From the NCBI RefSeq assembly GCF_000702885.1, contig NZ_JNKO01000019.1, positions 1 through 58,249 of the forward strand: a stretch of 58,249 nt of DNA. The letters run 5' to 3'. The notes under the pieces are model-generated. The model ran no database searches. It saw nothing but the letters and a program-made list of their open reading frames with translations, and was not told the DNA's origin. The stretch's first letter is position 1, and each line of letters begins with the position of its first letter. The position numbers and the translations under genes were made by a program. Positions 1 through 58,249 of the stretch are shown one piece after another. This DNA comes from Oribacterium sp. P6A1. Lineage in GTDB: Bacteria > Bacillota > Clostridia > Lachnospirales > Lachnospiraceae.

Positions 1-423
1 AAAAAACATTTACAAGTTTATACCGGAAGATGTTCATTGCAGAAATTCCTTTTTGCTTTTCAGCGTTACACTTATGGAGTACATCCCTAACTTTAAAAAC
101 TGAAATAAAATCTGAAATTGAGCAATTAATTTCTTCCTCTGTGTGCTGTCCCTGTGATAAGATATGCATATGGCGTAAGTCCTTTCTTGGTAAATGTTTT
201 GTCGCAAATCCATTATACCTTATTTGAAAGTGACCTATGCCTTTTTTATTGTCTGAAGTATAGAGTTTTCAAGGTGCATCACACCTTTTGGGTGTGGGAA
301 GTTTGAGTTAAGTGTCTCTAAACTCCGGCCAATTCTGTTTTAGAATTCTTTTTCTTCTATATTAATAATATAATTCGTCTATCAGAATCTGTACTGCATT
401 TTAATTATAAAAAAATATATTTT
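1..423. other. Intergenic stretch, no supported gene
   Basis: AT-rich sequence upstream of the window's first gene, which is transcribed leftward and ends at 424. Short open frames here have no ribosome binding site and no recognisable protein character. A small hairpin (CACACC/GGTGTG, about 281-297) and a weak AT-rich stem followed by Ts near 332-356 are visible; neither is strong enough to call a terminator. Confidence 0.5.
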
Positions 424-1440
424 TTACTTCTTATATAGAAGCCAGTCAACAGCACGTTCAAACCAATCGGCAACATGAATATCCGGATATCTTCCTTTAT
501 CCGGCGTCTCAACTTCCTTAGTCGCAAGACTGAGTCCATGTACACCTGAGGGATACATATGATACTCTGCTTTGATATCATGCTCTATCATGGCATTTAC
601 CAATAAGAGAGAATTCTGAACCGGTACAGAGTCATCTGTCATAGTCTGCCAGATAAAAGCCTCCGGAGTGGTTTCATGTACCTGAAGTTCTAAAGAGAAC
701 CACCTGAGAGCCCTTTCATAATCCGTATCGTCTCCATACTTATCTACGAAATCCTTCCTTTTACCAAGAAGTCTTTCGAAACTGCCTCTATGAGCGTATT
801 CCCCAGAACTGATCACCGGGTATCCAAGTATCATTCCATCCGCTCTGAAAAGTTCACTTAACTTATTCTGATAAGCCTGCAATTCTTCTGAAGATATCAT
901 ACTTTCTTTTTCTTCAGTACTGTACCGATTTCCATGATCTTCTTTTTTCAGAAAAGCTATAACATCTTCAAACAGAGCATGTCCGTTCCAGTCTACATCA
1001 TCATAATGTATTCCAACGGAAGCTGCACAGTGTGCTCCGGCACTGAAACCGCACAGATATACAGGCTCCCCGGGAAATAGTCTTTTCGTTTCGGCTATTG
1101 CCCATGCAGCCTGCTTTAACGGACGTAATCCCAATATCTCACTTTCACAGTCATATCGCAATATGAGTGCTCTGAAACCATACCTGTTAAATGCTTTGAC
1201 TACGGGTTCTCCTTCTCTGTCACTTAACCAGCTGTACCCTCCTCCCGGGAACACAATAATGGTGCCGGATTGTTTTCCGCCATGAAGGGCAGCATCATAA
1301 TTACGTAGTATTTCTTCTTCCGAAAATCGGGCCTTGTTATATGTTTCAGAAATCACACCCGGTAAAATTCCACTATTAAGTTTATCTTCCTGCTTCTCAT
1401 CATAAACCAGTTCTGCGTCAAATATTCCTTTTATCGTCAT
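424..1440 (-). CDS. Alpha/beta hydrolase, acetyl-esterase-like
   Basis: 338-residue serine hydrolase. An oxyanion-hole strand (VFPGGGYSWL) near residue 65 is followed by the nucleophile elbow GFSAGAH near residue 130. A late Asp (TDDSVP) and a His (SGVHGLS) complete the triad. This layout is that of small carbohydrate acetyl esterases and BD-FAE-like enzymes that remove acetyl groups from plant polysaccharide fragments; the substrate is inferred from the family only. There is no signal peptide, so it should act in the cytoplasm on imported oligosaccharides. An AAAGGTGG ribosome binding site precedes the ATG at 1440. It lies 22 bp downstream of a cupin gene on the same strand, probably in one transcript. 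Confidence 0.85.
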   Translation of the reverse strand: MTIKGIFDAELVYDEKQEDKLNSGILPGVISETYNKARFSEEEILRNYDAALHGGKQSGTIIVFPGGGYSWLSDREGEPVVKAFNRYGFRALILRYDCESEILGLRPLKQAAWAIAETKRLFPGEPVYLCGFSAGAHCAASVGIHYDDVDWNGHALFEDVIAFLKKEDHGNRYSTEEKESMISSEELQAYQNKLSELFRADGMILGYPVISSGEYAHRGSFERLLGKRKDFVDKYGDDTDYERALRWFSLELQVHETTPEAFIWQTMTDDSVPVQNSLLLVNAMIEHDIKAEYHMYPSGVHGLSLATKEVETPDKGRYPDIHVADWFERAVDWLLYKK

Positions 1441-1462
1441 GAGACCACCTTTGGCAAGACCT

Positions 1463-1816
1463 TCAATCCTTTACAAAATCCTCTCTATAAGGCGCAAACA
1501 CATCTATAAGCTGTCCTTCTTCAAGACATACACAGCCATGTTCTACCCCGTTTGTTTTCAGAAGAGTATCCCCTTCCGTAACGATATGCTTCTCTCCATC
1601 TATTTCAAATTCGAATTTACCGGATTTTATATATGTAATCTGGGTGTGGGGATGATGATGAAGTTTTCCCACAGCTTCTTTTTTAAAGGTATTTTCTACT
1701 ACCATTACATCATCGGAATAAGCAAGCACTCTCTTTGTAACACCTTCTCCTCCGGATTCAACAGGCACATCCTTATAAAATACCCATCTTTCATTTTTGT
1801 GTTCATGATTCAACAT
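1463..1816 (-). CDS. Cupin-domain protein
   Basis: 117-residue single-domain cupin. The first cupin motif is visible as GKLHHHPHTQITYIKSGKFEFE and the second as GDTLLKTNGVEHGCVCLEEG, giving a plausible metal site from the clustered histidines, Gln and the later His. Small stand-alone cupins of this kind act as sugar or lipid-related isomerases, dioxygenases or sensors; nothing here fixes the role. An ATG at 1834 exists, but a perfect AGGAGG lies between it and the ATG at 1816, so the later start is chosen. It is followed after 22 bp by the esterase gene, suggesting a shared carbohydrate-related job. Confidence 0.8.
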   Translation of the reverse strand: MLNHEHKNERWVFYKDVPVESGGEGVTKRVLAYSDDVMVVENTFKKEAVGKLHHHPHTQITYIKSGKFEFEIDGEKHIVTEGDTLLKTNGVEHGCVCLEEGQLIDVFAPYREDFVKD

Positions 1817-1979
1817 TTCATTTCCTCCTATCATAATTCCACATTTTCTTTGCTTTGTTATTTTCTTTATTTTACATCCAGGTATACCGGTTTACAATAA
1901 ATGTTTGTTTTCTCACCTGTCATGAATTTGTAACAGTGCTTATGAATTTTGATAATGTGTAAATGTAATTCTTCTGTGT

Positions 1980-1985
1980 TATAAT
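1980..1985 (+). promoter_or_regulatory. Extended -10 promoter element
   Basis: TATAAT preceded directly by TGT (extended -10), 38 bp upstream of the ATG at 2024. No good -35 hexamer is seen at 17 bp, as expected for an extended -10 promoter. Inferred only from consensus. Confidence 0.5.
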
Positions 1986-2023
1986 TTAAATAATTATAAG
2001 CTTTTTTTACGAGAGGAAGCATT

Positions 2024-2458
2024 ATGACATCAATAGACGAAGAGAAATCATTCCTTGAAAGCGAGCTTGAATCAATGAATATTCCGGAGTATCAGGATAC
2101 CGATCAGGAAGGGGAGCACTCTGTACATGAGCCTACAAATTCAGAGCTTTTGGCAGAAATCAAAAAAAACCGTCAGCTTATAGGCTACACTCTTTTTTTC
2201 TCCATTATTACACTTTTGATCTTTTTAGGCGTAAGTTACTATCTTTATAACATAGTCATTTCCTATAAAGCTGAGATAGATGAAGCCTTTGAGACCATGA
2301 AAAAAATTGATGCCATGGTTGAACAGCTGGAAGCGGACTACGGAGGATACAGTCGAAAAATCGATGATTTTTTCAAAACAGTGGATGAATTAAAGGCAAA
2401 TCTTGATAACCTTAACAGAGTTTTGGGATCATTATCAAACCTTCGACTCCCGTTCTGA
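2024..2458 (+). CDS. Small membrane protein with coiled coil, function unknown
   Basis: 144 residues. An acidic N-terminal tail (about 1-45) precedes one hydrophobic helix around residues 53-78 (YTLFFSIITLLIFLGVSYYL). A C-terminal segment with heptad-like spacing follows (MKKIDAMVEQLEADYGG and VDELKANLDNLNRVL). The Lys/Arg-rich stretch just before the helix suggests that the N-terminus is cytoplasmic and the coiled coil lies outside. It is not recognised as a named family. An AGAGGA ribosome binding site and an extended -10 element precede it, so it is probably transcribed alone or together with the downstream phosphatase. Confidence 0.7.
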   Translation: MTSIDEEKSFLESELESMNIPEYQDTDQEGEHSVHEPTNSELLAEIKKNRQLIGYTLFFSIITLLIFLGVSYYLYNIVISYKAEIDEAFETMKKIDAMVEQLEADYGGYSRKIDDFFKTVDELKANLDNLNRVLGSLSNLRLPF

Positions 2459-2574
2459 TACTATCAGGAACATTTGTATCACTCCATAAAATGCTGTCTG
2501 CCTGTTTTTCACATAAATCCGGCTTTATAGCAGTATTTCCGAATTTAAATTACCGGTATCGGGAGATTCATATT

Positions 2575-3225
2575 ATGGAACTTTATATAATCCGACATGG
2601 GGAAACCATGTGGAATCGCCAGCACCGCCTTCAGGGACATACAGATATTCCTCTGAATGACGCCGGGCTGGCAGGTGCCCGTATTGCTTCAGAAGCATTA
2701 AAACATATTCATTTTGATCATGTTTTTTCAAGCCCTCTTATTCGGGCACGTAAAACTGCAGAAATAATAATCAAGCATTATAACGATCTGAACATTGAAA
2801 TATCCGAAGATCTTAAAGAAATTTCTTTTGGAATAGCCGAGGGTGTGGATCTGAGCGGTGAAACGCTATATAAAGAATCGGATAAACTCTTATTATCCCA
2901 TATAAAGGACTGGTTTAAGGATCCTGAAAAGGTATCTCCCATTCCCGGCGGCGAATCGGTTACAGACATAAAAAAACGCATCGGACATTTTCTTGAAACT
3001 GATATTTATCCCTATGAAGGTACCTATCAAAATGTTCTCATTACTGCCCACGGAGGTATAGTGAGAGCCCTGGAATGTGTCATCAACGATCTTTCTGATC
3101 ATGATTTTTGGAACGGACCTATAGTTCCAAACTGCGGAGCTCTCGTGGTTTCTTTGGAAAACGGTGAACTCAGAATCAAAAAAGTACTTGATCTCATCAA
3201 CAGTAGCAAAAAAGACGTATGGTAA
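2575..3225 (+). CDS. Histidine phosphatase family protein
   Basis: 216 residues of the phosphoglycerate-mutase-like superfamily. The catalytic LYIIRHGETMWN motif is at the N-terminus with the phosphohistidine in RHGE. The second Arg lies in SSPLIRARKTAEII, and the second His in VLITAHGGIVRALE. Length and motif order match cofactor-independent small-molecule phosphatases such as CobC/PhoE/GpmB types; the substrate cannot be told. The frame is open from 2491, but the ATG at 2575 has a GGGAG site and places the RHG motif about 9 residues from the start, as in the family. The stop codon lies inside the loop of the downstream terminator. Confidence 0.85.
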   Translation: MELYIIRHGETMWNRQHRLQGHTDIPLNDAGLAGARIASEALKHIHFDHVFSSPLIRARKTAEIIIKHYNDLNIEISEDLKEISFGIAEGVDLSGETLYKESDKLLLSHIKDWFKDPEKVSPIPGGESVTDIKKRIGHFLETDIYPYEGTYQNVLITAHGGIVRALECVINDLSDHDFWNGPIVPNCGALVVSLENGELRIKKVLDLINSSKKDVW

Positions 3226-3246
3226 CTTTTGCCATACGTCTTTTTT
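3208..3246. terminator. Bidirectional intrinsic terminator
   Basis: A perfect 15-bp stem AAAAAAGACGTATGG / CCATACGTCTTTTTT, with A and T runs on either side. It serves the phosphatase (+) and the convergent hydrogenase (-). Confidence 0.9.
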
Positions 3247-3277
3247 ATAGTGGCTGACCACTTTTTATTCTATTTTT

Positions 3278-4774
3278 TCAGCTCTCACTGTGAGGCTTTG
3301 ACATCTCGCCTCTTATCATAGAGAACTTATCCATAGGATAATTCTTTAAGTTATCAAGAATCTTTCTGTCATCTGCCTGATTAAGAAGTTCCTGACGGGA
3401 CTTTCTGATCTCAAGCTCTGTCTTGTGCTTTGAAGGACCGCCTACACAACCGCCTTCACATACCATTCCCTCGATGAAATCCTCAGGAAGCTTACCCATC
3501 TTGAGAAGTGAAAGTGCAGTGATACATTCCTTACCGCCTGCTGCCGCACGAAGCTGAATACCTGACGCATCCTGATTGCGCTCTCTCATAACTTCCATAA
3601 CAGCATTTGCAACTCCACCTGAACTTGCAAAGCTCTTGCCCCAGATAGAGGACTCCTGATATGGATCAACTACAGGCTTGAGCTCAACGTCCTTGGATCT
3701 CATAAGTGCCTGCATCTCACCGAAGGTCATGACATAATCGGCATTGTCCTTGATTCCCATCTCATGAGCCTCAGACTTCTTTGCGATACAAGGTCCGATA
3801 AATACAGTCTTGCAGCCCGGATGGATAGCCTTTAAATATCTGGAAATAGCACACATAGGTGATACTGTCTCTGACATATTCTCGTGGAACTGCTCAGGAT
3901 AATGCATTCTCAGCATATTAATAAATGCCGGACAACATGATGTAGTCATCTTCTTGCCTTCCTGACGTGCCTCATACCACTCCTCTGCCTCATAAGCTGC
4001 AGTCATATCTCCACCAAGTCCGACTTCAACCATATCAGTGAATCCAACATTTTTTAATGCTTCTCTGATGGATCCCATGGTGATATCCTTACCGAACTGA
4101 CCCTCTATAGCAGGAGCACACATTGCATAAACTTCCTTACCTTCCTTGATATCCTTGATGATATCAAGAACATCCAGTTTGGATGCGATAGCTCCGAAAG
4201 GACAACTGTGTATACACTGTCCGCATCTGATGCACTTCTTATCATCAATTTTACAAATGCCGTTCTCATCGTATGTAATAGCATTTACCGGACATGGCTT
4301 ACGACATGGTCTTACAAGGTGAGCAATTGCACCGTATGGACATGCATTGGCACACATTCCGCACTCCTTACATTTATTGGGATCAATATGAGCTCTCTGA
4401 TCTCCCATTGTGATAGCTCCGAAACGGCAACTGTTCATACATGCCTTTCCAAGGCAAAGACGACAGTTATCTGTTACTGTATATGAAGAAAGCGGACACT
4501 CCTCACATGCAGGATCAATAACCTGAATAATGTTAGAATTAGGCTCAGTGGCATATGGGTTCGCATCAAGGTTCTCCGTAAGGCGGATACGCCATCTGAG
4601 AATTTCTCTCTCTTTGTAAACACAGCACCTCCATGTGGCATGTGGTCCCGGTGACAGAGACATAATCAACTCGTTCTCAGCCTGCTCCCCCAGTCTGTCT
4701 TCCCAAGCAGCCTTTGCTAATCCTTGAATGACGTTGTGCTTTAACTCTATAGCACCCTTATCATTTGTTACCAT
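3278..4774 (-). CDS. Monomeric [FeFe] hydrogenase, group-B-like
   Basis: 498-residue iron-only hydrogenase. An N-terminal cysteine-rich region (about 90-195) carries several CxxC and CxxCxxC...CP motifs for 4Fe-4S clusters, including CKECGMCANACP and CIRCGQCIHSCP. The H-cluster domain follows: L1 TTSCCPAF (C280, C281), L2 GPCIAKKSE (C329) and L3 EGMVCEGGCVGGP (C439, C443). All expected cluster cysteines are present. L1 ends in F and L3 lacks the usual GGG, which fits group B/C-like enzymes rather than classic group A. Known family role: reversible proton reduction with ferredoxin in fermentation, or H2 sensing. The frame extends to 4792, but AGGAGG sits just before the ATG at 4774. Confidence 0.88.
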   Translation of the reverse strand: MVTNDKGAIELKHNVIQGLAKAAWEDRLGEQAENELIMSLSPGPHATWRCCVYKEREILRWRIRLTENLDANPYATEPNSNIIQVIDPACEECPLSSYTVTDNCRLCLGKACMNSCRFGAITMGDQRAHIDPNKCKECGMCANACPYGAIAHLVRPCRKPCPVNAITYDENGICKIDDKKCIRCGQCIHSCPFGAIASKLDVLDIIKDIKEGKEVYAMCAPAIEGQFGKDITMGSIREALKNVGFTDMVEVGLGGDMTAAYEAEEWYEARQEGKKMTTSCCPAFINMLRMHYPEQFHENMSETVSPMCAISRYLKAIHPGCKTVFIGPCIAKKSEAHEMGIKDNADYVMTFGEMQALMRSKDVELKPVVDPYQESSIWGKSFASSGGVANAVMEVMRERNQDASGIQLRAAAGGKECITALSLLKMGKLPEDFIEGMVCEGGCVGGPSKHKTELEIRKSRQELLNQADDRKILDNLKNYPMDKFSMIRGEMSKPHSES

Positions 4775-4819
4775 TCTTTTCCTCCTGTGCAATTACACAC
4801 ATATTTCATTAACATGAAC

Positions 4820-4843
4820 ATAAATATAGTCATCTATATTTAT
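4820..4843. promoter_or_regulatory. Perfect inverted repeat, operator candidate
   Basis: ATAAATATAG - TCAT - CTATATTTAT, a perfect 10-bp inverted repeat with a 4-bp spacer, 45 bp upstream of the hydrogenase start. Position and symmetry suit a dimeric regulator site or an AT-rich leader hairpin. It matches neither the Rex nor the Fnr consensus that I know. Confidence 0.4.
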
Positions 4844-5253
4844 ACCGTCCGAAAAATCAATTTAATTAATGAAATAATGAAATAATATGACTCAAACCGA
4901 TCAAAGGTTCCTGACTCCCTGTTCGGCATTTGGATTATATCATCTAACACGGATTTCCACCATCCATTTGATATAAATATAGCAATCTGAACATTATTTT
5001 ATTTAGTACTTTCTCTGTTTAAATAAATCAAAATTATTCTATGATTACCAATTTGCCTGAGTTATAACTATAAGTATAAAATCTTTCTTTTAAATTGCTT
5101 TAAAGAGTAACTTTCTTTAAACTGAAATATCATAATTCCATGCTGATTTATTCACACTATATTTCCGGGGTATTAAAAAATTATCCCTTATATAATGAAT
5201 CAACATATTTTTAGCGAAATTTTATAAAGACATTTTAGATTGGATAGTAAAAA
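4844..5253. other. Divergent intergenic region without visible gene
   Basis: AT-rich spacer between the divergent hydrogenase and rsmJ genes. It must hold both promoters, but no clear -35/-10 pair stands out. I see no coding frame with a ribosome binding site. Confidence 0.4.
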
Positions 5254-6081
5254 ATGATTCTCAATACAAAATTATTGCTTTATTCCGATTCAGAATCCAA
5301 TATTGAACGGTTAAAGTTTTTATCGAAAAGATTAGATATTTCATACACGACAAATAAAGCTGAATTGGATTCCTATATGACTGACGATTTACCCCCTTCC
5401 GATAATTCCGCTGATCTTTACGATAAAAAATCGCGCCTTTACCTGAAACTTGATGATGACGGTCTATCTCTGACAGATGGCAATCACTGTCTCAGGGGTG
5501 ACTTTACGGATAATCTTTCAAGACTTAAACAGTCAAACCTGGAGCGGGAAATGCTGGTTAAAGCAGCAAAATTAAAGAACCTTGATCATACCCCTGTGCT
5601 TATTGATGCCACAGCCGGAATGGGTGAGGACTCTTTACTCCTGGCCGCATCGGGATTTCATGTAATGCTTTACGAATATGACCCCATAATCGCATCGTTG
5701 CTTGAAGACACACTTTTACGTGCAAAATCGGTACAAGAACTGAGCGATATTGTTTCCCGCATGGAACTTCATATCGAAAATAGTATATATGCAATGAATA
5801 ATCCGGATATTTCTCCGGATATCATACTGCTGGATCCTATGTTCCCCGCCAGAACAAAAAGCTCCCTTGTAAAGAAGAAATTTCAGCTTTTGCAGCAGCT
5901 TGAGCCTCCTTGCTCCGATGCCAATGAACTTTTGATGGCTGCCATTTCGGCAAAACCGCAAAAGATAGTCATTAAACGTCCTGTCAAGGGTCCTTATCTT
6001 GCCGACATCAAACCGGATTATTCATATTCAGGCAAGGCCATACGTTATGACTGCATTCTACCGGGTACAAGAAGGTTCTGA
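5254..6081 (+). CDS. rsmJ: 16S rRNA m2G methyltransferase RsmJ family
   Basis: 275-residue class I SAM-dependent methyltransferase. The N-terminal part includes LKLDDDGLSL and LRGDFTDNLSRLKQ, followed by the SAM-binding LIDATAGMGEDSLLLAASG (about 115-135). The characteristic LLDPMFPARTKSSLVKKK motif lies near residue 190. This set is diagnostic of the RsmJ/YhiQ family, which methylates a guanine in helix 45 of 16S rRNA in E. coli; the same target here is inferred. Overall length is close to the family norm. The ribosome binding site is weak (GGATAG). It stands alone, upstream of rpoD. Confidence 0.85.
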   Translation: MILNTKLLLYSDSESNIERLKFLSKRLDISYTTNKAELDSYMTDDLPPSDNSADLYDKKSRLYLKLDDDGLSLTDGNHCLRGDFTDNLSRLKQSNLEREMLVKAAKLKNLDHTPVLIDATAGMGEDSLLLAASGFHVMLYEYDPIIASLLEDTLLRAKSVQELSDIVSRMELHIENSIYAMNNPDISPDIILLDPMFPARTKSSLVKKKFQLLQQLEPPCSDANELLMAAISAKPQKIVIKRPVKGPYLADIKPDYSYSGKAIRYDCILPGTRRF

Positions 6082-6096
6082 TCTTGTTTTTCTTCC

Positions 6097-6182
6097 TATC
6101 TTCAGCCCATACAAAAGTAAAGTACTATGGGTTGAAGATATTTACTCTTATAAAATGCCAGGATGTACAGATTCTCTGTACA
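6097..6182 (+). other. Two strong hairpins in the rsmJ-rpoD spacer
   Basis: The first stem pairs 6097-6111 (TATCTTCAGCCCATA) with 6126-6140, 15 pairs with one G-U. The second is TGTACAGA-TTC-TCTGTACA at 6164-6182. Neither is followed by a T run, so they are not standard terminators; they may protect the rsmJ 3' end or belong to a small RNA. The rest of 6183-6404 is AT-rich and shows no supported gene. Confidence 0.45.
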
Positions 6183-6404
6183 GTACCCCAAGCTTTATTG
6201 TATGCATATACTTCTCTTCCGGTCAGTGCTGTATTTTATGTCAGTATCGTACAATTTTTTTATACTGTCATTTCAGCATCTGTTATATCTTTTTCCATTT
6301 ATATCCTACTTGTACACTCAGCACAAATTCTCACCTCCTCCTATATCTTTTTTAAACAATGTAACGTATCTTCTTTTGCACTTATTAAAATACAATAAAA
6401 GCGA

Positions 6405-6433
6405 TTCTCACCATGAGCGGTTTAGTCTATAAT
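6405..6433 (+). promoter_or_regulatory. Probable rpoD promoter
   Basis: TTCTCA, 17-bp spacer, TATAAT, with the -10 ending 52 bp before the rpoD start. The -35 matches 4 of 6 positions. Confidence 0.6.
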
Positions 6434-6485
6434 ACGTGAGTTGCTCAAAAACCGACGTACAAATTAATGTGACTTATAACAAATT

Positions 6486-7745
6486 ATGGACAAAAAAACC
6501 TTAGATCCGCTTGCATTTAAAAGCATCTTAAAAACACTTAATTCATTGAAAAAAGCTCAGAGTGGAGTTATTTCCGAACGGCAGCTGACTGATTCTTTTT
6601 TAGAATATGATGTGACCGAAGACCAGATGACAAATATCCGTGAATATCTTTCCACTCAGGATATCATCATTTCGAACAAAATACCCGGTAAAAGCCCTTC
6701 AACAGTGTCATCCTCTGTATCGCCTTCTCAGGCTACTGTTACAGCCGAAAACAGGACAGAATCTTCAGATGAATTCGAGGATTCTGACGAAAACGGTGAA
6801 ATCTCAGAAGAAGACATCATCAGTGATGATGATTTTTCCGATGATGATCTTTCTGACGAGGATAAGGACGCCAGAAGCATTAATATTGATTCTTTGAAGA
6901 GTATCGAATCAATAAGCACCGATGATCCTGTACGTATTTATCTTAAGCAGATAGGAATTTATCCATTGCTTTCAAAAGAAGAGGAATATGCCCTTGCATG
7001 TCGCTCAAGAGACGGTGATTCATACGCAAAGTCACGTCTTATCGAGTCAAACCTGAGACTGGTCGTTTCTGTAGCCAAGCACTATGTGGGAAGAGGTATG
7101 AATTTCCTTGACCTTATTCAGGAAGGCAATCTGGGACTTATGCATGGCATAGATAAGTTTGATCCGGATAAGGGATTCAAGCTTTCCACTTACGTTACAT
7201 GGTGGATAAAACAGTCTATCATTCGTTCCCTTGCGGATCATTCTCGTACTATCAGAGTTCCGGTACATGTTGTTGAACTTATCAATAAAACCAAGCGTAT
7301 TTCCAGAGAAATGTCTTTGGAGCTTGGTCATGAGCCTTCATTAGAGGAACTTGCAGAGCGTATGAATCTCAGTTCAGAAAGAATTGCCGAGATCCTTTCC
7401 TATGACAATGGTCTCACGTCTCTGGACAGCAAGGTAGGTGATGACGAAGATTCAGAGCTTTCAAACTTTGTTAAGGATGACAAGATTATAAGTCCTGAGC
7501 AGAACGCAAATCATATTATGATGCGCGAGGAACTTGACAAAACACTGGGTATTCTTACCGATAAAGAAAAGACTGTAATTGAATACCGTTATGGTCTCAT
7601 AGACGGACAGGAACGCACTCTTGAGGAGATAGGTCAGATGTATGGTCTCACACGTGAACGTATACGTCAGATCGAATCAAAGGCTATACGTAAGCTTCAG
7701 AATCCAAAATATAAGAGAATGCTCACAGGTTTCCTCGAAGACTGA
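6486..7745 (+). CDS. rpoD: Primary RNA polymerase sigma factor RpoD/SigA
   Basis: 419 residues. A region-1.1-like N-terminus (about 10-65) is followed by an unusually acidic Asp/Glu/Ser linker (about 85-130). Region 1.2 starts at DPVRIYLKQIG. Region 2 has NLRLVVSVAKHYVGRGM, FLDLIQEGNLGLMHGIDKFD and STYVTWWIKQSI for core binding, -10 recognition and melting. Region 3 follows, and region 4 ends with LEEIGQMYGLTRERIRQIE, the -35-reading helix-turn-helix. This is the housekeeping sigma of the sigma-70 family. The start at 6486 has no recognisable Shine-Dalgarno sequence despite a good promoter upstream. A T-rich terminator follows 44 bp after the stop, so the gene is probably monocistronic. Confidence 0.95.
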   Translation: MDKKTLDPLAFKSILKTLNSLKKAQSGVISERQLTDSFLEYDVTEDQMTNIREYLSTQDIIISNKIPGKSPSTVSSSVSPSQATVTAENRTESSDEFEDSDENGEISEEDIISDDDFSDDDLSDEDKDARSINIDSLKSIESISTDDPVRIYLKQIGIYPLLSKEEEYALACRSRDGDSYAKSRLIESNLRLVVSVAKHYVGRGMNFLDLIQEGNLGLMHGIDKFDPDKGFKLSTYVTWWIKQSIIRSLADHSRTIRVPVHVVELINKTKRISREMSLELGHEPSLEELAERMNLSSERIAEILSYDNGLTSLDSKVGDDEDSELSNFVKDDKIISPEQNANHIMMREELDKTLGILTDKEKTVIEYRYGLIDGQERTLEEIGQMYGLTRERIRQIESKAIRKLQNPKYKRMLTGFLED

Positions 7746-7788
7746 TACAGTCATTTAAATATCAGAATACATCCGGCTCACAGCTTTA

Positions 7789-7821
7789 CACCCGAAAGGT
7801 TTTCCTGACGGGTGTTTTTTT
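7789..7821 (+). terminator. rpoD terminator
   Basis: CACCCG stem with CGGGTG around a 14-nt loop, followed by seven Ts, 44 bp after the rpoD stop. Confidence 0.85.
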
Positions 7822-7899
7822 ATATCCTGAATATTCATATTACATTTCCAATATAACCTGACTGGTTGCCAGATATATAACCCATAATCTTATTGTAGT

Positions 7900-7991
7900 A
7901 GTAGGGAAAATACGCCCTACTCGATTCCACGTTGGCCTTCACTGTGCTATTGTACAAAGCACAACGCACGCGTGAAGGCCTTATTGCGAAT
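7900..7991 (-). repeat. Palindromic intergenic repeat, copy 1
   Basis: Contains AGTAGGG (7900-7906) paired with CCCTACT (7915-7921), then CGATTCCACG. A long inner hairpin follows: GGCCTTCAC at 7934-7942 with GTGAAGGCC at 7972-7980, and TGTGCT/AGCACA nested inside. It ends with GCCTTATTGCGAATAAAAA. The outer parts closely match 8578-8640. In leftward transcription it follows directly after the CAP-gene terminator. Confidence 0.65.
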
Positions 7992-8026
7992 AAAAAAAGC
8001 TTTACCCTTTTCAGAGGTAAAGCTTT
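7992..8026 (-). terminator. Terminator of the CAP-domain gene
   Basis: An 11-bp stem AAAGCTTTACC / GGTAAAGCTTT, with a T run on the minus strand (As at 7992-7998), 22 bp beyond the stop codon. Confidence 0.85.
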
Positions 8027-8047
8027 ATATGTCTTATATTTTAAAAA

Positions 8048-8479
8048 TCAGATTCCGAACTCCTGTGCCCAATATGTCTTTCCATCCTTAGTTGTTGTTG
8101 ATATAGCACATGTATTGTAGTTTGCGCTTAAGATGTTTGCTCTGTGTGAAGGAGAAGCCATCCATGCATCAACAACTTCATCAGCTGAATTATATCCCTT
8201 GGCAAGATTCTCGCCCCAGACATTATTTGCATCTACTGTATAGAAATCAGATCCATCCAGTCTCTGATGTGAGAACTTCTGTGTGATCTCACCAACTCTT
8301 ACTGTTGATGCGCCTTCAAGAGATGCGCTGTACTTAACTTCTGAAAGTCCGTTTGCCAATCTTATCTGATTAACCTTTGCAAGTGCCTCAGCTTCTAAAT
8401 TTGTCTGTGCAAAAGCTGAAACTGACATCATAACTACTAAACTTATAACTGCAACTATTGATCTAACGAGGTTCTTCAT
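8048..8479 (-). CDS. Secreted CAP/SCP-domain protein
   Basis: 143 residues. A signal peptide covers about residues 1-24 (LVRSIVAVISLVVMMSVSAFA, cleavage after AFA). One compact CAP domain follows, starting EALAKVNQIRLANGLSEV, with SHQRLDG, VWGENLAKGY, VVDAWMASPSHRANIL and YWAQEFG. These are the usual CAP signature His, Glu and Pro-Ser-His-Arg positions of YkwD-like bacterial proteins. The family is extracellular; its biochemical role in bacteria is mostly unknown. An AAGGAT site precedes the ATG. The gene sits directly behind a c-di-GMP-I riboswitch, with a second copy farther upstream, so its expression is very likely tied to c-di-GMP level and hence to a motile/sessile decision. Confidence 0.9.
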   Translation of the reverse strand: MKNLVRSIVAVISLVVMMSVSAFAQTNLEAEALAKVNQIRLANGLSEVKYSASLEGASTVRVGEITQKFSHQRLDGSDFYTVDANNVWGENLAKGYNSADEVVDAWMASPSHRANILSANYNTCAISTTTKDGKTYWAQEFGI

Positions 8480-8498
8480 ATTTTTTATCCTTTCAAGT

Positions 8499-8557
8499 GC
8501 AACTGGCTGACCTTTCGGCCCCTATAGCTTTGCGTCACCGGATTTCTCCGGGTTTGC
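8499..8557 (-). promoter_or_regulatory. c-di-GMP-I (GEMM-I) riboswitch, gene-proximal copy
   Basis: On the minus strand the aptamer shows GCAAACC, a CCGGA-GAAA-TCCGG hairpin with a GAAA tetraloop, the invariant GACGCAAAGC, a GGCC-GAAA-GGTC hairpin and a closing GCCAGTTGC. This is the GEMM-I consensus layout. It ends 19 nt before the CAP start codon with no terminator between, so control is probably translational. It differs from the distal copy at one of 59 positions. Confidence 0.9.
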
Positions 8558-8577
8558 TATTTAAATGAATCAGATCA

Positions 8578-8640
8578 AGTAGGGAAAAGCGTCCTACTCG
8601 CTTCCGCGATCGCTTTAAAGCCTTATCGCGAAAATAAAAA
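8578..8640 (-). repeat. Palindromic intergenic repeat, copy 2
   Basis: AGTAGG (8578-8583) pairs with CCTACT (8593-8598), and CGCGAT (8605-8610) pairs with ATCGCG (8625-8630). The flanks CGCTTCCGCG and GCCTTATCGCGAAAATAAAAA match copy 1 at 7900-7991, but the inner loop is shorter. It sits between the two riboswitches, directly after a terminator in the direction of transcription. Confidence 0.65.
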
Positions 8641-8667
8641 TGGCACCGGGATCTTTTCCCGTTGCCA
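8631..8667 (-). terminator. Terminator between the tandem riboswitches
   Basis: Minus-strand stem TGGCAACGGGA / TCCCGGTGCCA (one mismatch), then TTTTTATTTT. The 5' arm begins with AACTGGC, complementary to GCCAGTT at the 3' end of the distal aptamer, so aptamer folding and terminator formation can be coupled. Confidence 0.85.
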
Positions 8668-8740
8668 GTTAACCTAGAACCTTCTTTGAATTAGTCTTGA
8701 TTCGAGAACTAACCTTCGGAGCATCTGCTCCATGAAGATT

Positions 8741-8799
8741 GCAACTGGCTGACCTTTCGGCCCCTATAGCTTTGCGTCGCCGGATTTCTCCGGGTTTGC
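8741..8799 (-). promoter_or_regulatory. c-di-GMP-I (GEMM-I) riboswitch, distal copy
   Basis: Same aptamer as at 8499-8557 with one substitution (C for T in the residue after the first hairpin). It is preceded by a hairpin (ATGTGATC/GATCACAT, 8803-8825) and followed 74 nt later by an intrinsic terminator. It looks like a transcriptional switch: ligand-bound aptamer hides GCCAGTT and lets the terminator form, an inferred OFF switch. Confidence 0.88.
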
Positions 8800-8883
8800 C
8801 GAATGTGATCTAGGTTGGATCACATCCTAAAGAGAAATGAACTTCTGTGTTCTTTTTATTCTCACTTCCTCTTTACATTTTCT

Positions 8884-8911
8884 ATTTTACCATTTATTTT
8901 TTAAATTGCAA
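8884..8911 (-). promoter_or_regulatory. Promoter of the riboswitch-CAP unit
   Basis: Minus-strand TTGCAA, 16-bp spacer, TAAAAT. It lies between the MATE terminator and the distal riboswitch and gives a leader of roughly 400 nt. Confidence 0.6.
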
Positions 8912-8914
8912 GCG

Positions 8915-8958
8915 AAAAATTAAAATTCGCAAATTAAAATTCGGATTTAATTTGCGAA
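8915..8958 (-). terminator. MATE gene terminator
   Basis: A perfect 13-bp stem TTCGCAAATTAAA / TTTAATTTGCGAA, followed on the minus strand by TTTTAATTTTT, immediately after the MATE stop codon. Confidence 0.85.
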
Positions 8959-8964
8959 CTGCTT

Positions 8965-10320
8965 TTATTTTTTAAGTATTTTCCTGTTCCACTTCTTTAT
9001 GAAGTAAATCACTTCCACAACACAACAACTTACCCAGCCTACAGGATATCCCAAAGCAACAAGTGCAGGAGTATTTGATATGAAATTCGTAATTATAAAC
9101 AGATATATCTGCCGTACAACCACAAAAGTCAAAAGCATGATTATCATCGGACCTTTGGAATCTCCCCTTCCTCTCAGAGCCCCTGCCAAAACATGATTTA
9201 TACAGTTGAACATGAGAAAGTATACGTTGGTCCTTAAAAACAATACACCAAAGTCTATAACAGCCTGGTCTGATGTGAACAGCCTTACTGATTGGGCAGC
9301 GAAAACCCATATACATGTAGCTATGACTCCGGTAATGGAAAATATCAATGCTATGGATATGTTTGTTCCCTCATTGGCTCTTTTCATTTTCCGGGCTCCG
9401 ACATTCTGGCTGACAAAGGTCGTAGAGGCCATAGCCATACTCTGCATCGGCAGCATGATAAACTGATCTATCTTGTTGTAACAGCTCCACCCTGCCATAC
9501 AGCTTGAACCGAAAAAGTTTATATATGCCTGTACAAAAACATTGGAAAAAGCAGTAATGACTGACTGAACTCCTGCCGGAAGTCCGACAAGCATAATCCG
9601 TTTAAGTGTCGCTTTATCAATCTTCAAATCATGCCAAGTGAGTTTATATATTTCATCAGTGATTGTCAACAGTCTTAATGTCAAAAAAGCTGATACAAAC
9701 TGGGCAATTATTGTTGCCAATGCAACCCCCATTATACCCATATTAAAAACTATAACGAATACAAGATCCAGAACGATATTCAGTAAACTTGTAAGTATAA
9801 GAAAATATAAAGGTCTGGTTGTATCTCCGACAGCACGAAGTATTCCGCTTCCTATGTTGTAAATAAGAAGTCCGGAAATACCTGCAAAATATACTCTCAG
9901 ATATAGTGTTGCCTCTCCCATTACATCTTCCGGTGTTGACATGAAATTCAGCATAGGAGTGACACCGAGCACTCCGATAATTGTAAATATAACAGATATG
10001 ACAAATGTGGAGGCAATGGTGGTTTCCGTTGCTATATGTAACCTGTCCATGTCCTTGGCACCGAAATAGGTTCCTATGACTACTCCGGCGCCGACAGAAA
10101 AACCATTGAAGAAAAATACAAGCATGTTTATGATCATGGTTGTTGATCCCACTGCCGCCAGAGCTTCCGTTCCGACAAAATTTCCTACCACTATAGAATC
10201 CACAGTGTTATACAGCATTTGAAAAATATTGCCAAGCATCAGTGGCAAGGCAAACATAAGGATTTGAGCTACTATATTCCCTTCTGTCATATCAAGTGTT
10301 TTTGTACCTGTTTTTAGCAC
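8965..10320 (-). CDS. MATE family efflux transporter
   Basis: 451 residues with about twelve hydrophobic helices arranged in two similar halves. The family pattern near the N-terminus is clear (FALPLMLGNIFQMLYNTVDSI and VVGNFVGTEALAAVGST), with an equivalent start of the second half (GLPAGVQSVITAFSNVFVQAYINFFG). MATE proteins export cationic drugs or metabolites using Na+ or H+ gradients across the cytoplasmic membrane; the substrate is unknown. The frame runs up to 10365, but GAGGAGG six bases before a GTG at 10320 marks that codon as the start. It is a monocistronic unit ending in a strong terminator. Confidence 0.9.
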   Translation of the reverse strand: MLKTGTKTLDMTEGNIVAQILMFALPLMLGNIFQMLYNTVDSIVVGNFVGTEALAAVGSTTMIINMLVFFFNGFSVGAGVVIGTYFGAKDMDRLHIATETTIASTFVISVIFTIIGVLGVTPMLNFMSTPEDVMGEATLYLRVYFAGISGLLIYNIGSGILRAVGDTTRPLYFLILTSLLNIVLDLVFVIVFNMGIMGVALATIIAQFVSAFLTLRLLTITDEIYKLTWHDLKIDKATLKRIMLVGLPAGVQSVITAFSNVFVQAYINFFGSSCMAGWSCYNKIDQFIMLPMQSMAMASTTFVSQNVGARKMKRANEGTNISIALIFSITGVIATCIWVFAAQSVRLFTSDQAVIDFGVLFLRTNVYFLMFNCINHVLAGALRGRGDSKGPMIIMLLTFVVVRQIYLFIITNFISNTPALVALGYPVGWVSCCVVEVIYFIKKWNRKILKK

Positions 10321-10419
10321 TCCGTACCTCCTCAAATCCCATATATTTAAAAAATCACTAAACAAAGCTGATTTTATCGCAGATTTAACACACTAATCAA
10401 TATATGTTAAAAAGCTATC

Positions 10420-10448
10420 AAAAAAGACCGTGCTGAGAAAGCACGGTC
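10420..10448 (-). terminator. tRNA-Lys terminator
   Basis: Minus-strand stem GACCGTGCT/AGCACGGTC followed by TTTTTT, 31 bp beyond the tRNA. Confidence 0.88.
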
Positions 10449-10479
10449 CGTAGAAATCGCAATTTATGACAACAAAAAA

Positions 10480-10552
10480 TGCACCTTCAGGGACTTGAAC
10501 CCTGGACAAACGGATTAAGAGTCCGCTGCTCTACCAACTGAGCTAAAGGTGC
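10480..10552 (-). tRNA. tRNA-Lys (anticodon CTT)
   Basis: 73-nt cloverleaf: acceptor GCACCTT/AAGGTGC with discriminator A, D-arm GCTC...GAGC, anticodon stem GCGGA/TCCGT with loop CTCTTAA (anticodon CTT), and T-arm CAGGG-TTCAAGT-CCCTG. CCA is not encoded. Confidence 0.95.
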
Positions 10553-10581
10553 ATATCGTTGCTCTCTCGCAACGCCTACTT

Positions 10582-10610
10582 AATATACAAACAATCATGT
10601 ACTTTGTCAA
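10582..10610 (-). promoter_or_regulatory. tRNA-Lys promoter
   Basis: Minus-strand TTGACA, 17-bp spacer, TATATT, 29 bp upstream of the tRNA 5' end. Confidence 0.85.
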
Positions 10611-10731
10611 CATATTTTTTTATTTTTTCTGATATATTCTGTTTTCATGTATCTTATATTACTCATTTGAGTATCTTTACTCACTGTCATTCATCTTTTT
10701 ATATCAATATTATTTTGATCTGTCTCTTTTC

Positions 10732-10760
10732 TTGAACTAAGCTTTTAATTATGCTAAGAT
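10732..10760 (+). promoter_or_regulatory. tRNA-Arg promoter
   Basis: TTGAAC, 17-bp spacer, TAAGAT, 19 bp upstream of the tRNA 5' end. Confidence 0.75.
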
Positions 10761-10779
10761 AAAGTGCCTGAAAAAATAT

Positions 10780-10853
10780 GTTTCTGTAGCTCAGCAGGAT
10801 AGAGCGTTCGCCTCCTAAGCGAAAGGTCGTGCGTTCGAATCGCATCAGGAACA
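10780..10853 (+). tRNA. tRNA-Arg (anticodon CCT)
   Basis: 74-nt cloverleaf: acceptor GTTTCTG/CAGGAAC with discriminator A, D-arm GCTC...GAGC, anticodon stem TTCGC/GCGAA with loop CTCCTAA (anticodon CCT), and T-arm GTGCG-TTCGAAT-CGCAT. A terminator follows at once. Confidence 0.95.
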
Positions 10854-10859
10854 TCTTTG

Positions 10860-10886
10860 GAGAAGCTTTTATAGCTTCTCTTTTTT
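10860..10886 (+). terminator. tRNA-Arg terminator
   Basis: GAGAAGCT - TTTAT - AGCTTCTC, then six Ts. Confidence 0.9.
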
Positions 10887-10998
10887 AGTGCCATAAAAGT
10901 TTAGTTGTTAGAGAGCAATTATCTCTGATATCAGCACTTATTTTTTGTCATAAGCTAACACGCATACGTTGAATCTGTACAAACGTGGCGCCTAAAGA

Positions 10999-11029
10999 GA
11001 AAATCGAGCAGGGATTAACCCCACTCGAT
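10999..11029 (-). terminator. Terminator of the clostripain-family gene
   Basis: Minus-strand stem ATCGAG...CTCGAT with an inner GGG/CCC pairing, followed by TTTTC, 32 bp beyond the stop codon. Confidence 0.6.
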
Positions 11030-11060
11030 TATTAAAGAAGCATTACTATTCGTTTATAGG

Positions 11061-14048
11061 TTATTCCTCAGTAATCTCGCATTCGTAGAAGCTATCGCTT
11101 CCTGCAGCGGTTTCTCCGGTATTTTCCTTAATAACAATCCTGGATGTATCCCAGGGCCGGAATTCCAATTTCTCACACCGGTTCCCGGAAAGATCTTCTA
11201 TGTACATCTGCCAGACGGGGAATGGAATCATCGGTTCCGCTTCCCTGAGACCTGTTTCATTATCTGTGATGGACAACGCCCATACAGACATGCTTGCGTT
11301 GTAGATAACAGGATCCATATAGTCCAACGTCTCGCCTGGCAATATCAGTTTAGTAAGCATGTCATCGCCTCCGATCCAAAGACCATCATACAGTTCTTTC
11401 GTCTTTTCCGATATGTCCGTATCCGACTCGGCCATATACATGTGTGCGATCACTTCATGCCCATGGTTTTCGATTTTGAAATTCCATAACGGCATATTCC
11501 AAATGAAGGTCAGTGCATCCGAATCATCGCCTTCCATGCCGCCGCTGATTACCTGCCAATACCCCGCTATATCCTTAACATAATCGCCTTCTGCCTCGTA
11601 GGTCACTGACGGTTCAAAGTCTTCTTTTTCCTCATTCCATGTAATGGTGATCTCCTCGGCCACCCAGGGATTGAACACGAATTCTTCCCGGTTCGTCCTT
11701 CCGTCTGCATCAACGATCTTCATGGACCATGCAGAGCAGTCCCAGTTAATGTGATGGTCGATGTCAGCGTATGCAGCGCTCATTCCGGCAGGGATTGGCT
11801 CATAGAGAATGTCAGCGTACCTGTCTTCCTGGTAGTCAGCATGTTTAAAGTAGATGCTTCGGATATCATGCGGGCTGTCATTTCGTATCTTGAATCCATA
11901 GCTGATACCGAAACCGTAGGGCAGGCCAACTGCCTTCGGATCGTTTCCCGGGGCGGCAGTTTTTACCCATGCGTCCGTTTCTGACGTTATTCCCAGAAGG
12001 TCTCCGGTTTCTTTCTTTTTATGTTCTACCCACGGGGTACTTATATAGTTATTATAAATATCCCTTAGTACAAGGGATATCCTGGCAGAATGATTTCCCG
12101 TATATCCTGTCGTTAAAAGCAATCCGTTCTCTCCGATGGATTCCACGCCATCCAAAAGTTCCGTGCCGAGGTAGCTGTAGTTGTAATCATAACAATCCAC
12201 GGGGAACCGGAGCTCGTCTCCCTCCTTGAACTGCGAATATGCTTTCGGAGGAATCCTGATACCATCAATTTCTCCCAGAACATCCTCAATAAAATAGCCC
12301 AGTACGGTCTTCTCCCTGGTGGCTGTGTCTTCCTTCACAGCAATTTGGATCTTTTCCTTTCCGTTCAAAACAGCCGGGATATAATGGACCGCATTGACCA
12401 GCCCGTCATCACGCTCCTCAAAATACTGGAAAAAGCTGGGAACCACAGTATTCCCGATGCAGAACCATAGTGTGTCATATACGAGGCAATCGGCTTTTTC
12501 CTGGTAGAGATCCTGATGGGCATTTGTCCCCATATATAACAGCTTCTCTCCATCATCCAGCAGGAGCCGCTCTTCGCGGTACCAGATGTTTTTCCACTCT
12601 ACCTTTTCAGGAAGATCTACCCAGTAAAAGCAGTCGAAGACATCCGTGGCATCCTGCGTTATTATAGCCTCATGGGAGTCAATGCTGGCTTCCGGATAGT
12701 ACTGCTTCACTATGTCGTTCCTGTACCAAGGGCAGGACGCATATTGCGAGACTATAGGAATATCGTCAGACGAAGCAGCTTTGCCCGGCGCCTGTACTGT
12801 GATACCTGCCATATCCTGATATGGTACAGGGTTTTCTACATCCGCAATGGACAGCACCGAACAGAATGAATTGAAGAAATCAAAATAACTCCCCGGATAC
12901 CCGATCTCGGAAATGGTTTGCATCATTGTTGAATACAGGGGGAGGTTTCGGTAGGGATAATACATGGCCAGGCCGTTAGTCCCTTCAAGGTTTGTTTCGA
13001 AGCAGACGATACAATCATTGAGTGTTTTAGCAAGGCCGGAGGTGTCTTCCGGGTCTACCTGACTCAGGTAATTGCCGACATCGATCTGTTCGTACTGTCC
13101 GAAGCCTAATTCTGTGCTGCGGACACGGGCGGATGCGAAGGTGCTGTATTCTCCCTTTTGAATCCTGACCTCGGAATCTGCGAAATACTCAGAAAGTTTT
13201 TCCATGAAGCCCCGGATTCTGTCCAGTTTTATCATTGCCAGGGTGTAGGTGTCATATTTGTTCTTTTCGCTTTGGGCCAAGAAGTCCCGGGTGATTATTT
13301 TTCCCAGTTCTTCCATGGAGAGTCCCGGGTTCTTTTCAAGATTACTCAGCCACTTTGTATAGTCCCAGCCGGTGCCGGGTTCCGTCTCTTCCGATGCAAT
13401 CATATAATCAGCAAACTCGGAAAGCATGCAGCAGGTCTCGACAGTGGACATAAGGCAGGCATCAAATCCAATAAACGCATAATGACCGCCGGCCTCCTGA
13501 AAGGCTGTCCGGATTCCCGGAAGTGTCAGCATGCTCTCCGGGTACAGCTCGTCATACCCGAAGCCCAGGGCGCTTCCACCGCCGTGGTTCCACAGGATCA
13601 CAGCCATCCTGTCCGAGGGATAATGCTTATTACCCCACTTCAGAAAATCGGATAGAGTATCCGGATCGGACATGCGGACACTGTCCAGTTCTTCCATCAG
13701 GGTAAGACCGCTTCCGTCCAGTTCCCAGCGCTGGAGCTTCTCACCGGAGATTCCATGGCTCATCCATGCGTTGGAGCCACCAGTCTCCAGAATAACATGA
13801 ACGTTCTTGCCGGGCGCCGCCTGTATCATTTCATTGATGTCTTCGGAGGCACATCCATTCATTGACTCAAGGTCTGATCCGATCATGTAGACCATGATGG
13901 TCACAGAATCTCCGCTGCCGGAACTTCCGCCTTTGGTTCCTCCGGATTCGCTTCCGCCTGATGATACTCCCCCACATGCACCGATGCTGAGTACCATTGC
14001 TGCCAATACCGCTATAATGCCTGCCTTAGTTATCTTCACAGTCTTCAC
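11061..14048 (-). CDS. Clostripain-family (C11) cysteine peptidase lipoprotein
   Basis: 995 residues. The lipoprotein signal ends in the lipobox LSIGAC (Cys about 25), followed by a Gly/Ser-rich linker. The C11 peptidase domain begins VTIMVYMIGSDLES, with the catalytic His in ILWNHGGGSALGF (about 155) and the catalytic Cys in FIGFDACLMS (about 197). These are the clostripain dyad contexts. The remaining ~600 residues look like extracellular beta-rich domains of unknown type. It should be membrane-anchored and face outward, cleaving after basic residues if it behaves like known relatives. The frame opens with GTG at 14048; a second GTG at 14039 has a better-spaced AGGTGA site. The base composition is visibly richer in G and C than its neighbours. 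Confidence 0.85.
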   Translation of the reverse strand: MKTVKITKAGIIAVLAAMVLSIGACGGVSSGGSESGGTKGGSSGSGDSVTIMVYMIGSDLESMNGCASEDINEMIQAAPGKNVHVILETGGSNAWMSHGISGEKLQRWELDGSGLTLMEELDSVRMSDPDTLSDFLKWGNKHYPSDRMAVILWNHGGGSALGFGYDELYPESMLTLPGIRTAFQEAGGHYAFIGFDACLMSTVETCCMLSEFADYMIASEETEPGTGWDYTKWLSNLEKNPGLSMEELGKIITRDFLAQSEKNKYDTYTLAMIKLDRIRGFMEKLSEYFADSEVRIQKGEYSTFASARVRSTELGFGQYEQIDVGNYLSQVDPEDTSGLAKTLNDCIVCFETNLEGTNGLAMYYPYRNLPLYSTMMQTISEIGYPGSYFDFFNSFCSVLSIADVENPVPYQDMAGITVQAPGKAASSDDIPIVSQYASCPWYRNDIVKQYYPEASIDSHEAIITQDATDVFDCFYWVDLPEKVEWKNIWYREERLLLDDGEKLLYMGTNAHQDLYQEKADCLVYDTLWFCIGNTVVPSFFQYFEERDDGLVNAVHYIPAVLNGKEKIQIAVKEDTATREKTVLGYFIEDVLGEIDGIRIPPKAYSQFKEGDELRFPVDCYDYNYSYLGTELLDGVESIGENGLLLTTGYTGNHSARISLVLRDIYNNYISTPWVEHKKKETGDLLGITSETDAWVKTAAPGNDPKAVGLPYGFGISYGFKIRNDSPHDIRSIYFKHADYQEDRYADILYEPIPAGMSAAYADIDHHINWDCSAWSMKIVDADGRTNREEFVFNPWVAEEITITWNEEKEDFEPSVTYEAEGDYVKDIAGYWQVISGGMEGDDSDALTFIWNMPLWNFKIENHGHEVIAHMYMAESDTDISEKTKELYDGLWIGGDDMLTKLILPGETLDYMDPVIYNASMSVWALSITDNETGLREAEPMIPFPVWQMYIEDLSGNRCEKLEFRPWDTSRIVIKENTGETAAGSDSFYECEITEE

Positions 14049-14243
14049 CTGTCCCTTTTTGCCGGATTTATGCCGCGCTCTCTTAGGTGTTTTTTAGATT
14101 TTACCGGTTTTCGTCTTTTTTTCGTTTCTTTTTATGTTTATTGTACCATAGGCACACAGGGTATACGGGTTAAATTGTGATGAGAAAATCCTTGTTTTAA
14201 AACAAGGAGAAATCAAACAGGAATTTTGCCGGGTCCGTAAAAT

Positions 14244-14268
14244 GAGTGTTATGAACACTCGTTTTTTT
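14244..14268 (+). terminator. Orphan terminator in a divergent intergenic region
   Basis: GAGTGTT - ATG - AACACTC followed by GTTTTTTT on the plus strand. No plus-strand gene lies upstream; the neighbouring gene runs away from it. A palindrome CCTTGTTTTAAAACAAGG lies about 40 bp upstream. It may end a short RNA or attenuate the gene at 14327. Confidence 0.6.
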
Positions 14269-14326
14269 GTACCATTCATGATAAACTATTCCTCAATCAA
14301 ATTTTTCCCATAGGATCGTACTAATT

Positions 14327-15049
14327 ATGAAAGCTATACATCATTCATTTCTCAGTATCATTTTTTCGCTAATGTTTATTTTCATACTTTTTGTCACAAG
14401 CTTTGAGGCAGTCTGCTACTGGACGCCGGATTTTTACCGGAAAGAATTCATAAAATATGATGTTACAGGATCCCTTAACTCATGGATGGGAGAAACCATA
14501 ACCATCGATGATATGTGTTATGTTATAGACCAGACTATGGTGTATCTTCGCGGCGATCGAGAAAACCTGATCATAGATACAAATATAAATGGCAAACAGA
14601 CTCAGTTTTACAACGATAACGAAAAATCTCATATGGCAGATGTCCGAGACCTCTTTGTAAAATGCATTTTTTTGAGATCCATCTTTATCCTTTCCTGTCT
14701 TGCCATAGCCGGATATCTTGTGGTAATAACCGGAGCAAAAAAAACTGTCTGTGAACTTGCAAAAGGTTACATTCATGTGTGTATGCTGATTCTTCTCGCG
14801 GTATTTCTCATTGGTATTCTTGCCGCCTCTGACTTCACAAAGTACTTCACCATTTTCCATGAGATTTTTTTCAGCCAGGGCAACTGGATGTTTGATCCGA
14901 GAGAAAGCAGAATGATCAATATGCTTCCGGAAGGTTTCTTTTCTGACTGCGCCCTTAATATAGTGATGACCTTTATAGGAGCAGTTACAGCTCTTCTCAT
15001 TTCTGCTTCTGTATATTTAATTGCAGCCAAAAAACATTTTTCTAAATAA
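14327..15049 (+). CDS. DUF1461 / TIGR01906 integral membrane protein
   Basis: 240 residues with four hydrophobic helices: about 8-30, 115-135, 147-167 and 212-232. The extracellular-type segments between them carry the family's WTPDFYRKEFIKYDV-like and FHEIFFSQGNWMFDP motifs, the latter the clearest mark of the DUF1461 family. Function is unknown. The stop is 11 bp before hflX, so the two are co-transcribed, and ylmH follows. A leader terminator at 14244-14268 may modulate this operon. Confidence 0.8.
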   Translation: MKAIHHSFLSIIFSLMFIFILFVTSFEAVCYWTPDFYRKEFIKYDVTGSLNSWMGETITIDDMCYVIDQTMVYLRGDRENLIIDTNINGKQTQFYNDNEKSHMADVRDLFVKCIFLRSIFILSCLAIAGYLVVITGAKKTVCELAKGYIHVCMLILLAVFLIGILAASDFTKYFTIFHEIFFSQGNWMFDPRESRMINMLPEGFFSDCALNIVMTFIGAVTALLISASVYLIAAKKHFSK

Positions 15050-15060
15050 TCGGAGTTTAT

Positions 15061-16344
15061 ATGTTTGAAAACGAAATAAAAGATAAGAAACGAAGGGCTG
15101 TGCTTGTAGGTGCCTGCCTGAATAACGATCCTGATTTCCAGGTTTCCATGACTGAGCTTGAGGGTCTTGCGGAAGCTGAGAACCTGGAGGTAGTTGCTGA
15201 TATAACTCAGAATCTCGATTCTCAGGATACAGCCTATTATATCGGCTCCGGAAAAGTCCGTGAGCTTAAGGCCATAGTCTTTGAAATGGAAGCAGACATC
15301 GTTATAGTCAACAATCAGTTATCCCCTTCCCAGCTTGCCAATCTTGCCCATGATCTGGAAACAGAAGTTATTGACCGTACAAATCTTATTCTTAACATCT
15401 TTGCCGACAGAGCAAGATCAAAAGAAGCAAAGATGCAGGTGGACTATGCCAAACTACAATATATGCTTCCAAGACTTGTAGGTCTTCGTCAAAATCTCAG
15501 CAGACAGGGCGGTACCGGAGGGTCCATGTCCAATAAGGGTTCCGGAGAAACACAGATAGAGCTCGACAGAAGACACATAGAGAAACAGATGTCTGAGCTC
15601 AGAAAGCAGCTTCGTGAGATTGCTAAGAACCGTGAAACCCAGCGAAAGAAGCGTCAGAACTCTTCCATTCCACAGGTGGCCCTTGTGGGCTATACCAATG
15701 CAGGCAAATCTACACTTCTCAATAAAATGCTGAACACCTATTGTCCTGATGAAGAAAAGGAAGTTATGGTCAAAGACATGCTGTTTGCCACATTGGATAC
15801 AACAGTCAGAAAGATAACCCCTCCTGAACACCGTGCATTTCTTTTATCCGATACTGTCGGTTTCATCAATCATCTTCCTCATGATCTGGTTGATGCATTC
15901 CGTTCAACACTTGAAGAAGCTGTTAATGCTGATCTTATTCTGGATGTGATCGATTATTCAGACGAAAATTACCAGATGCATATGGATGTTACTGCAAAGA
16001 CATTAAAGGATCTGAATGCCGGTCACATTCCCGTGTTATATGTAATGAATAAATCCGACCGAAAGTATCCTGTTTCCGGACTGCCTGTAATAAGGGGTGA
16101 TAAGATCTATATCTCTGCAGAAAAAGGTATAGGCCTTGATGCATTGCTTGAAAAAATAGATGAAAAACTGTTTTCAGGTTTTCTTACCATGGAACTAATT
16201 ATTCCTTACACAAAAGGCTCGATCGAACATGATCTTCAGGAAAGAGCACGAATCATTTCTGTAAAATATGAGGATGACGGAATTCATATAACAGCCGATC
16301 TCAATCAGGAAATGATCAAAAGATATAAGGAGTTCATTCAGTAA
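15061..16344 (+). CDS. hflX: Ribosome-associated GTPase HflX
   Basis: 427 residues. The N-terminal HflX domain (about 1-190) contains YYIGSGKVRELK and the glycine-rich GGTGGSMSNKGSGETQIELDRR. The G domain has the P-loop VALVGYTNAGKSTLLNKM (about 207-224), a G2/G3 region with LDTTVR and LSDTVGFINHLPHDLVDAFRSTLEE, and the G4 YVMNKSD. HflX binds the 50S subunit and rescues or splits stalled ribosomes under stress in characterised bacteria. Its length matches the family. A GGAG site precedes the ATG. It is the middle gene of a three-gene operon with DUF1461 and ylmH, both closely spaced. Confidence 0.95.
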   Translation: MFENEIKDKKRRAVLVGACLNNDPDFQVSMTELEGLAEAENLEVVADITQNLDSQDTAYYIGSGKVRELKAIVFEMEADIVIVNNQLSPSQLANLAHDLETEVIDRTNLILNIFADRARSKEAKMQVDYAKLQYMLPRLVGLRQNLSRQGGTGGSMSNKGSGETQIELDRRHIEKQMSELRKQLREIAKNRETQRKKRQNSSIPQVALVGYTNAGKSTLLNKMLNTYCPDEEKEVMVKDMLFATLDTTVRKITPPEHRAFLLSDTVGFINHLPHDLVDAFRSTLEEAVNADLILDVIDYSDENYQMHMDVTAKTLKDLNAGHIPVLYVMNKSDRKYPVSGLPVIRGDKIYISAEKGIGLDALLEKIDEKLFSGFLTMELIIPYTKGSIEHDLQERARIISVKYEDDGIHITADLNQEMIKRYKEFIQ

Positions 16345-16347
16345 ATT

Positions 16348-17151
16348 ATGGATCACGATAATCTTTTAGAAGGACGAATAAATGACCTTTCCGAGAGAGC
16401 ATACAGCAATGACTATTTGACCTATACACATTTTTTGTCAGAAGGTGATTTAGCGGTTTTTCATTCTATGCTGATAAACAGTGGAATTTCTCGGCATTCA
16501 AATGTTTATAACGGAAGCAGGTATATAATTTACGGAGGACACCCTGACTCTGACAGAAATATTATCTGCTTTCTTCCGGGCTATATTACAGAAGAGGACT
16601 TCCTTAGCTCTGAGCCCCTGACAGGTGATATTATAAAGTGTCTGCATATTGTACCCTTGAACCAAAAATTTGCAGATACTCTTTCTCATCGTGATTTCCT
16701 GGGGGCACTTATGAATATGGGTATCGAAAGGGATCAGATAGGTGATATCCTTGTCAAGGAATCAGATGCCTTTGTTTTTGTTCTTTCTGAGATAGCCGGG
16801 ATTATAGCCCGGGAACTGTCAAAAGTCAGACATACCTCCGTAAAATGTGATATCGTCTCTCCTTCTCTATGTACTATAGAACCAAAGTTTACTGAGATTT
16901 CCGGTTCTGTGGCATCGGAACGTCTTGATGCGATAGTATCTATGGTATTTCACATTTCCCGTGGAAAGGCTCAGGATTTAATCAGAGCTGAAAGTGTTTT
17001 TGTTAATGGCAGAACTGTTACTAGTGTAAGCTCCGGTTTAAATCCTAATGATAAGATTTCTGTCAGGGGATACGGCAAATTCATTTTTGACGGAATGGGT
17101 AACGTTACAAAAAAAGGCAGGATCTATGCCAATGTTAAAGTATATTCATGA
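16348..17151 (+). CDS. ylmH: YlmH-type S4-domain RNA-binding protein
   Basis: 267 residues. The N-terminal YlmH domain includes TYTHFLSEGD, GGHPDSDRNIICFLP and RDFLGALMNMGIERDQIGDI, the conserved hallmark of the family. A C-terminal S4 domain (about 185-250) contains ERLDAIVSMVFHISRGKAQDLI and VFVNGR. In Bacillus, YlmH acts in ribosome-associated quality control (RqcP-like); in other bacteria it sits in the division cluster. Here it is placed behind hflX with a 3-bp gap rather than with cell-division genes, which links it to a ribosome-rescue theme. Confidence 0.88.
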   Translation: MDHDNLLEGRINDLSERAYSNDYLTYTHFLSEGDLAVFHSMLINSGISRHSNVYNGSRYIIYGGHPDSDRNIICFLPGYITEEDFLSSEPLTGDIIKCLHIVPLNQKFADTLSHRDFLGALMNMGIERDQIGDILVKESDAFVFVLSEIAGIIARELSKVRHTSVKCDIVSPSLCTIEPKFTEISGSVASERLDAIVSMVFHISRGKAQDLIRAESVFVNGRTVTSVSSGLNPNDKISVRGYGKFIFDGMGNVTKKGRIYANVKVYS

Positions 17152-17170
17152 GTCCTACTATTATGTAAAT

Positions 17171-17205
17171 AAAAAACGCAGCAGCCAAAACTGCTACGTT
17201 TTTTT
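17171..17205. terminator. Bidirectional terminator
   Basis: AAAAAACGCAGCAG / CTGCTACGTTTTTTT stem with one mismatch. It is shared by ylmH (+) and the convergent binding-protein gene (-). Confidence 0.88.
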
Positions 17206-17211
17206 ATGTAT

Positions 17212-18093
17212 TTATTTCAAAGTAAATACGTTTGATCCAAACCACTCGTTGGAAATCTTTTCAACTGTACCGTCAGCAACCATCTCCATGAGAACGTCCT
17301 TAACCGCTGATGCAAGTGCATCATCGCCTTTCTTGAATCCGATTCCGTATTCCTCAGCTGCAAGGGTATCATCAAGAATCTTCATATTCTTTCCAGATGA
17401 CTTGATCTGATATCCTGCAACTATGCTGTCCATGCAAACCGCATCGCAGGCTCCTGACTCAAGATCCATAAGTGCCGTATTATAATCAGCCACTTCTGTG
17501 AGTGAACCGAAGGATGCAAGAAGGTCTGCATTGTCATTGATAGCATTTAATCCGGAGCTGTCCTTCTGAACCTCTACTGCCTTACCGTTCAGATCTTCCT
17601 TTGTTGCGATATCTGAATCTCCGTTTACAACAAATACCTGATTGTTGGCCATATAAGGTCCAACCCATGTGTAGGCATCTTCACGTCCCTGCATGGTAAA
17701 ACCATTCCAGATACAGTCGATGTTTCCTGATTCAAGCTCCATATCCTTTGCATCCCAGTTAATAGGCTGCGGAACAAACTCAAGTCCTAAACGCTTGGCT
17801 GCTTCCTCTGCAAGGGCAAGATCAAAACCTGTATACTCTCCGTTGTCTCCTACAAAACCCATAGGAGGAAACTCCTGATCAAAACCAACTGTAAACTTAC
17901 CTGTTGCAGTATCTACGGCTGTTGATGACTGTTCTGCTGCAGAAGTCTCTTCCTTTGATTCTGCCGCTGTTGTTTCAGCCTTTGTCTCTGCTGTCTTTGT
18001 TGTTTCAGCAGGTGCCGAGTTACCTGATCCACATGCGGCAAGTGAACTCATAACCATTAATCCGGCAGCCATTAATACTAATCTCTTTTTCAT
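17212..18093 (-). CDS. Amino-acid ABC transporter substrate-binding lipoprotein
   Basis: 293 residues. A lipoprotein signal with lipobox SSLAAC (Cys about 21) is followed by a low-complexity Thr/Glu/Ala linker to about residue 65. A type-2 periplasmic binding fold (PBPb) then begins FTVGFDQEFPPMGFVGDNGEYTG. It contains the typical GFDLALAEEAAKRLGL and DCIWNGFTMQGRE segments of polar-amino-acid binders, and ends VEKISNEWFG. It captures an amino acid outside the cell for an ABC importer. No permease or ATPase gene is adjacent, so its partners must be elsewhere. AGGAGG precedes the ATG. Confidence 0.9.
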   Translation of the reverse strand: MKKRLVLMAAGLMVMSSLAACGSGNSAPAETTKTAETKAETTAAESKEETSAAEQSSTAVDTATGKFTVGFDQEFPPMGFVGDNGEYTGFDLALAEEAAKRLGLEFVPQPINWDAKDMELESGNIDCIWNGFTMQGREDAYTWVGPYMANNQVFVVNGDSDIATKEDLNGKAVEVQKDSSGLNAINDNADLLASFGSLTEVADYNTALMDLESGACDAVCMDSIVAGYQIKSSGKNMKILDDTLAAEEYGIGFKKGDDALASAVKDVLMEMVADGTVEKISNEWFGSNVFTLK

Positions 18094-18211
18094 AATCCTT
18101 CCTCCTGATATACGGGCGTCATTACATTTATAATAACGAGACCCGTTATTCTTTCCAGCTATTTATCTTTTATAATTCAACACTCTACCATGCTAAAGCG
18201 TTGATGTCAAC

Positions 18212-18264
18212 AAAAAAGTCGCTTTACAGAAATTCCGATATCCGTATATCCGTAAAACGACTTT
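18212..18264 (-). terminator. Terminator of the M18-lipoprotein operon
   Basis: Minus-strand stem AAGTCGTTTTAC / GTAAAGCGACTT, then TTTTTT. The loop holds short repeats of ATATCCG type. Confidence 0.8.
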
Positions 18265-18328
18265 ATTCACTGTCTGTAAATTTTCAACCACAGGTGTTAT
18301 AAGTCAGCAGCCCGGTCTAAAAAATCTA

Positions 18329-19672
18329 TTACTTAGCTGCACTCTCACTTTCAGAAGCTTCAGTAGCTGCCTCGGTGGATTCAGACTCAGGCTCATATAC
18401 ACTTTTAACACTCTTGGTCTTATATCCGCCTTCTCCGTCAAGGTCATTTACTTCCTTAGTCTCTTCCTCTGTCTCCTCTTCAGTCTCAGCCTCAGTTTCC
18501 TGAATCTCTGACTGCTCCTTTTCAACTACGTTCACATTATTCTGAATATACTCAAGAACCGCATCGTTTATAGCCTCTTCCTTAACGAGGTCACCTCCAA
18601 ACTGTTCTATGAGCTGCACCTTGTTGAGTTTTCTTCCGTAAAGACCGCTAAGTTTATCTGCAAGCTTATTGATAAGCTCATCTGTAGCGGATATTCCCTG
18701 CTCCTCTGCGATGGTAGCAACCACTATTCTCTGTTTTGCATAATCAGATGCAAAATCACCCATTTGCTCCTTAAACTCATCAACAGTCATGCCATACATT
18801 TTAAGCATATCAGAAAGACCATAACCATATTTTGATGCATTGTCTATCTCAGATCTGATAACATACGCTTCTGCATAATCCTTCATCTCTGTTGTGATGC
18901 CGATTTCTGCTTTATCTACAATCTGCTGAAGAGCCTCTGACTGAACGTTACTATTGAATGCATAATCTGCCTGAGCCTGGAGCAGTGCTCTCTGCTCCTC
19001 TCTGAATTCGGCAACTGTCTTGGCCTCTGTTTCAAGATCCTCACCGTGAGAAGCAAGCCATTCATCAGTAAGCTCAGCTGTTCTTGATACCTTATTTACA
19101 GTCACCTCAAATACAGCAGGCTTTCCGTTAAGCTTCTCATTTCCATAGTTCTCCGGGAAAGTAACATTAACAGTTACCTTATCCCCTTTCTTCGAACCGA
19201 TAAGCTGATCTTCGAAGCCATCAATGAACTGACCTGAACCAAGAGTCAGCTCATAGTTCTTGCTTGATCCTCCCTGGAACTCTTCTCCATCAACTTTTCC
19301 GACAAAATCTATAGTCACTGTATCACCGGACTTTGCTGCTTCATCAACTTCATCCTTGTATGTTGACATGAGGCTGTTGATCTGTGCATCGATCATAGAA
19401 TCATCTACTACAGTTTTAGGTGCAACCTCAACAGTTAAATCCTTGAGATTTCCCATCTTGACATATCCCATATCCTTAAGCTTAGGCATGTCAGGCACAA
19501 CAATATTTTCAAGCTCAGCTATGGCAGGATCCTCTGCAGCAACTTCACTTGATGTAGCTGCTGCGGCAGCAGTTGTCTCTGCAGTATCCTTTGTCTTTCC
19601 TGTTCCGCATGCAGCAAGAGAAGCTGCTGTCAGCACTGCAGCTGCTGCAAGAACCATTTTTTTCTTTCTCAT
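18329..19672 (-). CDS. Trigger-factor-like FKBP peptidyl-prolyl isomerase lipoprotein
   Basis: 447 residues. The lipoprotein signal ends LTAASLAAC (Cys about 22). After an Ala/Thr linker comes an FKBP-type PPIase domain (GDTVTIDFVGKVDGEEFQGG, YELTLGSGQFIDGFEDQLIG, KVTVNVTFPENYG). A helical trigger-factor C-terminal-like region follows (TDEWLASHGEDLETEAKTV and an MYGMTVDEFKEQM-type segment). The tail is acidic and Glu/Thr/Ser-rich. Domain order resembles trigger factor without its ribosome-binding N-domain, moved outside the membrane, so it is a probable extracytoplasmic folding factor like PrsA. The frame opens farther upstream, but GAGGAG precedes the ATG at 19672. It is 45 bp downstream of the aminopeptidase gene. 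Confidence 0.85.
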   Translation of the reverse strand: MRKKKMVLAAAAVLTAASLAACGTGKTKDTAETTAAAAATSSEVAAEDPAIAELENIVVPDMPKLKDMGYVKMGNLKDLTVEVAPKTVVDDSMIDAQINSLMSTYKDEVDEAAKSGDTVTIDFVGKVDGEEFQGGSSKNYELTLGSGQFIDGFEDQLIGSKKGDKVTVNVTFPENYGNEKLNGKPAVFEVTVNKVSRTAELTDEWLASHGEDLETEAKTVAEFREEQRALLQAQADYAFNSNVQSEALQQIVDKAEIGITTEMKDYAEAYVIRSEIDNASKYGYGLSDMLKMYGMTVDEFKEQMGDFASDYAKQRIVVATIAEEQGISATDELINKLADKLSGLYGRKLNKVQLIEQFGGDLVKEEAINDAVLEYIQNNVNVVEKEQSEIQETEAETEEETEEETKEVNDLDGEGGYKTKSVKSVYEPESESTEAATEASESESAAK

Positions 19673-19717
19673 AATTATCTCCTCATTATTATTTATATAA
19701 TCTGCATTATTCAGCAA

Positions 19718-21109
19718 TTACTTATTGAATGCTGCAAATGCTTTATAAGTATAGTAAACATCCAACTTTGAAGTGATTTCAAAGGGGGCATGCATGGAAA
19801 GTACAGGAACACCCAGATCTACAGTATCTACGTCCATATTTGCGATAAACATGGCTATTGTTCCGCCGCCGCCTGCATCTACCTTTCCGAGCTCTCCGAT
19901 CTGCCACATCACATCATCGGATTCCATGTAACTTATTACTCTCTGCATAGTTTCGGCCGATGCGTCATTGGATCCTGATTTACCTCTTGAACCTGTATAC
20001 TTGGTAAGTACCGGTCCTCTGTTAAGGTAAGAAGCATTGTTAGACTCATATACATCAGGGAAAGTTGGATCAAAGGCAGCATTTACATCTGCAGAAAGAC
20101 ATAAGGAATTCCTGAGTACATCCCTTACTCTCTCACCCTCGGCCTCTACAAGATCCTCCATATAATGAAGGAGCATATCCCCGGCCATTCCGGTAACACC
20201 TACAGATCCGATTTCCTCCTTATCCACGAGAACTGTAACAGTTGTATACTCCGGTTCTTTACATTCAAGCTCTGCCATAAGAGCTGTATAAGCACATACC
20301 TTATCATCCTGTCCGTAGGCACCTACCAGAGAACGGTCAAGTCCCACATCGACAGCGTGCTGGGCAGGTACCATTGTGATCTCAGCTCTCAGGAAATCTT
20401 CTTCGATCATTCCGTACTTTTCATTCAGAATGGAAAGTACCTTAAGCTTAAATGCTTTCTTTACTTCCTTATCTGCGATAGGTGTAGATCCCAGGATAAT
20501 GTTAAGCTCTTCGCCCTTTATTCCATCAGCAAGCTTTCTCTGGTTCTGCTGCTGTGAAAGATGAGGAAGCAGATCTGAAACTACAAAAACCGGATCTCCC
20601 TCATTTTCGCCGATGTTAAGGTCTACGGCTGTACCATCCTTAAGCATGACACGTCCATGCATGGCAAGTGGTGTGACACCCCACTGATACTTTTTGATTC
20701 CGCCATAGTAATGAGTCTTAAAATAAGCAATCTCATCCTTCTCATAAAGCGGATTCGGCTTTAAATCAAGACGTGGAGAGTCGATGTGTGCGATATTGAA
20801 GTGCACACCATCAATAAGCGGTCTCTTTCCGAATGTTGTGAGGATGATATTCTTTCCGCGATTGTTAAAATATACCTTATCACCTGTCTTATATTTCTTG
20901 CTTCTTTCAAACGGAACGTAGCCACGTTCTTCAGCCATTTCAATAGAATACTTTACAGCTTCTCTTTCGATTTTTGCATTATCAAGATACTTTTTATAAC
21001 CTTCACAAAACTCAATGGCTTTTTCTATCTCTTCCGGTTTTTCCATACCGATGTTTTTGATCTTATAGCAAAGCTTTTCTTCAAGCTTCTGACCCTCAGT
21101 CTTTCCCAT
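19718..21109 (-). CDS. M18 family aminopeptidase
   Basis: 463 residues of zinc-dependent aminopeptidase I. Metal-binding contexts are visible: FNIAHIDSPRLDLK (His), GAYGQDDKVCAY (Asp), LVDKEEIGSVGVTGM (Glu-Glu), LSADVNAAFDPTFPDVY (Asp), and the terminal His in VLSMHAPFEITSKLD. It removes N-terminal residues from cytosolic peptides, forming large oligomers in known relatives. Length fits the long ApeA-type bacterial branch. No signal peptide is seen. A GAGGAA site precedes the ATG. It is first in an operon with the trigger-factor-like lipoprotein. Confidence 0.9.
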   Translation of the reverse strand: MGKTEGQKLEEKLCYKIKNIGMEKPEEIEKAIEFCEGYKKYLDNAKIEREAVKYSIEMAEERGYVPFERSKKYKTGDKVYFNNRGKNIILTTFGKRPLIDGVHFNIAHIDSPRLDLKPNPLYEKDEIAYFKTHYYGGIKKYQWGVTPLAMHGRVMLKDGTAVDLNIGENEGDPVFVVSDLLPHLSQQQNQRKLADGIKGEELNIILGSTPIADKEVKKAFKLKVLSILNEKYGMIEEDFLRAEITMVPAQHAVDVGLDRSLVGAYGQDDKVCAYTALMAELECKEPEYTTVTVLVDKEEIGSVGVTGMAGDMLLHYMEDLVEAEGERVRDVLRNSLCLSADVNAAFDPTFPDVYESNNASYLNRGPVLTKYTGSRGKSGSNDASAETMQRVISYMESDDVMWQIGELGKVDAGGGGTIAMFIANMDVDTVDLGVPVLSMHAPFEITSKLDVYYTYKAFAAFNK

Positions 21110-21212
21110 ACTTTTTTCCTCTCTTTTGATGTCAAACTCATTCCGTGATCAGCTGTATTTCATACAGACCATATCTTATGGCATTCTAATCACTTTATGT
21201 GTATAAAATGTG

Positions 21213-21238
21213 AAAAAGGACCGGCAAATTGCCGCCCC
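21213..21238 (-). terminator. lepB terminator
   Basis: Minus-strand stem GGGGCGGCA - ATT - TGCCGGTCC (one mismatch, one G-U), then TTTTT, about 22 bp beyond the lepB stop. Confidence 0.7.
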
Positions 21239-21259
21239 TCTTTCACCAGGACACTAATG

Positions 21260-22138
21260 TCACTTTACCAATCCGATGTCGTTTAACGGCCAATACTTTA
21301 CATATACCTTTGCCACCATTCTGTCTCTGGCAACCATATTGTAATTTCCCCAATAACGGGCGTCCATGGAATTGTTTCTGTTATCTCCCAATACATAGTA
21401 GTGACCTTCCGGTACAACCACATCTACTTCCGGAAACTGTTTACCATCGACTATCATAGGCTCTGACAGATAAACCTCTTCCTTTGCCACACCGTTTACA
21501 TATACGGTTCCTACTGGAACCTCGGGGCTGGAACCATCAGGATTCTTTCCTATCTTTATATTATGAAATTCAGATGCGTCAGCTGTTCCCGTCTGTTTTA
21601 TCTCTATATGATCCCCGGGCATTCCTATAACTCTTTTTACATAGTACACTACAGAGTTTTTACTATCATCCCTGCCACACAACGGACACGCATGCCGGTC
21701 ATTTTCCCTGTACATCTGATTATCATTCTTACATGTATATCCATACTTAAATATGGCTATATCATCTCTCTGAACCTCGCCGAATGTATACTTTAATCGT
21801 GATCCGAAAACACGTGCCCCCGGCATGATGGTAGTCTCCATGGAACCGGTAGGAATTGTGGAATTGGCAATGATAAAATTATTAATGCAGAAAGCCAGTA
21901 CTGCCGCAACAGCAAGTACCTTGATCCAGTCAATGATTTCCTCCAAAACCGGATTTTTTATTTTTCTATCCTGTTTTTTATTTCCATCATCCTTTTCACT
22001 ATCAGCTTTTATATCGCCGCTCTCAGAAAATGACTCCATATTATCTTTTTTTACTTCATTACTGTTCTTATTCTCATCATTTTCAGATTCAACAGGTTTT
22101 CCATCTTTATCAACAAGCTCAAAAAAATTATCTGACAT
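21260..22138 (-). CDS. lepB: Signal peptidase I with cysteine-rich insertion
   Basis: 292 residues. A charged cytoplasmic tail (1-65) precedes one membrane helix (about 70-92). The catalytic Ser is in IPTGSMETT (S99) and the catalytic Lys in YYVKRVIGMPGD (K168). Later boxes are VPEGHYYVLGDNRNNSMDAR. It cleaves signal peptides of exported proteins at the outer face of the membrane. Between the Ser and Lys boxes is an unusual insertion with C136, H149, C151 and C154 (ending RHACPLCGR), which looks like a small zinc-binding loop. The 65-residue acidic N-terminal tail is also longer than usual. It is followed by its own terminator and lies 66 bp downstream of a DUF3783 gene. Confidence 0.92.
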   Translation of the reverse strand: MSDNFFELVDKDGKPVESENDENKNSNEVKKDNMESFSESGDIKADSEKDDGNKKQDRKIKNPVLEEIIDWIKVLAVAAVLAFCINNFIIANSTIPTGSMETTIMPGARVFGSRLKYTFGEVQRDDIAIFKYGYTCKNDNQMYRENDRHACPLCGRDDSKNSVVYYVKRVIGMPGDHIEIKQTGTADASEFHNIKIGKNPDGSSPEVPVGTVYVNGVAKEEVYLSEPMIVDGKQFPEVDVVVPEGHYYVLGDNRNNSMDARYWGNYNMVARDRMVAKVYVKYWPLNDIGLVK

Positions 22139-22204
22139 ATTTCTCCTTCATCCCCGGATGGAGATTTTACACGGGTTAAAGTTTATCAAACCGGCTGAAA
22201 TAAT

Positions 22205-22525
22205 TCAATCAATCCCGGATTTTTCAATACTTTCATGCTCTTTTTTTATTTCTTCGTAAAGTTTTTGTAACGGCCACTCTCTGTTTGTTTCAGTTTCAAC
22301 ACATTTTAAGGCTATCCTTATCCCCTTTTGCCTAAGTCCTGACAAAAAATTATCAAGATCATTTCTTGACATACCACGCATTATCAGAATCTCTGCGTTA
22401 TCCGGTAACGATGAGATCTCAGCTTCATCAATGCTGTCTATTTTTATTCTGTTTAAAAATGCTATGGACTTAACCTTTACAATCTTATCCCTATCATTCT
22501 TATTTATATACAGTATACTTTTCAT
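22205..22525 (-). CDS. DUF3783 domain protein
   Basis: 106 residues. The C-terminal part (FLSGLRQKGIRIALKCVETETNREW with PLQKLYEEIKKEH) matches the DUF3783 pattern, in which a Lys-Cys/Ala-x-x-Thr-x-x-N-x-x-W core is typical. Function is unknown. The N-terminal half is a predicted alpha/beta segment with ILIMRGM, suggesting a small Rossmann-like fold. GAGGT precedes the ATG. It probably shares a transcript with lepB downstream. Confidence 0.7.
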   Translation of the reverse strand: MKSILYINKNDRDKIVKVKSIAFLNRIKIDSIDEAEISSLPDNAEILIMRGMSRNDLDNFLSGLRQKGIRIALKCVETETNREWPLQKLYEEIKKEHESIEKSGID

Positions 22526-22764
22526 GGTTTTACCTCTATATTATGGACAATCTGTGAAAATGTATTTGAATTTTAAATCATGTTTTCCCGTTTGTTAAGA
22601 CTGATCATTAAAGCTATTATCAAATAATCATTTATTGAAAGCATTAGTCTTCAATGATAGAATCACTATATATACAGGCTATGATTTGTTGTTTCTTTTA
22701 TAACCTATTGCCTGTGAAAGCTGTTCATTTATAACGATTATTCTTAGCAATTAAGATAGTATGT
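22526..22764. other. Divergent intergenic region
   Basis: AT-rich spacer between the leftward DUF3783-lepB unit and the rightward hydrolase. An imperfect inverted repeat (CTTTCAATAAATGA with TCATTGAAGAC, about 22623-22665) is the only structure I see. Confidence 0.3.
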
Positions 22765-23793
22765 TTGTTTATCATTATAAGAAAGGAGCCGTATATTTCG
22801 GTTCAATTTTCATTCCCGGAGGGACTGAAAATTGAAAATTCTACTATGGAAAGACGCGAATGGTATTCTCCATCTGCAAATGGAGACGGAAAAATTTATA
22901 ATTGCTTATACAGAAACGAAAAGCTTGAACAAAAAGCTGTTATGATTATCGTTCATGGTATGCAGAGCCATAGCGGACGTTATCTTGAATGGACTTCGGA
23001 ACTGACATCTCTCGGGTACGCTGTTGCCATGCTGGACCTTCAGGGACATGGTAAATCTCAAAATCATTCCGGAAGTTTCGGTGAGAAAAACGGATGGAAC
23101 TATATGCTTCACGATATAAGACGATTGATTCTTAAGGTCAGGAAGTGGTTTCCTGATCTCCCTGTTTTACTTTTCGGACATTCCATGGGGTCTTTCCTTG
23201 CCCGTTCATATGTAACAAAGTTTCCCGCAGATGTGGATGCCTTGATACTGAGCGGTACCGCCGGATTTAACTATTCCCTGTATTCAGCCTTTGGCGTTGT
23301 CACAGCAGATTTAAAGATAAGCGGACCTATGGCGCCTGCCACAAAATACGGAAAAATCATAACTGATTTATTCAACCGGGACATTGCAGATCCTGTTAAT
23401 GATGCAGCCTGGTGCTGTTCAGTCCCTGAGATATGTGAACAGCATTTAAAAGATCCTTTGAAAACATTTTTCACCATAGGCTCATATTATGAGATGCTTA
23501 AGGGGCTTATTTCAATACGTGAAGATAAGTGGGCTGTCAAGGTTCCCATCATTCCCATCTATATTTTTGCCGGGGGTGCAGATCCTGTAGGCGAATACGG
23601 TAAGGGACCTGCCACCGTTTATGCCTGGCTTCATGGAACAGGACATGATGTAAGTTTACGTATATATCCGGGTAAACGCCATGAAATGATTTGGGAATCC
23701 AATAAACGGGAGGTCCGGGATAATCTTTACAACTGGATTGATTGCAAATTACCAAAGATAAATCGCCTGAAGCAGGCTTTATGTGAGTCATAA
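22765..23793 (+). CDS. Alpha/beta hydrolase, monoacylglycerol-lipase-like
   Basis: 342 residues. It contains VMIIVHGMQSHSGRY (oxyanion region), the nucleophile elbow LLFGHSMGS (Ser), IFAGGADPVGE (Asp) and IYPGKRHEM (His), in the order typical of serine-aminopeptidase S33 / lysophospholipase-type proteins. It is cytosolic and probably hydrolyses a lipid ester; the substrate is unknown. The start is uncertain: the ATG at 22765 has no ribosome binding site, a strong AAGGAG lies at 22783-22788 ahead of an ATT codon (22795), and an ATG at 22846 would best match the usual N-terminus of homologues. Confidence 0.85.
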   Translation: MFIIIRKEPYISVQFSFPEGLKIENSTMERREWYSPSANGDGKIYNCLYRNEKLEQKAVMIIVHGMQSHSGRYLEWTSELTSLGYAVAMLDLQGHGKSQNHSGSFGEKNGWNYMLHDIRRLILKVRKWFPDLPVLLFGHSMGSFLARSYVTKFPADVDALILSGTAGFNYSLYSAFGVVTADLKISGPMAPATKYGKIITDLFNRDIADPVNDAAWCCSVPEICEQHLKDPLKTFFTIGSYYEMLKGLISIREDKWAVKVPIIPIYIFAGGADPVGEYGKGPATVYAWLHGTGHDVSLRIYPGKRHEMIWESNKREVRDNLYNWIDCKLPKINRLKQALCES

Positions 23794-23934
23794 TTATTTA
23801 TTATTACATAATCTTATTAATTTAAAATAAGATATACATAGTCAGAATTTGATTATTATTTAGTATTGGTGAATGACATATCGATTATTTCACTACTATT
23901 TATGCCGTCTCAAAGGCGGCGGAATGGAGATATT

Positions 23935-24540
23935 ATGTATATTACATGCTTGGATGTTGAAGGCGTACTGGTTCCTGAGATATGGATTGCTTTTTCAAAA
24001 GCCAGTGGAATACCTGAATTGAAAAAGACCACCAGAGATGAGCCGGATTATAATAAACTCATGAACTGGAGACTTGGTATCCTTAAGGAACATGGTCTCG
24101 GACTCAGAGAGATTCAGGATGTTATAGCCACTATAGATCCGCTGCCAGGTGCAAAGGAATTTCTTGATGAGCTCCGTTCATTTTCACAGGTGATTCTTAT
24201 TTCAGATACTTTCGAGCAGTTTGCATCGCCTCTTATGAAAAAACTTGGCAATCCAACACTTTTCTGTAACACCCTGGAAGTTGCACCAAATGGAGAGATC
24301 ACAGGCTTCAAGATGCGCTGCGAAAAATCGAAACTCACCACAGTAAAGGCTCTCCAGTCAATAGGTTATGATACTATTGCTTCCGGAGACAGCTACAATG
24401 ACCTTGGTATGATTCAGGCCTCAAAGGCCGGTTTCCTTTTCCGCAGTACTGAAAAGATCAAGGCTGATTACCCTGACCTTCCTGCCTTTGAAGAATACAG
24501 TGATCTTCTTGCCGCAATTAAGGATGCCATGACTAAGTGA
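23935..24540 (+). CDS. thrH: ThrH-type phosphoserine phosphatase / homoserine phosphotransferase
   Basis: 201-residue HAD enzyme. Motif I is LDVEGVLVPEIW, the ThrH version of DxDGT with Glu, and is followed by IAFSKASGIPEL. Motif II is VILISDTFEQF, and motif III/IV is ASGDSYNDLGMI. The first and second motifs match Pseudomonas ThrH, which dephosphorylates phosphoserine and can transfer phosphate to homoserine. It would supply serine or threonine biosynthesis in the cytoplasm. The frame is open from 23866; the ATG at 23935 has a GGAGA site and begins directly with the motif-I strand, as in the family. Confidence 0.88.
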   Translation: MYITCLDVEGVLVPEIWIAFSKASGIPELKKTTRDEPDYNKLMNWRLGILKEHGLGLREIQDVIATIDPLPGAKEFLDELRSFSQVILISDTFEQFASPLMKKLGNPTLFCNTLEVAPNGEITGFKMRCEKSKLTTVKALQSIGYDTIASGDSYNDLGMIQASKAGFLFRSTEKIKADYPDLPAFEEYSDLLAAIKDAMTK

Positions 24541-24586
24541 CATTCACACAGATTTATTTATATCTTCGATATCTTATCAAAATAAA

Positions 24587-24666
24587 AGTCATCCCCTGTC
24601 TTTTTGTATGTTTCAGCTTTCACTGAAAACAAGCCGTAAAGACAGGCGGATGACTTTCTTTTTTTT
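24587..24666 (+). terminator. Long branched terminator after thrH
   Basis: Outer stem AGTCATCC/GGATGACT plus CTGTCTTT/AAAGACAG, with a nested TTCAG...CTGAA hairpin, ending in TTTCTTTTTTTT. Confidence 0.8.
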
Positions 24667-24741
24667 AAACTATAAAAGCTGAATTATTTAAGCAGAGCAC
24701 CCCACGTTCTGTGAGACATAACTCTTAACTCCGGTAGAAAT

Positions 24742-25209
24742 CTATACCCGGTGGCTTATTATCCTGTCCAAAAGACCGTTACAGCCCTCCAGTATGCTCT
24801 TATAGACATTCTCAAATCTACGTGTATACCATGGATCCTCGATTATGGCATCAGGTGTACCTGCATACTCCATAAGATAATGAACCTTCCCCTGAGGATC
24901 TCCATCGAAGAGACGGTTCAGGTTATACATATTTTCTTCATCCATGGCAATGATAAGATCATAGTCTTCGTATTCAGACTTCTCTATCCTTCTGGCGCGA
25001 TGATTACCTATAGGGATTTTATGAGATTCCAATGTCTTTCTCATAGGGAGATAAATCTGATTACCTATCTCTTCAAGTGAAGTAGCTGCAGAATCAATAA
25101 AGATTTCCACATTTGAAGGTCCTCTATTCTTGATTAAATACTTCATAATGTACTCTGCTGATACAGACCTGCATATATTGCCGTGACAGACAAATAAAAT
25201 ACGAATCAT
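24742..25209 (-). CDS. Low-molecular-weight protein-tyrosine phosphatase
   Basis: 155 residues. The P-loop FVCHGNICRS (C-x5-R-S) lies within the first 15 residues, and the general-acid Asp is in IIEDPWYTRRFE. This is the full LMW-PTP architecture. Cytosolic enzymes of this class remove phosphate from tyrosine or arginine residues, often controlling exopolysaccharide kinases; no such kinase is adjacent. A TTG two codons upstream (25215) is an alternative start closer to AGAGGG; the ATG at 25209 gives the usual N-terminus. An HxlR regulator lies 63 bp upstream on the same strand. Confidence 0.88.
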   Translation of the reverse strand: MIRILFVCHGNICRSVSAEYIMKYLIKNRGPSNVEIFIDSAATSLEEIGNQIYLPMRKTLESHKIPIGNHRARRIEKSEYEDYDLIIAMDEENMYNLNRLFDGDPQGKVHYLMEYAGTPDAIIEDPWYTRRFENVYKSILEGCNGLLDRIISHRV

Positions 25210-25272
25210 TTCCAAAAAATCCCTCTAAATCTACGGTTTCCCGACTTTTTTCATCCATCGCCATGTTGATAT

Positions 25273-25650
25273 TTATTGAGCTTTCTTCAACTTTGCCATA
25301 TGGTTTTCACCCCAGGCTGAAAATTCATCCAGTATGATAATTATGGACTGACCTGCCTGAGTAAGGGAATACTCAACCTTAGGTGGTATCTGAGGGTATT
25401 CCTTACGATTGATAAGACCTGCTCCCTCCAGCTCCTTTAAATTTCTGCTTAAAGTTTTATAAGAGATGTCATGAACATATCTCTGAAGCTCATTGAATCT
25501 CACTGTAGGATATACTGATAAAGTGTACAGTATAGGCATTTTGAATTTTCCCGATACCAGAGATAATGCATACTCAAATCCGGTTTCAGGATTGGCTAGT
25601 TTTTCTTTGATACTTGTTCTGGTTTTCTCTGCATCTTTTATATCGGCCAT
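25273..25650 (-). CDS. HxlR-family transcriptional regulator
   Basis: 125 residues with a winged helix-turn-helix: ALSLVSGKFKMPILYTL (the HxlR signature), RFNELQRYVHDISYKTLSRNLKELEGAGLINR as recognition region, and VEYSLTQAGQSI as the wing. Members are dimeric DNA-binding proteins that respond to oxidants, aldehydes or drugs. The characteristic N-terminal Cys of formaldehyde- or quinone-sensing members is absent, so the signal is unknown. A strong GGGGAGGGG site precedes the ATG. It may govern itself and the downstream phosphatase. Confidence 0.9.
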   Translation of the reverse strand: MADIKDAEKTRTSIKEKLANPETGFEYALSLVSGKFKMPILYTLSVYPTVRFNELQRYVHDISYKTLSRNLKELEGAGLINRKEYPQIPPKVEYSLTQAGQSIIIILDEFSAWGENHMAKLKKAQ

Positions 25651-25912
25651 ATTTCCCCTCCCCTTTAAACTGTTTATAAAGCTGTTTTTTCTTTATCTTT
25701 GAGATTCTATCCCCACTTTAAATGAACTTTATCAATATACTCTATACTCTCAGACTCTAAGAAAAATCCTATGCTTTACATTTTGACCATATAATATGCT
25801 CTTCACGTATGTTCTTTTCGCTATTGTATCATTTAATTTATAAATAATACAATAATTTTTTAGTAATAATTGCGTAATTTTCAATCTTTTTTTATAAATT
25901 TTCTATACACAC
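25651..25912. other. Intergenic region
   Basis: AT-rich spacer upstream of the HxlR gene and downstream of pckA. A 7-bp inverted repeat ATTGTAT...ATACAAT (25823-25853) is visible, more than 170 bp from the HxlR start. No gene is seen. Confidence 0.3.
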
Positions 25913-25947
25913 AAAAAAAAGAGGTGAATGTAAATCATTCACCCCTC
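25913..25947 (-). terminator. pckA terminator
   Basis: Minus-strand stem GAGGGGTGAATG / CATTCACCTC followed by eight Ts, 25 bp beyond the pckA stop. Confidence 0.9.
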
Positions 25948-25971
25948 TCATAATATTTTTCAAAGAAACAA

Positions 25972-27585
25972 TTAGAGCTGAGGACCTGCAGCAACAAGTG
26001 CCTTTCCGTCTTCATTTCCCTGATACTTTACGAAATTCTTCTGGAATCTTTCAGCAAGATCCTTTGCCTTCTCTTCCCACTCTGAAGCACTTGCATAAGT
26101 ATCACGAGGATCAAGAATTCCTGTGTCAACACCAGGAAGCTCTGTAGGAACTTCAAAATCAAAATAAGGAATCTTCTTTGTAGGAGCCTTGAGAACATCT
26201 CCGTTAAGGATAGCATCGATGATTCCACGTGTATCCTTGATAGAAATTCTCTTTCCTGTTCCGTTCCATCCTGTATTTACAAGATAAGCCTTAGCACCTG
26301 ACTTCTCCATCTTCTTAACGAGCTCCTGAGCGTACTTTGTAGGATGGAGCTCAAGGAATGCCTGTCCGAAGCAAGCTGAGAATGTAGGAGTAGGCTCTGT
26401 GATACCACGCTCTGTTCCTGCAAGCTTAGCTGTGAAACCTGAAAGGAAGTAGTACTGTGTCTGCTCCGGTGTAAGGATAGATACAGGAGGAAGTACTCCG
26501 AATGCATCTGCTGAAAGGAAGATAACATTATCAGCCTGAGGACCTGCAGATACAGGATTTACCTTCTTAACATTCTTCTCTATGAAATCGATAGGATATG
26601 AAACACGGGTATTCTCTGTAACGCTCTTATCTGCGAAATCAAGCTTTCCGTCTTCAGCAACTGTTACATTCTCAAGAAGAGCATTTCTCTTGATAGCATT
26701 GTAGATATCAGGCTCAGCCTCTGCATCAAGATTGATTACCTTTGCATAGCATCCACCCTCAAGGTTAAATACACCGTTGTCATCCCAGCCGTGCTCATCA
26801 TCACCGATGAGAAGTCTCTTAGGATCTGTTGAAAGTGTTGTCTTACCTGTTCCTGAAAGACCGAAGAAAATTGCTGTATGCTCACCGTTCATATCTGTAT
26901 TTGCTGAACAGTGCATGGAAGCCATTCCCTTAAGAGGAAGGAAGTAATTCATCATTGAGAACATACCCTTCTTCATCTCTCCGCCGTACCAGGTGTTAAG
27001 GATTACCTGCTCCTTGCTTGTAACATTGAAAGCTACACATGTCTCAGAGTTAAGTCCAAGCTCCTTATAGTTCTCAACCTTAGCCTTTGAAGCTGTGTAT
27101 ACGATGAAATCAGGCTCAAATGTTGCCTCTTCCTCAGCTGTAGGCTCAATGAACATGTTCTTAACAAAATGTGCCTGCCAAGCTACTTCCATGATGAAAC
27201 GTACAGCCATACGTGTATCTTTATTGGCTCCACAGAAAGCATCAACTACAAAAAGTCTCTTACCGCTGAGTTCCTTCTTTGCAAGATCCTTGACAACTGC
27301 CCATGTTTCCTCTGTCATAGGATGGTTATCATTCTTATACTCATCTGTTGTCCACCATACAGTGTCCTTTGAGTTCTCATCCATAACGATATACTTATCT
27401 TTAGGAGAACGTCCTGTGTAGATACCTGTGAATACATCTACTGCGCCGAGCTCTGTATCATGTCCAACCTCAAATCCCTCAAGGCCAGCCTTTTTCTCTT
27501 CTTTGTAAAGATCTTCGTATGAAGGATTGTAAACAATTTCAGTTGTTCCGGTAATGCCATACTTTGTTAAATCAATCTTTGCCAT
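25972..27585 (-). CDS. pckA: Phosphoenolpyruvate carboxykinase (ATP)
   Basis: 537 residues, the standard length. It has [12 protein letters not shown] (substrate loop), the kinase-1 ATP site [13 protein letters not shown] (near 245-255), the metal site with [21 protein letters not shown], and the nucleotide-binding [13 protein letters not shown]. It converts oxaloacetate and ATP to PEP, CO2 and ADP, or runs in the carboxylating, ATP-yielding direction that is common in rumen and gut fermenters forming succinate. AGAGGT precedes the ATG at suitable distance. It is monocistronic with a strong terminator, and its codon use is biased toward a small set, as in highly expressed genes. Confidence 0.97.
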
Positions 27586-27853
27586 TCTGCTTTTACCTCT
27601 TTCTCTTTGAATATCTGCCAGTTTTTATGGATTAAAGAGTTATCCTTTTCCCCTATAATCCACATTTCGGATAAACCTCTCGCAAGTTTACCCGGGTTTT
27701 ATTATACACTATTAATAATCAAAGTCACTAAAATAATCTAATTTTTAACAAATTAAAACGAGATTTTTTAAACAAATATATGTTCTCTTTTACGATTTTA
27801 TGCTATATTTGTTTTATTAATATGCTTAGTTTTTTTCGAGGACTCTGTTTATC

Positions 27854-29530
27854 ATGAATACCATATTTCATATAGATGTTAATTCTGCTTTTCTCAGTTG
27901 GACTGCTGTGAAACGTCTTAAAGAGAATCCTGATTCCATAGATTTACGTAAGATTCCTTCAGCTATTGGCGGAAATACCGAAACACGCCACGGAATCATA
28001 ACCGCAAAATCCATACCGGCCGGAAAATTCGGAATCAAAACTGCCATGCCTGTCATTAAAGCTCTTGAATTATGTCCGGAGCTTGTTCTGGCACAATCTG
28101 ATTTTGAAACTTACAGAATGTATTCAAGAGCATTTATTGACATTCTGAGAAAGTATTCACCGGTTGTGGAACAGGTATCCATAGATGAGGCTTTTCTGGA
28201 TTTGACAGGCATGGAACAATCCATAAAATCAGTAATATTTCAACAGATTGTGGCGGGAACATTATCGGAAAGAGACAAAACATTAGGCCCCCTTTCCCAA
28301 TCTGAATGTATGGAACTAATCCGATTGCTGGAGGGTTTTATTTCACTTGATGAATTCGGATTGATATCTTCAATTCATGAAGTTACCTGCAATTCTCATG
28401 AGGATCCATGTTATAAGTACATTAATTCAGATAAACGTGAAACACTTTTCCACATTTTAAACAGTAACTGTGCACACAGAGTTGATTTGTTTAAATTATT
28501 GCCATTTCCTTTAAATGCTGCTGTACTCATCAAGGATGAAATCCGTGACACTTTGGGTTTTACGGTAAATGTAGGCATTTCCCTTAATAAACTCCTGGCT
28601 AAAATGGGTTCTGATCTTGAAAAACCTGATAAAATCCACACTTTATATCCTTCAGAGATTTCTGCAAAGATGTGGAGTCTTCCTATAGGCTCTCTTTTCG
28701 GATGCGGTGGAAAAACCGCTGCAAAGCTTGAAAAGATCGGTGTACACACTATCGGAGATGCTGCAAAGATGGATCCGGAAGTATTGACTGCTGTCCTTGG
28801 CCAAAACGCAGGACTTTATATTCACAACTCAGCCAATGGTCATAACTACAGTTCTGTTTCGGATGAGATTGATGAAGCTAAAAGTATTTCCAATGAGTTG
28901 ACTACTCCTCATGACATAGATACCGGTAACCTTGAAACAGATGGTCTAAAGATTCTTAGGCAACTGGCAGAACAGGTTTCACGTAGATTAAAAAAACATG
29001 GATTATATGCCGGAACCATTGGATTTACAGTAAAAACAGATGATTTTAAACGTCGTTCCATACAAAAAAAATTAATTGATTCAACAAATGACGAGAATAA
29101 AATCTACGATGCAGCTATGGATTTGATGTATGAACTTTTACTGGGAACCGATTCAAACCATAATTCTGCCATTAACACGGATTCTCCTGCAATGTCCAAA
29201 GAATCATCCACAAGCAGTGTTGACGAATTGCCGGATATGAAGTTTGATTCAATTAATCGTGATTTATCTATCCCTGCTTCTAAGTCAGGGCTGTTTGGCA
29301 TGGGGTATAAAATCAGACTTATGTGCATATCCACTGCAAATTTCGATCATGGTGAATACAGACAAATGACATTTGATGATCTGATAAAGCATTCCGCAGA
29401 ATTGGAAAAGGAAAAGCTTTTATCAAGAAAGCTTATGGAAAAAAAGAAGAAACTAAATGATTTATCCGAATCCCTGAGACGTAAATTCGGTGATTCTATT
29501 GTAAAAAAAGGATTATTAAGTGATAAATAA
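27854..29530 (+). CDS. dinB: Y-family DNA polymerase (DinB / Pol IV-like) with large insertion
   Basis: 558 residues, versus about 350-420 usual. Palm motifs: FHIDVNSAFLSW with the first catalytic Asp at the N-terminus, SYR-like region TYRMYSRAF, and VSIDEAFLDLTG (D111, E112). After LTG (about 119) comes an extra stretch of roughly 85 residues before NAAVLIKDEIRDTLGFTVNVGIS resumes the normal palm. The helix-hairpin-helix (SLFGCGGKTAAKLEKIGVHTIGDAA) and little-finger domain follow, the latter also carrying a low-complexity Ser/Asp insertion around 430-475. It should perform translesion synthesis. The ribosome binding site is weak. It is divergent from pckA. Confidence 0.88.
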   Translation: MNTIFHIDVNSAFLSWTAVKRLKENPDSIDLRKIPSAIGGNTETRHGIITAKSIPAGKFGIKTAMPVIKALELCPELVLAQSDFETYRMYSRAFIDILRKYSPVVEQVSIDEAFLDLTGMEQSIKSVIFQQIVAGTLSERDKTLGPLSQSECMELIRLLEGFISLDEFGLISSIHEVTCNSHEDPCYKYINSDKRETLFHILNSNCAHRVDLFKLLPFPLNAAVLIKDEIRDTLGFTVNVGISLNKLLAKMGSDLEKPDKIHTLYPSEISAKMWSLPIGSLFGCGGKTAAKLEKIGVHTIGDAAKMDPEVLTAVLGQNAGLYIHNSANGHNYSSVSDEIDEAKSISNELTTPHDIDTGNLETDGLKILRQLAEQVSRRLKKHGLYAGTIGFTVKTDDFKRRSIQKKLIDSTNDENKIYDAAMDLMYELLLGTDSNHNSAINTDSPAMSKESSTSSVDELPDMKFDSINRDLSIPASKSGLFGMGYKIRLMCISTANFDHGEYRQMTFDDLIKHSAELEKEKLLSRKLMEKKKKLNDLSESLRRKFGDSIVKKGLLSDK

Positions 29531-29571
29531 AAGATGACTGAATTGAGATGTGCCCTCTAATCAGTCATCTT
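29531..29571. terminator. Bidirectional terminator
   Basis: Perfect 11-bp stem AAGATGACTGA / TCAGTCATCTT between the dinB (+) and GH28 (-) stop codons. T tracts are moderate on both sides. Confidence 0.75.
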
Positions 29572-29586
29572 ATTTGATTCTATCTT

Positions 29587-31080
29587 TTACAGATACGTAC
29601 TTATTCTATTCATATTTACGTTAGAGCAATTCTGAACCACTATATTTGACCTGTTATATATACCTACCCGGTCAAAATATATATTTGAAATCAATTCAGG
29701 TTCATCAAAACCGATTATTTCTATGGCATTACAGCTCTTTTTCTTTTTATCTTCATCAAGATATCTTCCGCTGATCATTACATTACTGAATCTGCAATCT
29801 GTAAACTCAGGCTTATCATTTGCTGCCTCACCATCATCATTATAATTCACTGAATGCATCAAGATTCTAGAGAATTTGGAATCCCTGATATTTATGTTTC
29901 TGACATGGCCGCCTCTTTTTTTCGTAGCCTTAATCTCAAAACCATTGGAACTGTCAGTCATATCACAGTCCCAAATATTTACATTATCTATTCCGCCTGA
30001 AATCTCGGATCCTATGACTATTCCATGTCCAAACTTACTTATGCAGTCAAATATATTTATATTTTTTGTGGGAATGTTTATAACATTTCCCTCCGGATTC
30101 TTTCCTGATTTTATGGCTATGGCATCATCACCTGTATTAAATTCACATGCAAATATAGTGCAGTCATGGCTTGAATCAGGATCCCATCCGTCACCGTTCC
30201 ACACATCCTCGGAATAAAAACTGCAATGATCCGTAACAACATCCTGACTGTATATCATATGAACGTTCCATGATGCACCATACTTTAAATTCAGTCCGGA
30301 AATCCTTACATTCTTTGAGTTGGAAATATTAATCAGCCTGGGTCTTGCTCTTCCCGGTAATGTTTCCTCCTTCTCATATTCACTTAGATTAAGACTGCCT
30401 GTATCAATATGTTTCTTTTCCTCTTCTATAATCCTCTCTGCAAGCTTTCTGCCTCCGCTTTCAATGGTTCCTTTTCCATGAATTATCACATTCTCACAGT
30501 TAATATCGGATGAATGATCCATAGTACCCATATTTATGAGGCTTGAATAGCACATCATTTCGATTCCTTCAAATCTGCTTGGAATCTTCGGAAGATAATC
30601 TCTTGGATTTTCTGTCCCTCTAAGAACAGCTCCTTTTTCAATATAAATGTCTATATTCCCATGAAGATGTAAAGCTCCGGTCAGATATATTCCTCCGGGG
30701 ATATAAATCCGGTCCTTTGGGCCCGCTTCATCGATAGCCATCTGAAACGCCTTGGTATTCATGGTCTTGCCATCCCCGACAGCCTTATATGGTTCTTTGG
30801 TAATATCTATTATTTTCTTTTCCTTCGAAGTAACAAAGGATACCTTGTCAATCTTTACCGCTCTTGCTGATTTCTTTTTTATCGTGTACTCAACCTTTAC
30901 TCTGTATTTATGGTTGGACTTAAGTTTTTTTATTGTGAAATGTGTCCTGTCGGTTTTACCACATTCCTTACCATCCAGGTACACGGTGTAGCTAAGTTCA
31001 TCTGTCAGTTCAACCGGTTTATACCAGTATATCGTAGCTGTATCTGATGTAACCAATGTATAAAGCTTGTTTTCCTTCAT
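29587..31080 (-). CDS. Glycoside hydrolase family 28 (polygalacturonase-like)
   Basis: 497 residues. An N-terminal fibronectin-III-like domain (about 1-90) leads into a right-handed beta-helix of the pectinase fold. GH28 motifs: WNGDGWDPDSS (first Asp of the NTD-like site), NTGDDAIAIKSG (paired catalytic Asp), GHGIVIGSE (catalytic-site His) and FEIKATKKRGG (RIK-like substrate motif). It would hydrolyse galacturonides from pectin. No signal peptide is present, so it likely works on imported oligogalacturonides in the cytoplasm. The frame runs to 31107; AGAGGTGA just upstream favours the ATG at 31080. It is convergent with dinB. Confidence 0.92.
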   Translation of the reverse strand: MKENKLYTLVTSDTATIYWYKPVELTDELSYTVYLDGKECGKTDRTHFTIKKLKSNHKYRVKVEYTIKKKSARAVKIDKVSFVTSKEKKIIDITKEPYKAVGDGKTMNTKAFQMAIDEAGPKDRIYIPGGIYLTGALHLHGNIDIYIEKGAVLRGTENPRDYLPKIPSRFEGIEMMCYSSLINMGTMDHSSDINCENVIIHGKGTIESGGRKLAERIIEEEKKHIDTGSLNLSEYEKEETLPGRARPRLINISNSKNVRISGLNLKYGASWNVHMIYSQDVVTDHCSFYSEDVWNGDGWDPDSSHDCTIFACEFNTGDDAIAIKSGKNPEGNVINIPTKNINIFDCISKFGHGIVIGSEISGGIDNVNIWDCDMTDSSNGFEIKATKKRGGHVRNINIRDSKFSRILMHSVNYNDDGEAANDKPEFTDCRFSNVMISGRYLDEDKKKKSCNAIEIIGFDEPELISNIYFDRVGIYNRSNIVVQNCSNVNMNRISTYL

Positions 31081-31215
31081 TTTGTCACCTCTATAGGCAT
31101 TCTTCATACTTTTATTTTCCGCAAAACGATGATATCATACTACAGATTCTTTGCCAAAATATTTGTTTTGACTGTACTTTTTAATATTTGTTTTTTTCAG
31201 CTTCATACTTATCTT

Positions 31216-32139
31216 ATGATTAAAATTATTTTTTTTGATATAGATGGAACCCTCAGACCCTTTGAAACAGGCGCCATTTCAAAATCCACTCAGGCAGCTG
31301 TAAAAAAAGCCCATGATGCAGGAATCATCACTGCTATTGCCACAGGTAGACATTGGCTTGAAATAAAAAATGAAAATCTCATTGAGGGTATGCGATTTGA
31401 TGCATTTGTTACTTTGGACGGTGAATACTGCTATGTTCTTGATAAAGAAATGGTAGATTATGCGGTTAATCGAAATGAGCATTACTTACATCATGAACAT
31501 TACATATTTGATTCTTCTGAATCAGAAAAGCCAATTTGCTATTTTGATCCTTTAAACGGGACCTGCGTGCAAAAAATAGAGATAGCTCCGGACCAGATAG
31601 AAACTGTTCTTAATCTTTGTAATGAGCACTCCTACTCCTGTCTTTTCGAGGAGGAAAGGCTGATTTATGCCAACACTGTAACCCATGAACTTCTGAAGGT
31701 TCTTCAGGATATCAAATCAAATCAGCCTCCTGTACTGGATACCCGACGGGCTTTAAAAAATCCGGTATATATGCTTATTCCTGTTATGAGTCTTGAAGAT
31801 TCAATAGAACTTGAAAAAAAGGTTCCGGGCTGTCAACTTGTACGCTGGTCAGATGGTCTCAGCTTCGATCTTACAAAAAAAGGTATCACCAAGGTTTCCG
31901 GTATTGATGCCATACTAAAGCATTATGGCATCGCATTATCTGAATGTGCTGCCATAGGTGACGGATGGAATGATGTTGATATGTTAAATCACTGTGGTCT
32001 TGGCATTGCTATGGGCAACGCAAAACCTGAATGTAAATCCGTTGCAGACTATATATGTCCTCATATTCTTGATGATGGTATCAATGATGCTATAGACTAC
32101 ATCATTAACTACAATGAAACACATAATTATATTCTTTAA
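31216..32139 (+). CDS. HAD-superfamily Cof-type phosphatase
   Basis: 307 residues. Motif I is IIFFDIDGTLRPF, motif II is TAIATGRHW, and motif IV is AAIGDGWNDVDML, followed by IAMGNAKPECK. A large C2-type cap between the core halves identifies the Cof subfamily (sugar phosphate / FMN phosphatases). The substrate is unknown. The open frame begins at 31129, but motif I must lie near the N-terminus, so the ATG at 31216 is chosen even though its ribosome binding site is poor. It is divergent from GH28 and convergent with the sulfatase gene. Confidence 0.88.
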   Translation: MIKIIFFDIDGTLRPFETGAISKSTQAAVKKAHDAGIITAIATGRHWLEIKNENLIEGMRFDAFVTLDGEYCYVLDKEMVDYAVNRNEHYLHHEHYIFDSSESEKPICYFDPLNGTCVQKIEIAPDQIETVLNLCNEHSYSCLFEEERLIYANTVTHELLKVLQDIKSNQPPVLDTRRALKNPVYMLIPVMSLEDSIELEKKVPGCQLVRWSDGLSFDLTKKGITKVSGIDAILKHYGIALSECAAIGDGWNDVDMLNHCGLGIAMGNAKPECKSVADYICPHILDDGINDAIDYIINYNETHNYIL

Positions 32140-32193
32140 TACTTTTAGCTTAAATTCTATTTTATAAATCTACATAACTATATTTTTGCATAT

Positions 32194-32230
32194 AAAAATG
32201 AGAGTACCTTATCACGTACTCTCATTTTTT
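32194..32230. terminator. Bidirectional terminator overlapping a stop codon
   Basis: AAAAATGAGAGTAC / GTACTCTCATTTTTT with an 8-nt loop. The stop codon of the leftward sulfatase gene lies inside the loop and right arm. Confidence 0.9.
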
Positions 32231-33795
32231 GTTTCAGATTCAGCTTTTGTTTTTTTCTCTTTTTCTTTTAACTCTTTTGCTTCCTTTGATTCAAATGCCG
32301 CACTCTTATCGATCTGTCCAAACTCTATCATCAGATCAGATTTTTTCTCAAGTTCATTTTTCTCAAATTCTCTTCCAAACTTCTCAGATAAAGTCTTTTC
32401 ACAGGAAAACAGATTAGTACCCAATCCCAGTCGGTCTCCCTCTATAGTTACTCCCATGGCAGCCAGGGTTGTGGGAAAATCATCAAAGGTAGTGTAGTCT
32501 CTTCTTACATTTATCTTTGGACTGACAGATGAATTGATATATGCTGTATATACAGTTCTTTCATATTCATTCGGTACACTATTGCAGAAATCGTGATCCA
32601 TTGTCGGATGATCTCCACTTATAACAATGGTTGTATTTTCAAACCAGTCCTGAACCTTACACCAGTCAACAAACTCTTTCACCTGTCTGGATGCACAGTT
32701 ATAGACATTGGCATACTGATCATCAAAATTTTTCTGACATATTTCGCATACATATCCATCAGGGAAATGTGTATCAACTGTCAGAAGGGTAAGATTAAAA
32801 GGTTCTGATTTCTGTGAAAGCCTCGTAAGCTCCTCTTTTGCATACTCATAAAGCTTTCTGTCTTCAAATCCCCAGTTTACCCAGTATGAAGGATCAAACT
32901 TATGCTGTTTTTTCCAATAGCTGTAATCTTTTATCTCATAGTTTCCATGACTATTGAAATATAACTTCCTTCCTCCGAAATAACCAACTGATCCCAATAG
33001 GAATTCCTGGTTATACCCCTCTTTATGAAGAATATCTCCAAGAGTGATAATACCGGGGAAAAAACTGCTTTGGGAATCCATTGCATTTTTGTCTATGGAT
33101 ATTTTCAACGGTAATCCCGATGTTTGTGCAAACAGTGCACCCATTGTCCACGTTGCGCCCGGCATTGCATATCCACCGTTCAGCCTGGATTCTTCACCTG
33201 AAAAATCTTCATTCTCCTCTGCCAGTCTTGTTAGCTCTGGAATGACATTATCTTTAAATGCTCCCCCTGACTTTTCATCAGCAAATGTAATTTCTGTTGA
33301 CTCAAGGTAAATATATATCAGATTCTTTTTCTTTTCCGGAAACTCTATTTTCACATCTTTCGGATCTACATAATTATCATCTATAAAGCTTGATTTCTCA
33401 AATTGTGATACAAGATAGTTTCCCAGATCCAAATCATCCCAAGCATTGATCACGGTAAATCCTGTGGTAAAAAATGCACTTACAAATGAAAGCATCAGCG
33501 CATAACCATAGGCTTTTTTCTTCCTGTAAGTTATAAATACAGCTATGACTATAAGAGATACCAGGGCTGCAGGTACAGTACAGTGCATAAGATATTCTTT
33601 CACCATTACAGTACTTGTTCCCTGTAGTGGAGCCACAATATGGTATATTATCTCATCAACGGTGAGTTCTGACCATGTCGCCAACAGCCATTTAACACTG
33701 AACATAATCAGTGTTGAGAGAAATACCAATATGACAGCCAAAACAGTCTCTATCCTTATCATTACCGCTTTATTCTTTTTCAAAATTTTTTTCAT
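32212..33795 (-). CDS. LTA-synthase-like / phosphoglycerol transferase sulfatase-fold membrane protein
   Basis: 527 residues. Three hydrophobic helices cover about 15-40, 70-88 and 95-115. An extracellular sulfatase-fold domain begins NLIYIYLESTEIT (the family's LxxESxxxT-like metal/nucleophile site) and continues with YAMPGATWTMGALFAQTSGLP, LLTVDTHFPDG and VISGDHPTMDH (metal-binding Asp-His). This arrangement is that of LtaS/MdoB proteins, which move glycerol-phosphate from phosphatidylglycerol onto polymers or glycans outside the cell. Only three helices instead of five, and a charged Lys/Glu tail, suggest a shortened membrane part. The ribosome binding site is weak. Confidence 0.83.
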   Translation of the reverse strand: MKKILKKNKAVMIRIETVLAVILVFLSTLIMFSVKWLLATWSELTVDEIIYHIVAPLQGTSTVMVKEYLMHCTVPAALVSLIVIAVFITYRKKKAYGYALMLSFVSAFFTTGFTVINAWDDLDLGNYLVSQFEKSSFIDDNYVDPKDVKIEFPEKKKNLIYIYLESTEITFADEKSGGAFKDNVIPELTRLAEENEDFSGEESRLNGGYAMPGATWTMGALFAQTSGLPLKISIDKNAMDSQSSFFPGIITLGDILHKEGYNQEFLLGSVGYFGGRKLYFNSHGNYEIKDYSYWKKQHKFDPSYWVNWGFEDRKLYEYAKEELTRLSQKSEPFNLTLLTVDTHFPDGYVCEICQKNFDDQYANVYNCASRQVKEFVDWCKVQDWFENTTIVISGDHPTMDHDFCNSVPNEYERTVYTAYINSSVSPKINVRRDYTTFDDFPTTLAAMGVTIEGDRLGLGTNLFSCEKTLSEKFGREFEKNELEKKSDLMIEFGQIDKSAAFESKEAKELKEKEKKTKAESETKNEST

Positions 33796-34239
33796 AAACT
33801 ATTTCTAACCAGTGATGCCTCTCCTTTATGAATTATTATAATCTGTTTTGATTGTTCTAAGATGACAGAATAACTAATGCCAGGTTAAAGAGGCATTACT
33901 ATATACATTACATTGACCCTGATTAGTTTAGACATATTTTATTTTCCTATCAATATACATATTTTCTAATAAATCCAAATATTTCCTCTTCATTTTTCAA
34001 AATATTTAATATTTTTTCTTTTCTGGATTTTATCTATACTTCTTTTCCTTTGATTCTTATTAAATATTCTAAATTTTTTCCGAAATGCTTTGATTATAGA
34101 TTGAAACTGCTATTCTCTTGTTTTATATTCTTATTGCTTGAATTTATGTAATTTCTTGTTTATTATTGTTACTTTGTTGTTTATTTTCGGTCTTCGGATT
34201 TCACGGCTAAGACCGATGTTTTTTTCTATAGGACTATCT
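33796..34239. other. AT-rich intergenic region
   Basis: Very AT-rich spacer between the divergent sulfatase and HD-domain genes. The open frame reaching left to 34138 encodes a hydrophobic run but lacks a ribosome binding site. I see no other element. Confidence 0.35.
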
Positions 34240-34776
34240 ATGACATTAACAACTGATGAATTATGTTTTGTTGAAAAGTATAAACATATTACACTTAATG
34301 ATGAATATTTGAAGCTTAAATCTGTTCCAAGACACGGAAGCACCAATACCTTTGATCATTCCGTTCGTGTTGCCATTATGGCATCCTCTTTATCAAGATA
34401 CATGCATATTGATCCTGAATGTGCTGCCAGAGTCGGTCTTCTTCATGATTTCTGTCTTGTTGATTATCATAAGGATGATAAAGAAGTTCATAATGGTCGC
34501 TGGTACTGTTTTTACCATCCTGAGGATGCGGTGATAAATTCCGAGAATGAAGGTTTTTATCTCTCTGATATTGAAAAGAAGGCAATATGGAGTCATATGT
34601 TTCCTCTTTCCACCTGCATACCCACCTCACGATTGGGATATCTCCTCACCTTCTGTGATAAGGTTGTTGCAACACAGGAATCCTTCGCCAATATACCTGA
34701 AGGTTTCTGCCGACTAATACCTGTTGTTAATAAAATGCGATTACAGGCTATAAATGCCATAACACGTAAAAACTGA
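34240..34776 (+). CDS. HD-domain phosphohydrolase
   Basis: 178 residues. The HD superfamily signature is visible: TFDHSVRVAIMASSL (first His) and VGLLHDFCLVDYH (His-Asp), with YHPEDAV and later SHMFPL providing further metal-ligand candidates. A nucleotide or phosphate-ester hydrolase role is inferred; the substrate is unknown. The open frame extends to 34138, but the ATG at 34240 with AGGA seven bases upstream gives a normal start. It is 27 bp upstream of rsmA on the same strand, so the two probably share a transcript. Confidence 0.75.
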   Translation: MTLTTDELCFVEKYKHITLNDEYLKLKSVPRHGSTNTFDHSVRVAIMASSLSRYMHIDPECAARVGLLHDFCLVDYHKDDKEVHNGRWYCFYHPEDAVINSENEGFYLSDIEKKAIWSHMFPLSTCIPTSRLGYLLTFCDKVVATQESFANIPEGFCRLIPVVNKMRLQAINAITRKN

Positions 34777-34803
34777 ATTATATAATTATTATTTTAGAGG
34801 TAT

Positions 34804-35670
34804 ATGAGTAAATTAATTAATCCACAGGAAACCATTAAAGTCATTCAGAGCAATGACTTCAAATTTCAAAAACGCTTTGGTCAGAACTTTTTAATAGATG
34901 AGGGTGTTCTTTCTAATATTATTTCCAGCTCTTCCATTACCAAGGATGATTGTGTTCTTGAGATTGGCCCCGGAATTGGTACCATGACACAGGCTCTGGC
35001 TGAAGCCGCAGGACATGTAATTGCTGTCGAAATCGATGCAAATCTAATTCCTATTTTACAGGATACTTTGAAAGATTATTCCAATGTGACTGTAATTCAT
35101 TCTGATGTTCTCAAACTGGATCTTAATGAATTGATTGAAAATTATAACAGTGGTAAACCAATCAAGGTTGTTGCCAATCTTCCATACTACATTACAACCC
35201 CTATTATCATGGGTCTGTTTGAAAGTGAAGCTCCTTTATATTCTATTACAGTAATGGTGCAAAAAGAAGTTGCTGACCGCATGCAGTCCGGACCGGGTAC
35301 TAAAGATTATGGTGCTCTTTCACTTGCTGTACAGTATTACTCTGATCCATATATAGTACAGCTTGTACCGCCAAATTGCTTTATTCCTCGTCCTAACGTA
35401 GGCTCTGCTGTTATCCGCCTTACAAGACATGCCGAATCACCTGTTAAAGTAATCAACGATAAGTGGATGTTTAAACTTATCAAAGCTGCTTTCGGTCAAA
35501 GACGAAAAACCCTGTTAAATTCTCTTTTTTCAGGTGCATCTGTTCCAAAAGACGATACTTTATCTGCCCTTCACAATATGAATTTAAGCGATACTGTTCG
35601 AGGTGAGGCATTGACTCTTGAACAATTTGCGATTTTGTCTGATCTTTTAATCGCGAATGCTTCTGATTAA
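34804..35670 (+). CDS. rsmA: 16S rRNA dimethyladenosine transferase RsmA/KsgA
   Basis: 288 residues. The family start FQKRFGQNFLIDEGVL, SAM motif VLEIGPGIGTMTQAL (about 52-66), VIAVEIDANLIPIL and the catalytic NLPYYITTPIIM (about 126-137) are all present, along with the VQKEVADRM and FGQRRKTLLNSL segments. It dimethylates two adjacent adenines near the 3' end of 16S rRNA in the cytoplasm. AGAGGT precedes the ATG. It follows the HD gene and ends at a strong terminator shared with the leftward operon beyond. Confidence 0.96.
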   Translation: MSKLINPQETIKVIQSNDFKFQKRFGQNFLIDEGVLSNIISSSSITKDDCVLEIGPGIGTMTQALAEAAGHVIAVEIDANLIPILQDTLKDYSNVTVIHSDVLKLDLNELIENYNSGKPIKVVANLPYYITTPIIMGLFESEAPLYSITVMVQKEVADRMQSGPGTKDYGALSLAVQYYSDPYIVQLVPPNCFIPRPNVGSAVIRLTRHAESPVKVINDKWMFKLIKAAFGQRRKTLLNSLFSGASVPKDDTLSALHNMNLSDTVRGEALTLEQFAILSDLLIANASD

Positions 35671-35756
35671 TTTATTAAACAGGAACAGCTATTCAAACCT
35701 GTCACTCAATTCCTTAAGTTAATTCTCAATAACTTTTGCGATACGGTTAAAAAAAT

Positions 35757-35803
35757 AAGAACATGGATACAGTCTTTTAAAGTCTTGTATCCATGTTCTT
35801 TAC
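35757..35803. terminator. Bidirectional terminator
   Basis: A perfect 15-bp stem AAGAACATGGATACA / TGTATCCATGTTCTT with A-rich and T-rich flanks, between convergent rsmA and the par operon. Confidence 0.9.
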
Positions 35804-35817
35804 TTTATACTTTTTCT

Positions 35818-38289
35818 TTATCTTGGTATTATTGCTACAAACTCATTATTATTTTTCTTGAATAATTCCTCTGCATCTTCTCTTCCAACTATAGTCTCAA
35901 TCTGATTTTGAGTATTAACCATAGTTATATTGAACTGATCATATCCTATTATCAGGTTAATATTTTCATTCAAAAAAGCAATAAGAGGATATCCCTTATT
36001 CAAATAATATAAAGCTGAATTCATATCCATACCCGATGCATTTAAAATGATATAATCCTGATATTCATTTAGGGTTCCCAAATTATCAATCAGAGGCATA
36101 ATATCATACATCTTTTCATTATATTTTTTTAATTTGACTATGGTATTTTTATTAGCTCTATTCCAAAGTATCTCTCCGTTTTCATTTGTTACATAACCAT
36201 AATCATCATAGATGAGTTCATAAGCCTGTTTTAAATTTAGAGTTTTTCCTCTGTAATGTCCCAAAGAGTATGCGTAGAAAAGCGGTGTTTTGGATTCTTT
36301 GGAGGTAATATTCAAATCAATTGTTGATGCACGTTCTACCGAGAACTTCTTTGGTGCATAACTCTTTAATGATTTATTTCCTTTTTCCTTTACATCAATG
36401 TACCAGACTTTTCCCAAAGTACTGCTGTTATAATTTGAAAGTCCGGCTGCCTCATCATCATTTTTTTTGTTTGATATAATAGTTTCATTTCCTTCAGACT
36501 TATATCCGCCGGTTGAGTTAATTGATATCTTATCAAATTGAATTCTTAGTCCGCTTACCGAAACATTTGTGAAATACAGTCCTTCTTTTGAATAATTTGT
36601 CTTTTCTTCCGAATCAGGACCTACAATATGTATCTCACTTATTGGTATATCATGTTCCATAGTGTAGTTTTCAGACATTTCAGGTTCTATGATTCCATAT
36701 ATCAGGTCACTCTGATTAAAACCCAGCACCCTCTTATAAGATGAACTCTTTGTTATATCTATTGCTTTATTCGTCTCCAGGTCTAAAAGAGTTATTTTTT
36801 TTGAATGATACATATCTTCCGATTCGGGATCCTGATAAGCTACATATCGATGTGTGTTTGAGCTGATTAGCTCCGTTTCTTCCAATCCTGATACTATAGT
36901 TATTACCTCAAAACTGCTTGTATCAATACCATATACATTTCTTTCATAGTATATATAAAGCATCTTTTCATTTGAAAGATATGATAATTTTTCCATATCC
37001 TCTTTTATTTTTTCAAATGTCTCAGGCATTGCTATAAAGAAATTCTCAATTACTGTCTCGCTTCCTTTATCGTAAGTATAATAAACGACTCCACATTTTC
37101 CTTCGTGTCTTCCCCTGTTTATATATCCATATATCAGGAAATCTACATTACCATTATCATCTACATTAAGTATTTTTAAATCATGCTGTCCGTAATTCGA
37201 TCTGACATCATCAATTTTTGATCTGTAACTGAATATATTTATTACCTTTGCATCTTTTTCCTGATCCAATAACCAAAGTTCTTTATTAGATTTGAACGCT
37301 ATATACTGGCCATTCTCAGATTTGGATACTTTTATGTCCTCAGCATTGCCGATTCCCAATGTCAGTTTTTTATTTGCATAACTTCCTTCATTTCCTTCAT
37401 AGATTTCATGGGTTCTTCTATCGAAGTTCATTATATATATTCTGCTTGGATCATATCTCAGAACAAAATTATCTTCATTTAGAAATCTTTTTTCTTCTCC
37501 GTTTTCATCTGTCATTTTAGTCTCGTATGAAATCTGTATTTCACTCATTACACCATCAAATTCTTTTAAAGTCATATAATAGTGTTCCGATGGTTCCATT
37601 CCGGTACTTCCCCAGGTTATCTGATTGAAACTATTATGAAGATTTACATGAGCAAGTGTTGTATTATCAGCTATTTCTGTCGTTTCCAGATAAGAAGCAA
37701 TGGATTTTGCCTCATTTTTATCAAATGTGGCAGATGTAAAACCAAGTGCAAGTTTTTCCATATCCTTTGTATAGTCATGATCAGTCCATAATATCCTGGT
37801 ATAGTAATTTAAGGATTCTTCTCCTGTATCAAGAGTTATCTTAAGAATATACTCCTGCTCTTTTTTTATAAGATTCTGTATAGGTAATACAATATTTGTA
37901 TTTCCGTTTGTTCTATCTATACTCGTCACCGTACCATTTTCAATCAGATGGTTTAAATCAAGGGATCTGATCTCATATTTTGCTGACATGACCATGTTAT
38001 CATATTCCTGAACTATAAGCTCAAGTTTACGGTCTTCGGGCAGCACAGTTATCATATCTCTTTCGTTATTATTACCCATTTCCTGGATATATGCATGCAT
38101 AGGATTAAGCATATACTCATTTTCCTTTACATACATTACAGGTAAAGCTGGTTCATCCATTGAGCTGTAAACCTCATTTGAATGTTCCATTGAAGAATAG
38201 GAAATAAAAAAATAAATAAGAAGAGCAGCAATAAATATGCCGCTCATGATAGTAATTCGTTTTATTTTGTTTATCGTTTGTTTTTTCAC
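35818..38289 (-). CDS. Large membrane-anchored protein of unknown function, last gene of the par operon
   Basis: 823 residues. One N-terminal membrane helix (about 12-31) leaves some 790 residues probably outside. The middle (about 300-520) has repeated WLLDQE, YGIDTSSFEVITI and ITLLDLETNKAIDI strands that look like beta-propeller blades. The last ~130 residues (GKTLNLKQAYELIYDDYGYV, MDMNSALYYLNKGYPLIAFL, NLIIGYD) resemble a C39-like papain fold but lack a Cys at the expected place. I do not recognise a named family. It starts with GTG overlapping the DUF4446 stop by 4 bp, so the two are translationally linked. Segregation and surface roles could be linked, but that is only a guess. Confidence 0.72.
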   Translation of the reverse strand: MKKQTINKIKRITIMSGIFIAALLIYFFISYSSMEHSNEVYSSMDEPALPVMYVKENEYMLNPMHAYIQEMGNNNERDMITVLPEDRKLELIVQEYDNMVMSAKYEIRSLDLNHLIENGTVTSIDRTNGNTNIVLPIQNLIKKEQEYILKITLDTGEESLNYYTRILWTDHDYTKDMEKLALGFTSATFDKNEAKSIASYLETTEIADNTTLAHVNLHNSFNQITWGSTGMEPSEHYYMTLKEFDGVMSEIQISYETKMTDENGEEKRFLNEDNFVLRYDPSRIYIMNFDRRTHEIYEGNEGSYANKKLTLGIGNAEDIKVSKSENGQYIAFKSNKELWLLDQEKDAKVINIFSYRSKIDDVRSNYGQHDLKILNVDDNGNVDFLIYGYINRGRHEGKCGVVYYTYDKGSETVIENFFIAMPETFEKIKEDMEKLSYLSNEKMLYIYYERNVYGIDTSSFEVITIVSGLEETELISSNTHRYVAYQDPESEDMYHSKKITLLDLETNKAIDITKSSSYKRVLGFNQSDLIYGIIEPEMSENYTMEHDIPISEIHIVGPDSEEKTNYSKEGLYFTNVSVSGLRIQFDKISINSTGGYKSEGNETIISNKKNDDEAAGLSNYNSSTLGKVWYIDVKEKGNKSLKSYAPKKFSVERASTIDLNITSKESKTPLFYAYSLGHYRGKTLNLKQAYELIYDDYGYVTNENGEILWNRANKNTIVKLKKYNEKMYDIMPLIDNLGTLNEYQDYIILNASGMDMNSALYYLNKGYPLIAFLNENINLIIGYDQFNITMVNTQNQIETIVGREDAEELFKKNNNEFVAIIPR

Positions 38290-38789
38290 TTTTGTTCTTT
38301 CTCTCTATATCCTAAAGCCTGTTCCAATGCCAGCCTTTCTTCGGCTCCCAACTCAACTTCTGTTGTTCCGGCATCTACGTCCTTTATGTATAAAAAACAA
38401 CCTTCTCTGGAATGTACAGAATTAATAACAAAACCGGTATTTGTATAATCAAGTAATGCAATAGCAAATGACATATTTCCGCCCATTCCACCGAATGCAT
38501 TATATTTTATCAAACCGAACTTCTGAAATGATGCTCTGATATTTTTATTCAGAATCCTCATTACCTCTTTATTCTTACTATCCTCTTCTATCAAAACGTT
38601 AACCTGATTCTGCAGGTCAATAAAAAAATCCTGTAGTGTTCTGGCATTTTTACCTCTCATGAAGTAATCATACTGTCTATACAGTTTCTTATATCTTACG
38701 TTTGCATTCACGGAAATTGCCAATGCGATCACTCCGACCAGCAATGCTGCAGAGGATATCACAAGTAGAATTAATTCAGTATCAAACAT
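38286..38789 (-). CDS. DUF4446 family protein
   Basis: 167 residues. An N-terminal membrane helix (LILLVISSAALLVGVIALAI) is followed by a helical segment and the DUF4446 core: FGLIKYNAFGGMGGNMSFAIALLD, GFVINSVHSREGCFLYIKDV, and a C-terminal LGAEERLALEQAL. This family typically lies next to parA/parB in Clostridia, as here; function is unknown, perhaps linking the chromosome-segregation locus to the membrane. GGGAG precedes the ATG. It is 20 bp downstream of parB. Confidence 0.88.
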   Translation of the reverse strand: MFDTELILLVISSAALLVGVIALAISVNANVRYKKLYRQYDYFMRGKNARTLQDFFIDLQNQVNVLIEEDSKNKEVMRILNKNIRASFQKFGLIKYNAFGGMGGNMSFAIALLDYTNTGFVINSVHSREGCFLYIKDVDAGTTEVELGAEERLALEQALGYREKEQK

Positions 38790-38808
38790 TTCAATAAACT
38801 CCCTTATT

Positions 38809-39882
38809 TTACTGATTTCTAACAGAATTAAGAATCATATAGATACGATCTAATTCATCCTGTGAATAATATTCTATTTCCAATTTACCTTTATCTTTAT
38901 TTTTAGGAACAATAGATACCTTAGTTCCTAAATTTGCCTTTAGCTTATTTTCTATATCTTTATATATTATTTTTAATCTTTTTAATTCTTCTGCTTCAGG
39001 TGATGAGTTATTATTCTTCTTTTCCTTTGATAATTTATCAAGTCTCACGAGATTTTCTATTTCACGAACAGAAAGATTCTCTTTTGCACACCTCAGAGCT
39101 ATCTTTTTTCTAAGTTCGTCATCATCAATTGCCAAAAGAGCTCTCGCATGTCCCTGTGTTATAAGACCTTCTCTGAGTATATCCAAGATCTCATCATCCA
39201 ATTTTAACAGACGAAGGCTATTTGTAATTGTAGTTCTGTTCTTAGAAACTCTTGAAGCAACCTGCTCCTGTGTCATCCCATAATCATCTATCAAAGACTG
39301 ATATGCCAGAGCTTCTTCCACCGGATTGAGATCATCTCTCTGGATGTTCTCAATTATTGACATTTCACGACTTGTTTTCTCATCAACATTCTTTATGACA
39401 ACCGGTATTTCAGTGAGTCCTGCAAGTCTTGCAGCTCTCCATCTTCTTTCACCTGCTACAATGTCATAAAATGCACCATTTTCCTTTACAACGATTGGAG
39501 AAATAACTCCATACTCTCTGATGGAATCTGCCAGTTCCTGTAATTTTGTTTCATCAAAATCCTTTCTTGGCTGATTTTTATCCGGTTGGATTCTGCTTAA
39601 TTTTATTAATATTGATCCATCACCTTCTATATTTAATTCTTCATTATTTTCGTCATCATTTTTAATATTATCTATAGCAGAATCTTCTTTATCTAATTCA
39701 TCTGTAGCGACTTCATATTCACCAAAATGATTAGTTATATTTTTTGTATGCACATTATCTTGTCTGCCATCAGCAATTGTCTCGGCGACTGTTTTAAAAC
39801 TCTTTGGTTTTTTTACTTCTGTCCCGGTATTTCCAAATATAGCTCCCAATCCTTTTCCGAGTCCATGTTCCTGCTTAGCCAT
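38809..39882 (-). CDS. parB: Chromosome partitioning protein ParB (Spo0J)
   Basis: 357 residues. An acidic spacer (about 25-90) separates the ParA-activating N-terminus from the CTPase domain, which has DKNQPRKDFDETKLQELADSI and the GERRWRAARLAG motif. Then comes the helix-turn-helix for parS: EQVASRVSKNRTTITNSLRLLKL. A C-terminal dimerisation region ends in a short basic and acidic tail. ParB loads on parS, slides as a CTP clamp and recruits SMC in known bacteria. Its start codon lies within the end of parA (8-bp overlap). Two parS sites are found nearby. Confidence 0.96.
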   Translation of the reverse strand: MAKQEHGLGKGLGAIFGNTGTEVKKPKSFKTVAETIADGRQDNVHTKNITNHFGEYEVATDELDKEDSAIDNIKNDDENNEELNIEGDGSILIKLSRIQPDKNQPRKDFDETKLQELADSIREYGVISPIVVKENGAFYDIVAGERRWRAARLAGLTEIPVVIKNVDEKTSREMSIIENIQRDDLNPVEEALAYQSLIDDYGMTQEQVASRVSKNRTTITNSLRLLKLDDEILDILREGLITQGHARALLAIDDDELRKKIALRCAKENLSVREIENLVRLDKLSKEKKNNNSSPEAEELKRLKIIYKDIENKLKANLGTKVSIVPKNKDKGKLEIEYYSQDELDRIYMILNSVRNQ

Positions 39883-40651
39883 AAATTGCGTCTCCCTTAC
39901 TCATTACTTCTGCCGCTAATTTTCTATAACTGTCTGCTCCACTAGAGGATGAATCATATTGTGTTATCGGTAAACCATGACTAGGCGCTTCTGCCAGTCG
40001 TACATTTCTTGGTATCAGTGTCTCATATATATTTCCATCAAAATACTGTTTTACTGTTTCCACTACCTGCTGTGATAATTTATTTCTGCCATCATACATG
40101 GTTAATACTATGCCTTCTATAACTAAATCAGGATTTAAGCCCTGTTTAACTATTGAAATTGTATTTAAAACCTGATTCAAACCCTCCAATGCATAATATT
40201 CACACTGTATGGGTATAATTACAGAGCTTGCAGCACTCAAAGCATTTACTGTAATTGTTCCCAGACTCGGGGGACAATCAATCAGTATATAATCGTATTT
40301 TTCAATACAATCTGAAAGAAGACTTTTTAAAATCAAGTTCTTATTATCCTGATCTGCAAATTCCACTTCTACGGCAGCTAAATTCATATCCGCCGGAATG
40401 AGATCCATGTTTTCAATTACATCCATGAGAATTGCTTCCTCAATTTCGCATTCCCCTGTCAATACACGGTAAATAGTATTATTGACATCTTCTCTTCCTA
40501 TTCCAAATCCACTTGTAGCATTTCCCTGGGGATCAAAGTCTACTAATAAAACCCTTTGATTTGCCTCAGCAAGCGTAGCTGCCAGATTTATAGCAGTTGT
40601 AGTTTTTCCTACTCCACCCTTTTGATTAGTGATTGCAATTATTCTCCCCAT
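39875..40651 (-). CDS. parA: Chromosome partitioning ATPase ParA (Soj)
   Basis: 258 residues. The deviant Walker A KGGVGKTTTAINLAA includes the signature Lys near residue 11. Walker A' LLVDFDPQGNATSG and Walker B YILIDCPPSLG follow, with no DNA-binding N-terminal extension, as in chromosomal Soj proteins. It binds DNA non-specifically as an ATP dimer and helps position origins and control DnaA. GGGAGA precedes the ATG. It is the first gene of the parA-parB-DUF4446-surface protein operon; a parS site lies 127 bp upstream of its start. Confidence 0.97.
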   Translation of the reverse strand: MGRIIAITNQKGGVGKTTTAINLAATLAEANQRVLLVDFDPQGNATSGFGIGREDVNNTIYRVLTGECEIEEAILMDVIENMDLIPADMNLAAVEVEFADQDNKNLILKSLLSDCIEKYDYILIDCPPSLGTITVNALSAASSVIIPIQCEYYALEGLNQVLNTISIVKQGLNPDLVIEGIVLTMYDGRNKLSQQVVETVKQYFDGNIYETLIPRNVRLAEAPSHGLPITQYDSSSSGADSYRKLAAEVMSKGDAIYG

Positions 40652-40777
40652 ATTTCTCCCAATTTAATACCTAGTGATAATTAATCTACTGATTGCCTTG
40701 ACTTTAAACATAGTTTAAAGCCGCCTACATATATAATATATTATATTTTACATGATTTGTGATTCAAAATGTGAGAA

Positions 40778-40793
40778 TGTTTCACGTGAAACA
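40778..40793. promoter_or_regulatory. parS site upstream of parA
   Basis: TGTTTCACGTGAAACA, a perfect 16-bp ParB site, 127 bp upstream of the parA start. Flanks add one base pair of symmetry on each side. Confidence 0.93.
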
Positions 40794-40912
40794 TCAGAAT
40801 AGTAATTATTATAGAATATAATTTTAGCAACGATATTTTACTTCATTGTACTTACAGTGTCAATTTATGCTGATAATAATATATATCAATTTATTAAATT
40901 GTTTATTATTTC

Positions 40913-40945
40913 AAAAAGAAGACTCAGCGACTGAGTCTTCTTTTT
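40913..40945. terminator. Terminator of the rpmH-rsmG gene train
   Basis: GAAGACTCAG - CGA - CTGAGTCTTC flanked by AAAAA and TTTTTA. It lies beyond the rsmG stop and could act both ways. Confidence 0.88.
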
Positions 40946-41055
40946 ATTAAAACTTATATATGATTAGTAAAATAAAACATCTTTACATGTATAGATCTAT
41001 AATAATATGAATAATTAGATTTATTAGTATTTGATACTACACTTTTCATATCACT

Positions 41056-41802
41056 TTATAAAGGAGATTTTGAAGGAGTACCTGCTTTTCTTGGATAATT
41101 TTTTCCTGTATTCTTTATCTTCCTAATAAATATTATTGATCTTTCAGATATATCATCTGTTAAAACAAAGTGGATCTGATTTTCTACTTTACCACCTAAA
41201 ATCTTTATTGCCTTCTCTGCTTGATTTAACTCCTCTTCTATTTTCCCGGACTTGTATGCTATAAAATAACCGTTTAACTTTACAAAAGGCAAATCATATT
41301 CTGTAAGTGTCGATAAATTTGCAACTGCCCTAGAAGTAGAAAAATCAAATTTCTCTCTGAACTTTGGATCATGTGCTAAATCCTCTGCTCTTCCATGAAC
41401 CAATTCTATTTTATCCAGCTTAAGTTCCTTAATCACATCTTCTATAAAATTCAATCTTTTCTTTAATGAATCAGATAAAACAATATTTAAATCAGGGAAT
41501 AAGATTTTTAAAACCAAACCTGGAAATCCTGCTCCTGTACCTACATCTATCAAAAACTTATCCTTCAAAAATGAGTTATTGATTCTATTTCCTTCTAATT
41601 CCATATTGTAAATGCACATAGAATCTATGAAGTGTTTAACAATCACATCATGTTCTTCTGTGATTGCTGTTAAATTCATCACTTTATTTTTTTCTACAAG
41701 CATTATATAAAACTTATATAACTGTTCAATCATTAAGTCATTAAGTTCTAAATTAATTTTATTAGCATTCAAAATCAGATCATTTCTAAAACTTTCAGTC
41801 AT
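41056..41802 (-). CDS. rsmG: 16S rRNA m7G methyltransferase RsmG (GidB)
   Basis: 248 residues. MNLTAITEEHDVIVKHFIDSM is the family start; the SAM-binding site is FLIDVGTGAGFPGLVLKILFP (about 80-100), followed by LSDSLKKRLNFIEDVI and the STSRAVANLSTLTEY catalytic region. It methylates a guanine in the 530 loop of 16S rRNA; loss gives low-level streptomycin resistance in other species. A Lys-rich tail is present. AAAGGAG precedes the ATG. It follows mnmG with a 114-bp spacer that holds the palindromic parS. Confidence 0.95.
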   Translation of the reverse strand: MTESFRNDLILNANKINLELNDLMIEQLYKFYIMLVEKNKVMNLTAITEEHDVIVKHFIDSMCIYNMELEGNRINNSFLKDKFLIDVGTGAGFPGLVLKILFPDLNIVLSDSLKKRLNFIEDVIKELKLDKIELVHGRAEDLAHDPKFREKFDFSTSRAVANLSTLTEYDLPFVKLNGYFIAYKSGKIEEELNQAEKAIKILGGKVENQIHFVLTDDISERSIIFIRKIKNTGKNYPRKAGTPSKSPL

Positions 41803-41853
41803 ATTAATTTCTCTCCTTTATATAATATATTTCCTATAAAAATTTACTCTTAC

Positions 41854-41905
41854 CTATAATATCCTCCGTAATGTTTCACGTGAAACATTACGGAGGATAT
41901 TATAG
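41854..41905. promoter_or_regulatory. parS at the centre of a perfect 52-bp palindrome
   Basis: The 16-bp parS TGTTTCACGTGAAACA spans 41872-41887. Symmetry continues without a mismatch for 18 more bases on each side, so each arm is 26 nt; the outer arms contain ACGGAGGATATTATAG and its complement. It lies between mnmG and rsmG and could also form a hairpin in their transcript. Confidence 0.93.
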
Positions 41906-41916
41906 TATAATTTATA

Positions 41917-43827
41917 TTATTTTTCACTTCTATGTTTATAAGATTCAATATAAACCAGCAATACACTTATATCAGCCGGACTGACACCACTGATTCTACT
42001 TGCCATTCCAACATTTTCAGGCTTAATTCTTGATAGTTTTTGACGTGCCTCTAAGCGTAGATTCGAAATAGAATTATAATCAATGTCTGAAGGAATCTTC
42101 TTATTCTCAAGTTTTTTAAAAGCTTCAACCTGAGACAACTGTCTTTTAATATAACCTTCATATTTTATTTCGATTCCAACCTCTTCTCTGACATTATAAG
42201 GTAACTCAGGTCTATCCATATCAATTTCTTTAATTATCTCATAATCAAGTTCAGGTCTTTTTATAAGTTCGGCTAATGAAATACCGGAATTCAATGGATT
42301 TGAATTATGTTCTACTAAGAATCTATTTACATAATCACTATTGCCAATAAAAGTATTCTTAAGACGAATAACTTCCTTTTTGATCATTTCAATCTTATTA
42401 CAAGTATCTTCATATTCGGTATCTGAAACAAGACCTACCTTATGCCCTATTTCACGAAGTCTTATATCAGCATTATCTTGTCTAAGTAATAAACGATATT
42501 CCGATCTGCTGGTCATCATACGGTATGGTTCAAAATTCTCTTTGGTAACAAGATCATCTATTAAAACACCTATATAAGCTTGTGATCTATCAAGAATTAC
42601 AGGATCTTTATCCTTTAATTTCATTGCTGCATTTATACCGGCCATCAATCCCTGAACAGCAGCTTCCTCATAACCAGATGACCCATTAAACTGACCTGCA
42701 GCAAATAGACCATCAATATTCATAAACTCAAGATTAGACTTTAGTTGTGTCGCATCAATACAATCATATTCAATTGCATATGCATTTCTTACAATATGGA
42801 CGTTTTCAAACCCATCCATAGAATGATACATAGCATACTGTACATCTTCCGGCATAGAACTAGACATTCCACTCAGATACATTTCATTAGTATATAATCC
42901 TTCGGGTTCGATAAATATTTGATGACGTTCCTTATCAGGAAATTTCATTACCTTATCTTCTATCGAAGGACAGTATCTTGGTCCTACACCCTCAATAGAA
43001 CCATTAAACATAGGAGATCTGTCTATATTACTTCTTATAATGTCATGTGTCTTTTCATTTGTATAAACAAGCCAGCAATCAACCTGCTCTTTTTGTACAG
43101 ACTCGAACTTAGTCGAAAATGAGAATGGAATAACCGGAACATCGCCCTTTTGAACCTCAAACTTAGAAAAATCCAAAGTACGTTTATCTACTCGCGCAGG
43201 AGTTCCTGTTTTAAATCTGAACATACGTACGCCGTTATTTTTTAAGGAGTCTGTTAAATGCGTTGCAGCTCTTAAACCATTAGGTCCGGTATATTCTATT
43301 AAATCTCCAGTTAAACATCTTGAATTTAAGTAAACACCGGTACAAAGAACTACTGCCCCAGCATGATATATTGCTCCGGAAGTAGTTTTTACACCTTTAA
43401 TTTTCTTAGAGGCATTTCCATCCATGAAATCCTCCGTTAAAATCTCAGATACTTCTGCCTGTCTTATAGTAAGATGAGGCTGATTTTCAAGAGTTCTTCG
43501 CATTTCTCTGGTGTAGGACTGTTTATCGGCCTGAGCTCTTAAACTATGAACAGCAGGACCTTTAGACTTATTAAGCATTTTTGACTGGATAAAAGTTTTA
43601 TCAATATTTTTACCCATCTCTCCGCCCAAAGCATCAAGCTCTCTTACAAGATGACCTTTTGAACTGCCTCCTATATTGGGATTACAGGGCATAAGTGCAA
43701 TACTATCCACACTGACAGTAAAAATAATAGTATCAAGACCAAGACGCGCACATGCAAGCGCTGCTTCACATCCTGCATGACCGGCACCAACTATAGCAAC
43801 ATCATAAGATTCTTCAACAAAAGCCAT
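41917..43827 (-). CDS. mnmG: tRNA uridine modification FAD enzyme MnmG (GidA)
   Basis: 636 residues, the standard length. The FAD-binding dinucleotide fold is at the N-terminus ([21 protein letters not shown]). The family signatures [33 protein letters not shown] and [19 protein letters not shown] follow, with a C-terminal helical MnmE-binding domain. With MnmE it installs the carboxymethylaminomethyl group on U34 of certain tRNAs. AGGAG precedes the ATG. It is 24 bp downstream of mnmE, so the two partner subunits are co-transcribed. Confidence 0.97.
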
Positions 43828-43851
43828 ATTTTAAACTCCTAAAAACAGACA

Positions 43852-45225
43852 TTATTTACCCATACAAAATTTTGAGAAAATTTCATTAATAAGATCTTCA
43901 GAAACTTCTTCACCTAAAATATAACCCAGCTCTTCATATGCAAGCATTAGATCAATAGTATAAAAATCCTCAGACATATCAGCTTTAATTGAATTTAAAA
44001 CTTCATGAAGAGCTGAATTAGCTTTTATAAGACAATTCTTATGTCTCAAATTGGTTATGATAATCTGATCATTAAAATTTATCTTACTGCTGAAAAACAT
44101 AGAAGTAATTTCAGATTCAAGCTTATCTATACCATAATTATTCTTTGCGCTGATAGGAATTACAGTCTTATGTGTCAAAGCTTCCAGTTCATTTTGGACA
44201 ATAACCTGATTCAGATCACTTTTATTTAACAAAACAATCGTATTTTTTTCTTTAATTCTTGAAATAATTCTATAATCCGAATCATCAAGTGGAATTGAAG
44301 AATCAACAACATAGATAATCAAATCAGCATTATCAGCTGCATCCAAAGCTCTTTCTACACCAATTTTTTCTACAGTATCGTCAGTTTCTCTAATACCTGC
44401 AGTATCAACAATCGTTAAGCTTATACCTTTTAAATTAATATGTTCTTCAAGTGTATCTCTTGTCGTACCTGCAATATCAGTCACTATTGCTCTCTCACTG
44501 CCCACAAGTATATTTAATAAGGAAGATTTACCTGCATTCGGTTTTCCCAATATAACAGTTCTTATACCTTCTTTTAACATTTTGCCATCATCAGAAGAAG
44601 AAATAAGATAATCAATCTCACCTATAATATCTGTTACATGTTTAAGCAAAACATTTTTAAATCCATCAAGACTGATATGCTCAGGATCATCAAGTGCAGC
44701 CTCAATAAAAGCATCATCCTCTAAAATTTGTGATCTGAATTTCTTAATTTTATCAGAGACAGAACCCCTTATCTGATTTACAGAAGCCTTTAAAGCAAAA
44801 TCGTTCTCTGAACTGATAATATCACCAACTGCTTCAGCTTCTGAAAGATCAATACGACCATTAAGAAAAGCTCTTTTAGTAAACTCACCGGGTTCCGCAA
44901 GACGTGCCCCATTCAAAACAGCCACTTCCAGAATCTTCTGCATCATCAAAACCCCGCCGTGGCAGTCGATTTCTACAGTATTCTCCCCTGTAAATGATTT
45001 AGGAGCAAGCATGGTCATTACAAGGACTTCATCCAATGGTTCCCCATCTTTATAAACAAATCCATATTTGATTCTATGACTCTCAGAAATATCTACATCA
45101 TTTCCGCTTTTTGATTTGATAAACTTTGATGCTATATCAACAGCTTCAGAACCACTAATTCTAATAATACCTATACCTGATTCTACTGCAGCTGTTGCAA
45201 GTGCACAAATTGTGTCATTTATCAT
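43852..45225 (-). CDS. mnmE: tRNA modification GTPase MnmE (TrmE)
   Basis: 457 residues. The N-terminal tetrahydrofolate-binding domain (about 1-120) starts INDTICALATAAVESGIGIIRISG. A helical domain encloses the G domain, which has VILGKPNAGKSSLLNIL, VTDIAGTTRDTLEE, IVDTAGIRETDD and LLNKSD. The C-terminus ends in FCMGK, the conserved C(I/L/M)GK motif with the catalytic Cys. It works with MnmG on tRNA wobble uridines. The frame opens at 45246; GGAG before the ATG at 45225 sets the start. Confidence 0.96.
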   Translation of the reverse strand: MINDTICALATAAVESGIGIIRISGSEAVDIASKFIKSKSGNDVDISESHRIKYGFVYKDGEPLDEVLVMTMLAPKSFTGENTVEIDCHGGVLMMQKILEVAVLNGARLAEPGEFTKRAFLNGRIDLSEAEAVGDIISSENDFALKASVNQIRGSVSDKIKKFRSQILEDDAFIEAALDDPEHISLDGFKNVLLKHVTDIIGEIDYLISSSDDGKMLKEGIRTVILGKPNAGKSSLLNILVGSERAIVTDIAGTTRDTLEEHINLKGISLTIVDTAGIRETDDTVEKIGVERALDAADNADLIIYVVDSSIPLDDSDYRIISRIKEKNTIVLLNKSDLNQVIVQNELEALTHKTVIPISAKNNYGIDKLESEITSMFFSSKINFNDQIIITNLRHKNCLIKANSALHEVLNSIKADMSEDFYTIDLMLAYEELGYILGEEVSEDLINEIFSKFCMGK

Positions 45226-45312
45226 CTTTTTTCTCCATTTAGTCAATTACAACGGTATTTTATTCACATTTAGTAATGTTATAAATTCCATTACTATACT
45301 TTTGGAAAGAGT

Positions 45313-45441
45313 TTATCCACATACTTAAAAACTCAACTAATTCTAATAGTACCGCATATTAATTGCAAGTATTTCATATAGCTCACTAATAATCTTATAA
45401 AAAAATAACCCTTAATGCATCAACATTAAGGGTTATCCACA
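45313..45441. promoter_or_regulatory. Two perfect DnaA boxes in the jag-mnmE gap
   Basis: TTATCCACA occurs at 45313-45321 and 45433-45441, same orientation, about 3.7 kb from oriC. The second lies immediately beyond the jag terminator. The mnmE promoter must also be in this interval. Confidence 0.7.
45398..45434 (-). terminator. jag terminator
   Basis: Minus-strand stem AACCCTTAATG / CATTAAGGGTT followed by ATTTTTTTA. It separates the yidC-jag unit from mnmE. Confidence 0.88.
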
Positions 45442-45478
45442 ATATTCAGAAAATCTGTCGTTAAATGTGGAAATCTGT

Positions 45479-46543
45479 TTATTCAGTAATTTCTACATCA
45501 TTGTTCGCATGTGAATTATTCTGATACTCTCTTCGTGAAGAATCTTTTGAAAAGTTTCTTCTGTCACGTTTTTTCATAAAAATAATCACATGTCTGAATG
45601 GCTCCTCACCTTCTGACTTGGTCGTAACGAATCTGTCATTTTGAAGGGCACTGTGTATTATACGTCTCTCATAAGGATTCATAGGTTCAAGAGCAACTGC
45701 CTTACGTGTTCTTCTTACCTTATAAGCGATATTTCTGGCAAGGTTTCTTAAAGTAGCTTCACGTCTTGAACGGTAATCTTCTGTATCAAGCTTAATACGA
45801 ATATAATCTTCTTTGTGATTCTTGTTCACAACAAGTGAAGTAAGGTACTGAAGAGAATCAAGAGTCTGACCTCTTTTTCCTATAAGCACACCCATATCAG
45901 AACCTACAAGATTAATCAATAGTTCATTTGTATCATGATCAAATTCAGATTTGGTTTCAACAACCATATTCATACCGCTTAATACATTGGTAATGAACTG
46001 TTCAGCATCATGAATTGCATTTTCAGCATCTTCATTTGAAATAGGCTTAATTTCATGCTGATACTTTGTATCATCCTTTATTTCATCATTAGAGTTTGAA
46101 TTAATATCTCTGCTAATCTGTTTATCCTGCTTACGAATCTTCTTTTCTCTGTCATTTCGTATATGTTTATCTTTCTTGTCAGTTGACGAAGAATTATTCT
46201 TAGAGGATAAATCCTTTTCTTCGAAAGAACTTTTATCATCTTTCTTATCAGTTGATGATTTTAAATTACTATTTTCAGTCTTCTTACCGGAGTTAGCTGC
46301 AACTGAACCTGTTTTAGCCTTAATTTTATCAATATCAGCTTCAAGTTTCTTAATTTCATTCTCAGAAGATGATTCTTTAATAGAAGCTTCAATCAACCAG
46401 GGCTTGGCACCAATACCAAATAAACCGGATTTACCTTCTGCTATAACACGATAATTCAGTCTGTCAGAGGTGATACCAAGCTGAATCAAGGCCTTGGTAA
46501 TAGCTTCATCTTTAGTTTTTGCTGAAACTCTAATATTATCCAT
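45479..46543 (-). CDS. jag: RNA-binding protein Jag (KhpB)
   Basis: 354 residues. The Jag-N domain (about 1-50) has AITKALIQLGI and GLFGIGAKPWLIEA. A long charged Lys/Asp/Ser linker (about 65-170) follows, then a KH domain with IGKRGQTLDSLQYLTSLVVNK and an R3H domain with RNLARNIAYKVRRTRKAV and MNPYERRIIHSALQ. KhpB binds RNA and, in streptococci and clostridia, influences cell division and envelope genes. AAGAGGT precedes the ATG. It is 11 bp downstream of yidC, the classic arrangement. Confidence 0.95.
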   Translation of the reverse strand: MDNIRVSAKTKDEAITKALIQLGITSDRLNYRVIAEGKSGLFGIGAKPWLIEASIKESSSENEIKKLEADIDKIKAKTGSVAANSGKKTENSNLKSSTDKKDDKSSFEEKDLSSKNNSSSTDKKDKHIRNDREKKIRKQDKQISRDINSNSNDEIKDDTKYQHEIKPISNEDAENAIHDAEQFITNVLSGMNMVVETKSEFDHDTNELLINLVGSDMGVLIGKRGQTLDSLQYLTSLVVNKNHKEDYIRIKLDTEDYRSRREATLRNLARNIAYKVRRTRKAVALEPMNPYERRIIHSALQNDRFVTTKSEGEEPFRHVIIFMKKRDRRNFSKDSSRREYQNNSHANNDVEITE

Positions 46544-46554
46544 AATCTACCTCT

Positions 46555-47880
46555 TTACTTGTTCTTCTTTTCTGTTTTTTCATTGTAAAGACGAACCATA
46601 TTCGCTTTGGAAGCCAAAGAACCCGGAGCAGCATTATTGTTATAATAATCAGTGGATTCCTTTGTTTTTACACTCTGCTTAGCGATTACTTCCATACGAT
46701 TATTCTCTGTAACCTCTGCTCTTTCCTTTGCAGCTTTTATACGATTTTCAACAGACTTCTCATCAATCGGAGGTAATCCCTTCTTAGCACGCTTTGCATT
46801 AGCCTTTGCAAGAGACATTTCTATCATTTCCTTATCAGATATTTTCTTAAAATAACTGTTAAGGAATATCTGCTGTAAAATCATAACTCCGGAAGAAGCA
46901 CACCAGTATAAACCGATACCTGATGCAAAGGTAAAACAGAACCATACAGACATAAGTGGCATCATAAGATTCATACTCTTCATCATCTGTGCAGACTGAT
47001 CATTACCTTCTGCCATAGCCTGATTTGTGCTGGACATGAGCTTGGTACTTAGATACTGAAAAACTCCGGCTAAAATAGGAATAATCCAATAAACATTTGG
47101 TACAAACCCCATAGAACTTGGTGCTGTAGAAAGGTTAATTCCTAAGAAATTATTGATTTTCTCAGCCTGAGAAGCAGCCAATGCAATCTTATCGGAAGCA
47201 TCAGGAAATGTAATAGCAAGACTATCCCACTGAGCAGGATTAAGTTTATAAAGAAAATCGATGATCAGATTTGAAATCTGTTCTGCAGTGTATGTTGAAT
47301 TTTCACCAACACCAAGATTATTCAGCTGTTTTAAAATTGATTCAAGCTTATTACTTGTACCGAAATCAACCAACTTCTGAGCTGCAGATGATCCTCCGAT
47401 AGCGTTTAATACATTTTCATAAATTGTATAAACAGAAGGAACATAAGCAGGAATATTCATTATGATACGATAAAGTGCAAAAATGATCGGCATCTGAAGT
47501 AAAAGAGGTAAACATCCGCTTGTCATGGATGTACCGTACTTTTCATAAAGTGCCTTCATCTCTTCCTGTTGTGCCATCATAGATGCATTATCAGTTTTAT
47601 TTTTATACTTTTCCTGAATAGCCTTCATCTCTGGCTGCATAAGCTGCATCATTCGAGATGATTTCTGCTGACGAAAACTTGTTGGGAAAAGAATGATTCT
47701 CATCACAATAGTAAATATAATGATGGCAAGACCTATATTTCCGATTCCAACATATTCAAGGGAATTATAAATTGTATTCATAATTGCACCAAGAACGCTT
47801 ACTATCAAATTCCATACAGGACCAAGAATCGGAAGGGCCGATGTATTTTTCGTTAACAATATTAAATTTAAAGTGTCCAA
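46555..47880 (-). CDS. yidC: Membrane protein insertase YidC (SpoIIIJ/Oxa1)
   Basis: 441 residues. The first helix GNIGLAIIIFTIVMRIILFP is followed by the YidC core with FRQQKSSRMMQLMQPEMKAIQEKYKNK (cytoplasmic hairpin), CLPLLLQMPIIFALYRIIM and the last helices with WFCFTFASGIGLYWCASSG. The central outer loop (about 150-245) is long for a Gram-positive YidC, and no lipobox is visible. It inserts membrane proteins alone or with SecYEG. It starts with TTG preceded by GGAGG. A basic C-terminal tail (about 360-441) would contact ribosomes. Confidence 0.95.
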   Translation of the reverse strand: MDTLNLILLTKNTSALPILGPVWNLIVSVLGAIMNTIYNSLEYVGIGNIGLAIIIFTIVMRIILFPTSFRQQKSSRMMQLMQPEMKAIQEKYKNKTDNASMMAQQEEMKALYEKYGTSMTSGCLPLLLQMPIIFALYRIIMNIPAYVPSVYTIYENVLNAIGGSSAAQKLVDFGTSNKLESILKQLNNLGVGENSTYTAEQISNLIIDFLYKLNPAQWDSLAITFPDASDKIALAASQAEKINNFLGINLSTAPSSMGFVPNVYWIIPILAGVFQYLSTKLMSSTNQAMAEGNDQSAQMMKSMNLMMPLMSVWFCFTFASGIGLYWCASSGVMILQQIFLNSYFKKISDKEMIEMSLAKANAKRAKKGLPPIDEKSVENRIKAAKERAEVTENNRMEVIAKQSVKTKESTDYYNNNAAPGSLASKANMVRLYNEKTEKKNK

Positions 47881-47893
47881 GGATTACCTCCGG

Positions 47894-48106
47894 TTAAGGA
47901 ACAGGATCATAACCGCCTTTTGACCAAGGATTACATCTAAGGATGCGCCAGGTGGCCAACAATGTACCTTTAATACAACCATACTTTTTTATTGCCTCAA
48001 TGGCGTATTGAGAACATGTAGGAGTATACTTACAGTGAGCACCAATATAGGGTGAGATACCTTTTTGATAACATCTAATTAAAAAAATCATCAATTTAGA
48101 TATCAT
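47894..48106 (-). CDS. yidD: Membrane protein insertion efficiency factor YidD
   Basis: 70 residues. The whole family pattern is visible: [31 protein letters not shown], then [18 protein letters not shown] with its three conserved Cys. It supports YidC-dependent insertion at the membrane. The frame is open from 48133, but GAAAGG supports the ATG at 48106. It sits between rnpA and yidC with 13 bp to yidC. Confidence 0.95.
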
Positions 48107-48210
48107 AACCATCCTTTCACTATTTCTAATCAAATCTAATAAAATAAATATAATAAGAAAATAAACTCAATATTGACTCACTTCAATTCAAAAAATACGA
48201 TTAATATCGT

Positions 48211-48546
48211 TTATATCAAGATATGATGCCTGTCTAAAAGATTGTTATATTGCAAATCCAACTGCTTATAATCGCAAAAATTTGCTTTTGAACGAATAAC
48301 TACGATGATGTCTACACCCTTTTTTATTTTATAGTCATTTAATCTGAAGATCTCTCTCATTTTTCGTGCAAAAGTATGTCTGACTACAGAATTTCCTATC
48401 TTCTTTGAACAGGAAATACCTATCCTGTTATATTTAAGGCCATTATCCATAATATACATTACAAGAGCACCTGTGGCATGAGACTTACCATTTTTGTAGG
48501 TAATCTGAAAATCCTTATTCTTTTTAACAGAAGGAAAACGCTTCAT
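48211..48546 (-). CDS. rnpA: Ribonuclease P protein component
   Basis: 111 residues. It starts FPSVKKNKDFQITYKNGKS and contains the RNA-contact block RIGISCSKKIGNSVVRHTFARKMREIFRL, the family's RNR-like motif in slightly altered form (RHTFARKMRE). It assists the catalytic RNA in trimming tRNA 5' leaders. The ribosome binding site is weak. A terminator-like hairpin separates it from rpmH, so part of its transcription may be attenuated. Confidence 0.93.
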   Translation of the reverse strand: MKRFPSVKKNKDFQITYKNGKSHATGALVMYIMDNGLKYNRIGISCSKKIGNSVVRHTFARKMREIFRLNDYKIKKGVDIIVVIRSKANFCDYKQLDLQYNNLLDRHHILI

Positions 48547-48578
48547 TTTTCAAACCCCACATTCTTAATTTTAACATG

Positions 48579-48606
48579 AAAAAAGACCGCTGATAAAAAG
48601 CGGTCT
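48579..48606 (-). terminator. Terminator/attenuator between rpmH and rnpA
   Basis: Minus-strand stem AGACCGCT / AGCGGTCT followed by TTTTTTC. It probably lowers rnpA expression relative to rpmH. Confidence 0.85.
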
Positions 48607-48626
48607 CAATCATAATTCACTAATTA

Positions 48627-48770
48627 TTATACTGTTAATGCTGCTCTACCTTTTGCTCTTCTGGCAGCCAGTACCTTTCTTCCGCCTGCTGTAGCCATTC
48701 TTGCTCTAAATCCATGAACCTTGGCTCTCTGTCTTGTCTTAGGCTGTAATGTCATCTTTCCCTTATGCAT
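48627..48770 (-). CDS. rpmH: 50S ribosomal protein L34
   Basis: 47 residues, very basic, with the invariant [34 protein letters not shown] pattern of L34. It is a structural protein of the large subunit. The ATG at 48770 follows AGGAGGTG at ideal spacing and adds MHKGK before the usual MTLQPK start; an internal ATG at 48755 is an alternative. It is the first gene of the leftward rpmH-rnpA-yidD-yidC-jag series next to oriC. Confidence 0.95.
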
Positions 48771-48796
48771 ACTGACACCTCCTTTTCTGATAATCT

Positions 48797-48858
48797 TTCA
48801 GGACTCCATTGATTTTTAGTTTTCAATGTTGGACTCCTTAATAGCCCTTAGTCCTGAA
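48797..48858 (-). promoter_or_regulatory. Structured rpmH leader
   Basis: In the transcript TTCAGGACT (48850-48858) can pair with AGTCCTGAA (48797-48805). A second AGTCC (48831-48835) offers an alternative partner for the same GGACT, and CATTGA/TCAATG forms an inner hairpin. The two pairings exclude each other. Confidence 0.5.
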
Positions 48859-48892
48859 GTATCTCCAGATCTAGGGTAAACATCGTTTGTAT

Positions 48893-48921
48893 ATTATAAA
48901 GAAGGACTTATTTTTCGTCAA
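48893..48921 (-). promoter_or_regulatory. rpmH promoter
   Basis: Minus-strand TTGACG, 17-bp spacer, TATAAT, about 120 bp upstream of the rpmH start. Confidence 0.88.
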
Positions 48922-49136
48922 TGAATTTTTTTGTAATTTTATCAACATTTTTATGCACATTTCCACAGTATAGACATTAATCCACATTATGTGCACAAGT
49001 ATGTGGATAAGTGGATACATTGTTTATAACAAATCTCTATTTACCGTGTTTTTATGGATAAATACTGTGGAAAACATCATGTGTATTACACTTATCCACA
49101 CCCAAGATTGAATTTTTATCCACACTCTGTTATACT
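48922..49136. other. oriC: Chromosomal replication origin (oriC), dnaA-proximal
   Basis: Perfect DnaA boxes TTATCCACA are at 49092-49100 and 49116-49124, with one in the opposite orientation (TGTGGATAA) at 49002-49010. Near matches are TAATCCACA (48978-48986) and TGTGGAAAA (49066-49074). The AT-rich run 48922-48957 is a candidate unwinding element. The position between rpmH and dnaA, with strand switch here, is typical. Confidence 0.88.
49108..49136 (+). promoter_or_regulatory. dnaA promoter overlapped by a DnaA box
   Basis: TTGAAT, 17-bp spacer, TATACT. The spacer contains the perfect DnaA box 49116-49124, so DnaA can repress its own gene. Confidence 0.75.
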
Positions 49137-49170
49137 TTATTTTGTGATTTTATCTTTAAGGAGACCTCAC

Positions 49171-50547
49171 ATGAGTCATTTTGAAACCATACGCAACAAC
49201 TGGGATGAAATTTTACAGATCATCAAAGAAGATCATGATATATTGCAGATATCGTTTGATACATGGTTAAGACCATTGAAAATATTTGACTTCATAAACG
49301 GTGAATTGCTGATAATTGTACCTGAAGAAGGATTTATTAAAGTACTGGAAAAAAAATATTCGCTTTTCCTGAAGGTAGCTATCGAGGAAAAGACCAATAT
49401 TTCCGTAGAGGTTCGCTTCTTTGTAGAAAGTGATGCGCGGGAATACGTTAAGAAGCTTCAGGGCGCCAGAAATGATAAAAGAGACTCCAATATTATATTG
49501 GAAGAAACTCTGAAAGAGGCCAATCTTAATGCAGAATATACCTTCGATACATTCGTTGTAGGTTCCAGCAATAATCTCGCACATGCTGCTTCTCTTGCAG
49601 TAGCAGAATCTCCGGGTGAAATGTATAACCCGTTATATATCTACGGAGGTGCCGGACTTGGAAAAACCCATCTTATGCATTCAATTGCTCACTTCATATT
49701 GAAGAACAATCCGAAAGCTAAGATCCGTTATGTTACATCTGAAACCTTCATGAATGATTTCGTAGATTCAATAAGAAACAAGAACAACATAACTCCGGAC
49801 GACTTCAGAAACAAATACCGGGAACTGGATGTTCTATTAATAGATGATATTCAGTTTATAGTCGGTAAACCTGGAACACAGGAGGAGTTTTTCCATACAT
49901 TCAATACCCTGTATGAAACCAAAAAGCAGATAGTAATCGCTTCAGATAAGCCTCCGAAGGACATAGATAACCTGGAAGATCGACTTAGATCCAGATTCGA
50001 AGTCGGACTTATAGTAGACATACAGATGCCGGACTTCGAAACACGTATGGCTATTCTTCGTAAAAAAGAAGAACTCATGCATGTAAACATTGACAATGAG
50101 ATCATCAAATATATAGCTACCAATATTAAATCCAATATCAGGGAACTTGAAGGAGCATTGACAAAAATAGTTGCTTATTCACGACTAAAAGGTCAATCTA
50201 TAGAGCTTTCACTGGCTGAAGGACTGCTGAAGGATCACATAACACCTGAAGGTCCTAAAGAAATAACACCTGAATTGATCATATCTACAGTAGCTGAGCA
50301 TTTTGGAATCACTAATTTAGAGATAGCCTCACAGAAAAAAAACAAAGAAATCGTATTTCCAAGGCAGATAGCCATGTATCTCTGCAGAAATATGACCGAT
50401 GCTCCTCTAAAGAATATAGGAGAATACCTTGGAGGCAGGGATCATACCACTATAATGCACGGTATCGACAAGATATCCACAGAATTACGCACAAATGAAC
50501 AATTGAAATCCACAATTGAAACATTGCGCAAAAAGATATCTCCGTAG
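49171..50547 (+). CDS. dnaA: Replication initiator DnaA
   Basis: 458 residues. Domain I is about 1-85, followed by a short linker. The AAA+ domain has Walker A YGGAGLGKTHLMHSI and Walker B VLLIDDIQFI, and the arginine-finger region DNLEDRLRSRFEVGL. Domain IV has PLKNIGEYLGGRDHTTIMHG, the DNA-contact signature. It opens oriC and loads the helicase. The frame is open from 49054, but AAGGAG precedes the ATG at 49171. It is the first gene of the rightward replication cluster. Confidence 0.98.
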   Translation: MSHFETIRNNWDEILQIIKEDHDILQISFDTWLRPLKIFDFINGELLIIVPEEGFIKVLEKKYSLFLKVAIEEKTNISVEVRFFVESDAREYVKKLQGARNDKRDSNIILEETLKEANLNAEYTFDTFVVGSSNNLAHAASLAVAESPGEMYNPLYIYGGAGLGKTHLMHSIAHFILKNNPKAKIRYVTSETFMNDFVDSIRNKNNITPDDFRNKYRELDVLLIDDIQFIVGKPGTQEEFFHTFNTLYETKKQIVIASDKPPKDIDNLEDRLRSRFEVGLIVDIQMPDFETRMAILRKKEELMHVNIDNEIIKYIATNIKSNIRELEGALTKIVAYSRLKGQSIELSLAEGLLKDHITPEGPKEITPELIISTVAEHFGITNLEIASQKKNKEIVFPRQIAMYLCRNMTDAPLKNIGEYLGGRDHTTIMHGIDKISTELRTNEQLKSTIETLRKKISP

Positions 50548-50707
50548 AAATCTTTTTATAAACATTCTGTAAAACTGATATCAACATAGTTATAAAAGTG
50601 AAAGAACCCAATGATAGAGCCGTAGAAATGACTTTTTCACATTTCCACATCCCCTATTAGTAATACTAAGAATTATAATTATTAAATAATATAAGAGAGG
50701 CCTGATT
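50548..50707. other. dnaA-dnaN intergenic spacer
   Basis: AT-rich. Only partial DnaA-box-like sequence (TTTCCACAT) is visible, so there is no convincing second box cluster as seen in some Firmicutes. Confidence 0.4.
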
Positions 50708-51829
50708 ATGAAATTACAGTTCAAGAAAAATGATCTGACTAATGCTATAAATATTGTTTCAAAAGCCGTACCTTCAAAAACAACCATGTCAATACTGGAA
50801 TGTATCTTAATGGATTCTTCGAACGGAAAAATCCAGCTTATAGGAAATGATACTGAATTCGGAATTGAGACTGTTTGTGAAGGCACAATAGTAGAACCCG
50901 GAAAAGTAGCCCTTGAAACAAAGATTTTTTCAGAAATTATAAGAAGATTACCTGAATCTGATGATATGCAGGTAACAATTGAAACAGATGCAAGAAACAA
51001 TACAATAATTACATGTGAAAATTCAGTATTTAAAATTGCCGGACGTGATGGTAACGAATTCACAGCACTTCCAAAGATAGATAAGACTCAATCTGTTTCT
51101 CTTTCACAATATACTTTGAAGCAGATCATTTCACAGACTATCTTCTCAATTGCTGTCAATGACAACAATAAAAAAATGACGGGTGAACTCTTTGAAATTA
51201 AAGATGATAACCTTACAGTAACCTCATTGGACGGACACAGAATCTCCATAAGACAGGTAAAACTCAATCAGTCATATGAATCTGCCAAGGCCATCGTACC
51301 TGGAAAAGCATTAAATGAACTTGTAAAGATTCTCAGCGGAGGAATATATGATGAGGTTGTTGTATATTTCTCAAGAAATCATATCATGTTTGAGTTTAAT
51401 AATACTTTGGTAGTCACAAGACTTATTGACGGAGAATATTTCCACGTAGCTCAGATGTTATCAGAGGATTATGAAACAAAAATCGTTGTAAACAGAAAGA
51501 ATCTTCTTGATTGTCTGGACAGATCCACAATTTTTGTAAGAGATAACGATAAGCAGCCGCTTGTTCTCAAGATTGAAGAGAATGTAATGGGTCTTAAAAT
51601 CAATACAGATTTAGGAACTATGGATGCTGAAGTTGCCATCAAGAAGATCGGAAATGATCTTATGATAGGATTCAATCCTAAGTTCTTGGTTGACGCACTC
51701 AGAAATATCGAAGACGAGGAAGTATCAATATACATGTCAATTCCACGTTCTCCGTGCTTTATTAGAGATGACGAAAAGACATATAATTATATGATCCTTC
51801 CGGTAAATTTTAATTCAGATGCAGTGTAA
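50708..51829 (+). CDS. dnaN: DNA polymerase III beta sliding clamp
   Basis: 373 residues. Three tandem clamp domains of about 120 residues are visible. The start is MKLQFKKNDLTNAINIVSKAV, with VPSKTTMSILECILMDS, LTVTSLDGHRISIRQ and a C-terminal YNYMILPVNF (the M-x-x-P family ending). It forms the ring that tethers DNA polymerase and other repair proteins. GAGAGG precedes the ATG. It lies 160 bp after dnaA and 7 bp before recF; the small S4-domain gene often found between dnaN and recF is absent. Confidence 0.97.
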   Translation: MKLQFKKNDLTNAINIVSKAVPSKTTMSILECILMDSSNGKIQLIGNDTEFGIETVCEGTIVEPGKVALETKIFSEIIRRLPESDDMQVTIETDARNNTIITCENSVFKIAGRDGNEFTALPKIDKTQSVSLSQYTLKQIISQTIFSIAVNDNNKKMTGELFEIKDDNLTVTSLDGHRISIRQVKLNQSYESAKAIVPGKALNELVKILSGGIYDEVVVYFSRNHIMFEFNNTLVVTRLIDGEYFHVAQMLSEDYETKIVVNRKNLLDCLDRSTIFVRDNDKQPLVLKIEENVMGLKINTDLGTMDAEVAIKKIGNDLMIGFNPKFLVDALRNIEDEEVSIYMSIPRSPCFIRDDEKTYNYMILPVNFNSDAV

Positions 51830-51836
51830 GTTGTAA

Positions 51837-52943
51837 ATGATAATAGAATCATTAGAACTGAAAAATTTCAGAAATTATCAGTCATTAAAAGTAAAATTAA
51901 GCCCAGGGACAAATATTTTTTTCGGAGATAATGCTCAGGGAAAAACAAATGTACTTGAATCCATATTTCTGGCATCTACAGCTAAATCATATCGTTCAGC
52001 CAGAGATAAGGATCTTATACAGTTCGGTAACGATGAAGCTCATATCAAGATGGAAGTAAGGAAACGAAGTGTTCCTTACCGTATAGATATGCATCTCAAG
52101 AAAAACAAATCTAAGGGAATAGCAATAGATGAGATACCTATACATAGAGCTTCAGAGCTTTTCGGACTGGCAAATATAGTAAGCTTCAGTCCGGAGGATC
52201 TTGGACTTATTAAAGACGGACCTGCAGTAAGACGCAGATTTATGGATTTGGAATTATGTCAGCTTGATAAAGTTTATTTATATAATCTGGCAAGATATAA
52301 TAAAACGTTAAATCAGAGAAATAAGCTTTTAAAAGACATAAAATTCAAACCTTCTCTTATGGATACTTTATCTGTATGGGATGAAGAGCTTATAAAATAT
52401 GGATCTAAGGTTATCGAAATCAGAAAAGATTTCATTGAAGAGCTTAAAGATATAATCATTGATATCCATCATCAGCTGACAGGCGGTGTTGAGAGATTAA
52501 AGATTACTTATGACGCAAATGTTTCAATTGAAAATTTTCAAATTGAACTATTGAGAGTACGGGAATCCGAATTGAAGCAGCAGATAACTTTGGCAGGTCC
52601 ACATAAAGATGATCTGCTTTTCATGATCGATGATAAAGATATAAGAAAATTCGGTTCTCAAGGCCAGCAGCGAACAGCTGCTTTGGCATTAAAATTAAGC
52701 GAGATAGAGCTGGTACGAAAAAAGATAGATGATGATCCGATCCTTTTATTGGATGATGTTTTATCGGAGCTTGACTCCAAGAGACAGAATTATCTTTTGA
52801 ATTTATTGAGTGATACACAAAATATTATTACTTGTACAGGACTTGATGACTTTGTGAATAATCGTTTTCATATCGATGAATTGTTTCATGTGGTAAATGG
52901 TACAGTTACGAATGTAAATGATAAAAACATTATTCCTGTATAG
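51837..52943 (+). CDS. recF: DNA repair and recombination protein RecF
   Basis: 368 residues. It has Walker A FFGDNAQGKTNVLESI near residue 30, the signature RKFGSQGQQRTAALALKLSE, and Walker B PILLLDDVLSELD. This SMC/ABC-type ATPase binds gapped DNA and helps load RecA with RecO and RecR. No clear ribosome binding site precedes the ATG, which lies 7 bp after the dnaN stop, so coupled translation is likely. gyrB follows after 20 bp. Confidence 0.96.
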   Translation: MIIESLELKNFRNYQSLKVKLSPGTNIFFGDNAQGKTNVLESIFLASTAKSYRSARDKDLIQFGNDEAHIKMEVRKRSVPYRIDMHLKKNKSKGIAIDEIPIHRASELFGLANIVSFSPEDLGLIKDGPAVRRRFMDLELCQLDKVYLYNLARYNKTLNQRNKLLKDIKFKPSLMDTLSVWDEELIKYGSKVIEIRKDFIEELKDIIIDIHHQLTGGVERLKITYDANVSIENFQIELLRVRESELKQQITLAGPHKDDLLFMIDDKDIRKFGSQGQQRTAALALKLSEIELVRKKIDDDPILLLDDVLSELDSKRQNYLLNLLSDTQNIITCTGLDDFVNNRFHIDELFHVVNGTVTNVNDKNIIPV

Positions 52944-52963
52944 GATTTTATGAGGAAAAATAA

Positions 52964-54934
<1,971 letters not shown>

Positions 54935-54998
54935 AGATAGTTCGAAACTAACTTATATTTTTTATACGTTTTAACAAAGTAATTTGGAGGAAAAAATT

Positions 54999-57521
54999 TT
55001 GGAGCCAAATGTTTTTGATAAGGTCCAGGATGTAGATCTCAAAAAGACTATGGAAAACTCTTATATTGATTATGCCATGAGCGTAATTGTATCAAGAGCT
55101 ATCCCGGATATTAGAGATGGACTGAAGCCTGTACAGAGAAGAGTTCTTTATTCTTTACAGACTTTGGGAGTAACACCGGATAAGAAAACAAAAAAGTGTG
55201 CAACAATCGTAGGTGAATGTATGGGTAAATTCCATCCTCATGGAGATTCATCTATTTACGGAGCACTTGTATATATGGGTCAGCCCTGGTCGATGCGCCA
55301 TGTTTTGGTGGATAAACAGGGAAACTTTGGTTCTGATGATGGAGATTCTCCGGCTGCCATGCGTTATACTGAGGCAAAAATGTCAAAGCTCGCCGGAGAA
55401 ATGTTGGCAGGAATCAATAAGGATACTGTTGATTTTATGCCTAACTTTTCAAATGAGTATGATGAACCGGAGGTACTTCCGGCAAAATTTCCAAATTTGA
55501 TTGTAAACGGAGCAACAGGAATTGCTGTAGGTATGGCAACCAATATTCCTCCGCATAATCTGAGAGAAGTTATAAAGGCAGTGGATCTTATTATCGATAA
55601 TAAGATAAATGATAGAGAAACCACCATAGAAGAAATCATGCAGGTAATTCCGGGTCCGGATTTTCCGACAGGAGGTATCATACTAGGAAGAAAAGGTATA
55701 GAAGAAGCTTATCGCACCGGAAGAGGAAAAATAAAACTCAGAGCCGTATGTGAAATTGAAGCTATGCCAAACGGAAAACATCGTATTGTTGTAAAAGAAT
55801 TGCCATACGTAGTTTACCGTTCAAGAGTTATAGAAAATATTGCAGAACTAGTAAAAGACAAGAAAATTGACGGAATTACATACATTAATGATGCTTCAGG
55901 TAAAGGATCCACTTCAAAGATCAATATCGAGCTTAGAAGAGATGCAAATCCTAATGTGGTATTGAATCAGTTATACAAGCATACACAGTTACAGACAACT
56001 TTTGGCGTAATTATGCTTTGTATAGTAAACGGTGAGCCTAAAACATTGAATCTGATGGAGATTTTGGATGAATATCTCAAGCATCAGGTTAATGTTTTCA
56101 ACAGAAGAACACGATATGATCTGAATAAAGCAGAGGAAAGAGCGCATATTTTAGAGGCTCTTCTTAAAGCTGTGGATCATATAGATGAGATAGTACATAC
56201 AATAAGAGCTGCAGCTAATACTGAAGAGGCAAAGGCAAATCTTTCCGTAAAGTTTGGATTTGATGAAGTACAGGCTCAGGCTATAGTTGATATGCGATTA
56301 AGAGCATTAACAGGACTTGAAAGAGGAAAGCTTAAGGATGAGTATGATGATCTTAAGAGAAAGATCGCATATTACAATGAGCTTTTAAATAATCCTAAAA
56401 AGATGCTTGGTGTAATAAAAGATGAAATAGATGTTATAGCCGACAAATACGGTAATGACAGAGTAACAAAATTTGGATTTGATGATTCAATAGATGATGA
56501 AGACCTTATACCTGATGACGATACTGTAATTGCAGCAACCAGACTGGGTTACATTAAGCGTATGTCACCTGAGAATTTCAAACAGCAGAACAGAGGTGGC
56601 AAGGGCATAAAGGGAATGCAGACTATAAATGATGACATAATTGAAGATTTGTTTATGACAACAAATAAGCATTACATTATGTTCTTCACAAACATGGGAC
56701 GCTGTTTTAGAATAAAGGCTTACAAGATTCCCGAAGCTTCACGCACATCAAGAGGTACTGCAATGGTAAATCTTCTTCAGCTGGCTCCGGATGAATATGT
56801 GACTGCATCTTTTGCAATAAGTGATGATTATGCCGATTCAGATCAGTATTTACTTCTTGCCACCAAAAACGGTACTGTAAAGAAGACACCTATATCTCAG
56901 TATTCAAATATCAGAAAATCAGGTTTGATTGCCATAGCTCTCAGGGATGATGATCGTCTTATTGAAGCAAAGCTGATAGATAAAAATGAAGATATCATGA
57001 TCGGAACACGAAATGGTATGGCTATACGTTTCAACGAGAGTGATGTACGTATAACAGGCAGAAGCTCTTTTGGTGTACGAGGGATCAGTTTATCCGATGA
57101 TGATGTTGTAGTTGGTATGCAAAAAATCAGTCAGGGAGATTTTGTGCTTGTGGTATCCGAGAAGGGTATGGGAAAGCTGACAAGTGTTTCTGAATTTAAG
57201 CTGCAAAAAAGAGGTGGTAAGGGTCTTATTTGTTATAAGATAACTGAAAAGACAGGAAATCTCGTTGGATTCAAGCTGACAGATAAATCCAGAGAAATAA
57301 TGCTTATTACGAATGAGGGTGTAATCATAAGAATGTCTCTTAAGGATGCAAAGGACATAGGTAGAAATACATCTGGAGTTAAGTTCATGAATATAGAGGC
57401 GGATTCCAATGTTGTAATTGCATCTATAGCGAAGGTAAGAGAATCTACTACAGAAGCTGATATGCAAAGGGAAATTGAAGAGTCTGAGATTGGAAATCAG
57501 GAAGAAGATGAAAATAATTGA
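54999..57521 (+). CDS. gyrA: DNA gyrase subunit A
   Basis: 840 residues. The winged-helix breakage domain has RAIPDIRDGLKPVQRRVLY, HPHGDSSIYGALVYM, and AAMRYTEAKM with the catalytic Tyr. The C-terminal beta-pinwheel has the GyrA box QNRGGKGIKG, which marks gyrase rather than topoisomerase IV. The residue equivalent to E. coli Asp87 is Gly (residue 88 here), while Ser83 is kept. The tail is acidic. The start is a TTG at 54999, eight bases after GGAGG; the open frame from 54984 has this site inside it. It is 64 bp after gyrB. Confidence 0.95.
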   Translation: MEPNVFDKVQDVDLKKTMENSYIDYAMSVIVSRAIPDIRDGLKPVQRRVLYSLQTLGVTPDKKTKKCATIVGECMGKFHPHGDSSIYGALVYMGQPWSMRHVLVDKQGNFGSDDGDSPAAMRYTEAKMSKLAGEMLAGINKDTVDFMPNFSNEYDEPEVLPAKFPNLIVNGATGIAVGMATNIPPHNLREVIKAVDLIIDNKINDRETTIEEIMQVIPGPDFPTGGIILGRKGIEEAYRTGRGKIKLRAVCEIEAMPNGKHRIVVKELPYVVYRSRVIENIAELVKDKKIDGITYINDASGKGSTSKINIELRRDANPNVVLNQLYKHTQLQTTFGVIMLCIVNGEPKTLNLMEILDEYLKHQVNVFNRRTRYDLNKAEERAHILEALLKAVDHIDEIVHTIRAAANTEEAKANLSVKFGFDEVQAQAIVDMRLRALTGLERGKLKDEYDDLKRKIAYYNELLNNPKKMLGVIKDEIDVIADKYGNDRVTKFGFDDSIDDEDLIPDDDTVIAATRLGYIKRMSPENFKQQNRGGKGIKGMQTINDDIIEDLFMTTNKHYIMFFTNMGRCFRIKAYKIPEASRTSRGTAMVNLLQLAPDEYVTASFAISDDYADSDQYLLLATKNGTVKKTPISQYSNIRKSGLIAIALRDDDRLIEAKLIDKNEDIMIGTRNGMAIRFNESDVRITGRSSFGVRGISLSDDDVVVGMQKISQGDFVLVVSEKGMGKLTSVSEFKLQKRGGKGLICYKITEKTGNLVGFKLTDKSREIMLITNEGVIIRMSLKDAKDIGRNTSGVKFMNIEADSNVVIASIAKVRESTTEADMQREIEESEIGNQEEDENN

Positions 57522-57547
57522 TTCTAAATGATTAAAATCTTAAAGTT

Positions 57548-57577
57548 AAAGGGGCATACATTAGTATGCCCCTTTTA
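57548..57577 (+). terminator. gyrA terminator
   Basis: AAAGGGGCATAC / GTATGCCCCTTTT stem with a 4-nt loop, 26 bp after the gyrA stop. Confidence 0.9.
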
Positions 57578-57626
57578 TTGTACTGAAAATTTTTTGATTT
57601 TAGCAAATAATAGATGTAAAGAAGTA

Positions 57627-57655
57627 TTGACATAAATTAAAAAGATTGTTAATAT
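57627..57655 (+). promoter_or_regulatory. tRNA-Ser promoter
   Basis: TTGACA, 17-bp spacer, TAATAT. It implies a leader of about 85 nt before the tRNA, which includes AGTCAAT-T-ATTGACT at 57726-57740. Confidence 0.85.
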
Positions 57656-57747
57656 ACTAAGGCACCTCAAAAAGCGGTGTAAAACGAATCCCAAAGACAT
57701 AAAACCTTGGTAGGGAACGTTTAAAAGTCAATTATTGACTATAAGAA

Positions 57748-57837
57748 GGAGTAGTACTCAAGAGGCCGAAGAGGCGCCCCTGCTAAGGGTGTAGGTCGGA
57801 TAAAACCGGCGCGAGGGTTCAAATCCCTCCTGCTCCG
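57748..57837 (+). tRNA. tRNA-Ser (anticodon GCT)
   Basis: 90-nt class II tRNA: acceptor GGAGTAG/CTGCTCC with discriminator G, anticodon stem-loop CCCCTGCTAAGGG (anticodon GCT), a long variable arm GTCGG...CCGGC, and T-arm GAGGG-TTCAAAT-CCCTC. Confidence 0.95.
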
Positions 57838-57861
57838 TTTTAACTTTAAAAAAGTTAAAAA
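57838..57861 (+). terminator. Weak hairpin after tRNA-Ser
   Basis: TTTTAACTT / AAGTTAAAA, all AT except two pairs, with no long T run. It could be a weak terminator or a processing signal before the rRNA promoter. Confidence 0.4.
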
Positions 57862-57866
57862 TGTGT

Positions 57867-57898
57867 TTGACAAATGAAAAGCAGTTTGCTAGTATAAT
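57867..57898 (+). promoter_or_regulatory. rRNA operon promoter
   Basis: TTGACA at 57867-57872. TAGTAT (17-bp spacer, with TGC just upstream as extended -10) overlaps TATAAT at 57893 (20-bp spacer). It lies about 200 bp before 16S, leaving a leader with likely boxA/RNase III signals. Confidence 0.8.
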
Positions 57899-58100
57899 CG
57901 AGCTGCAAAAAACACAGCAACGAACCTTGAAAATCAAAGATCGATTAATACACAGACCCTGAAGATTCTAAGAATTAGATTTTCAGAAACGATGCAAATC
58001 GTAAGCGAATTTATTCGCAGTAAAGAATAACGGACAGAACAAAAGCCAAGCTTAAGTTTTGAACGGGAAGAACTTAAAGAGCTGTAAGCTCTTAACATTT

Positions 58101-58249
<149 letters not shown>

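Follow-up and report, generated by a model that had tools for sequence, protein, structure and literature searches.

On the minus strand of a 58,249-nt stretch of the Oribacterium sp. P6A1 genome (contig NZ_JNKO01000019.1), which we refer to in full as the window, two c-di-GMP-I (GEMM-I) riboswitch aptamers stand in series 5' of a gene for a secreted CAP-domain protein (Table 1). Read in the direction of transcription, a promoter-like site is followed by a leader hairpin, the P0 hairpin, the distal aptamer, a linker, the sequence CTAGGTT-AACTGGC and a terminator; then come an insert, the proximal aptamer, the SD sequence, the ATG, the CAP open reading frame and the CAP terminator. The predicted protein scores 57.6 bits against the CAP profile PF00188 (cut-off 21.1), and its gene has relatives in Lachnospiraceae bacterium JC7 (96%), Oribacterium sp. 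C9 (75%) and the uncultured RUG117 (63%).

Table 1. Features of the twin-aptamer locus, in the order of transcription; positions are those of the window.
Feature	Position	Strand	Evidence
Promoter, sigma-70-like, TTGCAA-N16-TAAAAT, with TG before the -10	8884..8911	-	consensus scan, 9/12 matches
5' leader hairpin UAAAGAG..CUCUUUA	8827..8876	-	by eye; arms located
P0 hairpin, directly 5' of the distal aptamer	8801..8827	-	folds in 16/16 distal units, stem letters vary
Distal c-di-GMP-I aptamer	8737..8810	-	RF01051, 49.1 bits, E 1.3e-6
Position 20 (Vc2 numbering) of the distal aptamer, G	8800	-	
GCCAGTT, 3' strand of the distal aptamer and antiterminator arm	8743..8749	-	pairing comparison, folding
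CTAGGTT-AACTGGC, possible P0-loop partner, then antiterminator arm	8664..8677	-	pairing comparison, folding
Intrinsic terminator, stem 8667-8641, T-rich tail to 8631	8631..8667	-	folding, -16.0 kcal/mol
Hairpin insert, lineage-specific, from terminator to proximal aptamer	8570..8630 (about)	-	absent from the other genomes' loci compared
Proximal c-di-GMP-I aptamer	8495..8568	-	RF01051, 51.3 bits, E 3.7e-7
Position 20 of the proximal aptamer, A	8558	-	
TTGAAAGGA, SD and possible 3' P1 strand; partner TTCATTTAA at 8569-8561	8488..8496	-	
CAP-domain protein, 143 aa, signal-peptide-like N-terminus (by eye)	8048..8479	-	PF00188, E 2.8e-15
Terminator 3' of the CAP gene, single-gene transcript	7996..8026	-	consensus scan

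The promoter-like site is weak taken alone, as the consensus scan found four such sites where shuffled sequences gave 3.7. Relatives carry a similar -35/-10 arrangement at the same place, as judged by eye (TTGACA..TATAAT in G001). Since the scan revealed no promoter-like site on the minus strand between the two aptamers, one promoter probably drives both. Several repeats accompany the locus. An AT-rich long inverted repeat (8924-8960) lies between the promoter and an upstream MATE-family gene, of which it is perhaps the terminator; a near copy occupies the same place in a second tandem locus of this genome (C7, described below), where the upstream gene is a different one. The region 3' of the CAP terminator (7900-8000, minus strand) contains an intergenic palindromic repeat some 100 bp long, which has 12 matches in this genome, itself included and some of them partial. 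The smaller insert that separates the distal terminator from the proximal aptamer shares a motif with this dispersed repeat; in the C7 locus, another hairpin insert occupies the equivalent spot.

In a covariance search, both copies exceed the gathering score of RF01051, the c-di-GMP-I/GEMM-I model (35 bits), in line with the first-pass annotation, which had proposed two such aptamers in series from the sequence of the window. The twin-aptamer observation is real: these scores exclude chance, together with the 13 complete pairs that 11 other genomes of the genus add. The two copies form a direct repeat of 60 nt with 98% identity (one mismatch) and a spacing of 242. That the cores differ at one base, as had been stated, is correct for this block of 59 or 60 nt, but not for the base that adjoins it. 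The 59-nt core as first delimited starts one base 3' of position 20, the base 5' of the first P2 pair, and it is here that the distal aptamer has G and the proximal one A. The numbering was checked against two sources: in the accessible text of PMC6274999, J1/2 ends immediately before P2 and A41 follows P2, and in that of PMC9262584, G11 of the aptamer Cd1 is the equivalent of Vc2 G20 and acts as a selectivity factor, not as a hard filter.

The distal aptamer is followed by an intrinsic terminator, as the first-pass annotation had it. This terminator is absent from the consensus terminator scan, and its stem has an internal mismatch; the hairpin nevertheless folds in all 16 distal units, with varying letters in its apex and upper stem. 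The sequence AACTGGC (8670-8664), whose 3' part overlaps the 5' arm of the terminator, can instead pair with GCCAGTT of the aptamer. Over 11 aligned loci, this helix is paired in 100% of the cells, with G-U changes only. In transcripts that end before the terminator, its mean probability is 0.80-0.98 at all 11 loci tested out of the 15 pairs (four near-identical ones were left out), which bears out the mutually exclusive design that had been suggested. Once the terminator is made, the antiterminator probability ranges from 0.01 to 0.94 over the 11 loci and is low in most of them; at equilibrium in the full-length transcript it is 0.94 in the window, 0.83 in G002 and 0.64 in G001. Because the antiterminator dominates the full-length equilibrium in the window, termination there would need kinetics or ligand. 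With an intrinsic terminator and an exclusive antiterminator, the first unit has what defines the first half of a bi-mechanism tandem.

A further interaction may involve the loop of the P0 hairpin, AACCTAG (8816-8810), which can pair with CTAGGTT (8677-8671), the seven nucleotides just before AACTGGC. In a hand-anchored comparison, compensatory changes are seen in G008 and in G001/G002, beside broken cells. On a MAFFT alignment, in which G001/G002 are misplaced, the pairing does not rise above that of shuffles, and the complementarity within single sequences is not significant. We regard this pairing as suggestive, and as a lead.

The proximal unit is built differently. Its last conserved base (8499) and the ATG (8479) are separated by 19 nt, and no terminator intervenes, both as originally described. 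The SD sequence AAAGGA (8493-8488) follows the last conserved base after 5 nt, and 15 nt separate the aptamer match from the ATG; with this spacing and no T-run, the platform is most naturally read as one that governs ribosome access. The duplex between P1 and SD is weak in the window (-1.9 kcal/mol in isolation), where the free fold leaves the SD bases 0.45-0.83 unpaired. The relatives vary in this respect. In C7 and G004a, most of the SD is predicted to be buried already without ligand, and G001/G002 possess differently built proximal platforms, in which the SD lies in a hairpin further downstream with five of its six bases at most 0.12 unpaired and one bulged. We infer a translational step for the proximal unit.

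To what extent this arrangement is conserved can be seen in the genus, where GEMM-I matches above the cut-off occur in 13 of 17 genomes. Complete pairs number 15 and are distributed over 12 of the 17 genomes, two of them in the window's own. As a layout, the proposed succession of transcriptional and translational control is well supported and kept in these 12 genomes; its second step is the inferred part, with an SD pairing that is weak in the window. The gene 3' of the pair encodes a CAP protein in 13 of the 15 cases, lies past the contig end in one (G012c) and encodes a different secreted protein, the HELGH protein, in the second tandem copy of this genome (C7). The CAP protein, which had been named as the sole target, is thus the sole target of its transcript, but not of the system in this genome.

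The HELGH protein (200 aa; L005 3702-4301, minus strand), named here for its HELGH motif, is unrelated to CAP. The leader and platform of C7 are nevertheless of the same kind as at the CAP locus, and the signal peptide is nearly the same, so that it looks as if the regulatory cassette and the signal peptide had been reused together. The HELGH protein has no Pfam match above the cut-off (best M78, E 0.018), none in NCBIfam and none among PDB chains at E 0.01, with only unrelated chains up to E 10. A search of 299 genomes of the family, two of them from the genus, returned a strong match only in this genome, plus a weak one.

Some loci of the genus have a single aptamer. G009 has one, and the one in G004c has the 5' flank of a distal aptamer (leader) and the 3' flank of a proximal one (SD-side platform), so that it looks like a recombinant between the two. 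Both loci keep the SD-side platform, and no terminator is seen by eye. The single matches G010a, G012a and G012b are so close to a contig end (10 to 108 nt) that their partners cannot be seen. Three genomes (G004, G010 and G012) have three GEMM-I loci each, with 2, 2 and 1 complete pairs, respectively, several of the loci being cut by contig ends. In the four genomes free of GEMM-I, two of which are less than 90% complete, the CAP match is lacking (G007) or weaker (36 to 43% identity); the riboswitch-bearing genomes also have other CAP genes, with at most 55% identity. The exact pattern of the distal platform found no match in wider genome contigs, a set from which records near this genome may have been left out.

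In all 15 pairs, the two aptamers differ at position 20. Thirteen pairs have G in the distal and A in the proximal aptamer, two (G001 and G002) have the reverse, and none has identical bases; all 30 aptamers carry G or A, never C or T. What appears to be new is that, throughout the complete pairs found in the genus, a G20 aptamer is joined to an A20 aptamer. It also means that the claim of control by the same ligand is unproven and not supported as stated, and that a simple steeper response is not established. As the pairs share descent and show only two configurations (G/A and A/G), the 15 mixed pairs correspond to far fewer independent events.

Two simpler descriptions of position 20 were considered and rejected. 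It is not the sole base that always differs within pairs: position 17 likewise differs in all 15, and position 20 borders a 5' flank that differs as well. Nor is A20 tied to the SD platform, because in G001/G002 it is the transcriptional aptamer that carries it. We also compared the aptamers of each pair by partner-shuffling over ten loci, one per genome, with the five other pairs omitted as second copies or near-duplicates. Same-locus partners are closer to each other than shuffled ones (5.3 vs 8.2 differences, position 20 excluded; P 0.00025). Strong homogenisation within loci is not borne out: a distal aptamer is nearer to its own proximal partner than to the distal aptamer of another genome in 2 of 15 cases, plus one tie. 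A position-20 difference kept in the face of homogenisation would be the more telling, and the homogenisation is only partial.

Beyond the genus, GEMM-I matches occur in 112 of the 299 family genomes drawn (two of these from the genus). In the 53 genomes outside the genus with at least two matches, clusters with a spacing of less than 400 nt were sought, which yielded 11 tandem clusters; seven are G/G at position 20 and four are mixed (A/G, C/G, G/A/A and G/A). Among 55 single aptamers of the family, which are not a random sample, A20 was read in nine (5 of 29 chosen for mid or low scores, and 4 of the 26 top-scoring). CAP-domain proteins follow 5 of the 11 clusters; the downstream proteins of 10 clusters were scanned (the exception being L094), and the locus end truncates several of these proteins. 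Of the 55 single aptamers, one has a CAP protein within a distance of 1.3 kb, some of these loci ending early (Fisher P 2.8e-4, uncorrected for relatedness). The link between tandem GEMM-I aptamers and CAP proteins may thus extend across the family; the five clusters in question (L084, L085, L087, L088 and L091) belong to four other genera. Four further clusters (L090, L092, L093 and L094) consist of abutting aptamers, which are separated by 6 nt or overlap at their model ends and leave no room for a platform. They include one triplet (G/A/A at position 20) and precede long low-complexity proteins, for which the three scanned gave no Pfam match.

The genome was also surveyed for enzymes that could supply a ligand. 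It has 42 GGDEF matches, or about 40 domains after two split ones are joined, and c-di-GMP is very likely available in this organism. Hypr cGAMP synthases carry Ser at the D-to-S position of the GGDEF domain (PMC6456294), and this residue is found in none of the 33 domains, out of about 40, that were read here (D in 28, N in 4, T in 1; seven were unreadable by motif). SMODS cyclases were likewise not found in this genome; across the genus, 1 of 17 genomes (G004) has one. Neither of the two kinds of cGAMP synthase sought was therefore found in this genome, and a supply of cGAMP is not indicated.

We propose that the locus is a two-stage, or bi-mechanism, OFF switch composed of two GEMM-I riboswitches with differing pockets, which most likely respond to two thresholds of c-di-GMP; we would put the probability of this reading at roughly 0.57. 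Ligand bound to the distal aptamer would lock GCCAGTT inside the aptamer and leave AACTGGC free. The terminator would then form and transcription would stop, which would make the ligand-bound distal unit an OFF state. Messenger RNAs that escape would carry the proximal aptamer, and its ligand-stabilised base would enclose or crowd the SD and block translation, so that at high signal the CAP protein would be shut off twice. The G20 and A20 pockets would most likely set two c-di-GMP thresholds and thereby widen or grade the response, and A20 may also admit 3',3'-cGAMP. For comparison, the class I switches of C. difficile are described as OFF switches whose thresholds differ (PMC6200980). Two thresholds for one ligand are favoured over a two-ligand gate, since a supply of c-di-GMP is very likely and one of cGAMP is not indicated. 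It counts against a two-stage switch that G009 and G004c manage with one aptamer.

The pair might instead be a plain pseudo-cooperative doublet, in which both aptamers bind c-di-GMP alike, A20 is tolerated and the response becomes steeper. Exchange of the equivalent base in Cd1 for A or C has no large stabilising or destabilising effect according to the accessible text of PMC9262584, nine of the 55 single family aptamers have A20 as well, and position 20 adjoins a flank that differs anyway. Set against this are the consistent mixing in 15 of 15 pairs, the swapped order in one clade, the restriction to the letters G and A, and the 4 of 11 tandem clusters elsewhere in the family that are likewise mixed, which together make a plain doublet a rather doubtful explanation.

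We judge it less probable again that the locus works as a two-input NOR gate, in which the G20 aptamer responds to c-di-GMP and the A20 aptamer to 3',3'-cGAMP, and either ligand silences the gene, at the level of transcription or of translation. This idea draws on the binding behaviour of such aptamers: in in-line probing, a natural GEMM-I aptamer that carries A here was a better binder of c-AMP-GMP than its G homologues (PMC9481103), and the G20A mutant binds cGAMP (PMC6274999 and PMC7288161, as far as their accessible text goes). In the window, the A20 hallmark of the cGAMP variants is present in the proximal aptamer only and G20 in the distal only, and each of the 15 pairs combines one of either kind. 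What speaks against the gate is the survey of synthases, with Ser at the Hypr position in none of the 33 GGDEF domains read (of about 40), and with a SMODS cyclase in 1 of 17 genus genomes and not in this one. Its fullest form, a genus-wide RNA NOR gate that joins c-di-GMP and 3',3'-cGAMP in one riboswitch class, spans transcription and translation and has exchanged its pocket roles between clades, is similarly unlikely. Finally, we consider it very improbable that only the distal switch works and the proximal aptamer is left over from a duplication, as the weak P1-SD duplex and the partly free SD in the unliganded fold of the window might suggest, because the proximal aptamer outscores the distal one (51.3 vs 49.1 bits), is kept in all 15 pairs, and the readable single-aptamer loci G009 and G004c keep precisely the SD-side platform, with no terminator by eye.

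The two-stage switch with two pockets can be compared to several known systems. Tandem c-di-GMP-I riboswitches, with 347 doublets and 12 triplets, outnumber those of any other class in the survey of PMC9481103, where they are interpreted as same-ligand arrangements whose two copies serve to sharpen the response. Likewise, the tandem c-di-GMP switches in PMC12452182 are taken to sense identical ligands, and the triple tandem Bc3-5 of B. thuringiensis is described as three elements that switch transcription ON (PMC4759541). The locus shares with these tandems (PMC9481103, PMC4759541) the series of at least two complete GEMM-I aptamers before one gene. It differs from them, as they are treated in the accessible text, in that its two platforms are of different kinds (terminator and SD) and position 20 differs within each pair. 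The proposed division of labour is that of the SAM-II/SAM-V bi-mechanism tandem (PMC9481103), in which the first unit terminates and the second controls ribosome access; there, however, two aptamer classes are joined, whereas here there is one class with a pocket difference. As far as the accessible text of the survey goes, platforms were not evaluated for all tandems, so that c-di-GMP-I bi-mechanism cases may sit unnoticed in its set; its Table 2, as shown, contains no c-di-GMP-I/c-AMP-GMP pair.

At the level of the single aptamer, A at position 20 is shared with the cGAMP-sensing GEMM-I variants, namely GEMM-Ib of Geobacter and cluster 3 of D. acetoxidans (PMC9481103), but unlike what those variants would call for, no Hypr residue occurs in the GGDEF domains read in this genome. 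In the D. acetoxidans cluster, moreover, the partner is an AdoCbl switch, whereas here it is a G20 GEMM-I aptamer. The distal unit resembles Cd1 of C. difficile, which is described without P1, and the proximal unit resembles Vc2 of V. cholerae, a translational OFF switch that acts via P1 (both PMC9262584); here, both modes would be combined on one mRNA. Among the matches listed in our literature search, which came mostly from outside the subscription literature and are no proof of absence, none dealt with mixed position-20 GEMM-I pairs by its title or the start of its abstract, and none had c-di-GMP riboswitches with CAP proteins or in Oribacterium as its subject. The ingredients are each known, and it is their combination that was not found in the literature searched.

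A genus in which all complete pairs found combine a G20 with an A20 aptamer offers a natural test of whether tandem riboswitches are kept for steepness or for separate set-points or ligands. Ready comparisons for this purpose are provided by the one-class bi-mechanism layout, by its single-aptamer versions (G009 and G004c) and by the clade with swapped pockets. For the CAP group, which is poorly understood, the link to tandem GEMM-I aptamers that recurs in the family points to a surface function under the control of c-di-GMP.
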